This document shows, piece after piece, positions 1-44,112 of a stretch of 44,112 bases of DNA. Both the position numbers and the translations under genes were made by a program. The stretch lies in contig JAFKKL010000011.1 of NCBI GenBank assembly GCA_017305595.1, positions 1 through 44,112 on the forward strand, in the 5' to 3' direction. Within the stretch, counting starts at the first letter, position 1, and every line of letters starts with the position of its first letter. This DNA comes from Hyphomicrobiales bacterium. Its GTDB lineage: Bacteria > Pseudomonadota > Alphaproteobacteria > Rhizobiales > Xanthobacteraceae. The notes under the pieces are model-generated. The model was given only the letters and a program-made list of their open reading frames with translations, did not search any database and was not told the origin of the DNA.

Positions 1-1073
1 ATGTGCTGGAAGCCGGATATGAGACCCCGGATCGGCCCTGCGTGCTGCTGCTGCACGGTTTTCCGGAACTGGCCTTTAGCTGGCGCAAAGTGATGCCGGT
101 GCTGGCGGCCGCCGGTTATCATGTGTTGGCGCCGGATCAGCGCGGCTATGGCCGCACCACCGGCTGGAGCGCCGATTACGACGGCGACCTGCATCCGTTC
201 CGGCTGATGAATCTGGTGCGCGACGCGCTCGGCGTGGTGTTTGCTTTCGGACATCACAGCGTCGAGGCCGTGGTGGGTCACGACTTCGGCGCCATCGTCG
301 CGCCGTGGTGCGCGCTGTCACGGCCGGACGTGTTTCGCTCGGTCGTCATCATGAGCGCGCCGTTCGCGGGCCCGCCGGCGATTCCATTCGATACGGTGAA
401 TCACCCGGCACATCTAACGGAAGACCCCGTGCATCGCGATCTCGCCGCGCTGCCGCGCCCGCGCAAGCATTATCAATGGTACTATGCGACACGCGAGGCC
501 AACGCCGACATGCACGGCGCGCCGCAAGGACTGCACGATTTCCTGCGCGCCTACTATCACCACAAGAGCGCCGACTGGGCGCCCAACGCGCCGCATCCGC
601 TGCAAGGCTGGACCGCAACCGAACTGGCGAAGCTGCCGACCTACTACGTGATGGATCGCGACAAGACCATGGCGCAGACGGTTGCCGAGGAGATGCCGAG
701 CACAACGGGGATCACCACCAACCGCTGGCTGCCGGATGACCAACTGCGCGTCTACAGCAGCGAATATGCCCGCACCGGATTCCAGGGCGGCCTGCAATGG
801 TATCGCTGCGGCACCGAGGGCGTGAACACGCCGGATCTCGAGGTGTTCTCCGGCCGCCGCATCGAGGTGCCGTCCTGCTTCATCGCCGGCCGACAGGACT
901 GGGGCATCCATCAGCGCCCCGGCGCGATCGAGGCGATGCAGACCACGGCCTGCGCCGACATGCGCGGCTGTCATCTGATCGATGGCGCCGGCCATTGGGT
1001 GCAGCAGGAGCGTCCCGACGAGGTCAATCGGCTGCTGTTGCAATTCCTGCAAACCGCGCAGACAGATCACTGA
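1..1073 (+). CDS. epoxide hydrolase-type alpha/beta hydrolase, 5' end cut by window
   Basis: An alpha/beta-hydrolase fold enzyme of the epoxide hydrolase family, which opens epoxides to diols in the cytoplasm. The visible frame opens with the oxyanion motif HGFPE about 17 residues in. It then has GHDFG, where Asp takes the nucleophile place as in epoxide hydrolases (esterases have Ser). The acid region is GRQDWG and the late base is in GAGHW. The reading frame is open to the left edge. A GTG at position 3 is in frame, but the usual N-terminal strand before the HGFPE motif is too short, so the true start probably lies outside the window. About 356 residues are visible. The next gene downstream on the same strand starts 150 bp later and is unrelated. 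Substrate is unknown. Confidence 0.8.
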   Translation, partial: VLEAGYETPDRPCVLLLHGFPELAFSWRKVMPVLAAAGYHVLAPDQRGYGRTTGWSADYDGDLHPFRLMNLVRDALGVVFAFGHHSVEAVVGHDFGAIVAPWCALSRPDVFRSVVIMSAPFAGPPAIPFDTVNHPAHLTEDPVHRDLAALPRPRKHYQWYYATREANADMHGAPQGLHDFLRAYYHHKSADWAPNAPHPLQGWTATELAKLPTYYVMDRDKTMAQTVAEEMPSTTGITTNRWLPDDQLRVYSSEYARTGFQGGLQWYRCGTEGVNTPDLEVFSGRRIEVPSCFIAGRQDWGIHQRPGAIEAMQTTACADMRGCHLIDGAGHWVQQERPDEVNRLLLQFLQTAQTDH

Positions 1074-1223
1074 ACCCCGCGCGCATTGTCATCGCATCGT
1101 GATGGTGATGCCGCGTCCTCGGCTTGACGCGGACGCGGCACGCGCCTCATGCTCCGCGCCGAGCTTTCGCCGTCAGTCGGATAACCCGCGCAGCCTTGTT
1201 GATCGTCATGCCTTTTGATCGCC

Positions 1224-2030
1224 ATGTCTGAATCCGGGCTGCTTCCCAGACTGGCCGCCGCCGCATCGGTGGTCGGCCATGTCGCGTTGGTGATCGCGAT
1301 CCTGCTCTATGCCGGCGTACGCCCGTTCCAGACCGAAAGCGCGAAGGCCATCGCCGTCGATCTGGTCACGCCGGACGAGATCAAGCCGCCGGAGCAGTCT
1401 CCCACGCCGCCGGAGCCGGACGTGAAACTGCCCGACCTGAAACCGTCGGTGGAAACGCCGCAGCAGCCCGCACCGCAAGAGCAAGCCGCGCCGCAACCGC
1501 ACCAACAGGTCGCGCCGCAGCCGCAGCAACAGACTGCGCCAGAACAGCACGCCACCGCGCCGCAAGACGCACAGGTGCAACCGCAGCAACAGCCGCAATC
1601 TCCCCCGGCGCCGGCATTCACGCCACCGGCGCCAGACCTCACCGTGAAATACGGCGTGACGCTCGGCCTGCCGGAATCGTTCGGCAAAAGCGATTTCGAC
1701 GCAGCCGCAGTCGATAGCGCCAAGGTGGACTCGGTCGACATCGCGGCCTTTCGCCGCCATCTGAAAACCTGTTCGGCGATGCCGGACACGGTGACGGCGT
1801 CGGATGACGTCTGGATCAAGTTGCGAACGGTATTCATGCCGGACGGCCGCCTCGCCGCGCCGCCCGTCCTAATCGAAGGCAAAGCCTCGCCGAAAGCCAT
1901 CGCGCTGGCACATGGCGCTATCGCCGCGCTGCAAGCCTGCCAGCCTTACACCATACTGCCCGCCGAGAAATATGCCGAGTGGAAAGTGCTCGACCTCGAA
2001 TTCTCGCCGAAGGATTTCACCGCACGATAG
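1224..2030 (+). CDS. TonB/TolA-like periplasmic protein
   Basis: A 268-residue protein built like TonB or TolA. It has a short cytoplasmic N terminus, one membrane segment at about residues 10-30 and a long Pro/Gln-rich spacer (about 50-140). A small C-terminal domain (about 170-265) ends in an AALQACQPY...W pattern typical of TolA/TonB-like C-terminal domains. It should span the periplasm from the inner membrane. The start is the ATG at 1224; an in-frame TTG at 1215 is possible but weaker. No exbB/exbD or tolQ/tolR genes are next to it, so whether it transmits energy to an outer membrane receptor is unproven. The PQ-rich part is low complexity and says little about homology. Confidence 0.65.
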   Translation: MSESGLLPRLAAAASVVGHVALVIAILLYAGVRPFQTESAKAIAVDLVTPDEIKPPEQSPTPPEPDVKLPDLKPSVETPQQPAPQEQAAPQPHQQVAPQPQQQTAPEQHATAPQDAQVQPQQQPQSPPAPAFTPPAPDLTVKYGVTLGLPESFGKSDFDAAAVDSAKVDSVDIAAFRRHLKTCSAMPDTVTASDDVWIKLRTVFMPDGRLAAPPVLIEGKASPKAIALAHGAIAALQACQPYTILPAEKYAEWKVLDLEFSPKDFTAR

Positions 2031-2135
2031 CAACGGCGGCGACCCGCCGCGCAACCGCGACATGCCGTCACGTTCTTGCATGTGGCGCGGGAACTGGCAT
2101 CATCACACCGGCATCATCAAGCATGGGAGAAAATC

Positions 2136-3608
2136 TTGGCCGCATCGCAATGGAGCTTCAAGTCCGCCGCCGACATGTCCGCCGCCCTCGCCGCGAAGAA
2201 GGTCTCCGCCGTCGAACTGGCGCAAGACACCATTGCGCGCATCGAAAAGCACGACGGCAAGATCAACGCGGTCTGCGTCCGCGATTTCGAACGCGGACTT
2301 GAGGTTGCGCGGGCTGCCGACGCGGCGCTGTCGCGCGGCGAGAAGAAGCCGTTGCTCGGCATTCCGATGACGGTAAAGGAGTCGTTCAATGTCGCCGGGC
2401 TCGCGACGACGTGGGGTTATCCGCAGCACAAGAATTTCAAGGCGACCGAGGACGCGCTGCCGATCACGCGCGTGAAAAATGCCGGCGGCGTCATCCTCGC
2501 CAAGACCAACGTGCCGATCTCGCTCGGCGACTGGCAGAGCTACAACGAGGTCTATGGCGTCACTAACAATCCTTACGACCTCGGCCGCACGCCGGGCGGC
2601 TCCTCCGGCGGATCGTCGGCGGCGCTGGCTGCGGGCTACGGCGCGCTGTCGCTCGGCTCCGATATCGGTGGCTCGCTGCGTGTGCCGGCATTTCATTGCG
2701 GCGTCTACGCGCACAAGCCGACCTACGATCTGTGCGCGCTGCGCGGCCACGTCGCGCCGCCCAATCCGCCGCTGCCGTTCACGCGCGATCTCTCGGTGAT
2801 CGGGCCGATGGCGCGCAGCGCCGCCGATCTCGCCACGTTGCTCGACGTGATGGCCGGACCCGATCCGATCGACGCCGGCGTCGCCTATCGGCTGTCGTTG
2901 CCGGCTCCGCGCCATCCCGACTTCAAGGGATTCCGCGTGCTGGTGCTCGACACTCACCCGCTGCTGCCGACCAGCGCATCGATCAAGGACGCGATCGACA
3001 AGCTCGCCGACAATCTCGAAAAGCTCGGCGTCAGCATCACGCGCGAAACGCCGCTGTTGCCGGACCTCGCCGCCTCATCGCGGCTTTATATGCGGATGCT
3101 GATGTCGTTCCTCGCCGGCAGCTTTCCGCCGGAGACCTACGCCGCCGCGCAGGTTGCCGCCGCCAAACTCGCACCGAGTGACACGAGCCTCGCCGCCGAG
3201 CGACTGCGTGGCATCACGCTCAGCCATCGCGACTGGGTGATGGCGGACGGCGGCCGCACCCGTCTGCGCGCGCAGTGGCGTGACCTGTTCAAGAAGTTCG
3301 ACGCGGTGATCTGCCCGATCATGCCGACGCCTGCGTTCCCGCACGATCATCTACCGGATCAGGAGCAGCGCCGCATCAAGATCGACGGTAAGCCCCATCC
3401 TTACGTCGATCAACTGGTATGGCCCGGCATCGCCACGCTGCCCGGCCTGCCGGCGACAGCAATCCCGCTCGGCCTCGACAAGGACGGCCTGCCGCTGGGT
3501 GCGCAGATCGTCGGGCCGTGGCTGGAGGATCACACGCCGATCCGCTTCGCCTCATTGATCGAGCGCGAATTCGGCGGCTTCACGCCACCGCCAATGTTCA
3601 AGGACTGA
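2136..3608 (+). CDS. amidase signature family hydrolase
   Basis: A 490-residue amidase-signature enzyme that hydrolyses a carboxamide to acid and ammonia. The Ser-cisSer-Lys triad is visible: Lys81 in PMTVKESF, Ser156 in the Gly/Ser-rich signature GGSSGGSS, and Ser180 in SDIGGSLR. Length fits the family. The frame is open upstream, but TTG at 2136 has a purine-rich ribosome-binding site (GGGAGA, 2125-2130) five bases before it. From there the protein begins with the expected helix (SAADMSAALAAKK), so I chose that rare start. It could act on aryl amides, nitrile-derived amides or small peptides. It is not GatA by context, as no gatB or gatC is nearby. Confidence 0.85.
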   Translation: MAASQWSFKSAADMSAALAAKKVSAVELAQDTIARIEKHDGKINAVCVRDFERGLEVARAADAALSRGEKKPLLGIPMTVKESFNVAGLATTWGYPQHKNFKATEDALPITRVKNAGGVILAKTNVPISLGDWQSYNEVYGVTNNPYDLGRTPGGSSGGSSAALAAGYGALSLGSDIGGSLRVPAFHCGVYAHKPTYDLCALRGHVAPPNPPLPFTRDLSVIGPMARSAADLATLLDVMAGPDPIDAGVAYRLSLPAPRHPDFKGFRVLVLDTHPLLPTSASIKDAIDKLADNLEKLGVSITRETPLLPDLAASSRLYMRMLMSFLAGSFPPETYAAAQVAAAKLAPSDTSLAAERLRGITLSHRDWVMADGGRTRLRAQWRDLFKKFDAVICPIMPTPAFPHDHLPDQEQRRIKIDGKPHPYVDQLVWPGIATLPGLPATAIPLGLDKDGLPLGAQIVGPWLEDHTPIRFASLIEREFGGFTPPPMFKD

Positions 3609-3724
3609 TCTGAACGTAGGCATGGTTCGGTCGCCGCCGAACCATGTCTCCGCCTCGCGCAGCTATCGTCGTCCCATCAGGGCATCTTACCGCGCGACGC
3701 ATCGCATATCCGGGAGCGACAGGC

Positions 3725-4078
3725 ATGAGCACCGACATCGAGCAACTGACGCAACTCAATCGCGATTACATCAGTTCGGTGCAAAACGGCGACGTAAAAC
3801 GCTTCGACGAAATTCTCGCGCCGGAATTCTATTGCTCCAATCCCGACAAGACGCTGATCGACCGCGCCGGCTTCCTCGCACAGACCGCGCGACCGGTGAC
3901 GATCCGCGATCTCGAAGCGCACGATGTGCTGATCCGCGTGATGGGTGACTTCGCCATCATCCACGCACAAACCCGTTACACCGCGACTGACGGCACACTG
4001 GCCTCCGGCCGCTACACCGATTGCTGGGCTCGGCAGAACGGCCAATGGCGCGCGGTGTCGGCGCACGTGTCGCGGTAG
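3725..4078 (+). CDS. SnoaL/DUF4440-like nuclear transport factor 2 fold protein
   Basis: A 117-residue protein of the NTF2-like (SnoaL/DUF4440) fold. It has an N-terminal helix with the usual LNRDYISSVQNGD pattern, a strand with FAIIHAQTRY, and a final strand WRAVSAHVSR. Such proteins are small cone-shaped domains that act as isomerases, dehydratases or ligand binders, and no catalytic residue can be named here. The start at ATG 3725 follows AGGC and gives a normal family length; the longer upstream open frame looks non-coding. It stands between the amidase and a convergent ctaG-like gene 49 bp away. Confidence 0.7.
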   Translation: MSTDIEQLTQLNRDYISSVQNGDVKRFDEILAPEFYCSNPDKTLIDRAGFLAQTARPVTIRDLEAHDVLIRVMGDFAIIHAQTRYTATDGTLASGRYTDCWARQNGQWRAVSAHVSR

Positions 4079-4127
4079 CGTCACACAAACCTCGACTCAT
4101 CATGCCCCTGCGGCTATCCGAAGCCGT

Positions 4128-5048
4128 TCAGTATTCGCCACCCTCCGCGGAATGCTGCGATTTGTTCGTGGGAGCTTTGGTGACCTGCTCCAGATAGGCG
4201 ATGATGTCGCGGCGCGACGGGGCATCGAGCACGCGCACCGGCATTCGTACGCCAGGCACGAAATCCTTGGGGCTGGCCAGCCATCGATCCAGATTGCTCT
4301 CGGACCATTTGAGGTGAGCGCTCTGAAGCGCCGCCGAATAATGATATCCGGCGACTGAGCCCGCCTCTCGCCCGACCACACCTGACAACTTCGGTCCGGT
4401 TTTGTTGCTGTCCATGGCGTGACAAGCATTACAACGCTCGGCGAAAAGCTGTTTGCCATGGGCGGGATCGGGCGCCGCATCGTTGCGGAAGCGCGCCAGA
4501 TTCTTGCTCTGCGACGGATCGACCGAGCGCAGCAACGTATAGCTGAGCGTGATGGTGTCGACGTGCTGGTTGTCGGGATCCTTCGCGAACTCCGGATCGA
4601 CGTAAAACACCACCGGCATCTCGACCTTCTGATGCGGGTCGAGCCGCTCCTCGTTAAAGCAGAAGCACTGGATTTTGTTGAAGTAGAGACCGCTCGTTGC
4701 CGGCGTGACGTTGAACGTCGCGTGCGCGACGATCGATTTGTTCGAAAGATTTTCCGCAGTGAAGTACACGAGCTTCTGTTCGCCGAGATGCACCGTGACG
4801 GAGCGCTGCTCCGGCTCGAACCGCCACGGCAGATCCGGTGCCACATTAGTGTCGAACGCAACCGTCACCGTTTTGCTGGAGACCGTCGCGGAATCCGTCA
4901 GCACCCGCTGCGTCGTCCCCCCGTAACCGGTGGCGCCGCAGAAAACGCGATAGAGTTGCGGCGCATAGGCCACCAGACCGAACATGAGGCCGATCACCGC
5001 AAAGGCGGGCAACAGAACGTTGAGGTTTTTCCGGTGGCGTGGATGCAT
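4128..5048 (-). CDS. ctaG: Cox11/CtaG copper chaperone fused to a class I cytochrome c domain
   Basis: The 306-residue protein joins two domains. Residues 1-180 are Cox11/CtaG, which delivers copper to the CuB site of cytochrome c oxidase. There is one N-terminal membrane helix (11-30), Cys37 in the FCGATGYGGTTQ stretch, and the copper-binding CFCF motif at 128-131. Residues about 195-290 form a monohaem cytochrome c domain with CNACH (206-210) as haem site and Met269 in GVRMP as the likely second axial ligand. Both domains would lie on the periplasmic side. Normal Cox11 proteins stop near 200 residues, so the cytochrome extension is unusual. Start is ATG 5048 because the upstream in-frame extension is Arg-rich and unlike Cox11. 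No other cox genes are adjacent. Confidence 0.85.
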   Translation of the reverse strand: MHPRHRKNLNVLLPAFAVIGLMFGLVAYAPQLYRVFCGATGYGGTTQRVLTDSATVSSKTVTVAFDTNVAPDLPWRFEPEQRSVTVHLGEQKLVYFTAENLSNKSIVAHATFNVTPATSGLYFNKIQCFCFNEERLDPHQKVEMPVVFYVDPEFAKDPDNQHVDTITLSYTLLRSVDPSQSKNLARFRNDAAPDPAHGKQLFAERCNACHAMDSNKTGPKLSGVVGREAGSVAGYHYSAALQSAHLKWSESNLDRWLASPKDFVPGVRMPVRVLDAPSRRDIIAYLEQVTKAPTNKSQHSAEGGEY

Positions 5049-5231
5049 CCGCGTTCCCGCGCTGAGCAGTCGACAGTTGCGCGCGGTGTAGATCGATCCG
5101 GGGCGGCCGTCCACCAGCCACGCCCGGCGAATGCCGCGAGTGAAGCGATATTCGCCGGTATTTCGCGGCGTTTGACGAAGTTGTGATCGCGCTCGGCGAT
5201 CCATTCCCGGCCGGTGGCGGGAATGGCAAAC

Positions 5232-6320
5232 TCAGGAGTCGAACATGATGACGCTGCGTACGGTCTTGCCGGCTTTCATGTTGGCAAAGCCTTCGTTGAT
5301 CTCCGACAGCTTCAGCTTGGCGGAAATCCAGTCGTCGAGGTGCAGCTTGCCGCGCATGTAGAATTCGATGAGGCGCGGCATGTCGACGCGAAAATGGTTG
5401 GAGCCCATCGACGAGCCTTGAATCCGGCGCTCGCGCAGGAAGTCGAAACCGTGCAGCTCGATCTTCTGCCCGAACGGCACCATGCCGACGATGGTGGCGG
5501 TGCCGCCCTGCGCCAGCATGGCGAAGGCCTGTTCGGCGGTGTCCTTGCGGCCGAGCATCTCGAAGGCGTGGTTGACGCCGCCGCCGGTCAGTTCCTTGAC
5601 CTGCTGCACCACGTCGCCGTTCGCTGGATCGACGATGTCGGTAGCCCCGAGCTTGGTCGCGAGTTGCAGCTTCGCCGGGTTGGTGTCGATGGCGATGATG
5701 CGGCCCGCGCCCGCAATGGCCGCGCCATTGATGCCGGCCATGCCGACGCCGCCGCAGCCGATCACCGCGACGGTCTCGCCCGCCGTCACCTTCGCCGTGT
5801 TCACCACCGCGCCGTAGCCGGTAATGACGCCGCAACCGATCAGCGCCGCCAGTTCGAGCGGCATGTCCTTGCGGATTTTGACGATGGCGTTTTCGTGCAC
5901 CAGCATCTGCTCGGCGAACGACGACAGGTTGAGGAACTGGTTGAGCTTCTCGGAGCGCGCCCACGACAGCCGGTTGGATTGCCCCGGCAACATCTTCACC
6001 GTGGTGTCGGTGCACAGCACCGGCCGCCCGGTCGAGCAAAAATCGCAGGTGCCGCAGAACACCGAGAGGCAGGTGACGACATGATCGCCCGGCTTCACGT
6101 AAGTCACGTCGGAGCCGACCTGCTCGACCACGCCGGCGGATTCATGTCCCAGCACCACTGGCAGCGGGTGCGGATACAGCCCCTCCATGAAGTGCAGATC
6201 GGAATGGCACAGCCCGGCGACGGTGGTGCGGATCAGCACCTCGCGCGGTCCCGGCTTCTGGATGCTGATCTCCTCGATCTGCAACGGCTTGTTCACTTCA
6301 TAGAGAACGGCGGCCTTCAT
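5232..6320 (-). CDS. zinc-dependent alcohol dehydrogenase
   Basis: A 362-residue medium-chain zinc alcohol dehydrogenase oxidising an alcohol with NAD(P)+. The catalytic zinc ligands Cys38 (GLCHSD) and His59 (GHE) are present, as are the four structural-zinc cysteines 89, 92, 95 and 103. A Rossmann GCGGVG motif lies near residue 190. It resembles the class III / aryl-alcohol branch in length and in ending, but substrate cannot be read from the sequence. Start is ATG 6320 with a good purine stretch (GGGGAGTG) just upstream. It is 42 bp downstream of the acyl-CoA dehydrogenase gene on the same strand, so the two are probably co-transcribed. Confidence 0.88.
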   Translation of the reverse strand: MKAAVLYEVNKPLQIEEISIQKPGPREVLIRTTVAGLCHSDLHFMEGLYPHPLPVVLGHESAGVVEQVGSDVTYVKPGDHVVTCLSVFCGTCDFCSTGRPVLCTDTTVKMLPGQSNRLSWARSEKLNQFLNLSSFAEQMLVHENAIVKIRKDMPLELAALIGCGVITGYGAVVNTAKVTAGETVAVIGCGGVGMAGINGAAIAGAGRIIAIDTNPAKLQLATKLGATDIVDPANGDVVQQVKELTGGGVNHAFEMLGRKDTAEQAFAMLAQGGTATIVGMVPFGQKIELHGFDFLRERRIQGSSMGSNHFRVDMPRLIEFYMRGKLHLDDWISAKLKLSEINEGFANMKAGKTVRSVIMFDS

Positions 6321-6362
6321 CGAGCACTCCCCGATTGTTGATTGTTGTATCGATGCGACGGC

Positions 6363-8123
6363 TCAGGCGGCTGTCACAAGATCGCCGACCTCCGCCATGC
6401 CGAGCGCATCATCGCCGAGCAGATGCTCGACAATCTTGCGTTCAGCACCTGTCGTCATGAGCTTGAACGGATCGTTCGGCGTCAGCCGATGGTCGATCAC
6501 CGCACGCGCCAGCAGCACGCGGCGCGCATCGCCGCGCGCTGCATAGATGCGCGCGCCTTCCCATGTCATCGCGACCGCGCTCGCCACCTGATACAGCGTC
6601 GAGGTGGCGCGGCGCGCGTCGGCTTCGTTCTCGGAATGCCCCGCGACTTCGCGGGCGAACTCGATGGCCTTGTCGGTGAGGCCGTGCAGCTTGTCGCGCC
6701 ATGCTTGCGGCACACCTGCGCTGTCGTCGAGCCGCGCATGCAGGTCAGCGCCGAGCGCGGATTCCGCGCCGTGGCGGCCGACCGCGCGGGTCAGCGCATC
6801 GAGCGCGACGATGTTGCCGGTGCCTTCCCAGATCGAGCCGAGATGGGCGTCGCGGAGCAATCGCGGCGTGACGAACTCCTCGATGTAACCAACGCCGCCG
6901 CGCATCTCCATGGCGTCGCCGCACACCTTGCGGGCGTCGCGGGTGGCGCGGAATTTCAACGTCGGCGTCAGGATGCGCAGCAGCGCCGCCGCATCCTGGC
7001 TGCCGCCTTCGGCACGGTCGAGCGCATCCGCCGTGATGAAGCTCATCGACAGCCCCTGCTCCACCGCCAGCATGATCTTCATCAATTGCCGCCGCGCCAG
7101 CGGCAGGTCGGAGATCCGCTGCCCGAACACGATGCGGCCGCGCGCCACCGCCATCGCATCATGCCATGCGCGGCGCATCAGCGCGGTGGATTTCACGCCG
7201 TTCGACAACCGCGAGGAGTTCACCATCTCGGCCATCTGCACGAAGCCGCGATCGAGCCGCCCGACCGAGTAGGCAATCGCGCCTTCCAGTTTGATCTCGC
7301 CGGACGCCATCGAGCGGGTGCCGAGTTTGTCCTTCAACCGCACGATCCGGTAGTTGTTCTGCGCGCCGTTATCGAGGAAGCGCGGCATCAGGAACAGGCC
7401 GACGCCGCGCGTGCCCGGCCCCGCGCCGTCCGGCCGCGCCAGCAGCATCACCACCTTGGCGTCGGCGTTGGAGCAGAACCACTTGTCGCCATAGAGCCGC
7501 CAGTGGTCGCCCTCCTGCACCGCACGCGAGGTGAGGCTGCCGACATCGGAGCCGCCTTCCTTCTCGGTCATGAACTGGCCGCCCTGCGTCAGCTTGCTCA
7601 TGTCGGTCTGCGTCAGACCATCGAGATACTTCGCCTTCAGCGCGTCGTCGCCGAAGCGCGATAACAGCTTTGCCGCGCCGTCGGTGACGTTGATCGGGCA
7701 ACCCATGCCGAATTCGCACTGATTAAAGAGAAACGTGAAGGCGTGCTTCGCCGTGACCGGATAAGTCTCGGACCAGCCGAGAATGCCCTTGCGATGCGAC
7801 ATCGCGTGAATGCCGAATTCACCGAATGCCGCGTTTTCCAACTCGCGATAAGCCGGATGATATTCGATGCTCTGCACATCACGGCCGAACTTGTCGCGCG
7901 GATGCAGCACCGGGCCGTGACGGTCCGCAATGCGACCGCATTCGTCGAGCCGGCCGCCGACCAGCCCGCCGAGCCGGTCAAGATGCGGCGCGATGTGCTT
8001 GAACAGTTTTTCCGACAGATGAATCTGCAACAGGTCCGCAAGCGACGGATCGGTGCGATAGAAATTGGTGCCGGTGGTGTCGGGCGCGATCAGGTCGGAT
8101 GCGATGGGCGTTTGAATATTCAT
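6363..8123 (-). CDS. AidB-like acyl-CoA dehydrogenase
   Basis: A 586-residue flavoprotein of the acyl-CoA dehydrogenase superfamily, closest in my reading to AidB: it shares the TEKEGGSDV signature, the LKDKLGTRSMAS block, MEMRGGVGY and SIWEGTGN. AidB binds FAD and is linked to the adaptive response to alkylation damage, though true fatty-acyl-CoA dehydrogenase activity is equally possible. The C-terminal 140 residues are helical and less familiar. Start is ATG 8123, preceded by a strong GGAGG site; a longer in-frame start at 8153 is less likely. It is divergent from the enoyl-CoA hydratase gene across 156 bp and is followed by an alcohol dehydrogenase gene. Confidence 0.85.
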   Translation of the reverse strand: MNIQTPIASDLIAPDTTGTNFYRTDPSLADLLQIHLSEKLFKHIAPHLDRLGGLVGGRLDECGRIADRHGPVLHPRDKFGRDVQSIEYHPAYRELENAAFGEFGIHAMSHRKGILGWSETYPVTAKHAFTFLFNQCEFGMGCPINVTDGAAKLLSRFGDDALKAKYLDGLTQTDMSKLTQGGQFMTEKEGGSDVGSLTSRAVQEGDHWRLYGDKWFCSNADAKVVMLLARPDGAGPGTRGVGLFLMPRFLDNGAQNNYRIVRLKDKLGTRSMASGEIKLEGAIAYSVGRLDRGFVQMAEMVNSSRLSNGVKSTALMRRAWHDAMAVARGRIVFGQRISDLPLARRQLMKIMLAVEQGLSMSFITADALDRAEGGSQDAAALLRILTPTLKFRATRDARKVCGDAMEMRGGVGYIEEFVTPRLLRDAHLGSIWEGTGNIVALDALTRAVGRHGAESALGADLHARLDDSAGVPQAWRDKLHGLTDKAIEFAREVAGHSENEADARRATSTLYQVASAVAMTWEGARIYAARGDARRVLLARAVIDHRLTPNDPFKLMTTGAERKIVEHLLGDDALGMAEVGDLVTAA

Positions 8124-8279
8124 GGCGGCCTCCGGCAATGAGCACTTTTGCAAGCGATCATGCGCCTGTTAGACTGGCGAATAAAGCCCTGCCAATGCAG
8201 GCGGCCATGCACGCGCCAAACAGAATCGGCGCGATTTTCCGCATCGCGAAACAAGCCCTCGCAGCCCGAACGGTGAGCC

Positions 8280-9113
8280 ATGACAACGACCGCGCGATCC
8301 ATCGACACCGGCACCAACGAACTGCTCTGCGAGGTGCAGGGCCGCGTTGCGATCATCACGCTGAATCGACCCGAAGCGCGCAACGCGCTGTCAGATCATC
8401 TCACCCCGGCGCTGCGGACCATGATCCGCGTCTGCGGCGAGGATCCGTCCGTCGGCGCGCTGCTGATCACCGGTGCAGGCACCGCGTTCTGCTCCGGCGG
8501 CGACGTCAAGGGCATGGGCGCCAACACCAACCCGGCGAAAGCGGCGATGTCGTCCGACGAGCGGATCGCGGATTTGCAGGAACGGCAACGATTACTCACC
8601 GGCGCGCTGGTCGCGGTGCGCAAGCCGACCATCGCGGCGCTGCCCGGCCCCGCCGCCGGCGCAGGCCTTGCCATCGCGATGGCGTGCGACATCCGCATCG
8701 CCGCCGAATCCGCGTTTCTCACCACTGGTTATATCCGGGTGGCGCTGAGCGGCGACTACGGCATCGCCTGGCTGCTGACACGGCTAGTAGGCACGTCACG
8801 CGCGCGCGAGCTGATGTTCACCGGCGAGAAAGTGGATGCCAGACGCGCGGAGGCCATCGGTCTCGTCAATCGCGTGGTGCCGGATGCGAACTTGCGCGAC
8901 GAGGCCTTTGCGTTGGCGAAATCAGTGGCAGAAGGTCCGGCCATCGCGTTGCGCTATATGAAGGACAATCTCGACGAGGCTCTGGCGTTCGACTTCGCCA
9001 CCGCACGTGATCACGAAGCGGTACGGCTGATCAAGTCGGCCGGAACGGCGGATCACCGCGAAGCCGTCGCGGCCTTCATCGAAAAGCGCAAACCGGTGTT
9101 TGGAAAGAACTAG
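8280..9113 (+). CDS. enoyl-CoA hydratase/isomerase family protein
   Basis: A 277-residue crotonase-fold enzyme. The oxyanion-hole segments are CSGGDVKGM (71-79) and GPAAGAGLA (about 123-131). The region that normally carries the catalytic acids reads SGDYGIAWLL with Asp159, so the exact reaction (hydration, isomerisation or thioester hydrolysis) is uncertain. It lies divergently opposite the acyl-CoA dehydrogenase, which fits a joint role in acyl-CoA breakdown. Start is ATG 8280. It converges on the GNAT gene across a palindromic repeat region. Confidence 0.87.
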   Translation: MTTTARSIDTGTNELLCEVQGRVAIITLNRPEARNALSDHLTPALRTMIRVCGEDPSVGALLITGAGTAFCSGGDVKGMGANTNPAKAAMSSDERIADLQERQRLLTGALVAVRKPTIAALPGPAAGAGLAIAMACDIRIAAESAFLTTGYIRVALSGDYGIAWLLTRLVGTSRARELMFTGEKVDARRAEAIGLVNRVVPDANLRDEAFALAKSVAEGPAIALRYMKDNLDEALAFDFATARDHEAVRLIKSAGTADHREAVAAFIEKRKPVFGKN

Positions 9114-9143
9114 AGCGTTCGCGTTTGACGGCACCACCCTATC

Positions 9144-9268
9144 CGTCATGCCCGGGCATAGCCGTTCGAAGAACGGCGTCGCTTCGCTCGCCTTTGTGCC
9201 GGGCATCCACGTCTTAAACTCTCGCAAGGACAAAAACGTGGATGGCCGGGACAAGCCCGGCCATGACG
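9144..9268. repeat. bipartite palindromic intergenic repeat, copy 1
   Basis: Two inverted arms. The left arm (9144-9213) begins CGTCATGCCCGGG and contains a nested hairpin GCCGTTC-gaa-GAACGGC (9161-9177). The right arm (9237-9268) contains the core GGCCGGGACAAGCCCGGCC and ends CATGACG. The same right arm recurs at 17132-17163 and, with two changes, at 34166-34197. This copy lies exactly between two convergent genes. Confidence 0.85.
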
Positions 9269-9299
9269 AGTTGTTGATTCCATCTAAGCGAAACCTGCT

Positions 9300-9941
9300 T
9301 CAGTTCGCCGCCACCGCCATCTCGCGACCATGCGCGCGCCAACCGGCGCAGGGAATCTCCGTTGCCGGATCGAGCGACTTCTCGAAGCGCACCAGCCGCC
9401 AGTCGCTCGGCAGCGCCGCGAAAGTGTAGCCGGCCTTGCGCGCCAGCGCCTGCATCGCATCGTTGGAGCGCAGCGTATCACCGAAAATCGTCGTCGCGCC
9501 GAGCGTCATCGCGCGGCATTGCAGATTCGACAGCAGCACCGTGCCGATACCCTGCCCCTGCAAATGATCGTCGATCGACAGCCCGAACTCGAAACGCGCG
9601 GCAACGGGATCGAACGCGTAGCGCGCTTCGCCGATGATGGCGTCGACACCGCCGGATTTCAGCGTGGCCAAGATCGAAAAGGAATTGCCGCCGCTGTGCA
9701 GGGTCTTTTCCAGTTCGCTCGGCGGCAATTCGCCGACCGCCGCGAGAAAGCGGTTGTAGCGCGAGGTCACCGAGAGGCCGCGGAAATAGTTCTGCAAGAC
9801 GATCGCATCGTCTGGTTCGATAAACCGCAAGGTCATCGAACGGCCGTCACGCAACCGGACGATATCGATGTGCTGCGAGAGATCGCCGGGTCCGAGCAAG
9901 GCGCCAACACGACGCAAGGTTTGATGCATGGTGTCCACCAT
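9300..9941 (-). CDS. GNAT family N-acetyltransferase
   Basis: A GNAT-fold acetyl-CoA transferase. The strand LRDGRSMTLRFIEPDD starts the domain. The acetyl-CoA binding motif A is seen in FGLSIDDHLQGQGIGTVLL, where QGQGIG is the pyrophosphate loop. The closing part ALARKAGYTF is also typical. Start at ATG 9941 is preferred because GGAGAG stands a few bases upstream, giving 213 residues; an in-frame ATG at 10019 would add 26 residues without a clear ribosome-binding site. Acceptor substrate is unknown. The acetylated target could be a small molecule or a protein lysine, as in acetyltransferase domains of protein acetylation systems. It is convergent with the enoyl-CoA hydratase gene. Confidence 0.8.
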   Translation of the reverse strand: MVDTMHQTLRRVGALLGPGDLSQHIDIVRLRDGRSMTLRFIEPDDAIVLQNYFRGLSVTSRYNRFLAAVGELPPSELEKTLHSGGNSFSILATLKSGGVDAIIGEARYAFDPVAARFEFGLSIDDHLQGQGIGTVLLSNLQCRAMTLGATTIFGDTLRSNDAMQALARKAGYTFAALPSDWRLVRFEKSLDPATEIPCAGWRAHGREMAVAAN

Positions 9942-10029
9942 GACGCTCTCCGCACATCGGTAAGACAATTGGAGGCCGGCGTCCCAGGTTGGCGACGCCG
10001 GCGCGTCCTCGCTGCTCATTTTTGAAGAC

Positions 10030-10074
10030 GCATGATCCGATCCGAAAACCGGTACCCACTTTTCGGGATCATGC
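10030..10074. repeat. palindromic repeat with nested hairpin
   Basis: Outer arms GCATGATCC and GGATCATGC enclose a second inverted pair CCGAAAA / TTTTCGG. It lies between the DUF1127 gene and the GNAT gene, both reading leftward, and may act as a terminator for the DUF1127 message. A sequence of this general type (CCGGT next to CACTTTTC) is a common dispersed element in Nitrobacteraceae as far as I recall. Confidence 0.7.
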
Positions 10075-10075
10075 T

Positions 10076-10279
10076 CTAAGCCCGCCAGAACGGCTTTTCG
10101 GCCTCCGCCAGCATTTCACTCCACGAAATTCCCACATCGTGGAGATCGCGCTCGGTCCAATGTGTCAGTTCGCGCCGCTGAATTTGCCGGGTCCGCCAAG
10201 TATGCAGCGTCTCGTTGAGGTGGGCGAGGAAACCTTCCTCATGATGATTTGTCATTTCACGGTTGCGATGAGTGGACAT
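10076..10279 (-). CDS. DUF1127 small basic protein
   Basis: A 67-residue protein with the DUF1127 (YjiS-like) pattern: a central Arg-rich helix (WRTRQIQRRELTHWTERDLHDVGISWSEM) followed by an acidic tail ending in FWRA. Members of this family in alphaproteobacteria are small, often stress-induced, and some bind RNA. Function here is not known. The start at ATG 10279 is supported by GGAGA about eight bases upstream. It is divergent from the LysR-type gene across 96 bp, so the LysR protein may control it. Confidence 0.85.
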   Translation of the reverse strand: MSTHRNREMTNHHEEGFLAHLNETLHTWRTRQIQRRELTHWTERDLHDVGISWSEMLAEAEKPFWRA

Positions 10280-10328
10280 TTTCCATCTCCAAATCTAGCT
10301 TGTTGACCGAAAATATCTGCCTGATCCG

Positions 10329-10347
10329 ATGTCCTGACAAACGACAT
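10329..10347. promoter_or_regulatory. candidate LysR operator (TC-N9-GA)
   Basis: In the 96-bp space between the divergent DUF1127 and LysR genes there is an inverted repeat ATGTC-N9-GACAT. Its inner TC-N9-GA fits the T-N11-A rule for LysR-type operators. It lies 29 bp before the LysR start codon, which suits autoregulation. Assignment is by pattern and position only. Confidence 0.45.
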
Positions 10348-10375
10348 GTTGTCCCGATATGCATGATATAAATTC

Positions 10376-11308
10376 ATGAATAAGACCTCCGCGGCCCACC
10401 TCCGGCTACCATCCCTCAACGGCCTGCGGGCGTTCGAGGCAGCCGCCCGGCACCTCTCCTTCACTGCGGCCGCGACCGAGTTGAACGTGACCCAGACCGC
10501 CGTGAGCCATCAGATTCGGCGGCTGGAGCAGGAACTCGGGATCAAGCTGTTCGTCCGGCAGAACCGGACCATCGCGCTCACCGCCGAGGCGCAGGAATAC
10601 CTTCCCCGCATCCGCGCCGCCTTCAACGACCTGCGGCTGGCCACCGCGCGCCTGCGGCAGAAGGATAACGACCGGGTGCTGACGGTCAGCACGCTGGCCT
10701 CGCTCGCCGCCAAATGGCTGCTGCCGCGCCTCGTGGCGTTCCAGGAGACGCATCCCGACATCGACGTTCGCATCACCACCTCGATCGAACTGGTGGATTT
10801 CAACACCGGCGACGTCGATGCCGCGATCCGCTACGGCCGCGGCAACTGGCCCGGGCTGCGCGCAGATTGGCTGATGGCGGACCAGATGTTTCCGGTGTGC
10901 AGCCCGGCGCTGCTGCGCGGCGAGCGGCCGCTGCGGCGGCCCGAAGACCTGCGCGATCATGTACTGCTGCACACCAGCGGCGCCTCGCGCGACGACTGGC
11001 GGCTCTGGCTCACTGCCGCCGGCCTGCCCACCGACCTGTCCAGCCACGGCGGACTGACGTTCGACCTGAATTTCGTCACCGTGCAGGCCGCGATCGACGG
11101 CCACGGTGTCGCCATCGGCCGAACCGCTTACGTGCGCGACGATATCGCCAAGGGCCGCCTCGTGGTGCCGTTCGACATCACGCTGCCGGTCGAGGCCGGC
11201 TTCTATCTGGTGTCGCCGGAAGATCGCGCCGACACACCGAAACTTGCGACATTCCGGCAATGGCTGCTGGACGCGATCCGCACCGCCGATCTGCCGACCC
11301 CGTTGTGA
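10376..11308 (+). CDS. LysR-type transcriptional regulator (GcvA-like)
   Basis: A 310-residue LysR regulator. Residues 14-73 form the winged helix-turn-helix (LRAFEAAARHLSFTAAATEL, then VSHQIRRLE), and residues about 95-300 the co-inducer domain of the GcvA/AmpR-like branch (VSTLASLAAKWLLPRL; NTGDVDAAIRYGRG). Such proteins bind DNA as tetramers and respond to a small effector, often activating a divergent gene. The divergent neighbour is a DUF1127 gene. The start at ATG 10376 has only a weak ribosome-binding site. The effector is unknown. Confidence 0.9.
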   Translation: MNKTSAAHLRLPSLNGLRAFEAAARHLSFTAAATELNVTQTAVSHQIRRLEQELGIKLFVRQNRTIALTAEAQEYLPRIRAAFNDLRLATARLRQKDNDRVLTVSTLASLAAKWLLPRLVAFQETHPDIDVRITTSIELVDFNTGDVDAAIRYGRGNWPGLRADWLMADQMFPVCSPALLRGERPLRRPEDLRDHVLLHTSGASRDDWRLWLTAAGLPTDLSSHGGLTFDLNFVTVQAAIDGHGVAIGRTAYVRDDIAKGRLVVPFDITLPVEAGFYLVSPEDRADTPKLATFRQWLLDAIRTADLPTPL

Positions 11309-11394
11309 GCAGCCGGCTATCATCGCGCCGCGCGCGGCTCTATCGTTGCCGCACATGCCGCCGCTTCTGCCATGCATGACGGAGAACAGATTTG

Positions 11395-11877
11395 ATGCAG
11401 GACCTCATCCCGATCGCCACACAGATCGCCGGCCATCTCACCGCGCGCCGGCAAACCATCGCGGTGGCGGAATCCTCGACAGGCGGGCTGATTTCCGCGG
11501 CGCTGCTGGCGGTGCCGGGCGCGTCGGCCTATTTCCTCGGCTCGGCAGTGGTCTACACCCGCGAGGCGCGGCGCATCCTGATGGACATTCCGGACGCCGA
11601 CATGAAAGGCATCCGCTCGGCGTCGGAGACATACGCGAAGCTGCTGGCCGCGCAGATTCGCCAGCGCTTCAATTCGGATTGGGGCCTGTCCGAAACCGGC
11701 GCAAGTGGCCCCACCGGCAACCGCTACGGCGACGCCGCCGGCCATAGCTGCATCGGCATCGCAGGCGCCGAGGCACGCGCGATCACGCTGGAAACCGGCA
11801 GCGCCGATCGCGTCGGGAACATGCAGGTTTTCGCCAAGACTGCGTTGAGCGAATTGCTCGCCACTCTTTCGGATTAA
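11395..11877 (+). CDS. CinA C-terminal domain / nicotinamide-nucleotide amidohydrolase-like protein
   Basis: A 160-residue protein made only of the CinA C-terminal (PncC-like) domain. That domain deamidates nicotinamide mononucleotide to nicotinate mononucleotide in NAD recycling. Visible family motifs are AESSTGGLISAALLAVPGAS (about 23-42) and the late GASGPTGN loop. The usual SEE segment after the Tyr region is altered to RSASETYAK, so activity is not certain. Start ATG 11395 is one codon after an in-frame TTG. Its TAA stop overlaps the TAA of the convergent vanZ-like gene inside a single TTAA at 11874-11877. Confidence 0.8.
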   Translation: MQDLIPIATQIAGHLTARRQTIAVAESSTGGLISAALLAVPGASAYFLGSAVVYTREARRILMDIPDADMKGIRSASETYAKLLAAQIRQRFNSDWGLSETGASGPTGNRYGDAAGHSCIGIAGAEARAITLETGSADRVGNMQVFAKTALSELLATLSD

Positions 11878-12236
11878 GCCGAGCGCCGCGTCAGCCGCGC
11901 GAACACCCATCCGGTGGCAAGGCCGATGAGGCCGCCGACGATCTTGACGCTGGCATCGAACAGCCGGCCATGCCGTGACGCCTCCAGCAACTGAAACGCT
12001 TCGAGCAGGAGCGCCGCGCCGATCACCACCATCCCCGCCAGCACGATATGGCGCGGATAGGCGGCGGCGAACAGCGTGCCCACCACCGCGAACGCCACCA
12101 GCCGCTCGAGTTGCGGCGACACGCCGGTCTCCGGCCTGACCCAGATCGGCCCCACGGTGACGAATGCGATATAGCCGAGACACAGCCACGCTAGAATGCG
12201 CGTGAGGCGGCGAACGGCACTGCTTTGCAAATCCAT
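11874..12236 (-). CDS. VanZ-like membrane protein
   Basis: A 120-residue VanZ-family protein with four likely membrane helices, at roughly 13-30, 45-60, 65-82 and 98-115. The FDASVKIVGGLIGLATGW ending matches the D-x-x-x-N/K-x-x-G pattern of the family. VanZ proteins are known from teicoplanin resistance but most bacterial members have no assigned role. The start at ATG 12236 gives a normal length. Convergent overlap of 4 bp with the CinA-like gene leaves no room for a terminator between them. Confidence 0.75.
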   Translation of the reverse strand: MDLQSSAVRRLTRILAWLCLGYIAFVTVGPIWVRPETGVSPQLERLVAFAVVGTLFAAAYPRHIVLAGMVVIGAALLLEAFQLLEASRHGRLFDASVKIVGGLIGLATGWVFARLTRRSA

Positions 12237-12501
12237 GACCCGGTCAATCCAGCCCGAATAACATTGCGGTCATCATGCCGCGCGCCTGTTATGACGGGCC
12301 TTGTCGGTATTGCAACTGCAGCACCCTCACTTCCGCGTCATCCGCGCACTGCGATGTCATTCCGTTAAACCATAAGAATCATCATGGTTAACGCCACAAT
12401 GCCGACCCACGTCGCAAAGGCTGCCGGATTTCAGTCGCGCGTCATCCGCAACCGGGCTACGATCGATGTAATCCCGTACCTTCGGAGCCCGTTGTCCTCT
12501 C

Positions 12502-13626
12502 ATGCCGATCGATCCCATTGTCTTGTCGCGCGAGCTGATCGCGTTCAACACCGTCAACCCGCCCGGTCAGGAACTGGCCTGCATCCAACATCTCGAACGG
12601 ATCCTTTCCGCAGCCGGATTGGAAACATCGATCCAGACTTTTGCGCCGGACCGCGCCAATCTGGTCGCGCGCATCCGCGGTAACGACAGCAAGCTGCCGC
12701 TGTGCTTCACCGGCCATGTCGACACCGTGCCGCTCGGCAACGCACCGTGGAGCGTCGATCCGTTCGCCGGCAAAATCATCGACGGCAAGCTCTATGGCCG
12801 GGGCAGCACCGACATGAAATGCGGCGTCGCGGCGTTTGTCGCCGCCGTCTGCAACACCGCGGATCAGCTCAAGGGCAACGGCGGCGTGATGCTGGCGATC
12901 ACCGCCGGCGAGGAGATCGGCTGCGAAGGCGCGTTCGAAATGGCCAAGGCCAGCACTCTCGGCAAGGCCGGCGCGCTGGTGGTGGCGGAGCCGACCTCCA
13001 ACGTCGCAGTGGTCGGCCACAAGGGCGCGCTGTGGCTCAAGCTGATCACCAAGGGCGTCACCGCGCACGGCTCGATGCCGCATCTCGGCGTCAACGCCGC
13101 CTACAAGGCGGCACGCGTTATCACACTGTTGGAGAAATTCGAATTCAACGTCGCGCCGCATCCGCATCTCGGCCCGCCGACGCTCAATGTCGGCACCGTG
13201 CATGCCGGGCTCAACACCAATTCGGTGCCGGATCGCGCCGAGATCGGCCTCGATATTCGCAGCATCCCGGCGTTGCCGCACGACCGCATCAAGGAACAAC
13301 TCGCCGCCGAACTCGGCGACGGCGTCGAGATCGAAACCATCGTCGATGTCGGCGCGGTGTGGAGCGAACCAACGCTCCCGTGGATCAAGCATGTGGTGAA
13401 GAGCGCCGAGGATGCGCTCGGCGAAAGTTTCGGCGCCGCGCCGCGCACCGCGCCCTACTTCACCGACGCCTCGGTGCTGACGCCGGCGCTCGGCAATCCG
13501 CCGACCATCATCCTCGGCCCGGGCGAAGCGGGCAAGGCGCACCAGACCGACGAATATTGCGCGGTCGATCTCATTCACAAGGCCACCGACATCTACGCAA
13601 AGCTGGCGGCGGACTGGGTGCGTTAG
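12502..13626 (+). CDS. M20 family deacylase (ArgE/DapE type)
   Basis: A 374-residue zinc-dependent M20 amidohydrolase. The metal ligands and catalytic acids are in place: His72 and Asp74 in GHVDTV, Asp104 in GRGSTDMKCG, Glu137-Glu138 in AGEEIG, Glu163 in VAEPT, and a late His in KAHQTDEY. The dimerisation insert lies at about residues 175-285. Such enzymes remove acyl groups from N-acetylornithine or N-succinyl-diaminopimelate, or hydrolyse other N-acyl amino acids. Context gives no biosynthetic partner, so the substrate is open. Start is ATG 12502. It overlaps the convergent reductase gene by 4 bp. Confidence 0.87.
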   Translation: MPIDPIVLSRELIAFNTVNPPGQELACIQHLERILSAAGLETSIQTFAPDRANLVARIRGNDSKLPLCFTGHVDTVPLGNAPWSVDPFAGKIIDGKLYGRGSTDMKCGVAAFVAAVCNTADQLKGNGGVMLAITAGEEIGCEGAFEMAKASTLGKAGALVVAEPTSNVAVVGHKGALWLKLITKGVTAHGSMPHLGVNAAYKAARVITLLEKFEFNVAPHPHLGPPTLNVGTVHAGLNTNSVPDRAEIGLDIRSIPALPHDRIKEQLAAELGDGVEIETIVDVGAVWSEPTLPWIKHVVKSAEDALGESFGAAPRTAPYFTDASVLTPALGNPPTIILGPGEAGKAHQTDEYCAVDLIHKATDIYAKLAADWVR

Positions 13627-14588
13627 TATCCTCGCGTCACGTCCACCACATTTCGCAGCGGCTCGCCCGCCTCGAAGCGCGCGATCTGCTCCGCGACATA
13701 GGCCGAGATCGCGTCGGCATCGGTGTCGGCGGCATTGTGCGGCGTGACGATCACGCGCGGATGCGACCACAGCGGACTATTTGTCGGCAACGGCTCGGTC
13801 TCGAATACGTCGAGCGTCGCCGCGAGCAGCGTGCCGTCCTCGATACACGACAGGATATCGGCCTCGACCTGCAAGCCGCCGCGCCCGGCATTGATCAGGA
13901 CCGGTCCGCCGAGCGGCGAGTTGCGCGCGAGTTTTTCGAACAGCCGCCGGTTCAGGATGTGCCGCGTCTCCGCCGTCAGCGGCAGCAGGCACACGAGGAT
14001 GTGGGTCTTCGCCAAGAACGGTGCGAGGCCATCGCGGCCGCTGAAACATTCGACACCGTCCATGGTCTTGGCGCTGTTGCTCCAGCCGACCAGGCGAAAG
14101 CCCATCCGGCGCAGCACCTCGGCGGCATCGCGGCCCAGCGTGCCGAGCCCCATGATTCCGACGGTGACGGCGCCCGCGGCCCATTGCGCGCCGGGCTGCC
14201 ACAGCTTGCGCGACTGATCGTCGCGCAACGAAAGCTGCTGCCGGTGATGTATCAGCACATGTAGCACGACATACTCGGTCATGCGGCCGGTGAGATCGTC
14301 CACCGCGACGCGCACGATCGGCACTTTCGGCAAGGTCGGGTCCGCCATCAGCGCATCGACGCCCGCACCGAGATTGAAGATGGCGCGCAGATTGCGGAAC
14401 GCGGCCAGCACACCCGGTTGCGGTTTCCACACCGCGGCATAATGCACGTCGTCCGGATCGCTGATCTGTTCCGGCAGCAACACCACCTTGCGGCCATGTC
14501 CGACAGCGTTGAAACGCTCGATCCAGCGCTGCGGCGACCAGTTGTCGGCGCCGCCCTGAATCGACAGAACGAGAGTGCCTTTGCTCAT
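13623..14588 (-). CDS. ghrA: GhrA-like glyoxylate/hydroxypyruvate reductase
   Basis: A 321-residue D-2-hydroxyacid dehydrogenase of the glyoxylate/hydroxypyruvate reductase A type, reducing 2-oxo acids with NAD(P)H. The nucleotide loop GLGTLG is at 147-152. The catalytic set is Arg236 (NAGRGG), Glu263/Glu265 (FETEP) and His284 (TPHNAA). The substrate-loop NLGAGVD at 72-78 is typical of the GhrA branch. Start ATG 14588 removes an implausible Arg-rich extension. Its stop codon overlaps that of the convergent M20 gene at 13623-13626. Confidence 0.88.
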   Translation of the reverse strand: MSKGTLVLSIQGGADNWSPQRWIERFNAVGHGRKVVLLPEQISDPDDVHYAAVWKPQPGVLAAFRNLRAIFNLGAGVDALMADPTLPKVPIVRVAVDDLTGRMTEYVVLHVLIHHRQQLSLRDDQSRKLWQPGAQWAAGAVTVGIMGLGTLGRDAAEVLRRMGFRLVGWSNSAKTMDGVECFSGRDGLAPFLAKTHILVCLLPLTAETRHILNRRLFEKLARNSPLGGPVLINAGRGGLQVEADILSCIEDGTLLAATLDVFETEPLPTNSPLWSHPRVIVTPHNAADTDADAISAYVAEQIARFEAGEPLRNVVDVTRGY

Positions 14589-14810
14589 GCGTGCGCTATT
14601 TTCCGGTTTGAGGATTTGAAGATGCTTCGGGAACCGAGGCATGCGGCGGCGCATTGCGCCATCGCACCAGAATGCAAAACTAGCTCTTGCAAATAAGCTA
14701 CCGCAAGCCGACGCTGTTATGGCACGATGGTCGCCCGCACGTCGGGCGCGCGACACATCGATAATCGCACGCCGTCGCACACGCTGCGGCGGAGCAAGGA
14801 CCCGCAAATC

Positions 14811-15299
14811 GTGATCAAGGCTTCCGATATTCTGATTGCCAGACGCGCCGACACCAAGGCGCGCGCCGATTTTCCAACCTGGCGGATGATGGCCAAGCTC
14901 AACGCCGTCAGTTCGCTTTCAAGCGAAGCACAGGCGTTTCTGGCGGACTACGAGAAGCGACTCAAGGAAACCAACGAGGCCGAGGCGACAGAAGCCACCA
15001 TTCAGGCAATCTATCGCAGCTACTATGCCGAAATGGGCGGCGCCGGCGCCGCACCCGACGCCAGCATCGCCCACCCCAAAGCCCATCTCAAGGGCGCGCC
15101 GCCCGACGCCGCGGCAAACGCCGGTCCGGGCACCGCCGCCGAAACGCCGTCCGACAACGTCATTGCATTGCAGCAAGCGCGGCGCGCGCAGCAGGCCAAG
15201 CCGGCAAAAGCCGCACCGGCACAAAAGCCCCGCCTGCCGGTGGCGCTGATCTTCATCTGCCTCATCGTCATCACCGTCGGGCTGCGCTACCTGCTCTAA
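14811..15299 (+). CDS. unknown protein with C-terminal membrane anchor
   Basis: A 162-residue protein I do not recognise. It has a hydrophilic N-terminal part with a predicted helical pair (LSSEAQAFLADYEKRLKETN), a low-complexity Ala/Pro/Lys middle, and one C-terminal membrane helix at about 142-162, directly at the end of the chain. That arrangement is tail-anchored, with the bulk in the cytoplasm. GTG 14811 is chosen because AAGGA sits ten bases upstream; starts further left (14727) have no ribosome-binding site and ATG 14886 would truncate the helical part. It precedes the acyl-CoA ligase gene by 148 bp on the same strand. Confidence 0.55.
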   Translation: MIKASDILIARRADTKARADFPTWRMMAKLNAVSSLSSEAQAFLADYEKRLKETNEAEATEATIQAIYRSYYAEMGGAGAAPDASIAHPKAHLKGAPPDAAANAGPGTAAETPSDNVIALQQARRAQQAKPAKAAPAQKPRLPVALIFICLIVITVGLRYLL

Positions 15300-15447
15300 A
15301 CCGGCTGATCCGGACGACCGCCACCGCCGCACCGTGCGGCGTCGGGCGCTGTCCGCATTTCGACTTCACATTTCCTGCGCCCCGGCGGACCATGGTTCGC
15401 CTCCCGCAGTTCAAATATCGACTTCAAGAAACCACAAGGACACGACG

Positions 15448-17052
15448 ATGGGCTGGTCGAACACTTCCCTTCCCGCCATGCAGATCGAAGCCCACTTCGG
15501 CGACCGGCTGATACCAGTATTCCAGGAGCGCCCGCGCAGCGTCTGGGAGATGATCGCGGCGGCCGGCCAACGCAATCCCGACGGCGAGGCCATCGTGTTC
15601 GGCGACGAGCGGCTGACCTGGCGCGAGACGGTGCGGCGATCTTCCGCGATCGCGGCCGGCTTGAAGGACCTCGGCCTGCAACCGGGTGATCGGCTCGCGG
15701 TGCTGGTCGGCAACCGCACCGAGTTCGTGTTGACACTCTACGCCGCCGCGCAACTCGGCCTGATCGCGGTGTTGCTCTCGACCCGGCTGCAAAAGCCGGA
15801 AGTCGCCTACATGCTGACCGACTGCGGCGCCAAAGCCATCATCTACGACACGACGCTCGCCGACCGCCTGCCGGACGCCCGCGACGTGCCGGACCTGCGC
15901 CATCGCATCGCGGTGGGCGACGCGGCTGGAACGACCACATTGGCGCAACTGGCGAAGGGATCGCCGCTCGCCGCCGCTGTGCCGGTGTCCGAAGACGACA
16001 CCGCAATGATCATGTACACCTCCGGCACCACCGGACGGCCGAAGGGCGCGATGCTGTCGCACGGCAACATCATCCATTCATCGATGATCTACGAAGCATG
16101 CATGGAGTTGACGCCCGCCGACCGCTCGATTGCGGCGGTGCCGCTCGCCCACGTCACCGGCGTCATCGCCAACGTGACGTCGATGGCCCGCTGCGCGGGC
16201 GCGCTGATCATCGTCGCCGAATTCAAGGCTGCCGAATATCTGCGGATCGCCGCGCGCGAGCGCGCGACCCAGACCATCATGGTGCCGGCGATGTACAATC
16301 TCTGCCTGCTGCAAGCCGACTTTGACAGTCACGACCTCTCCTCGTGGCGGATCGGCGGCTATGGCGGCGCGCCGATGCCGATCTCAACCATCGAGAAGCT
16401 GGCGCAGAAAATTCCGGGCCTCAAACTGATCAACGCCTACGGCGCGACCGAGACGACGTCACCCTCGACGATCATGCCGCCGGCCTTCACCGCGACGCAT
16501 AGCGACAGCGTCGGCCTGCCCTGCCCCGGCGCGACCATCGTAGTGATGGATGACGCCGGCCGCGAGGTGCCGCGCGGCGACGTCGGCGAATTGTGGATTC
16601 ACGGCGGCTCGGTGATCAAGGGCTACTGGAACAAGCCGGAGGCGACGGCCGAAAGTTTCACCGGCGGCTTCTGGCATTCCGGCGATCTCGGCTCCATCGA
16701 TACAGAGGGCTTCGTGCGCGTGTTCGATCGCAAGAAGGACATGATCAATCGCGGCGGCCACAAGATCTATTCGGCGGAAGTGGAATCGGTTCTCGCCGGC
16801 CATGATGATGTGGTGGAAAGCGCCATCATCGCCAAGCCCTGTCCGGTGCTCGGCGAGCGGGTCCATGCCGTCGTCGTCACCCGCAATCCCGCGCTCGATG
16901 TCGCGGCGCTGCGCGCCTGGTGCGCGGCGCGGCTGTCCGACTACAAGGTGCCGGAAACCGTCACCGTCAGTACCGATCCGCTGCCGCGCAACGCCAACGG
17001 CAAAGTGCTGAAGAAGCAATTGCGCGAGACGCTGCTGCGGGAGATTGCGTAA
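15448..17052 (+). CDS. AMP-dependent acyl-CoA synthetase/ligase
   Basis: A 534-residue ANL-superfamily ligase that activates a carboxylic acid with ATP and then joins it to CoA. The P-loop YTSGTTGRPKG is at 190-200. Further motifs are NAYGATETTSP (A5), the HSGDLGSIDTEGF block with the adenylate-binding Asp (A7), the hinge FDRKKDMINRGG, and the C-terminal catalytic Lys in RNANGKVLKK. The substrate is probably a medium- or long-chain or cyclic acid, but the sequence does not tell. Start ATG 15448 follows AAGGA. It converges on the HWE-type kinase gene across a palindromic repeat. Confidence 0.88.
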   Translation: MGWSNTSLPAMQIEAHFGDRLIPVFQERPRSVWEMIAAAGQRNPDGEAIVFGDERLTWRETVRRSSAIAAGLKDLGLQPGDRLAVLVGNRTEFVLTLYAAAQLGLIAVLLSTRLQKPEVAYMLTDCGAKAIIYDTTLADRLPDARDVPDLRHRIAVGDAAGTTTLAQLAKGSPLAAAVPVSEDDTAMIMYTSGTTGRPKGAMLSHGNIIHSSMIYEACMELTPADRSIAAVPLAHVTGVIANVTSMARCAGALIIVAEFKAAEYLRIAARERATQTIMVPAMYNLCLLQADFDSHDLSSWRIGGYGGAPMPISTIEKLAQKIPGLKLINAYGATETTSPSTIMPPAFTATHSDSVGLPCPGATIVVMDDAGREVPRGDVGELWIHGGSVIKGYWNKPEATAESFTGGFWHSGDLGSIDTEGFVRVFDRKKDMINRGGHKIYSAEVESVLAGHDDVVESAIIAKPCPVLGERVHAVVVTRNPALDVAALRAWCAARLSDYKVPETVTVSTDPLPRNANGKVLKKQLRETLLREIA

Positions 17053-17073
17053 AGGTACGCAACAACCTCACAA

Positions 17074-17163
17074 CGTGATGGCCGGATTTATTCCGGCCAC
17101 CCACGTCTTGCTTGCTGACGTGTTTTTAAGACGTGGATGGCCGGGACAAGCCCGGCCATGACG
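17074..17163. repeat. bipartite palindromic intergenic repeat, copy 2
   Basis: The left arm (17074-17108) has GATGGCCGG...CCGGCCACCCACG. The right arm (17132-17163) carries CGTGGATGG and the core GGCCGGGACAAGCCCGGCC, identical to the right arm at 9237-9268. An ACGTCTT / AAGACGT pair links the arms. It lies exactly between the convergent acyl-CoA ligase and HWE-type kinase genes. Confidence 0.88.
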
Positions 17164-17205
17164 GAAACACTAACATCATTGCAATGACGGGATCGTTTTC
17201 TCGTC

Positions 17206-18879
17206 TCACCGTACCCGCTTCACCGGCGCCGACAAGCGGTCGGTGCGGTCGCGTTCGGTGAGATCGACCACGGTGGCCATCGGCGCGATCAGTTCGTAGA
17301 CGTAGCTGACATCGGTGAAATAGCGCTTGGCGGTGCCGCCGAGCGCTTCCGGCGCAACGCGGTCGAGCAGGATCGTGCCGAACTCGCTGTCGCCGCGGCG
17401 GGTGGCGGCGCTGGTGTTGAACTCCTCCCAGCGGAAATGGAAGATCGCGTCGCGCGGATCGCCTTCCACCGTCCACTGCGCCACCACGTGCGGATGCTTG
17501 CCGACCAGCGACAGTCCTTCGTCAGTGTGCGACGCGAGTTCAAAAAACAGCAGTGACAGACTTTGCGCGGCGCGGGCGCTGACGGAAATATCCGGCCCGT
17601 TCACGGCGATGCGGTCGGCGTTGGGAATGGCGCGCGCCTCGAACAATCCCTTGAGCGGCACACCCTGCCAGCGGCTTTCGCTGAGCAGCGACACCACGTT
17701 GGACATCGCGTGAATGCGCCCGATCAGAAGATCGCGGGCGACGTCGACGTCGGCACCGTGCCGCATGGTGCGCGTGACGATCGACTGGATCACCGCGAGA
17801 ATGTTTTTGACGCGGTGATTGAGTTCGTCGATCACCGCTGTCAGCCGGTGTTCGAAACCGATGCGCATGCGGATTTCGCGGCTCATGCGCAAATTGTTGT
17901 AGGCAATGTAGCCGAACAGCCCGCAGATGATCGCGGTGAGCGCGAAGCCGATCGCCGCCACCACCGCCGCCAGTTCCAGCGCACGCTGTTCGACATTGGT
18001 TTTGGCGTAGTAGGCCAGTTGCCAGTCACGCCCGCCGAAGGTGACGGTGCGCACGACAGGCGGCGGCGCCGGGCTGCCGTCCTCGGTGGTGCGCACCTGC
18101 GGCCGCGCGACGACGCGGTCGTTCGCATCGACGATCAACTCGCTTGCGCTGCCGGCCGTGCTACGCAGAGCGACAGAGAACAGCGACATCTCGTCGTTGG
18201 TCAACATCAGCGGTGCGAGTTCGTAGGAGAAGGTGATGAAGCCGATCGGCTGTCCGGTGTTCTCCTGCAGCACCGGCGTCGCCAGCACCACGCCGACCGG
18301 ACCGTTCGGCCGCAACAGCGGCAGCGGCGCGGATGCCGCCGGCTGCTTCTTCTGAAGCGCCTGCTTCAGCATCGCGTTGAGCACCGGCTGATCGTTGAGC
18401 GCGCGTCCCGGGAAACTCTCGGTCTCGCCATTGCGCGGCTCAACGTCCATCAGCACGTCGAGCGGCCCATTGAGCGCGGCGGGGTCAAGCGGCTTGTCGT
18501 TGAAGTTGCGAATCTCCGGCTTCGGGAAGCCGGCGCTTTGCAGTTCGGCTTGCGCCTGAGGCAATTCGCCCGGCTGCAGCCGCGCGATCCAGCCCGCCAC
18601 CATGAAGTCGGTCTTGAAGGCATAGATCGAGGTGCGCAGTGGCTTCAGCATGTTGGCCTTGGTCACCGTCGGCGAATGAAACAGGCCGGATGAAACCCGC
18701 GCCAGCAATTCGCGCTCGGTGAGGCGATCCTGAACCAGGCTGGCGCTGACATCGATGGCGCGCGACAGCGCGATGCGATTGACCGTCAGTTCCTGGTCGT
18801 GGGCGCGATACGCGGCGAGGCCAGACAGCAGCATCCCCAGCAGCGCGATGAACCCGATAATGAACCCCAGCCTGACCAC
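17206..18879 (-). CDS. CHASE-domain HWE-type sensor histidine kinase with degenerate ATP-binding motif
   Basis: A 557-residue membrane sensor. Membrane helices at about 4-23 and 302-325 bracket a periplasmic CHASE-like domain (about 30-295). A short linker leads to the phosphoacceptor box ELNHRVKNILAVIQSIVTRT with His355, typical of the HWE/HisKA_2 group. In the ATPase domain the usual ELATNAAKYGALS motif is replaced by ELASHTDEGLS (447-457). The magnesium-binding Asn is His451 and two residues are missing. A WEE motif and a weak FGTILL stretch remain. It may therefore bind ATP poorly or act as a pseudokinase. No response regulator gene is adjacent. Start is a GTG at 18879; the true start could differ slightly. 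Confidence 0.8.
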   Translation of the reverse strand: MVRLGFIIGFIALLGMLLSGLAAYRAHDQELTVNRIALSRAIDVSASLVQDRLTERELLARVSSGLFHSPTVTKANMLKPLRTSIYAFKTDFMVAGWIARLQPGELPQAQAELQSAGFPKPEIRNFNDKPLDPAALNGPLDVLMDVEPRNGETESFPGRALNDQPVLNAMLKQALQKKQPAASAPLPLLRPNGPVGVVLATPVLQENTGQPIGFITFSYELAPLMLTNDEMSLFSVALRSTAGSASELIVDANDRVVARPQVRTTEDGSPAPPPVVRTVTFGGRDWQLAYYAKTNVEQRALELAAVVAAIGFALTAIICGLFGYIAYNNLRMSREIRMRIGFEHRLTAVIDELNHRVKNILAVIQSIVTRTMRHGADVDVARDLLIGRIHAMSNVVSLLSESRWQGVPLKGLFEARAIPNADRIAVNGPDISVSARAAQSLSLLFFELASHTDEGLSLVGKHPHVVAQWTVEGDPRDAIFHFRWEEFNTSAATRRGDSEFGTILLDRVAPEALGGTAKRYFTDVSYVYELIAPMATVVDLTERDRTDRLSAPVKRVR

Positions 18880-19079
18880 GCGCTTACTCGAAAATGAAAT
18901 CGGTCAAAATCCGTCCGCGATATACGTGCATGTCGATACCCGGCTCGGAGCCGGCCCTCGCCGATCAGGCCCGTCGGCAAAATGCCGGCCGCGGCCGAGC
19001 CAAGTTGGAATGATGACAACCGTGCGACGCGTCAATGGTTCCGCCCCGCCACAGGGGCAGAGCGGCCGGACGCAAGCGA

Positions 19080-19379
19080 TCAGAATTTCTCGACCTTGCC
19101 GTCGGAAATGATCTCGATCTCGGTGGGCGTCTCCTTGAGCGGCGCCGACAGCGCCCGCCATGTCTTCATGTGCGGCGAGCGGCCATGGGCGTTGAGGTCC
19201 TCGCGCGAGGCCCAGCGCTCGACCACGACGAACAGGTTGGGATCATGGATGCTGGCGTGGTTCTCGTAGGAGATACAGCCCTGCTCCTGCCGCGTCGCGG
19301 CGACGCAGTCCTTGGCACCGGCGAGATAGGCGTCGCGGCCTTCCGGCTTCACACGGGTGGTGGCGATAACGTAGATCAT
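19080..19379 (-). CDS. ABM-domain monooxygenase (quinol monooxygenase YgiN-like), copy 1
   Basis: A 99-residue single antibiotic biosynthesis monooxygenase (ABM) domain with a dimeric ferredoxin-like fold. It starts MIYVIATTRVKPEGRDAY and has the ATRQEQGCISYENH core and a FVVVERWASREDLNAHGRSPHM strand-helix. The family includes cofactor-free quinol monooxygenases and also proteins with no known activity. The downstream partner of a tandem pair, it begins 11 bp after the other copy ends, so both are on one message. Start ATG 19379. Confidence 0.8.
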   Translation of the reverse strand: MIYVIATTRVKPEGRDAYLAGAKDCVAATRQEQGCISYENHASIHDPNLFVVVERWASREDLNAHGRSPHMKTWRALSAPLKETPTEIEIISDGKVEKF

Positions 19380-19390
19380 GGGCGCACTCC

Positions 19391-19690
19391 TTAACGAACG
19401 TCGACCTTGGCAGGGGTGATGATCTCGATCTTGGCCGGCGCGCTCAGGCACTTGACGGCGATGCGGCCGAACGCCCGCATGTGGTCGCTCTTGCCGTGCG
19501 GCCCCATCGCCTCGACGCTCTCCCACTGCTCGACGAACACCATCCGGGTGGGATCGGTGACGCTCTCGTGCATGTCGTAGGCGACGTTGCCGGGCTCCTG
19601 GCGGGTGGCGGCGATGCAAGCCTTGGCGCCCTCGATCAGTTCGGCGCGCATTTCAGGCTTCACGGTCAACGTGGCAACGACATAAATCAC
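19391..19690 (-). CDS. ABM-domain monooxygenase (quinol monooxygenase YgiN-like), copy 2
   Basis: A 99-residue paralogue of the next gene downstream, with the same fold and length. It shares MIYV, VKPE, GAK, AATRQE, the central Tyr (AYDMHES against SYENHAS), the VEQWES strand and the HMRAF/HMKTW ending. The C-terminal IEIITPAKVD matches the other copy's IEIISDGKVE. This is a clear tandem duplication. The protein is likely a homo- or heterodimer and its substrate is unknown. Start ATG 19690 lies near the left edge of a repeat-containing gap. Confidence 0.8.
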   Translation of the reverse strand: MIYVVATLTVKPEMRAELIEGAKACIAATRQEPGNVAYDMHESVTDPTRMVFVEQWESVEAMGPHGKSDHMRAFGRIAVKCLSAPAKIEIITPAKVDVR

Positions 19691-19730
19691 GGCATTCTCC
19701 CAAGCGTTTGGTTCCTCGAGGCGACATTAG

Positions 19731-19796
19731 AGCGTTTTCGAGCGAAGTGGATACCGGTTCGGGTAAAGAAAACGCGCCAAATGAAGAATCTAGAGC
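19731..19796. repeat. dispersed repeat, third family, copy 1
   Basis: It begins AGCGTTTTCGAGCGAAGTGG, passes through ACCGGTTCGGGTAAAGAAAACGC and ends AATCTAGAGC. The same unit occurs at 26067-26132 with few changes. The inner GCGTTTTC and GAAAACGC form an inverted pair. Confidence 0.82.
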
Positions 19797-20024
19797 ATGA
19801 CCACAACGCGTGGAAACGCCTTTTCGGCGGGTCGGCTTGCCGGTCGCGCGGGTCGGAAAACGCCGTAAGGGGTCATGCCATTAAGCGGAATTTCTGGAGC
19901 GCGGAACGGCGGCGCGGAGGCGACCCGGCCACTTTGACCTTGAATCCGCCGCGATGCTGCGCCATATCAGCGCCACGACCCGTGAGAATCATGCCATTGG
20001 GTCCCAGCGAGCCGCGTGTTCTGG

Positions 20025-20046
20025 GCCGATTACCATATCGGCTTTT
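20025..20046 (+). terminator. terminator-like hairpin in the rhlE upstream gap
   Basis: A perfect six-base stem GCCGAT-taccat-ATCGGC is followed directly by TTTT. On the plus strand it would end a rightward transcript, but no coding gene precedes it on that strand within the window gap. It may be the end of a small RNA, or chance. Confidence 0.35.
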
Positions 20047-20088
20047 GGCTTGCCCCTTCATCCAACCAAAACCGATGCCCCAAACACG

Positions 20089-20152
20089 CGGGTGTCCTAA
20101 GCCTCTCCGAGGCACCCGCACCTGACGTTGAAACGTCAGGCGTTCGCTTTTT
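20089..20152 (+). promoter_or_regulatory. tandem leader hairpins and U-run before rhlE (possible attenuator)
   Basis: The first hairpin is at 20089-20118 (CGGGTG paired with CACCCG, with an inner GCCTC-tcc-GAGGC). The second is at 20121-20140 (CCTGACGT-TGAA-ACGTCAGG, eight perfect pairs) and is followed by CGTTCGCTTTTTG, a T-run at 20148-20152. The T-run ends only 18 bases before the start codon, so folding could stop transcription or mask the ribosome-binding site. Confidence 0.5.
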
Positions 20153-20170
20153 GATGGAAAGACATCTCGT

Positions 20171-21592
20171 TTGACCTCCTTTCAGGACTTCGGCTTCGCC
20201 GATCCCATTTCGCGCGCTCTGGTGGAAGAAAATTATCAGACGCCCACGCCGATCCAGGCACAAACCATTCCTCTTGCTCTCAGCGGCCGCGACGTCGTCG
20301 GCATCGCCCAGACCGGCACCGGCAAGACCGCCGCTTTCGCGCTGCCAATCCTGCATCGCGTGCTTGAGAACCGCGTCCGTCCGCAGCCGAAAAACTGCCG
20401 CGTGCTGGTGCTGAGCCCGACCCGCGAACTGTCCGGACAGATCCTCGACAGCTTCAACGCCTACGGCCGCCATATCCGCCTCAATTCGGCGCTGGCGATC
20501 GGCGGCGTGCCGATGGGCCGTCAGGTCCGCGCCCTGATGCAGGGCGTCGAGGTGCTGGTCGCAACCCCCGGCCGCCTGCTCGATCTGGTGCAGAGCAACG
20601 CCCTCAAGCTCGGACAGGTCGAATTTCTCGTGCTCGACGAAGCCGACCGCATGCTCGACATGGGCTTCATCAACGACATCCGGAAGATCGTCGCCAAGCT
20701 GCCGATCAAGCGGCAAACGCTATTTTTCTCGGCCACCATGCCGAAGGACATCGCCGAACTCGCCGAGCACATGCTGCGCGATCCGGCGCGGGTCGCCGTG
20801 ACGCCGGTGTCCTCGACCGTCGAGCGCATCACCCAGCGGGTGATCCAACTCGATCATTCCGCCAAGCCCGCCGCGCTGGCGCAGATTCTCAAGAACGAGC
20901 CGGTCAACCGCGCGCTGGTGTTCACCCGCACCAAGCACGGCGCCGACAAGGTGGTGAAGACCCTCGCCAAGGCCGGCATCACCGCCGACGCCATTCACGG
21001 CAACAAGTCGCAGAACTATCGCGAGCGGGTGCTGGCGGCGTTCCGCACCGGTGAAATCCGCACTTTGGTCGCCACCGATATCGCGGCGCGCGGCATCGAC
21101 GTCGACGGCGTCAGTCATGTCGTCAACTTCGACCTGCCGAACATCCCGGAAACCTATGTCCACCGCATCGGCCGTACCGCGCGCGCCGGCGCCGACGGCG
21201 TTGCGATCTCGCTTTGCGCCGGCGAGGAAATGGCGTATCTCCGCGACATCGAAAAACTGATCCGTGTCGCCTTGCCCAAAGAAGACCGACGCACGCCCGG
21301 CCATCGCGAGTCCGGTCCGTCCGCGCAGCAGTCGCGCGGAGGCCGGCCGGGACCGCATGCGGCCGCACATCGCGGCGCCGCCGACGGCGCACCGAACGGC
21401 AAACGCCCGCGTCGCCGACGGCGGCCGGGTGGCGGCGCGCCGCAGCAGCCCGGCGGACGTCACGAGCCGACACGGGCAGCTTCCAGCGGCAAGTCATCGG
21501 GCGGCAAGTCCGATGGAATTCAGGGCGTCGCATTCCTGAGCCGCAAGAGCCGTCCGCATCAACCCAAACGCAACCAAGGCCCACAGCGATAA
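20171..21592 (+). CDS. rhlE: RhlE-type DEAD-box RNA helicase
   Basis: A 473-residue ATP-dependent RNA helicase. Seen are the Q motif (TPTPIQAQ), Walker A AQTGTGKT (46-53), PTREL, DEAD at 155-158, SAT at 186-188, ARGIDV and HRIGRTARAG. From about residue 375 there is a basic Arg/Gly/Pro-rich tail that may bind RNA. Such helicases unwind short RNA duplexes in ribosome assembly and mRNA turnover and are often cold-induced. The start is a TTG at 20171 with GGAAAG ten bases upstream; the nearby ATG at 20153 is out of frame and ends after six codons. The IF-1 and csp genes follow on the same strand. Confidence 0.92.
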   Translation: MTSFQDFGFADPISRALVEENYQTPTPIQAQTIPLALSGRDVVGIAQTGTGKTAAFALPILHRVLENRVRPQPKNCRVLVLSPTRELSGQILDSFNAYGRHIRLNSALAIGGVPMGRQVRALMQGVEVLVATPGRLLDLVQSNALKLGQVEFLVLDEADRMLDMGFINDIRKIVAKLPIKRQTLFFSATMPKDIAELAEHMLRDPARVAVTPVSSTVERITQRVIQLDHSAKPAALAQILKNEPVNRALVFTRTKHGADKVVKTLAKAGITADAIHGNKSQNYRERVLAAFRTGEIRTLVATDIAARGIDVDGVSHVVNFDLPNIPETYVHRIGRTARAGADGVAISLCAGEEMAYLRDIEKLIRVALPKEDRRTPGHRESGPSAQQSRGGRPGPHAAAHRGAADGAPNGKRPRRRRRPGGGAPQQPGGRHEPTRAASSGKSSGGKSDGIQGVAFLSRKSRPHQPKRNQGPQR

Positions 21593-21616
21593 CAGCCTCT
21601 CGACCTGGAGAAACCC

Positions 21617-21898
21617 ATGGCTAAAGAAGAGCTGATCCAGTTCGAAGGACTGGTGACCGAAATCCTCCCCGATGCCCGCTACCGCGTCCAGCTTGACGCG
21701 GGGCACGAGATCGTCGCCTACACCGCTGGCAAGATGAAGAAGAACCGCATCAAGACGCTGGCGGGCGATCGCGTGACCATCGAGATGTCGCCTTACGACC
21801 TCGAAAAAGGCCGGCTGATCTTCCGCCACAAGGACGAGCGCCCGGCCGGTGGACCGCCGCGCAGCGGGCCGCCGCGCGGTCAGTTTCGTCGCCGGTAA
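21617..21898 (+). CDS. infA: translation initiation factor IF-1 with C-terminal tail
   Basis: A 93-residue IF-1. Residues 1-72 match the single OB-fold that blocks the ribosomal A site during initiation (MAKEE start, [35 protein letters not shown]). A further 20 residues form a Gly/Pro/Arg-rich tail not present in the usual 72-residue protein. It starts 24 bp after rhlE, with GGAG upstream, and is likely co-transcribed. It may be a second, specialised IF-1 rather than the housekeeping copy, since the normal infA neighbours are absent here. Confidence 0.9.
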
Positions 21899-21924
21899 CC
21901 ACCTGCCGGCTACGAAAAACGCTG

Positions 21925-21949
21925 AAAAAACAGGGGCCTTGCGCCCCTG
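21925..21949 (-). terminator. intrinsic terminator oriented leftward
   Basis: CAGGGGC-cttgc-GCCCCTG (21931-21949) is flanked on the left by six A (21925-21930). Read on the minus strand this is a seven-pair hairpin followed by TTTTTT. On the plus strand there is no T-run after the stem. It could also protect the 3' end of the infA message. Confidence 0.55.
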
Positions 21950-21974
21950 ATGCGACACCCCGAACGACGACCAT

Positions 21975-22012
21975 CCGGCGCGCCGCAAAAAACGTGCGCG
22001 CCCGGATTGTTT
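21975..22012 (+). terminator. possible infA terminator
   Basis: CCGGCGCGC and GCGCGCCCGG form an imperfect GC-rich hairpin with one bulge around a loop of A residues. It is followed by ATTGTTTT. This would end the rhlE-infA message but overlaps the -35 box proposed for csp. Confidence 0.4.
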
Positions 22013-22035
22013 TGGCTCTGCCTTTCGAATAATAT
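22007..22035 (+). promoter_or_regulatory. candidate sigma-70 promoter for csp
   Basis: TTGTTT (22007-22012) and TAATAT (22030-22035) are separated by exactly 17 bases. The expected transcript start near 22042 gives csp a leader of about 135 bases, similar in length to cold-shock leaders in other bacteria. Confidence 0.5.
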
Positions 22036-22126
22036 ACCCTGATCGATTTTCGGCCGGACGACACTCGCTAACTACCGGTACAGCCGGTTTAGACGCTGAC
22101 GACCCTTCCAAAAATTCGATGCCACC

Positions 22127-22169
22127 AGCCCATGAGAATGGGCTTCGACTATACTTTTTTGAGAAGGGA
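22127..22169 (+). promoter_or_regulatory. csp leader hairpin and ribosome-binding site
   Basis: AGCCCAT-GAGA-ATGGGCT (22127-22144) is a perfect seven-pair hairpin with a four-base loop. A run of six T lies at 22155-22160 and a strong site GAGAAGGGA at 22161-22169. A GGGA-ctat-TCCC pairing next to the start could partly hide the site. Confidence 0.5.
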
Positions 22170-22176
22170 CTATCCC

Positions 22177-22389
22177 ATGAGCATGGGAACCGTAAAGTGG
22201 TTTAACGCAACCAAGGGCTACGGCTTCATTCAGCCCGACGACGGCGGCAACGATGTGTTCGTGCACATCAGCGCTGTCGAGCGCGCCGGTCTCGGCACGC
22301 TGCGTGAAGGCCAGAAGATCAGCTACGAGATCGTCGCGGACCGCCGCTCCGGCAAATCCTCCGCCGACAATCTGCGGGCTGCCGGCTAA
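22177..22389 (+). CDS. cspA: CspA-family cold shock protein
   Basis: A 70-residue single cold-shock domain (OB fold) that binds single-stranded RNA and DNA and melts RNA structure. RNP1 is KGYGFIQ and RNP2 is DVFVHIS, both intact; the N terminus [11 protein letters not shown] is typical. Start is ATG 22177 after a strong GAGAAGGGA; ATG 22183 is two codons later and also possible. The long leader, hairpin and own promoter and terminator indicate a separate transcript behind rhlE-infA. The member number within the Csp family cannot be assigned. Confidence 0.92.
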
Positions 22390-22450
22390 GGCGCATCGCT
22401 CACGAACGCCCCGCGCGTTCGTCTTGAGCGATATTCCAGTTTACAAGGCA

Positions 22451-22485
22451 GAAAAGGCCGCGCTCATGCGCGGCCTTTTCGTTTT
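22451..22485 (+). terminator. strong intrinsic terminator after csp
   Basis: AAAAGGCCGCGC-tcat-GCGCGGCCTTTT is a twelve-pair hairpin followed by CGTTTT. Its A-rich left flank makes it usable from both directions, although the leftward genes to its right end earlier at 22627. Confidence 0.85.
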
Positions 22486-22626
22486 GGTCGTGATGAGCAC
22501 TGCGAGGCGCGCGCGGCATGACGCTGACATCAGCTGTGAGCTGCTGGCCGCATCCTCGTAACGCGACCGGGCTCTTGTCTTCGGTCGATCGCGTCGACCC
22601 GCCCGCGCGAAACCTTCGGAGCGGCA

Positions 22627-23268
22627 TCACATCTGCGGGCAGGGAGTCGATTGCGAAGCGGGGTTGAGGAGGACGCAGACCGGCAGGCTGATGCGTGGCC
22701 GCGTATAGGTCGACTCACGCAGCTCCCCCGATGCAACGCCCGGCAGGAGCGCCGGCGCATACGTGTAGCTCACTTCGCTGAGAATGAAATATTGATTAGG
22801 CAGGATTTTGCCGGCAGCATCCTTGCCGATCAGATCGGCCGGCATCGTTGCCACCACATCGCCCACGGACCTCGGGACGTCGCCTTTGCTCCATTGCACC
22901 CGCGCCGCGCCGCTGGTGGGATTGATGTAGACCTCGGTGATCGTTGCCAGCAACGGCCCGCCGGAGAAAGGATTCTGCGTCGCCGAATAGGGCGTCAGCA
23001 TCGACCTCCCGATCGCGAAAAAATTCGCGATATCGGTGTCCGTTACCGAACTGCCCTGCGAGGTGAGGTCGGACAGGGTCCGCGCGATCAATGTCACCTT
23101 GCGGTCGATCGAAATCACCGACGTCGCGCCGATCGTTCCGAATAACGTCACCAGCATGACCGGAAGGATCATGGCGAACTCGATCGCCGCCAGACCTTCG
23201 GCATGACACGAGAACCGCGCGAGGTGCCGCCGGATCAGTCGGACGAATTTCGCAGCAGCGTATGTCAT
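22627..23268 (-). CDS. TadE/TadF-like pseudopilin
   Basis: A 213-residue type IVc minor pilin. The prepilin cleavage motif is EG|LAAIEF at residues 24-31 (cut after Gly25, Glu30 as the fifth mature residue), followed by a hydrophobic helix to about residue 50. The periplasmic part has four cysteines only near the ends (CHAEG, PVCVLLN, STPCPQM). TadE and TadF-like pseudopilins are processed by the CpaA peptidase and help start or steer pilus growth. It has no von Willebrand A domain, so it is not a full TadG. Start ATG 23268. It begins 7 bp after the other pseudopilin gene and is the last gene of this leftward unit. Confidence 0.75.
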   Translation of the reverse strand: MTYAAAKFVRLIRRHLARFSCHAEGLAAIEFAMILPVMLVTLFGTIGATSVISIDRKVTLIARTLSDLTSQGSSVTDTDIANFFAIGRSMLTPYSATQNPFSGGPLLATITEVYINPTSGAARVQWSKGDVPRSVGDVVATMPADLIGKDAAGKILPNQYFILSEVSYTYAPALLPGVASGELRESTYTRPRISLPVCVLLNPASQSTPCPQM

Positions 23269-23275
23269 GGCGCGA

Positions 23276-23836
23276 TCACCTCGGCTCGACGCGGAACGCC
23301 GCCGTCGACGCCAGCAGGTATTTGCCATTTGCGGTGCCGGCATCAATGTTGGCCATGCTGTAACCAAGCCCGGTTACGATCAGCGGCCATTGGTAGAATG
23401 CGCTCACAACGACCGTCTCCGCGGTGTTGGGTTGCGGATTCTGGTAACTGAAATTGTCGACGAACTCGCCGCTCTTCGCGATCGGGTTCAAAATCTCGAT
23501 CTCCTTGCCGGCGCTCGTGACGCTGACGTTGACGCGCAGCTTGGAGCAATCCAGCAGCATCGAAACCCGACCACACAGATCATCGGTAAATTTCTTCTGG
23601 GTCATGCCCGTATCCGCCGCCTGGTGCGTGTACATCAGCCGCGCGGTTTGTTGCAGACCGTTCTCCAGTACCTGCTCGGCAAAAAACGCCAGGCACATTT
23701 CGAAAATCGCGAACAGCAGGCCGAAGAAGATCGGCGCGATCAGAGCGAACTCGATGGCCGCGGACCCACGCCGATCGCGTCGCCACCGCCGTAGCGCACG
23801 GCGCAGTTCGGCATGTGATGTTTCGGACGACGACAT
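23276..23836 (-). CDS. tadE: TadE-like pseudopilin
   Basis: A 186-residue TadE-family protein. After a basic leader (RRALRRWRRDRRG) the cleavage site is G24|SAAIEF with Glu29, then a hydrophobic stretch ALIAPIFFGLLFAIFEMCLAFF. The soluble domain contains DDLCGRV and LDCSKLRVNV, whose cysteines may form a disulphide. It should be processed by the CpaA prepilin peptidase and act in Flp pilus assembly. It is 7 bp before the second pseudopilin gene and 101 bp downstream of a perfect CtrA-like box. Start ATG 23836. Confidence 0.8.
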   Translation of the reverse strand: MSSSETSHAELRRALRRWRRDRRGSAAIEFALIAPIFFGLLFAIFEMCLAFFAEQVLENGLQQTARLMYTHQAADTGMTQKKFTDDLCGRVSMLLDCSKLRVNVSVTSAGKEIEILNPIAKSGEFVDNFSYQNPQPNTAETVVVSAFYQWPLIVTGLGYSMANIDAGTANGKYLLASTAAFRVEPR

Positions 23837-23936
23837 CGGTGCGTCTCCCCAATCGGCAGGATTTATCTACCGTCGGGTTCTATCCGAAACTCATTGTTGA
23901 AGTGTTTCGGCGGTTCCGGACAAAGTGCCATGCCGC

Positions 23937-23952
23937 GTTAACCGCGTGTTAA
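23937..23952 (-). promoter_or_regulatory. perfect CtrA-like box upstream of tadE
   Basis: Read on the minus strand this is TTAA-CACGCGG-TTAAC, an exact match to the TTAA-N7-TTAAC motif bound by the cell-cycle regulator CtrA in Caulobacter. It lies 101 bp before the tadE start codon and points the same way. Confidence 0.6.
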
Positions 23953-24001
23953 TCAGACAGGATCACGCGATCGCGGCCAGACAGCCCTGAGAATGCACTG
24001 A

Positions 24002-24481
24002 TCAATTGGCCTTGCCGGTGGTGCCGCCACCGCCTGCCACTTCCTTGCTCATTGTACCGGCCTGATCCAGGACGGATTTAAAGTACTTCTCGCTGTCGCC
24101 CAGCGTCGCCCGGCGCTCGCAGCCCGGCATGCAACTATAGGACTCGCGATCAACACCACGATAGATCGTCACGATCTTATCCGCTGGTCCGCTAACCAGA
24201 ATGGTGCGGTCGACCAGAATGTCCCCGGCACGATCCATGGCGATCACGTTGGTGGCGCCGTAACCCTTGCCGGTCACGACGATCATGCCGCCGGACTGCA
24301 AGGTGACGTCGGCGATCAGGGGATTTCCGACCACCAAGGTGGCGACACGGTTCGGCAGTTTAACCAGCTTGGCCTGATCGACGCTGACCGCGATAGTGTC
24401 GCCGTCGGCGTTCGCCGCCGTCAGCCCCGCGAACAACATCAGCATCGCGGCGATCCCGGCACGTACCAGCCATCGCTTCAT
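24002..24481 (-). CDS. stand-alone secretin N0-like (pilus assembly N-terminal) domain protein
   Basis: A 159-residue secreted protein. Residues 1-26 are a signal peptide (MLMLFAGLTAANA). Residues about 28-100 resemble the N-terminal region of the CpaC secretin encoded at 27105-28562 (VKLPNRVATLVVGNPLIADV against VIDLPRDVKDVLVADPKIAN). There is no secretin pore domain. A C-terminal segment carries Cys117 and Cys121 (SCMPGC) and ends in a Gly-rich tail. It should be periplasmic and might bind the CpaC secretin or compete for its partners; that is an inference. Start is ATG 24481; an in-frame ATG at 24505 is also possible. It reads leftward, away from the pilin gene. Confidence 0.72.
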   Translation of the reverse strand: MKRWLVRAGIAAMLMLFAGLTAANADGDTIAVSVDQAKLVKLPNRVATLVVGNPLIADVTLQSGGMIVVTGKGYGATNVIAMDRAGDILVDRTILVSGPADKIVTIYRGVDRESYSCMPGCERRATLGDSEKYFKSVLDQAGTMSKEVAGGGGTTGKAN

Positions 24482-24741
24482 CGAACCCACACCACGAAAA
24501 GCCATACGATCACCCCAGCACAATCGCGGGCCGCGCCATGCCATAAGCAAGACCCGGCTCCGGATATGGCAAATATGACGTTAATTGATGAATGAACTGC
24601 AAACGTCGGCGCCGCGCCGATTCCCGTACAGGCCGAAGTGACAGTCGCCGGGCCGGCAAGAAGTCAGGGACCCGTCGCCCTGAGCACCGAGCCGGAAGAA
24701 CAGACAAATTCATCGAGAATTGGCTTCGACTCGATTCTCGC

Positions 24742-24822
24742 CATTGCAAGCGAACCAAAGCATTCCAGCTCTTGCCGCGTATTTTTCTGGATTACTTTGC
24801 CGCTTCACTCCTTGCCATGACG
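24742..24822. repeat. degenerate dispersed palindrome
   Basis: The left arm CATTGCAAGCGAACCAAAGC...TTCCAG (24742-24768) and the right arm CTGGATTACTTTGCCGCTTC...GCCATGACG (24787-24822) are imperfect inverted copies around a short spacer. It resembles the CATTGCGAGC...GCAATGACG element that I recall from Bradyrhizobium genomes. Confidence 0.55.
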
Positions 24823-24898
24823 GAAACATCGTCATGCTCCTGTCGTTTGCAACGCCCCAACCGGGACAACTCGATTTGTCGAATTTTATGCAATGTCT

Positions 24899-24914
24899 TT
24901 AAGTCGAAGTTTAC
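24899..24914 (+). promoter_or_regulatory. CtrA-like box upstream of the Flp pilin gene
   Basis: TTAA-GTCGAAG-TTTAC differs from TTAA-N7-TTAAC at one base. It lies 156 bp before the pilin start and points toward it. In Caulobacter the pilin gene is a known CtrA target. Confidence 0.4.
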
Positions 24915-24922
24915 CGTCTGCA

Positions 24923-24949
24923 AGAAACCCCCGATACATGCGGGTTTCT
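24923..24949 (+). other. hairpin in the pilin leader region
   Basis: AGAAACCC and GGGTTTCT form eight perfect pairs around an 11-base loop. It lies between the CtrA-like box and the pilin gene and could be part of the leader or an operator. No T-run follows. Confidence 0.4.
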
Positions 24950-25070
24950 GCGATCGAATTAACTGCGCTGAAATTTTCTGAGCCTAGTGTCTCGCTCATG
25001 GTCACGGTGCTGAGAACGCCGTTGCCACCGGACATCGAGTTCACAGCCACGTGCACACAGGGAGTTTGTT

Positions 25071-25253
25071 ATGAAGAATCTTGTTAAGCGTTTTGCCAAG
25101 GACGAGTCGGGCGCCACCGCGATCGAGTACGGCCTGATTGCCGCCGGTATCGCCCTCGCGATCATCACCATCGTGACCACCTTGGGCAGCACGCTCCAGG
25201 CGAAGTTTACCGCCGTCAACACCAAGGTGCTGGCCCAGCCGAACGGCGACTAA
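25071..25253 (+). CDS. pilA: Flp/Fap-type major pilin
   Basis: A 60-residue Flp pilin, the main subunit of the type IVc pilus. The leader MKNLVKRFAKDESG is cut after Gly14. The mature protein starts ATAIEYGLIAAGIALAIITIV with Glu19-Tyr20 as the Flp signature, leaving about 46 residues that are mostly one helix. The prepilin peptidase gene lies 288 bp downstream. Start ATG 25071 has AGGGAG seven bases upstream. A strong terminator follows directly, so the pilin is made from its own short message, which suits the high dose needed compared with the assembly proteins. Confidence 0.95.
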   Translation: MKNLVKRFAKDESGATAIEYGLIAAGIALAIITIVTTLGSTLQAKFTAVNTKVLAQPNGD

Positions 25254-25275
25254 GCGATCTGCCGTGACGCATTTC

Positions 25276-25305
25276 GAAAAGGCCCCGGCTTGCCGGGGCC
25301 TTTTC
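25276..25305 (+). terminator. intrinsic terminator after the pilin gene
   Basis: AAAAGGCCCCGGC-tt-GCCGGGGCCTTTT is a thirteen-pair perfect hairpin ending in TTTTC. It lies about 22 bp after the pilin stop codon and separates pilin transcription from the cpa operon. Confidence 0.9.
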
Positions 25306-25541
25306 TGCCTCCGGTGTACTTCTTTTGTAAAATTACGGCCGTCGATGAAAACGGCAGTGGCGGCGCAACCGGCGACCGGCAAGGAACGTGCGTTCCAGAC
25401 CGTCCGCATGGCCTCCGACCGCATCCCCCGTTCTCCTGACACGCGCCATCAACCTCCGGTGAACCCGCACGCACATTTCGCGATTGTTCACCATTCGCCG
25501 GTTAGCTTTCCGCATCACGAACGCGCGACACGGGCCGCATC

Positions 25542-26066
25542 ATGATCCTCGACCTCCTCCGGCTGCTGCTGTTTCCCATGCTGATGGCGTTCGCAGCCTC
25601 CAGCGATCTCCTGACCATGACGATTTCCAACCGCGTCTCGCTGTTGCTGATCGCCGGCTTCTTTGTACTCGCGGTCGCATCAGGCATGGGATTGACCGAG
25701 ATCGGCCAGCATATCGGTGCGGGCGCCGTGGTGCTGACGGTGGCGTTCACCTGCTTTGCCATGGGCTGGATCGGCGGCGGCGACGCCAAGGTGGCGGCCG
25801 CCACCGCGCTGTGGCTCGGCTTCGATTATCTGTTGCCGTATCTGCTCATTTCTTCGGTATTGGGCGGCGTGCTGACATTGCTGCTGCTCGAATTCCGCCG
25901 CTGGCCGATCCCCTATATGCTATCCGGCCAGCAATGGTTGCTACGGTTGCATCACCACGAGACCGGCATCCCCTATGGCATAGCGCTCGCAGCCGGCGCG
26001 CTGATGGTCTATCCACAAACTGACTGGATCAGGGCCGTCGATCTCGGCCGCTTCATCGCCGGATAA
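25542..26066 (+). CDS. cpaA: CpaA/TadV prepilin peptidase
   Basis: A 174-residue integral membrane A24 aspartic peptidase that removes the leader of Flp pilin and the TadE-like pseudopilins. The two catalytic aspartates are Asp22 (AASSDLLTM) and Asp81 in the GGGD motif (GWIGGGDAK), which are on the cytoplasmic face. Five or so membrane helices are visible, and the length fits the short CpaA/TadV form lacking a methyltransferase domain. The start at ATG 25542 is clean. The cpaB gene begins 231 bp later after a dispersed repeat and two hairpins, so it may have its own promoter. Confidence 0.92.
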   Translation: MILDLLRLLLFPMLMAFAASSDLLTMTISNRVSLLLIAGFFVLAVASGMGLTEIGQHIGAGAVVLTVAFTCFAMGWIGGGDAKVAAATALWLGFDYLLPYLLISSVLGGVLTLLLLEFRRWPIPYMLSGQQWLLRLHHHETGIPYGIALAAGALMVYPQTDWIRAVDLGRFIAG

Positions 26067-26132
26067 AGCGTTTTCGAGCGAAGTGGACACCGGTTCGCGT
26101 AAAGAAAACGCGTCAAAGCTGGAATCTAGAGC
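26067..26132. repeat. dispersed repeat, third family, copy 2
   Basis: It starts AGCGTTTTCGAGCGAAGTGG right after the cpaA stop codon, continues with ACCGGTTCGCGTAAAGAAAACGC and ends AATCTAGAGC. It is closely similar to the unit at 19731-19796. Confidence 0.82.
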
Positions 26133-26135
26133 TTC

Positions 26136-26188
26136 GTTCCGATTTGATCGGAACGGGCTCCAGCCTCCGAGACCATGAAAAGGTCTCG
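26136..26188 (+). other. two hairpins between cpaA and cpaB
   Basis: GTTCCGAT-ttg-ATCGGAAC (26136-26154) and CGAGACC-atgaaaa-GGTCTCG (26168-26188) are perfect inverted repeats. The second is followed by only two T, so strong termination is not expected. Together with the next CtrA-like box they mark a transcription boundary. Confidence 0.45.
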
Positions 26189-26212
26189 TTAAGCTCATTT
26201 CGATACGCGTCA

Positions 26213-26228
26213 TTAACCATGCTTTGAC
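26213..26228 (+). promoter_or_regulatory. CtrA-like box upstream of cpaB
   Basis: TTAA-CCATGCT-TTGAC has one mismatch to TTAA-N7-TTAAC. It is 69 bp before the cpaB start codon and has the same orientation. Confidence 0.45.
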
Positions 26229-26297
26229 GAATAACTGCTCAACTCCCGCTACGGCGATGATTGCGTCGCTGCGTCCAGTTCGTGGGAAGTGAAGCGT

Positions 26298-27086
26298 ATG
26301 AAGACCGCTCGCATTGTCGTCCTGACCATTGCAGTCGGTGCCGGTGGCCTTGCCGCCTATTTGGCCTCAGGCTCAGACCACAAGCCGCAACCCGCGCCGG
26401 TCGCCCAGATGCAGACCGTTGAGGTTCTGGTCGCCAAGGCTGACATCCCGCTCGGAAAGACGCTCACGGCCAACGACCTTCAGTGGCAGACATGGCCGGC
26501 GAAAGCGGCCAGCGCCAGCTTCGTGCGCCGCGACAGCCGCCCCGACGCGGCGAAGAAACTCGAAGGCGCCGCCATCGCGCGCTCGCCGTTCGTGACCGGC
26601 GAACCCATCCGCGACAGCAAGCTGGTGATGGCCGGCAACACCGGCTTCATGGCGGCGGTGCTGCCCGCCGGCATGCGCGCCATTTCGACTGAAATTTCCC
26701 CTGAAACCGGCGCCGGCGGCTTCATCCTGCCGAACGACCGTGTCGACGTCATCCTGTCGCGGCGCGAGAAGAATCCGGATCAGAACAACGGCGAGGCGGC
26801 GGTCTCCGAAATCATCCTGACCAACGTGCGCGTGCTGGCGATCGACCAGACGCCGCGTGAGAAGGAAGGTCAAAACACCGTCGTCGGCAAGACCGCCACC
26901 CTGGAATTGAAGCCGGAGCAAGCGGAAACGCTGGCCCGCGCGCGCCAGACCGGCACGTTGTCGCTGGCGCGGCGCAGCCTCGCCGACGCCAACGCGCCGG
27001 TGGCCAGCAACGACGAACTCGGCAAACGCGAATCCATCAACGTGGTGCGTTACGGCGTAGCGACCAAGGCAACGGCCCGGCAGTAA
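26298..27086 (+). CDS. cpaB: CpaB/RcpC pilus assembly protein
   Basis: A 262-residue CpaB. One N-terminal membrane anchor (about 4-24) leads to a SAF domain (VEVLVAKADIPLGKTLTANDL, about residues 42-105) and the RcpC-type C-terminal domain (FILPNDRVDVILSRREKN). CpaB sits in the periplasm and is thought to link the secretin to the inner membrane part of the Flp machine. ATG 26298 is preferred to the GTG at 26289, because GGGAAG (26284-26289) then stands eight bases upstream. It heads the run cpaB-C-D-E-F-tadB-tadC with gaps of at most 23 bp. Confidence 0.92.
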   Translation: MKTARIVVLTIAVGAGGLAAYLASGSDHKPQPAPVAQMQTVEVLVAKADIPLGKTLTANDLQWQTWPAKAASASFVRRDSRPDAAKKLEGAAIARSPFVTGEPIRDSKLVMAGNTGFMAAVLPAGMRAISTEISPETGAGGFILPNDRVDVILSRREKNPDQNNGEAAVSEIILTNVRVLAIDQTPREKEGQNTVVGKTATLELKPEQAETLARARQTGTLSLARRSLADANAPVASNDELGKRESINVVRYGVATKATARQ

Positions 27087-27104
27087 ATCGGAAGGATCTA
27101 CGAA

Positions 27105-28562
27105 ATGAAGTGTCGGGACAATCGCGGGCCGGTTGGCGCGGTGATGAAACAGGCGCTGTGCTTTGCCGCTGCCGGCGCGCTGATGCTCGAGCCGATGCTG
27201 ACGCCGGTGCTGGCCGCGAACCAGCCGATCCCGGCAGCAGCAAGCCCCAGCGGTTACCTCAACGCGCGTCACCTGGCGCTCGGCATCGGCAAATCGGTGG
27301 TGATCGACCTGCCGCGCGACGTCAAGGATGTGTTGGTCGCCGATCCGAAGATCGCCAACGCCGTGGTGCGTTCGGCGCAGCGCGCCTACATCATCGGCGC
27401 CACGGTAGGCCAGACCAACATCGTGTTCTTTGATGCATCCGGACAGCAGATCGCCGCCTATGACATCGCGGTGACCCGCGATCTCAACGGCATTCGCGGC
27501 GCGCTGAAACAAATTCTTCCCGGCGCCACCATCAATGTCGAGGGCATCGGTCAGGGCGTCGTACTGTCGGGAATGGTCGGATCGCAGGCGGAATCGCAGC
27601 AGGCATTCGACATCGCCGTTCGTTTGGTCGGCGACGAGAAAAATGTCGTCAACAGCCTCACCGTGCGCGGCCGCGATCAGGTGATGCTCAAGGTCGTGGT
27701 GGCCGAGGTCCAGCGCAACGTCATCAAGCAACTTGGTGTCGATCTCAGCGCCAACATGAACTACGGCACCGCCGTGGTGAATTTCAACAACGCAAACCCG
27801 TTTACCGCCAACGGACGTGCTCTGGTGAGCGGCAATGCGGCGACCGCCGGCTTCGGCAACAGCGGAACGCCGGGTGTTCCCAGCGTGCAGGCGACGGTAC
27901 GCGCGATGGAAAGCGCCGGCGTAATGCGTACGCTGGCGGAGCCGAACCTGACCGCGATCTCGGGCGAAAGCGCCAACTTCCTCGCGGGCGGCGAATTCCC
28001 GATTCCATCGGGCATCAGCTGCACCAACGGAACGTGTACACCGACCATCAGCTTCAAGAAATTCGGTATTTCGCTGAACTTCACCCCGGTGGTGTTGAGC
28101 GAAGGCCGCATCAGTCTGCGCGTCGCAACCGAAGTGTCCGAAGTCAGCAACGACAACGCCATCCAGATCTCCGGCACGTCGGTGCCGTCGATCAAGACAC
28201 GGCGCGCCGACACCACGCTGGAAATTCCCTCCGGCGGGTCGATGGCGATGGCTGGCCTGATCCAGCAGCAGACCAAGATGGCCATCAACGGCATGCCGGG
28301 GCTGGCGCGCCTGCCGATTCTCGGCACGCTGTTCCGCAGCCGCGATTACGTCAACAACAACACCGAGCTGATGGTGCTGGTGACGCCGTACGTCGTGCGC
28401 GCGGTGGCGCAGAAGGATCTGTCAAGGCCCGACGACGGCTTCGTCGCCGCATCCGATCCGCAGGCGGACCTGCTCGGCAGCATCAATCGCATCTACGGCA
28501 TTCCCGGGCGCGATCCGGCGGACCGGAAATATCGCGGCACTTACGGCTTCATCACCGATTGA
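27105..28562 (+). CDS. cpaC: CpaC/RcpA outer membrane secretin
   Basis: A 485-residue secretin that forms the outer membrane channel for the Flp pilus. A signal peptide (to about residue 36, PVLAANQ) is followed by an N0-like domain (about 45-125), a BON-like domain (about 130-180), and the secretin pore domain. The pore region shows LAEPNLTAISGESANFLAGGE, FTPVVLSEGRISLRVATEV and the conserved IPSGGSMAMAGLIQ with the LPILGTLFRS tail. Length fits the CpaC family. Start ATG 27105, with GGAAGGA upstream, lies 18 bp after cpaB. Confidence 0.94.
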   Translation: MKCRDNRGPVGAVMKQALCFAAAGALMLEPMLTPVLAANQPIPAAASPSGYLNARHLALGIGKSVVIDLPRDVKDVLVADPKIANAVVRSAQRAYIIGATVGQTNIVFFDASGQQIAAYDIAVTRDLNGIRGALKQILPGATINVEGIGQGVVLSGMVGSQAESQQAFDIAVRLVGDEKNVVNSLTVRGRDQVMLKVVVAEVQRNVIKQLGVDLSANMNYGTAVVNFNNANPFTANGRALVSGNAATAGFGNSGTPGVPSVQATVRAMESAGVMRTLAEPNLTAISGESANFLAGGEFPIPSGISCTNGTCTPTISFKKFGISLNFTPVVLSEGRISLRVATEVSEVSNDNAIQISGTSVPSIKTRRADTTLEIPSGGSMAMAGLIQQQTKMAINGMPGLARLPILGTLFRSRDYVNNNTELMVLVTPYVVRAVAQKDLSRPDDGFVAASDPQADLLGSINRIYGIPGRDPADRKYRGTYGFITD

Positions 28563-28583
28563 GACGGGACAAGGACAACCGCA

Positions 28584-29327
28584 ATGACCACGCAACGACC
28601 CGTCGCAACGCTCACTCGCCTTCGCACCGCCGCGCTGCTTGTCGGCGTGGCGCTGGCGCTCGGTGCCTGCAATCACACCCGGTCGCAGCAGGACATCACC
28701 GGCAGCATTCCTGACGACTACCGCCTGCGGCATCCGATCGCCATTCAGGAAGCCGACCAAAGCATCGCTATCTTCGTCGGCAACGGCCGCGGCGGCCTGA
28801 ATGCGTCGCAGCGCGCGGAAATCGTCGCGCTCGGCCGCACCTGGATGCGCGAGGGCACCGGCGCGATCGTCATCGAGGTGCCTTCGCACACGCCGAACGC
28901 CCGGGCCGCGGGCGACTCGCTGCGCGAGATCAAGTCGCTGCTGGCCGCGAGCGGAATCCCGGCGCGTGGCATCGTGGTGCGCAACTATCGTCCGACAGAT
29001 GCGCAGGTGTTCGCCGCGATCCGCGTCAGCTATCCGAGGATCACCGCCTCCGCCGGCCCGTGCGGACTGTGGCCGGAAGATCTCGGCCCCTCGATCAAGG
29101 GCAAGTCGTATCTCGATAACACCAACTACTGGAATTTCGGCTGCGCCAATCAGCGTAATCTGGCGGCAATGGTCGATAATCCATCCGATCTGGTGCAACC
29201 ACGGCCGGAAGGCCCCGCCTACAACGCCCGGCGCACGACAGTCCTCGACAAGTATCGCAAGGGTGAAGGCACCGCGACCAACTACCCCGATGCCGACAAG
29301 GGCAAAATCAGCAGTGTGGGCCAATGA
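28584..29327 (+). CDS. cpaD: CpaD pilus assembly lipoprotein
   Basis: A 247-residue CpaD family protein. The lipobox LALGAC gives lipid attachment at Cys29 after a basic, hydrophobic leader, so it is probably anchored to the outer membrane and helps the secretin assemble. The central part (NARAAGDSLREIKSLLAASGI and GIVVRNYRP) resembles the OmpA-like core of CpaD. The C-terminal part has GCANQRNLAAMVDNPSDLVQPR, typical of the family. Its last four bases overlap the cpaE start (ATGA), which suggests coupled translation. Confidence 0.9.
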   Translation: MTTQRPVATLTRLRTAALLVGVALALGACNHTRSQQDITGSIPDDYRLRHPIAIQEADQSIAIFVGNGRGGLNASQRAEIVALGRTWMREGTGAIVIEVPSHTPNARAAGDSLREIKSLLAASGIPARGIVVRNYRPTDAQVFAAIRVSYPRITASAGPCGLWPEDLGPSIKGKSYLDNTNYWNFGCANQRNLAAMVDNPSDLVQPRPEGPAYNARRTTVLDKYRKGEGTATNYPDADKGKISSVGQ

Positions 29328-30595
29328 TCAGTTTCGAACGCCAGACCCAGGACGAAACGTCGGCGACCGTCGCGTCGCCTGATACGGATACGCACATCGC
29401 ACCGGCGCCACGCGTGTCGGTGCAGGCGTTCTGCGAAACGGTGGAGACCGCGGCGGTCATGCAGTCGGCCGGCGAGGATCGTCGTCTGGGCAAGGCCCAC
29501 ATCAAGATCCAGATGGGCGGTATCGCCGCCGCGATCGAAGCCTACCGCACTTCGCCGACTCCGAATGTCATCGTCCTCGAAACCCAGGGACGCGGTGACA
29601 TCCTCACCGGGCTCGACCAGCTCGCGACGGTGTGCGACGCCGGCACCCGCGTCGTCGTCATCGGCCGGGTCAACGACGTCACACTGTATCGCGAACTGGT
29701 TCGCCGCGGCGTCAGCGATTATGTGATGGCACCGGTCGCTCCGCTCGACGTCGTTCGCGCGATCTGCAACCTGTTCTCCGCGCCGGAAGCCAAGGCCGTC
29801 GGCCGCATCATCGCCGTGGTCGGCGCCAAGGGCGGCGTCGGCGCATCGACGGTCGCTCACAACGTCGCATGGGCGATCGCGCGCGACCTCGCGCTGGATT
29901 CGGTGGTTGCCGATCTCGACCTGGCCTTCGGCACGGCGGGACTGGACTACAATCAGGACCCCTCGCAGGGCATCGCCGAGGCGGTGTTCTCGCCGGACCG
30001 CGTCGATACCGCCTTCATGGACCGCCTGCTGTCGAAATGCACCGATCATCTCAGCCTGCTGGCGGCGCCGGCCACGCTGGATCGCGTCTACGATTTCGGG
30101 GCGGAAGCCTTCGATTCGATCTTCGATACGCTGCGCACCACGATGCCGTGCATCGTGCTCGACGTGCCGCACCAGTGGTCCGGCTGGGCGCGGCGCGCGC
30201 TGATCGGCGCCGACGATATCCTGATCGTGGCAACGCCGGATCTCGCCAATCTGCGCAACACCAAGAACCTGTACGACCTGCTGAAGGCGGCCCGGCCGAA
30301 CGATCGCGCGCCGCTGTACTGCCTGAACCAGGTCGGCGTACCCAAACGGCCTGAAATCAATGCCAGCGAGTTCGCCAAGGCGATCGAAAGCCAGCCGGTC
30401 GCCACGATTCCCTTTGAGCCTCAATTGTTCGGCGCCGCCGCCAACAATGGTCAGATGATCGCGGAGATCTCCGCCAATCATCGCATCACCGAGACATTCC
30501 TGCAGATCGCACAGCGGTTGACGGGGCGCGGCGAGGCCAAGAAGCCGCGCAATTCGCTGCTGGCGCCGCTGCTTGAAAAACTGCGGGCCAGATAG
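29324..30595 (+). CDS. cpaE: CpaE/TadZ pilus localisation ATPase
   Basis: A 423-residue MinD-like protein. An N-terminal receiver-like domain (about 30-155) precedes an ATPase domain with GAKGGVGAST at 167-176. The signature Lys169 is kept, but the second lysine of KGGxGKT is Ala174, as is usual for this family to my knowledge. Asp residues in VVADLDLAFG and VLDVPH follow. CpaE/TadZ proteins sit at the cell pole and place the Flp machinery there, probably as dimers on the membrane. It is translationally coupled to cpaD and precedes cpaF by 23 bp. Confidence 0.92.
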   Translation: MISFERQTQDETSATVASPDTDTHIAPAPRVSVQAFCETVETAAVMQSAGEDRRLGKAHIKIQMGGIAAAIEAYRTSPTPNVIVLETQGRGDILTGLDQLATVCDAGTRVVVIGRVNDVTLYRELVRRGVSDYVMAPVAPLDVVRAICNLFSAPEAKAVGRIIAVVGAKGGVGASTVAHNVAWAIARDLALDSVVADLDLAFGTAGLDYNQDPSQGIAEAVFSPDRVDTAFMDRLLSKCTDHLSLLAAPATLDRVYDFGAEAFDSIFDTLRTTMPCIVLDVPHQWSGWARRALIGADDILIVATPDLANLRNTKNLYDLLKAARPNDRAPLYCLNQVGVPKRPEINASEFAKAIESQPVATIPFEPQLFGAAANNGQMIAEISANHRITETFLQIAQRLTGRGEAKKPRNSLLAPLLEKLRAR

Positions 30596-30618
30596 ACCCA
30601 ACCGGGTGGAGTATCGTC

Positions 30619-32097
30619 GTGTTCGGTAAGCGTAGCGGATCGGAAAACGATAGCAGGGCCGCAAGGGCCCCCGAAGTCGTGCTGGAGCCAGTCACGGCAC
30701 CGCCGTCGGCCAGCCCATCGTTGCCGGCTTCCGCTCCGGTGACGTCGCCGCCGCTTGCGCCGACACGTCCAACACCGAAGGCTCCGCCTCCGTCACAGGA
30801 GATGCGGCGCTCGGACAACTACTATCAGGTCAAGGCCACCATCTTCGGCGCGCTGATCGAGGCGATCGATCTGGCGCAGCTCGCCAAGCTGGATTCGGAA
30901 TCGGCGCGCGAGGAAATCCGCGACATCGTCAACGAGATCATCGCGATCAAGAATATCGTGATGTCGATCGCCGAGCAGGAAGAACTGCTCGACGACATCT
31001 GCAACGACGTCCTCGGATACGGGCCGCTGGAACCGCTGCTGGCGCGCGACGACATCGCCGACATCATGGTCAACGGCGCCGGCACGGTCTTCATCGAAGT
31101 CAGCGGCAAGATCGAAAAGACCGGCATCCGCTTCCGCGACAACCAGCAGCTTCTCAACATCTGCCAGCGCATCGTCAGCCAGGTCGGCCGGCGCGTCGAC
31201 GAATCCTCGCCGATCTGCGACGCACGCCTCGCCGACGGATCCCGCGTCAACGCCATCGTGCCGCCGCTGGCGATCGACGGGCCCGCTCTTACCATTCGTA
31301 AATTCCGCAAGGACAAGCTGACGCTCGACCAGTTGGTGAAGTACGGCTCCATCACCGCGTCGGGCGCAGAGATCCTGCAGATCATCGGCCGTGTCCGCTG
31401 CAACATCCTGGTGTCGGGCGGTACCGGTTCCGGCAAGACCACGCTGCTGAACTGCCTGACGCAGTACATCGATCACGACGAGCGGATCATCACCTGCGAG
31501 GACGCCGCCGAGTTGCAACTGCAACAGCCTCACGTGGTGCGACTTGAAACCCGCCCGCCGAATATCGAAGGCGAAGGCCAGATCACCATGCGCGATCTGG
31601 TCAAGAACTGTCTGCGTATGCGGCCTGAACGCATCATCGTCGGCGAAGTCCGCGGCCCCGAGGCCTTCGACCTGTTGCAGGCCATGAACACCGGTCACGA
31701 CGGCTCAATGGGCACGCTGCACGCCAACAATCCGCGCGAGGCGCTGTCACGCTGCGAATCGATGATCACCATGGGTGGTTATTCACTGCCGTCCCGCACC
31801 ATCCGCGAGATGATCTGCGGCTCCATCGACGTCATCGTGCAAGCGGCCCGCCTGCGCGACGGTTCGCGGCGGATCACCCACATCACCGAAGTGATCGGCA
31901 TGGAAGGCGACACCATCATTACCCAGGACATCTTCGTCTACGACCTGATGGGCGAGGACGCCAACGGCAAGATCATCGGCCGGCACCGGTCGACCGGCAT
32001 CGGACGCCCCGCGTTCTGGGAGCGCGCCCGATATTACAATGAAGAAGGGCGACTGGCAGCGGCGCTCGATGCTTCCGATGCCGACATCAACGTCTGA
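30619..32097 (+). CDS. cpaF: CpaF/TadA pilus assembly ATPase
   Basis: A 492-residue hexameric secretion ATPase that powers Flp pilus extension, and in Tad systems also retraction. A Pro-rich N terminus (about 20-60) leads to the N-terminal domain and the RecA-like core. The core has Walker [10 protein letters not shown] at about 267-275, an Asp box (CEDAAELQL), Walker B ([14 protein letters not shown]) and a His box ([12 protein letters not shown]). The start is GTG at 30619 with a GGGTGGAG site upstream. It passes 9 bp to tadB. Confidence 0.95.
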
Positions 32098-32106
32098 CGG
32101 TGATCC

Positions 32107-33087
32107 ATGAACCTCGAAACCATGGCCCTGGCATTTCTCGCGGCCACCGCCATCGGCGGGGTCGCATGGGTTTTCATCTATCCGCTGTTGTCCGGCGAAC
32201 GCCAGGCTGAAAAACGCCGGGCCTCGGTGGCGCGATCCGAAGCGGTTCGCGTCAACACCAGCGTCGATCGCGCCCAGCGCTCGCGCCGGCAGCAGGTCGA
32301 AAACTCGCTGAAGGAAATCGAGGATCGGAGCAAGAAGGAAAAAAAGGTTCCGCTCGGCAACCGCATCACGCAGGCCGGCCTATCGTGGTCGAAACAGAAG
32401 TTCTTCGTGATATCGGGCGTGTTCGGCTTCTTCGTTTTTGCGATCGCCTTCTTGCTCGGAAGCGGACTGCTGGCCGCGGTCGGCCTCGGCTTCGCGGCCG
32501 GCTTCGGCGTGCCGCGCTGGGTGCTCGGTTTCCTGAAAAGGCGGCGCGAGAAGAAATTTCTCGCTGCCCTTCCCGACGCCGTCGACGTCATCGTACGCGG
32601 CATCAAGGCGGGACTGCCGTTGTTCGAATCCATCAAGGTGGTTGCCGCCGATGCGCCGCAACCCTTGAAAGGCGAGTTTCTGACGATCATCGAAACCCAG
32701 ACCATCGGCATGCCGCTCGGTGACGCCTGTTTGCGGCTCTATGAACGGATGCCGCTGCCCGAGGTGAATTTCTTCGGTATCGTCGTCGCGATCCAGCAGA
32801 AATCCGGCGGCAACCTGTCGGAGGCGCTCGCCAACCTGTCAAAGGTGCTGCGCGACAGAAAGAAGATGCGCGAGAAGATTCAGGCGATGTCGATGGAAGC
32901 CAAGGCATCCGCCGGCATTATCGGCTCGTTACCGCCGACCATGATGTTCCTCGTCTACCTGACCACGCCGCAATATATTTCGCTGCTCTGGACCGAACCG
33001 CTCGGGCGCATCATGCTGGCCGGCTGCGTGCTCTGGATGAGCATGGGAATCCTGGTCATGAAGAAGATGATCAATTTCGACTTCTGA
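32107..33087 (+). CDS. tadB: TadB inner membrane platform protein
   Basis: A 326-residue integral membrane protein with a T2SSF domain (about 155-280: FLAALPDAVDVIVRGIKAGLP, GGNLSEALANLSKVLRDRKKMREK). Membrane helices lie at about 6-22, two near 97-140, and two at the C terminus (about 277-322). TadB and TadC form the inner membrane platform that works with the CpaF ATPase. ATG 32107 follows cpaF by 9 bp and precedes tadC by 9 bp. Confidence 0.93.
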   Translation: MNLETMALAFLAATAIGGVAWVFIYPLLSGERQAEKRRASVARSEAVRVNTSVDRAQRSRRQQVENSLKEIEDRSKKEKKVPLGNRITQAGLSWSKQKFFVISGVFGFFVFAIAFLLGSGLLAAVGLGFAAGFGVPRWVLGFLKRRREKKFLAALPDAVDVIVRGIKAGLPLFESIKVVAADAPQPLKGEFLTIIETQTIGMPLGDACLRLYERMPLPEVNFFGIVVAIQQKSGGNLSEALANLSKVLRDRKKMREKIQAMSMEAKASAGIIGSLPPTMMFLVYLTTPQYISLLWTEPLGRIMLAGCVLWMSMGILVMKKMINFDF

Positions 33088-33096
33088 GGTTAGGTC

Positions 33097-34071
33097 ATGA
33101 TCGATTTCATTCTGGAGAAAATCCACGACGCGCGCTTCATGACCATGGTGCTCGCCGCTGTCGCCGCCAGCGCGACCGCCTACACGCTGATCACGCCCCT
33201 GTTCGCCGGACAGGATCTGGCGAAGCGGATGAAGGCTGTCGCCAGCGAGCGCGAACGCATTCGCCAGCGGGAGCGCGCCAACCTCGCCCGTGCCGAAAAA
33301 ATCTCGCTGCGCCAGAGCCCCAAGCAACTGGTGTCGCGCGTGGTGGACAATCTCAACCTCAGCAAATGGCTGGCGCAGGAAGCCGCGCGCGAAAAACTGG
33401 TCATGGCCGGCTACCGCGGACAGGCGCCCTACATCACATTCCTGTTTTTCCGCATGGTGACGCCGGTCGCTCTCCTGATCGCGAGCGCGGTTTATATCTT
33501 TCTGCTGTCGAAAACGAATTACCCGATCCCGGTCAAGATCGGCATCTGCCTGCTAGCGGCCTATCTCGGCCTGCAAGCCCCGATGCTGTTCCTCAAGAAT
33601 GCGATTAGCAAGCGCCAGCTATCGATCAGGCGCGCGTTTCCGGACGCACTCGACCTGCTGTTGATCTGTGTCGAGTCAGGCATGTCGATCGAGATGGCGT
33701 TTCGCAAGGTTTCGACGGAAATCGGTTCGCAGTCGATTCCGCTGGCCGAGGAATTCACGCTGACCACGGCGGAACTATCGTATTTGCAGGATCGTAAGGT
33801 CGCCTATGAGAATCTGGCCAAGCGCACCGGCCTCGATGGCGTCAAGTCGGTCTGTCTGGCGCTGCAACAGTCCGAACGCTACGGCACGCCACTCGGTCAG
33901 GCGCTGCGGGTGATGGCGCAGGAAAATCGCGACATGCGTATGAGCGCTGCGGAAAAGAAAGCGGCCGCGCTGCCGCCGAAGCTGACGGTGCCGATGATCC
34001 TGTTCTTCCTGCCGGTATTGTTCGTCGTCATTCTCGGGCCGACCTACATCAAATACCAGATGATGCATTGA
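33097..34071 (+). CDS. tadC: TadC inner membrane platform protein
   Basis: A 324-residue paralogue of TadB with a T2SSF domain (FPDALDLLLICVESGMSIEMA; GTPLGQALRVMAQENRDMRMSAAEKKA). Membrane helices are near residues 10-30, 110-130, 145-165 and at the C terminus (PMILFFLPVLFVVILGPTYI). It probably pairs with TadB to couple CpaF to pilin insertion. It is the last gene of the rightward run. The next gene (tadD) reads toward it, with a palindromic repeat between them. Confidence 0.93.
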   Translation: MIDFILEKIHDARFMTMVLAAVAASATAYTLITPLFAGQDLAKRMKAVASERERIRQRERANLARAEKISLRQSPKQLVSRVVDNLNLSKWLAQEAAREKLVMAGYRGQAPYITFLFFRMVTPVALLIASAVYIFLLSKTNYPIPVKIGICLLAAYLGLQAPMLFLKNAISKRQLSIRRAFPDALDLLLICVESGMSIEMAFRKVSTEIGSQSIPLAEEFTLTTAELSYLQDRKVAYENLAKRTGLDGVKSVCLALQQSERYGTPLGQALRVMAQENRDMRMSAAEKKAAALPPKLTVPMILFFLPVLFVVILGPTYIKYQMMH

Positions 34072-34105
34072 GCGACGCGTGGCGTTGCCCAAGTTCATTC
34101 TCATG

Positions 34106-34197
34106 CGTTATGGCCGGGCTTGTCCCGGCCATCCACATTCTGGCAGCCGCATCAATTCAGAAAGACGTAGATGGCCGGGACAAGCCCGGCCATGATG
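34106..34197. repeat. bipartite palindromic intergenic repeat, copy 3
   Basis: The left arm (34106-34137) reads TATGGCCGGGCTTGTCCCGG. The right arm (34166-34197) carries GATGGCCGGGACAAGCCCGG and ends CATGATG. The arms are inverted copies of the core also found at 9237-9268 and 17132-17163. The element fills the space between the convergent tadC and tadD genes. Confidence 0.88.
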
Positions 34198-34241
34198 GAA
34201 CGCAACTCAAATCGAGCTGACCAATAGACCTGTACGAGGCT

Positions 34242-35045
34242 TCAGGACTGTCGCCGCGAACCCGTCGCCGCTTCGCCGACGCGCGGCGGCTGTCGCCCGT
34301 TCAGCATCTGCTTGAGATAGGCGACATTGGCGGCGGCCTCGTCAGCCGGCAGATCCGCCTTGACGATGTTCTCGGCCTCCGCGAAGCGCCCCTGCAAGCC
34401 GACCACCAGCGCCAGATTCTGGCGCACCCGCGAACCGGCGCCCGGCCGCGCATAGGCTTGCCGCAGCACCTGCTCGGCCTGCGGCAATTCCTTGGTGAGA
34501 ACGTAGGACATGCCGAGATTGGACAGCACCGAAGGTTCGTTCGGCACGATCTTCAGCGCACTCGCATAATAGCGACGCGCTTCGTCGTGACGGCCGAGCT
34601 GATCGAGCGCCGTGCCCTGCACCGAGAGGATGCGCCAATCCGGATTGGCCGGCGTGTGGGCGCGGGCGAGAATGTCGAACGCCTTCTGGAAGTCGCCGTT
34701 GTCGACCAGCGCCTTGCCGTAAAGCCCGAGCAGCGGCCGATCGGTCGGATGGATCAGCGACGCCTGCTCCAGCACCGCCACCGCCTGCGCGCGCTGGCCG
34801 GTCTTGCGCAGCGCCTGGCCGAACCGCATCGCGGCCTCGGCGCTCTTGGGATTGGCGCGATAACGTTCGCCGGCGATCTCGGCGGCGCGAACCGGATCGG
34901 CATCGGCGCGCGCCTCAGTGCGTTTGCCGAGCGCCCCGGTGATATCGGACAGCCCCGTGGTCTGGCATCCGGCAAGCCCGAGCGACAGCAGCGCCGCCGC
35001 GGCCACCGTTCCCATCCAGCGGATTGCATAAGGCTGTTGACGCAT
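34242..35045 (-). CDS. tadD: TadD tetratricopeptide lipoprotein
   Basis: A 267-residue TPR lipoprotein. The lipobox LGLAGC puts the lipid on Cys27. About five TPR-like helix pairs follow, such as AEAAMRFGQALRKTGQRAQA and EPSVLSNLGMSYVLTKELPQ. In Tad systems TadD is needed for pilus production and is thought to be a pilotin or scaffold for the secretin. Start ATG 35045 avoids an 18-residue in-frame extension. It is the only tad gene right of the main run, reads leftward, and has a CtrA-like box 68 bp upstream. Confidence 0.88.
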   Translation of the reverse strand: MRQQPYAIRWMGTVAAAALLSLGLAGCQTTGLSDITGALGKRTEARADADPVRAAEIAGERYRANPKSAEAAMRFGQALRKTGQRAQAVAVLEQASLIHPTDRPLLGLYGKALVDNGDFQKAFDILARAHTPANPDWRILSVQGTALDQLGRHDEARRYYASALKIVPNEPSVLSNLGMSYVLTKELPQAEQVLRQAYARPGAGSRVRQNLALVVGLQGRFAEAENIVKADLPADEAAANVAYLKQMLNGRQPPRVGEAATGSRRQS

Positions 35046-35112
35046 GGCCGATAAACCCGTCAATGCAGGAAGATAAATACCCCGGTTAACGCCCCTCAAT
35101 AGACTGTTAACC

Positions 35113-35127
35113 CTAATGAGCGGTTAA
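35113..35127 (-). promoter_or_regulatory. CtrA-like box upstream of tadD
   Basis: On the minus strand TTAA-CCGCTCA-TTAG has one mismatch to TTAA-N7-TTAA. Two more TTAAC half-sites lie within 40 bp (35086 and 35107). The cluster lies between the divergent tadD and aminopeptidase starts. Confidence 0.4.
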
Positions 35128-35156
35128 CCCCGCCATTGATACCCGCGAGACGAAGC

Positions 35157-36539
35157 ATGCATTCTGCATTCAAGGCCAACGCCGCCACCCCCGCGATCCC
35201 GATTCATTTCGTCATGCCCTCGACGTGGGACACGATCGCGAAGGGCCTGAGCGAGCCGGCGCGCCGCTTCGCACAGGCGCAGGGTTTCACCGGCAAGGCG
35301 GGCAAGTGCCTGGTGCTGCCGACGGCGGATGGCACAATCGAAGCAGTGCTGTTCGGGCTCGATGAAGCGACAAGCCCGAAGCACGATCCGTTCCGCCCGG
35401 GCCAATTGCCGGGCCTGCTGCCGCCGGGTGTCTATCGTTTCGCCAACGCGCCGCACGACGCACGCCTCGCCACGCTGGCCTTCGCGCTGGGCCACTATCG
35501 CTTCGCGCGCTACCGCAAGAATGAGGCGCCCGACGTGCGGCTGGTGCCGTCGGACGGCGTCGACATCGATGACGTCTCGCGCATCGCCGACGCCGCCGCA
35601 TTAGCGCGCGATCTCATCAACACGCCCGCCAACGACATGGGCCCGGCGGAATTGGAAGCCGCCGCGCGCGATCTCGCGTCTGGCTACGACACCAGTTTCG
35701 ACTGCGTTATCGGCGACGAGTTACTGAAAAAGAATTTCCCGCTGATCCACGCGGTCGGCATGGCCTCGCCCCGCGCGCCGCGGCTGATCGATTTTTCGTG
35801 GGGCGATCCCGCGCACCCGAAGGTCACGCTGGTCGGCAAGGGCGTCTGCTTCGACACCGGCGGCGTCGATCTCAAGCCCGCGTCCGGCATGCTGATCATG
35901 AAGAAGGACATGGGCGGCGCCGCCAACGTGCTGGCGCTGGCGTCGATGATCATGGATGCCGGATTGAAGGTGCGGTTACGCGTGCTGATCCCGGCGGTGG
36001 AGAATTCCGTCGCCGGCAACGCATTCCGTCCACTCGATGTGTTTCCGTCGCGCAAAGGCATGAGCGTCGAGATCGGCAACACAGACGCCGAGGGTCGCCT
36101 CGTGCTCGCCGACGCATTGGCGCTGGCGGACGAAGAAAAACCCGACCTCCTGATCGACCTCGGCACCCTCACCGGCGCGGCGCGTGTCGCGCTCGGCCCC
36201 GAGCTGCCGCCGTTCTACACCAACGACGAGGCGCTCGCCGCCGACGTCGCGCAGTGCGCGCGTGACGAACGCGATCCGCTGTGGCGAATGCCGCTGTGGC
36301 CGGCTTACGACGCGTGGCTCGACTCGAAAGTCGCCGATCTCAACAACGCGCCGAGCGGCGGCTTCGCCGGCTCCATCACCTGCGCACTGTTCCTGCAGCG
36401 CTTCGTGGAATCCGCGAAAAGCTGGCTGCATGTCGACATCTACGGCTGGACGCCGAGCGCCAAGCCGGCGCGCCCCGAAGGCGGCGAATGCCAGGCCGCG
36501 CGCGCCATCTATCGCCTGTTGAGCCAGCGCTATGGATGA
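35157..36539 (+). CDS. M17 leucyl aminopeptidase family protein
   Basis: A 460-residue M17 metallopeptidase that removes N-terminal residues from peptides in the cytoplasm. The two-metal site is visible: Lys228 and Asp233 (GKGVCFDTGG), Asp251 (KKDMGG), and the NTDAEGRL signature with Asp310, Glu312 and Arg314. The N-terminal domain is of the shorter type seen in the PepB-like branch. Start is ATG 35157; a start at 35136 has no advantage. The final eight bases overlap the NlpC/P60 gene, indicating a coupled pair. Confidence 0.9.
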   Translation: MHSAFKANAATPAIPIHFVMPSTWDTIAKGLSEPARRFAQAQGFTGKAGKCLVLPTADGTIEAVLFGLDEATSPKHDPFRPGQLPGLLPPGVYRFANAPHDARLATLAFALGHYRFARYRKNEAPDVRLVPSDGVDIDDVSRIADAAALARDLINTPANDMGPAELEAAARDLASGYDTSFDCVIGDELLKKNFPLIHAVGMASPRAPRLIDFSWGDPAHPKVTLVGKGVCFDTGGVDLKPASGMLIMKKDMGGAANVLALASMIMDAGLKVRLRVLIPAVENSVAGNAFRPLDVFPSRKGMSVEIGNTDAEGRLVLADALALADEEKPDLLIDLGTLTGAARVALGPELPPFYTNDEALAADVAQCARDERDPLWRMPLWPAYDAWLDSKVADLNNAPSGGFAGSITCALFLQRFVESAKSWLHVDIYGWTPSAKPARPEGGECQAARAIYRLLSQRYG

Positions 36540-37374
36540 TCCGCGCCTGACGCCGGCGCGGCCGGACCTCGCCGCGCGCTATCTCGAAGGCAAGGTGAAA
36601 GCCGCGCGCTTCGCCGACGGCGAAACCTTCGAAGTGATCGCGCCGCTCGCGCCGCTGCGCGATGCACCACGTGTGGACGCCATGCTGCAAAGCGAGGCCT
36701 TGCAGGGCGAGCGCGTTACGATTTACGAACGCCCCGGTGAAGGCTGGGCGTGGGGACAATTGGACTCGGACGGTTACGTCGGCTGGTTGCCGGATGCGGC
36801 GCTGGCGCGGCCCGGCCCGGCGCCGACGCACAAGGTCGCGGCGCTGCGCACATTCGTATTCCCCGGCCCATCGATCAAGCTGCCGCCGCGCGCGGCGCTG
36901 ACGCTGGGCACAACGCTGGCCATCGCGCGCAGCGAGGACAACTTTGCGATCACGCATGAGGGCGGTTATCTGCCGGTGCAGCATCTCGCGCCGCTCGCGC
37001 ATATTGAGCCCGATTTCGTCGCGGTGGCGGAACGCTTCGTCGGCACGCCGTATCTCTGGGGCGGCAAATCGAGCCTCGGCATCGATTGCTCCGGCCTCGT
37101 ACAGGTGTCGCTCGCGGCCGGCGGCATCCGCGCCCCGCGCGACAGCGACATGCAGGAAGCGAGCTTAGGTGCCGACGTGCCGCTCTCGCACATCGCCAAG
37201 CTCCAGCGCGGCGATCTGGTGTTCTGGAAAGGCCACGTCGCCATCGCCCGCGACGCCATGACCTTGGTGCACGCCAACGCGCATCACATGGCAACTGCAA
37301 TCGAACCCACCCACGCCGCCATCGCGCGCATCGCTGCGGCGGGAAGCCCGGTGCGGCGGATCGGGCGGTTGTAG
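36532..37374 (+). CDS. NlpC/P60 endopeptidase with SH3-like domains, no signal peptide
   Basis: A 280-residue cysteine peptidase of the NlpC/P60 family. Two SH3-like stretches (about 30-92 and 100-155) precede the catalytic domain (about 162-270), with Cys186 in GIDCSGLV, His235 in KGHVAI and His247 in LVHAN. This layout matches YkfC-type enzymes, which cut gamma-D-Glu-diaminopimelate bonds in cell wall peptides. The start is ATG 36532. No signal peptide is seen, so it would act inside the cell on imported wall peptides. It overlaps the aminopeptidase gene by eight bases. Confidence 0.85.
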   Translation: MDDPRLTPARPDLAARYLEGKVKAARFADGETFEVIAPLAPLRDAPRVDAMLQSEALQGERVTIYERPGEGWAWGQLDSDGYVGWLPDAALARPGPAPTHKVAALRTFVFPGPSIKLPPRAALTLGTTLAIARSEDNFAITHEGGYLPVQHLAPLAHIEPDFVAVAERFVGTPYLWGGKSSLGIDCSGLVQVSLAAGGIRAPRDSDMQEASLGADVPLSHIAKLQRGDLVFWKGHVAIARDAMTLVHANAHHMATAIEPTHAAIARIAAAGSPVRRIGRL

Positions 37375-37400
37375 AAGGATAGCGTTGTCGAGTGGATCGC

Positions 37401-37443
37401 CGTCACCCTGAGGCGCTCGGACGAAGTCCGAGCCTCGAAGGGT
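37401..37443. repeat. palindromic repeat, second family, copy A
   Basis: CACCCTGAGGC-GCTCGGAC-gaa-GTCCGAGC-CTCGAAGGGTG forms an internal palindrome. It shares the CCTGAGG...CGAAGG ends with copies B, C and D, but is more diverged. Confidence 0.8.
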
Positions 37444-37479
37444 GGCAGCCACAATACGGAAAATCTTGCTATACAACTG

Positions 37480-37526
37480 CATCCTTCGAGGCTCACGGCA
37501 TACGCCGCTCGCACCTAAGGATGACG
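37480..37526. repeat. palindromic repeat, second family, copy B (inverted)
   Basis: CATCCTTCGAGGCTC...GCACCTAAGGATGACG is in the opposite orientation to copies A and C. With copy A it brackets 36 bp of unidentified sequence. Confidence 0.8.
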
Positions 37527-37573
37527 ACTCAGATGCGCTCCAACTTCTATTAGGTTGACATCAATCCCATTGC

Positions 37574-37613
37574 CGTCATCCTGAGGTGCGAGCGAAGCGA
37601 GCCTCGAAGGATG
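37574..37613. repeat. palindromic repeat, second family, copy C
   Basis: CGTCATCCTGAGGTGCGAGC...GAGCCTCGAAGGATG. It ends five bases before the GIY-YIG start codon, and its AAGGA (37607-37611) is that gene's ribosome-binding site. Confidence 0.88.
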
Positions 37614-37618
37614 CAAGA

Positions 37619-37927
37619 ATGGGCATCTACGTCTATATGCTCCGATGTGCTGATGACTCGTACTATATCGGCAGCGCGACCGGGGACGACCTTTCCCATC
37701 GCATCGCTCAACACAACGCAGGCACGTTTGCCGGCTATATCTTCACTCGCCGCCCCGTGATGCTGGTTTGGTCAGAACACTTTGATCGTATCACCGATGG
37801 CATCGCCGCCGAGCGTCGGCTCAAAGGGTGGAGTCGAGCCAAGAAAGAAGCCTTGATCAAGGGAGATTGGTCGACGTTGACAACGCTGGCGAAACAACGT
37901 GCCGGACACCCGCGCAACAGCGCGTAG
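37619..37927 (+). CDS. small GIY-YIG nuclease-domain protein
   Basis: A 102-residue single-domain GIY-YIG protein (UPF0213/YhbQ-like). Seen are YVYMLRCADDSYYIGSA in place of the GIY...YIG strands, the catalytic Arg in LSHRIAQHN, and the Glu in GIAAERRLKGWSR that binds the metal. The domain cuts or nicks DNA in homing endonucleases and UvrC. The start ATG 37619 uses a ribosome-binding site (AAGGA) that lies inside repeat copy C. Repeat copy D begins four bases after the stop. The gene is thus boxed by an inverted pair of repeats. Confidence 0.85.
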   Translation: MGIYVYMLRCADDSYYIGSATGDDLSHRIAQHNAGTFAGYIFTRRPVMLVWSEHFDRITDGIAAERRLKGWSRAKKEALIKGDWSTLTTLAKQRAGHPRNSA

Positions 37928-37931
37928 CCAC

Positions 37932-37971
37932 CATCCTTCGAGGCTCGCTGCGTTCGCACCTCAGGATGACG
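37932..37971. repeat. palindromic repeat, second family, copy D (inverted)
   Basis: CATCCTTCGAGGCTCGCTGCG...CCTCAGGATGACG is an inverted match of copy C. It lies between the GIY-YIG gene and the convergent nudix gene. Confidence 0.88.
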
Positions 37972-37980
37972 AAATCGCTC

Positions 37981-38646
37981 TTACCCCTGCACCACGCCGC
38001 CGGCCTTCACCGCCGCATCATTCAATTCGCGCAGCCGCGCGCGATTCAGCGCCAGCCATTGCAGCGCCGAGACGGTGAGCGCGTTAAATATCCGCCCGCT
38101 CCGCAATGCATCGAGCGCGGTGTCGATCGATACCACCAGCGTCTCGATGTGCTCGGTCTCCGACGCGAGGCCGCCATGCGTCACCACGCGCGAGGAATCA
38201 ACGAAGCCGACGAAACTCGTCACCAGTTCGTCCGTCAGTCCCGGCGTCGGCAACACGCTGTAAAGCCGCACCAGCGCATCCGGTGCGACGCCGGTTTCCT
38301 CGACGCATTCGCGCCGCGCGGCGTCCGCCTCGCTCTCGCCGCCATCGACGCGGCCGGCGACGATCTCGATCATGTCGCCGTTGCCGTTGGCAAGATGCGC
38401 GGTGAAGCGAAACTGGCGCAACAGCACGACGCGGTCGCGCGCGAGATCGATCGGCAACACGCCGGCTACACGACCGCCACGAAGGATATCGCGGCGTTGC
38501 GTCAACGTCTCGCCGTCAGGCAGCGGCAGTTGCAGCGTATAGCGTTCGTAAGGCCGGAAGCCGTCGTCGCAAAGCGCTCGCGGCGGCGAAACTTCAACGC
38601 ACAAAGCACGATCGGCAATGTCGTCGGCCTTGTCGCGCTCAGCCAT
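37981..38646 (-). CDS. NUDIX hydrolase (ADP-ribose pyrophosphatase-like)
   Basis: A 221-residue NUDIX protein that hydrolyses a nucleoside diphosphate linked to another moiety. The NUDIX box at 98-120 fits the consensus fully (G98, E104, R112-E113, E116-E117, G119). The flanking domain resembles the ADP-ribose / GDP-mannose pyrophosphatase branch. Start ATG 38646 overlaps the end of yejF by eight bases, which suggests coupled translation at the end of the yej operon. An alternative start at 38661 lies further inside yejF. Confidence 0.86.
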   Translation of the reverse strand: MAERDKADDIADRALCVEVSPPRALCDDGFRPYERYTLQLPLPDGETLTQRRDILRGGRVAGVLPIDLARDRVVLLRQFRFTAHLANGNGDMIEIVAGRVDGGESEADAARRECVEETGVAPDALVRLYSVLPTPGLTDELVTSFVGFVDSSRVVTHGGLASETEHIETLVVSIDTALDALRSGRIFNALTVSALQWLALNRARLRELNDAAVKAGGVVQG

Positions 38647-40279
38647 CGATGTCGCTCGCACCGTTCGCGGTTTCCAGCCGGAAGGCGGCGGCGAACAGCG
38701 CGCGGGTATAATCCGTCTTCGGGTTCTTGAACAATTCCGACGCCGGCCCCTCCTCCACCACCTTGCCGTGACGCATCACGATGAGGTGGCTCGCCAATGA
38801 CGCCACCACGCGCAGGTCGTGCGAGATGAACATGTAGGTGAGATCGCGCTTGCGTTGCAGATCGCGCAGCAGGTCGACCATTTGCGCCTGCAACAGCATG
38901 TCGAGCGCGCTGGTCGGCTCATCCAGCACGATGAAGCTCGGCTCCAGCACCACGGCGCGGGCGATGCTGATGCGCTGGCGCTGACCGCCGGAGAATTCGT
39001 GCGGATAGCGAAACCGCGTCGCCGGATCGAGCCCGGCATCGACCAGCGCCTTCACCACCCGCGCCTCGCGCTGCTCCTGCGAGAGTTGCGGCTGATGCAC
39101 ACTCAAGCCTTCGGCGATGATATCGCCCACCGACATGCGCGGGCTCAGCGATCCGAACGGGTCCTGAAACACGATCTGCATGTCGCAGCGGAACGGCCGC
39201 ATCGCTTTGAAGCGCAGGCCCTGAATGTCCTTGCCGAGAAACACGATCGGGCCATCGGACGAAATCAAGCGCAGCAGCGCCAGCCCGAGCGTGGTCTTGC
39301 CGGAGCCGGATTCGCCGACGACGCCCAGCGTCTCGCCACGCCGCACCGCGACCGTCACGCCGTCCACCGCCTTGATGTGGCCGACGGTCTTGCGCAGCAG
39401 TCCGCGCTTGATCGGAAACCACACCTTGAGATCGGTCGCCTGCATCACCACCGGCGCGTCGTGCTGCGGCGGCGCGGGATCGGGCTTCGGCTCGGCCGCG
39501 AGCAACGCCTTGGTGTAGGGATGTTGAGGCGATGTGAACACTTGCTCCACCGGGCCCTGCTCGACGATCTTGCCGTGATTCATCACGCAGACCACGTCGG
39601 CGATGCGGCGCACGATGCCGAGATCGTGGGTGATGAACAGCATGCTCATGCCGAGCCGCGCGCGAATGTCCGCGAGCAATTGCAAAATCTGCGCCTGCAC
39701 GGTGACGTCGAGCGCGGTGGTCGGCTCGTCGGCGATCAGCAGGTCCGGCTCGTTGGCGAGCGCCATCGCGATCATCACGCGCTGGCGCTGGCCGCCGGAG
39801 AGTTGATGCGGATAGCTGCCGAGCCGCGTCTCGGGCTCGGGAATGCCCACCTGCGTCAGCAGTTCTAGCACCCGCGCACGGATCGCATTGCCGCGCAGCG
39901 GCGCGTGCAACTGGATGATCTCCGCGATCTGCGCCTCGATGGTGTGAAGCGGATTGAGCGAGGTCATCGGCTCCTGAAAGATGATCGAGATGTCGTTGCC
40001 GCGAATGCCGCGCATCTCCCGCTCCGACATCGTCAGGAGGTCCTGCCCCTTGAAGCGGATCGTGCCCGAGGGATGCGACGCGCTCGGATACGGCAACAAC
40101 TTCAGGATCGACAGCGCGCTGACCGACTTTCCCGAACCGGATTCGCCCACCAACGCGACGCATTCGCCGCGGCGCATGGTGTAGGAGATGCGGTCCACCG
40201 CAAGTGTCGCCCGCTCGCCTTGACCGAACGCGACCGAAAGATCGCGGACATCGAGCAGCGGCTGGTTGATCGCGTCCAT
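38639..40279 (-). CDS. yejF: YejF-type dual ABC transporter ATPase
   Basis: A 546-residue protein with two complete ABC ATPase domains in one chain, which drives peptide import. Walker A motifs are GESGSGKS and GESGSGKT; the signatures are LSGGQRQRV and FSGGQRQRI. Both domains carry the OppD/OppF-type ending. Start ATG 40279 has GAGGGAGCG upstream. It follows yejE by 11 bp and overlaps the nudix gene at its end. A fused ATPase together with separate permeases is the YejABEF layout. Confidence 0.93.
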
Positions 40280-40290
40280 CCCGCGCTCCC

Positions 40291-41469
40291 TCAACTGAAC
40301 GTCTTGCGCGGGTCGAACGCGTCACGCACCGCTTCGCCGATGAAGATCAGCAGCGAGAGCATGATCGCAAGCGAGAAGAAGCCCGTGAACCCGAGCCACG
40401 GCGCCTGCACGTTGGCCTTGCCCTGCGACAGCATCTCGCCGAGCGACGGCGAGCCGGGCGGCAGGCCGAAGCCGAGGAAGTCCAGCGCGGTGAGCGTCAT
40501 CACCGAGGACGAGACGATGAACGGCAGGAACGTCATGGTCGCCACCATCGCGTTCGGCAGCAGATGGCGGAACATGATGACTTTGTTGGAAACGCCGAGC
40601 GCGCGCGCCGCCTGAATGTATTCGAAGTTGCGGCCGCGCAGAAATTCCGCCCGCACCAGGCCCACCAGCGACACCCAAGAGAACAGCAACAGCGTGCCGA
40701 GCAGCACGAAGAAGCCCGGCACCAATATCGATGACAGGATCAGCAGCAGATACAGCGAGGGAATTGCGGTCCACACTTCGATGAATCGCTGGAAGGCGAG
40801 ATCGACCCAGCCGCCGAAATAGCCCTGCACGCCGCCGGCGGCGATGCCGATCACCGACGAGACGATGGTGAGGCACAGGCCGAACAGCACCGAGATGCGG
40901 AAGCCGTAGATCAGCCGCGCCACCACGTCGCGGCCCTGATCGTCGGTGCCGAGCCAGTTGTATTCGAGATCGCGGCAGCCTTTGAGGCCCTTCTTCTCGA
41001 CCACACTCTTGCACTCGGCTTCGGTCAGCATCCACGTCGGTTTGGAGGGCGCCGGCGTCGGCAGATCGAGATTGTGGGTGTCGTAGGAATAGCGGATCAG
41101 CGGCCACAGCACGGTGCCGCCCTTGTCCGCGATCTGCTTCTGCAAATACGGATCGCGATAGTCGGCAGCGGTTTCGAAGTCGCCGCCGAAGGTCGTCTCC
41201 GAATAGGTGACGAAGGCGGGCCAGTACCAGTGCCCGTCATATTCGATGAAAAACGGCCGATCGTTGGCGATCACCTCGGCGAACAGCGAGACGACGAACA
41301 GGATCGAGAAAATCCACAGCGACCAGTAGCCGCGCCGGTTGGCTTTAAAATTCTGCCAGCGGCGGCGGTTGATCGGCGACAGCGCGAGCCGGTGCCGCGA
41401 CGGCGGCACCGCTTCGCCCGGCGGCGCCTGCGTGGTGGTCTCGACCGGTTCGCGAGCGGAGAGCGACAT
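40291..41469 (-). CDS. yejE: YejE-type ABC transporter permease
   Basis: A 392-residue inner membrane permease. One N-terminal helix (about 46-66) is followed by a periplasmic segment of about 130 residues (FVTYSETTFGG to the C-x-x-x-L-E-Y-N-W-L region), then five helices. The EAA-like loop is ARALGVSNKVIMFRHLLPNA. YejE pairs with YejB to form the peptide channel. Start ATG 41469 with strong GGGAGGTG upstream; its first A is the last base of the yejB stop codon (TGATG). Confidence 0.93.
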   Translation of the reverse strand: MSLSAREPVETTTQAPPGEAVPPSRHRLALSPINRRRWQNFKANRRGYWSLWIFSILFVVSLFAEVIANDRPFFIEYDGHWYWPAFVTYSETTFGGDFETAADYRDPYLQKQIADKGGTVLWPLIRYSYDTHNLDLPTPAPSKPTWMLTEAECKSVVEKKGLKGCRDLEYNWLGTDDQGRDVVARLIYGFRISVLFGLCLTIVSSVIGIAAGGVQGYFGGWVDLAFQRFIEVWTAIPSLYLLLILSSILVPGFFVLLGTLLLFSWVSLVGLVRAEFLRGRNFEYIQAARALGVSNKVIMFRHLLPNAMVATMTFLPFIVSSSVMTLTALDFLGFGLPPGSPSLGEMLSQGKANVQAPWLGFTGFFSLAIMLSLLIFIGEAVRDAFDPRKTFS

Positions 41470-42578
41470 CACACCTCCCGCGCTTCGAAATCGATCCGCG
41501 GATCGATCCACATATAGGTGAGATCGGAGGCGAGGTTCACCACGAGGCCGACCAGCGAGAAGATGAACAGCGTGCCGAACACCACCGGATAATCGCGGTT
41601 GAGCACGCTCTCGAAGCCAAGCAGGCCGAGCCCGTCGAGCGAGAAGATGGTTTCGATCAACAGCGAACCGGAGAAGAAGGCATGGATGAACGCGCCGGGG
41701 AAGCCGGCGATCACGATCAGCATGGCGTTGCGGAAGATGTGGTTGTAGAGCACCTGCCGCTCGGTGCAGCCCTTGGCGCGCGCCGTCATCACGTATTGCT
41801 TGCGGATTTCGTCCAGAAACGAGTTCTTGGTGAGCAGGGTCATGGTGGCGAACGCGCCGAGGATCATCGAGATCAGCGGCAGCGTGATGTGCCAGAAGTA
41901 ATCGATGATCTTCCAGTACCACGGGAATTGCGACCAGCCGTCGGAAGTCAACCCGCGCAACGGGAACCAGTCGAGGAACGAACCGCCGGCGAACAGGATG
42001 ATGAGCAGGATCGCGAACAGAAATCCCGGAATCGCAAAGCCGACGATGATGACGCCCGAGGTCCAGACGTCGAAGCGCGTGCCGTCCGCCACCGCCTTGC
42101 GAATGCCGAGCGGGATCGAGATCAGATAGGTGATCAGCGTCATCCAGACGCCGAGCGAGATCGAGACCGGCAGCTTCTCCTTGATCAGTTGCAGCACGCT
42201 GACGTCGCGGAAATAACTCTTGCCGAAATCGAAACGCATGTAGTCCCACAGCATCAGCAGGAAGCGTTCCGGCGCCGGCTTGTCGAAGCCGAACTGCTTC
42301 TCGAGGCTCTTGATGAAAGCGGGATCGAGCCCCTGCGCGCCGCGATATTTCGAATTCACCGCGTCACCCGATGCGCCGACCTGGGTGCGCGCGCCGAAGT
42401 CGCCGCCGGATGAGCCGGAAATGCGCGAGGAACCGCCGGTGTCGGCGCCGGACATTTGCGCGATGACACGCTCCACCGGCCCGCCCGGCGCGAATTGCAC
42501 CACGACGAAGGACACGAACAGGATGCCGAGCAAGGTCGGGATCATCAGCAGCAGGCGGCGCGCGATATAAGCGGTCAT
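41469..42578 (-). CDS. yejB: YejB-type ABC transporter permease
   Basis: A 369-residue DppB-like permease. The first helix ([30 protein letters not shown]) is typical. A periplasmic insert (about 35-120, Gly/Ser-rich, [15 protein letters not shown]) and five further helices follow. The EAA-like loop is [21 protein letters not shown]. Start ATG 42578 overlaps the yejA stop by four bases (ATGA). Gene order and coupling match yejA-B-E-F. Confidence 0.93.
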
Positions 42579-44112
42579 GGCTTGCCCGCCTTCTCCGCCG
42601 CCGACGCCTTCGCCGCGTCGCTCCACCACAATTCGATGCCGCCAACACTGCCGAGATAGCGCGGCAACTTTTCAGGATGCGCGAACAAGTCCCAATACGC
42701 GATCGGATGATTGGTGCGATACCACTGCGGCACCCAGTAGCGGCCGGCGCGGAACACGCGGTCGAAGGCGCGGCAGGCGGTGGTCAATTCCGCCCGGTTC
42801 GGCGCGTTGATGATCTTTTCCACCAACGCATCGATCGCCGGACTGGCGATGCCGGCAAGATTGTATGAGCCTTTCGTGGCGGCTGCCTGCGACGTGAAGA
42901 ACGGCCGCATCGAGTCCCCCGGCGTCGCCGACATGCTGAAGCGCTGGATCGTCATGTCGAAATCGAAATCCTCCACGCGCGCGCGATACTGCACCGCGTC
43001 TACCAGCCGCAACGACGCCGCGATGCCGAGCGTGCCGAGGTTCTTGATGTAGGGCCCGTGATGCGCCTGCAATTGCGGCTCGTCGGCGAGAAACTCCACG
43101 GTGAATGGTTCGCCGTTCGGCAACAGCCGCTTGCCGTCCTTCACCGTGCAGCCGGCGTCGCGCAACAGTCGCGCGGCCTTGCGCAGCAGCGCGCGGTCCT
43201 GTCCGGAACCGTCGGAAACCGGCGGCGACACCGGCGCGCCGAACACCTCGTCCGGCACCTGGCCGCGGAACGGCTCGAGCAGCTTCAACTCCTCGGGCGA
43301 GGGCATCCCCTCCGCCATCATGTCGGAATTCTGGAACGGCGACTGGGTGCGCGCATAGGCGCCGTACATGATGGTCTTGTTGGTCCACTCGAAATCGAAC
43401 GCCTGGATCAGCGCCTCGCGCACGCGCGGGTCCTTGAATTTGTCGCGCCGCGTGTTGATGAACCAGCCCTGCGCGCCGGAAGGGGTTTCGTCCGGCAGCA
43501 TCTCGCGTTTGACCCGACCATCCTTGATCGCCGGAAAATCGTAACGCGTCGCCCAGACGCGCGCGGTGAATTCCTCGCGGAACAGATAGTTCTTCGCGGT
43601 GAAGCCTTCGAAGGCGACATCGCGGTCGCGATAGAATTCGTAACGCACGGTGTCGAAGTTGTAGCTGCCGCGCATCGGCGCGAGATCGGCGCCCCACCAG
43701 TCCTTGACGCGATCGAATTCGACGAAGCGGTTCACCTCGAAGCGGCCAACCTTGTACGGCCCGGAGCCGAGCGGAATATCCAGCGTCGATTCATCGAACG
43801 GCCGCTTGGTGTAGTAGGCGCGCGAGAAGATCGGCAGCCCCGCGACATAGAGCGGCACGTCGCGCGCATAGCCCTTCGCGAAGCGCACCACCACGGTGGC
43901 ATCGTCCGGCGCTTCCGCGCCGACCACGTCGCGCATCTGTTGCAGGATCAAGGGATGGCCTTTGGCCTTCAGCGTATTCAGCGAGAACGCCACGTCATGC
44001 GCGGTCAGTTTCGAACCGTCGTGAAATGTCGCCTGCGGCCGCAGCGTGAAGCGATAGGCGAGGCGGTCGTCGGAAATCGCGACCGACTGCGCGACGAGGC
44101 CGTACATCGCGT
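42575..44112 (-). CDS. yejA: YejA-like peptide-binding protein, N terminus cut by window
   Basis: About 512 residues of an extracellular solute-binding protein of family 5 (SBP_bac_5). The visible part opens with [21 protein letters not shown], the usual lobe I motif, and ends with [21 protein letters not shown]. The signal peptide lies outside the window. It captures peptides in the periplasm for YejBEF. E. coli YejA imports microcin C and YejABEF in rhizobia and Agrobacterium-type bacteria has been linked to antimicrobial peptide tolerance and muropeptide uptake. The ligand of this protein cannot be read from the sequence. Confidence 0.88.

Follow-up and report, generated by a model that had tools for sequence, protein, structure and literature searches.

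A small GIY-YIG nuclease gene is associated, genuinely and in a clade-specific manner, with the CGTC-tagged palindromes that bracket it. The best supported reading of this association is a nuclease-based system resembling a REPtron, in which the enzyme would cleave and spread its cognate repeats. The gene lies in the window, i.e. the whole stretch of 44,112 nucleotides analysed here from a Hyphomicrobiales bacterium, whose draft genome comprises 392 contigs and has a completeness of 94%. The pairing of gene clade with palindrome class is specific and also applies to another GIY-YIG clade, which is accompanied by a different class of CGTC palindrome.

Four copies of one repeat surround or precede the gene. 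Copy A (37401..37444, plus strand) is a CGTC-tagged palindrome of the class named T1 (CTGAG..TCGAAG) and, together with copy B (37480..37526, minus strand), makes up an outward-tagged inverted pair resembling a REPIN. Copies C (37574..37613, plus strand) and D (37932..37971, minus strand) likewise form an inverted dimer, consisting of 40 nt arms that are 95% complementary and separated by 318 nt, and the gene is located inside it: 5 bp separate the end of C from the ATG start codon, and D starts 4 bp past the stop codon. Both the order A(+) B(-) C(+) D(-) and the bracketing of the nuclease gene within a few bases, which an earlier note on this DNA had described, are confirmed from the sequence. 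The sequence reads CGTCAT in B, C and D, where the CGTC tag leads into a stem that opens with AT, and CGTCAC in A. The arms of all four copies approximate CATCCTGAGG and CCTCGAAGGATG, with CACCC/GGGTG in A, and their centre is variable. Compared with shuffled sequences, folding as single-stranded DNA is clear for A (z -4.0) and B (z -2.4) and, with each copy taken alone, weak for C (z -1.2) and D (z -1.5).

The gene itself (37619..37927, plus strand) was delimited as an open reading frame with a Pfam match, encodes 102 amino acids and represents clade I, the window-type clade. Its product scores 56.5 bits against the Pfam GIY-YIG model (cut-off 22.6), which is its sole Pfam match, and a search of NCBIfam assigned the protein to no family. 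The gene is situated between two other genes as well as between the palindromes, and neither an intron nor an intein was seen. An AAGGA in copy C (37607..37611, plus strand) had been proposed in the earlier note as the ribosome-binding site of the gene; its position, 7 nt before the ATG, fits that role, which remains putative along with the start codon since a GTG at 37586, inside copy C, could also start the frame. Further upstream, TTGACA (37555..37560, plus strand) stands 17 bp before the ATCCTG of copy C as a putative -35 box.

Throughout the genome to which the window belongs, a strict repeat pattern finds 31 matches and the relaxed T1 pattern finds 93, compared with none for the reversed control of either. 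Together with the 95% complementarity of C and D, these counts rule out a chance origin of the repeats in the window. The 93 scattered palindromes share the genome with one clade I gene among 7 GIY-YIG matches. An RNA family was considered and rejected, the Rfam matches being four microRNA entries only, all far under their gathering scores.

Relatives of the protein were sought by scanning GTDB genomes with protein patterns only. Of 564 loci that were confirmed, the best 80 were taken for analysis; their hosts include Bradyrhizobium, Methylobacterium, Microvirga and Reyranella. One of the alignments, A1, comprised the window protein and five order-level matches that had already been seen by eye to adjoin palindromes. 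Among the best 80 of 564 loci, a palindrome is present within 400 bp of the gene in 72 (both sides in 46) and within 150 bp in 70 (both sides in 44). Controls at the same loci have one within 150 bp in 20/274 small ORFs (both sides 2/274) and 125/920 other genes (both sides 7/920). Intergenic gaps tell the same story, with a repeat held in 92/114 gaps beside the gene versus 25/597 elsewhere. Repeat density is 7.4 per kb within 100 bp of the gene and 0.02-0.07 per kb past 700 bp; a base-shuffled control yielded 1 match in 1.34 Mb. The strict T1 detector is positive in 51/80 of these loci and the relaxed one in 74/80, on a background of 46/881. Since the 80 loci have common ancestry, Fisher values computed from them exaggerate the significance, and they were also grouped into 48 contexts by blastn of their 2.1-kb flanks, a procedure by which some contexts may be split or joined. 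Counted in this safer way, 42/48 contexts have a copy within 400 bp and 27/48 have copies on both sides, so the association of GIY-YIG genes with the repeat elsewhere, on which the earlier note had made its proposal depend, is upheld.

In the 46 two-sided loci of this set, the nearest copies are oriented + gene - in 24, - gene + in 16 and in the same direction in 6, making the proximal repeats mutually inverted in 40/46. A copy ends no more than 9 bp before the start codon in 17/80 loci, and in 11/80 a copy contains the stop codon. Of the 36 loci from this set with a proximal plus copy, 15 have TTGAC(A) exactly 17 bp before its ATCCTG, the spacing found in the window. From its sequence this element may be a promoter with the repeat as its downstream part. 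The 15 loci fall into 7 context groups, suggesting that the linker, copy C and the gene travelled together. At some loci, then, the repeat also contains the stop codon or adjoins a putative promoter.

A class-level sample was chosen regardless of repeats. It comprised the first 60 GIY-YIG rows listed whose reading frame did not exceed 300 aa, from 115 genomes, and omitted rows of the window's own genome; 30 ParE toxin loci came from a search of 115 class genomes drawn likewise, and control ORFs followed a plain longest-ORF rule with no gene finder. Within 300-bp flanks, an inverted pair accompanies 21/59 GIY-YIG genes (one of the 60 was omitted here for its short flanks), 7/309 other ORFs and 0/30 ParE genes. 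Strict tagged hairpins stand on both sides of 15/60, 3/313 and 0/30, respectively. The second class of palindrome, T2, has the form CGTCAT..stem-loop..ATCCA, and a strict T2 match is present on either side of 28/60 GIY-YIG genes, 44/313 other ORFs and 5/30 ParE genes. Looser detectors have a higher background. An initial generic hairpin detector that used a 5-base arm was positive for 26/59 GIY-YIG genes, 32/309 other ORFs and 2/30 ParE genes, and the relaxed T2 detector for 26/60 and 11/29 GIY-YIG genes, 56/313 other ORFs and 7/30 ParE genes, as well as for 259/881 ORFs at the best 80 of 564 loci. Statements on T2 therefore rest on the strict two-sided count, the inverted pairs and the protein tree. 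Loci were available for 33 of the 40 rows from the genus of the window; the analysis covered 29 of them and omitted the UvrC loci L051, L056, L057 and L059.

The tree comprises 111 proteins, is built on few alignment columns and has many open forks. Its input included 15 loci drawn at random from the best 80 of 564, and it omits UvrC loci (L005, L007, L049), broken genes (L039, L062), a partial one (L061) and genes with in-frame stops (L070, L074, L080). Each protein was labelled by the repeats on either side of its gene, T1 by the relaxed detector and T2 by the strict one. Clade I, with 35 rows, contains 32 labelled T1, 2 without a repeat and 1 labelled T2. Clade II, of the GTLYVGVT type and with a branch support of 99, has 48 rows, 33 labelled T2, 15 without a repeat and none labelled T1. 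The other 28 GIY-YIG rows, which by motif we take to be YhbQ-like and YVGWT-type, are without a repeat in 27 cases and labelled T2 in 1. The repeat label changes 17 times on the tree, compared with a mean of 51.6 when shuffled. Both pairings occur in the window's genome, where the window gene is accompanied by T1 and a gene on another contig (L004) has T2 on both sides. Within clade I, the protein tree also groups like T1 sub-types together (15 changes vs 37.7), a pattern that host relatedness alone could explain in part.

Co-occurrence was surveyed in an order-level sample of 150 genomes, 20 of which are repeat-rich with at least 10 relaxed T1 copies. A clade I gene was called above 60 bits in a first search of all 150 genomes, and at or above 97 bits with a second alignment, A2, in a search of all 20 repeat-rich and 20 of the 130 repeat-poor genomes. 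The gene is present in 10/20 repeat-rich and 0/130 repeat-poor genomes; three weaker matches (under 47 bits) in genomes with 0-1 copies belong to other sub-families. In this sample, then, the gene was not found without the repeat and the repeat was often found without the gene. One genome (G102) has 118 relaxed T1 copies and no clade I gene at or above 97 bits, and three members of the window's genus (G001, G002 and G006) have repeats and no clade I gene. Together with the other half of the repeat-rich genomes, these show that the repeats persist without the gene.

A wider sample of 299 genomes from the phylum gave 32 rows of at least 97 bits. Of the 17 loci given, one (L312) duplicates the gene known as L073, which leaves 16 new clade I loci; one of these (L296) was not located, and the other 15 were decoded. 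T1 is present within 300 bp in 7 of the 15 (on both sides in 5) and was absent from that distance in 8, a figure in which one locus with an in-frame stop (L295) is scored as lacking the repeat. Five of the 8 repeat-negative and 2 of the 7 repeat-positive loci come from the family coded f61, presumably sphingomonad-like to judge from the sequences. Two of the negatives (L288 and L294) have the clade I GIY-YIG domain in a single reading frame with a downstream protein, which we take to be RNA-methyltransferase-like. On plasmids, relatives at E 1e-15 occur in only 3 of 72,556 records.

Sites with and without the gene can be compared directly, and alleles without it, whose absence the earlier note would have counted against its proposal, are present at two sites. 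The window's site was compared across 8 genomes of the genus. Two of them, the window's genome and G003, have the gene, and in G003 the counterparts of C and D bracket it as well. Both neighbours without the gene are present in G001 and G004 (35-36 bp between the matched flanks) and in G007 (144 bp) and G002 (351 bp), the latter two each with pairs of other CGTC palindromes. In G005 and G006 one neighbour only was matched, and G005 has a single CGTC palindrome there. At the second site, defined by locus L084, the neighbouring gene was found at 80% identity or more in 40/79 genomes, and 30 loci were fetched. One of the 30 has the arrangement A(+) B(-) C(+) gene D(-). For 21 others, no more than 275 bp separate the anchor from the beginning of the downstream flank and the gene was not found; for the remaining 8, that flank either escaped detection or is about 950-1010 bp away, and the gene motif was not matched. 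Letter-by-letter examination of 12 of the 30 revealed a T1 pair only in L270, L274 and L278, T2-like pairs in L252 and L262, CGTCATTGCGAGC-type pairs in L257, L266 and L280, one palindrome in L256 and none in L260 and L272. In L251, an 11-base loop end is common to D and B, as if the gene lay within the loop of a second repeat pair. With pairs from at least three classes of CGTC palindrome, or none, in different relatives, the site spanning L251-L280 looks like a hot spot for the insertion of repeat pairs.

Turning to the protein, comparison with the G003 ortholog over 94 codons gives a dN/dS of 0.08, so the window gene is under purifying selection; the codon comparison with L098, which was out of register, was left out. 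An AlphaFold2 model of the protein has a pLDDT of 89.1. The nearest solved sequences are 1ywl and 1zg2, both uncharacterised UPF0213 proteins, and the nearest folds are 1zg2 and 1ywl, followed by Slx1 as a weak match (E 0.035 and above). Residues Y16, R28, H32 and E65 are invariant in the 14 rows of alignment A2 and are presumably catalytic, by analogy with GIY-YIG enzymes in general.

The likeness to REP palindromes and their RAYT transposases that the earlier note had remarked upon is borne out in anatomy, both in the inverted copies around a low-copy gene and in the pairing of clade with class. As far as the excerpts of PMC6006769 and PMC8266576 go, a REPtron consists of a low-copy RAYT gene flanked by scattered palindromes, often as inverted pairs, with gene subclasses matched to palindrome types and a patchy distribution. 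Correspondingly, the window gene is flanked by an inverted pair, 46/80 of its best-scoring relatives (from 564) are two-sided with 40/46 inverted, palindromes are many and genes few (93 and one of clade I in the window's genome), and gene subclass is tied to palindrome type on the tree, the sub-types being partly confounded by host relatedness. The differences are that the enzyme is a GIY-YIG protein and not a Y1/HUH tyrosine transposase, and that the tag of A-D is CGTC and not GTAG (or GT[AG]G). CGTC-tagged REPs were described in 2013 as widespread in alphaproteobacteria, apparently without a dedicated transposase, with a stem of 8-9 bp, a loop of 4-5 bases, a CGTC (or TGTC/CCTC) tag followed by AT and a predominance of inverted dimers (PMC3733652, in the parts consulted). 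Judged against this description only, the present repeats agree in the CGTC tag, the AT at the start of the stem, the inverted dimers (A/B and C/D in the window) and a mostly alphaproteobacterial occurrence. T2, with its short loops and CCA-like tail, fits better, beside clade II, than T1, whose stem is bulged and whose loop is variable and often long. The same excerpts of PMC3733652 discuss transposase genes alone and give a count of intragenic REPs that omits those inside hypothetical proteins of less than 120 aa, which may account for the link having been overlooked. In the open-access literature, i.e. outside preprints and most subscription journals, none of the matches listed joins GIY-YIG genes with REP palindromes, and word counts of one paper on REPs (PMC12306157) gave no word starting with nuclease, GIY or transposase.

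Among GIY-YIG proteins, UPF0213/YhbQ-like proteins provide the nearest solved sequences and folds, with Slx1 a weak match. They differ in that the tree rows outside clades I and II, YhbQ-like and YVGWT-type by motif, are repeat-free in 27/28, and Slx1 differs in having Slx4 as a partner, according to the titles of its structure entries. GIY-YIG homing endonucleases share the catalytic domain family, the conserved Y16, R28, H32 and E65 (whose roles we assume) and the presence or absence of the gene at one site; unlike them, the present gene is associated with no intron or intein that could be seen, is bracketed by a dispersed palindrome and shows the pairing of clade with class.

Taken together, the right description is probably a REPtron-like system in which a GIY-YIG nuclease acts on its cognate repeats, with cleavage and spread as the conjectural part. 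The protein, which has the branched-DNA nuclease Slx1 as a weak fold match after the two UPF0213 proteins, would recognise its cognate tagged palindrome, probably as a hairpin or cruciform. It would then nick or cut at the palindrome, and copying coupled to replication or repair could put repeat pairs elsewhere. The repeat-gene-repeat block may represent the autonomous form and the approximately 100 gene-less copies the non-autonomous form. The putative promoter abutting copy C, along with the AAGGA, would make expression depend on the repeat being intact. Several observations weigh against such a system: half of the repeat-rich genomes (10/20) are without a clade I gene, 8/15 new phylum loci are without T1 within 300 bp, 15/48 clade II rows are without strict T2 (for which the either-side background is 44/313), and the strict T1 detector is positive in only 51 of the best 80 of 564 loci. 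Also counting against it are the few gene copies and their rarity on plasmids (3 of 72,556 records), unlike an ordinary insertion sequence, the share that host relatedness may have in the clustering of T1 sub-types, and the weakness of the Slx1 match.

GIY-YIG nucleases are known homing enzymes, a topic covered by PMC3943268 too, and it is possible, if unlikely, that another mover spreads the repeats and that a selfish free-standing GIY-YIG endonuclease cuts the pairs and copies itself using the repeats as homology arms. The gene does lie between a plus and a minus copy in 24/46 two-sided loci among the best 80 of 564, alleles with a pair only occur at a site where one relative has the gene, and the repeats persist without it. 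This account must face the failure to find another mover (a Y1 transposase search gave no match in 18/21 repeat-rich genomes), the absence of the gene from all those of the order's 150 genomes with fewer than 10 repeat copies, and its 1-2 copies despite about 100 targets. A domesticated host function, by which the nuclease would resolve or trim repeat cruciforms or be regulated by the repeat and would play no part in its spread, appears quite doubtful. It would accommodate purifying selection (dN/dS 0.08), low copy number, the putative promoter at copy C, a fold weakly near that of Slx1 and, among the best 80 of 564 loci, the stop codon in a repeat (11/80) and the repeat end within 9 bp of the start (17/80). 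It sits poorly with the patchy distribution (10/150 genomes of the order), a site that is occupied by the gene in some relatives and not in others, and a neighbouring repeat common to 42/48 contexts.

That the repeats collect in any weakly constrained intergenic DNA and merely surround small accessory genes is very improbable. CGTC pairs of several classes do occur at one intergenic site in various relatives that have no gene there. This reading is contradicted by the ParE control (inverted pairs in 0/30 vs 21/59 for GIY-YIG), by the small ORFs (repeats on both sides in 2/274 vs 44 of the best 80 of 564 loci) and by the other GIY-YIG clades, which are repeat-free in 27/28 with repeat class tracking gene clade. 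RAYTs, i.e. Y1 tyrosine transposases, are held in the excerpts of PMC3733652 and PMC6006769 to mobilise GTAG palindromes of like anatomy, and one located elsewhere in the genome might in principle move the present palindromes in trans. No Y1_Tnp match was obtained in the 392 contigs of the window's genome, a 94% complete draft, or in 18/21 repeat-rich genomes (20 of the order and G003), including G124 with 151 copies and G072 with 87 copies on one contig. Y1_Tnp exceeds its cut-off in 2/21, and at the two loci concerned no T1 adjoins the gene, the nearest pair in one being about 1.1 kb off. Action of a RAYT in trans was set aside on these two grounds as scarcely credible.

Returning to the nuclease-based system, its clade-matched gene offers a concrete candidate partner for CGTC palindromes and, by its sequence associations, the clade I gene is a good candidate for the missing partner enzyme of these repeats. 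Whether the CGTC superfamily as a whole has dedicated enzymes, with at least two GIY-YIG clades each specific to a palindrome class and spreading repeats free of a transposase through structure-selective cleavage and host repair or replication, we judge to be an even question. If so, REP-type repeats would have found partners in two unrelated enzyme families, and a second, independently evolved REP-mobilising system would exist beside the RAYTs. The clade-matched gene also provides a likely meaning for small GIY-YIG genes whose sole annotation is "nuclease family protein", an example being one annotated plasmid match.

Two further observations concern the palindromes themselves. A second CGTC palindrome, CGTCATGGCCGGGCTTGTCCCGGCCATCCA, occurs twice in the window (9239-9268 and 17134-17163, both on the minus strand); in two genomes of the genus (L050, L060) it is found on either side of clade II GIY-YIG genes. 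In addition, the GIY-YIG proteins of L161, L221, L126, L290 and L299 have the C-termini PSTSSG, PSTGSG or SFDKLRT, which are the translation of a CCTTCGACAAGCTCAGG-type palindrome; at these five loci the C-terminal residues are encoded by the palindrome, and the repeat thus extends the reading frame.
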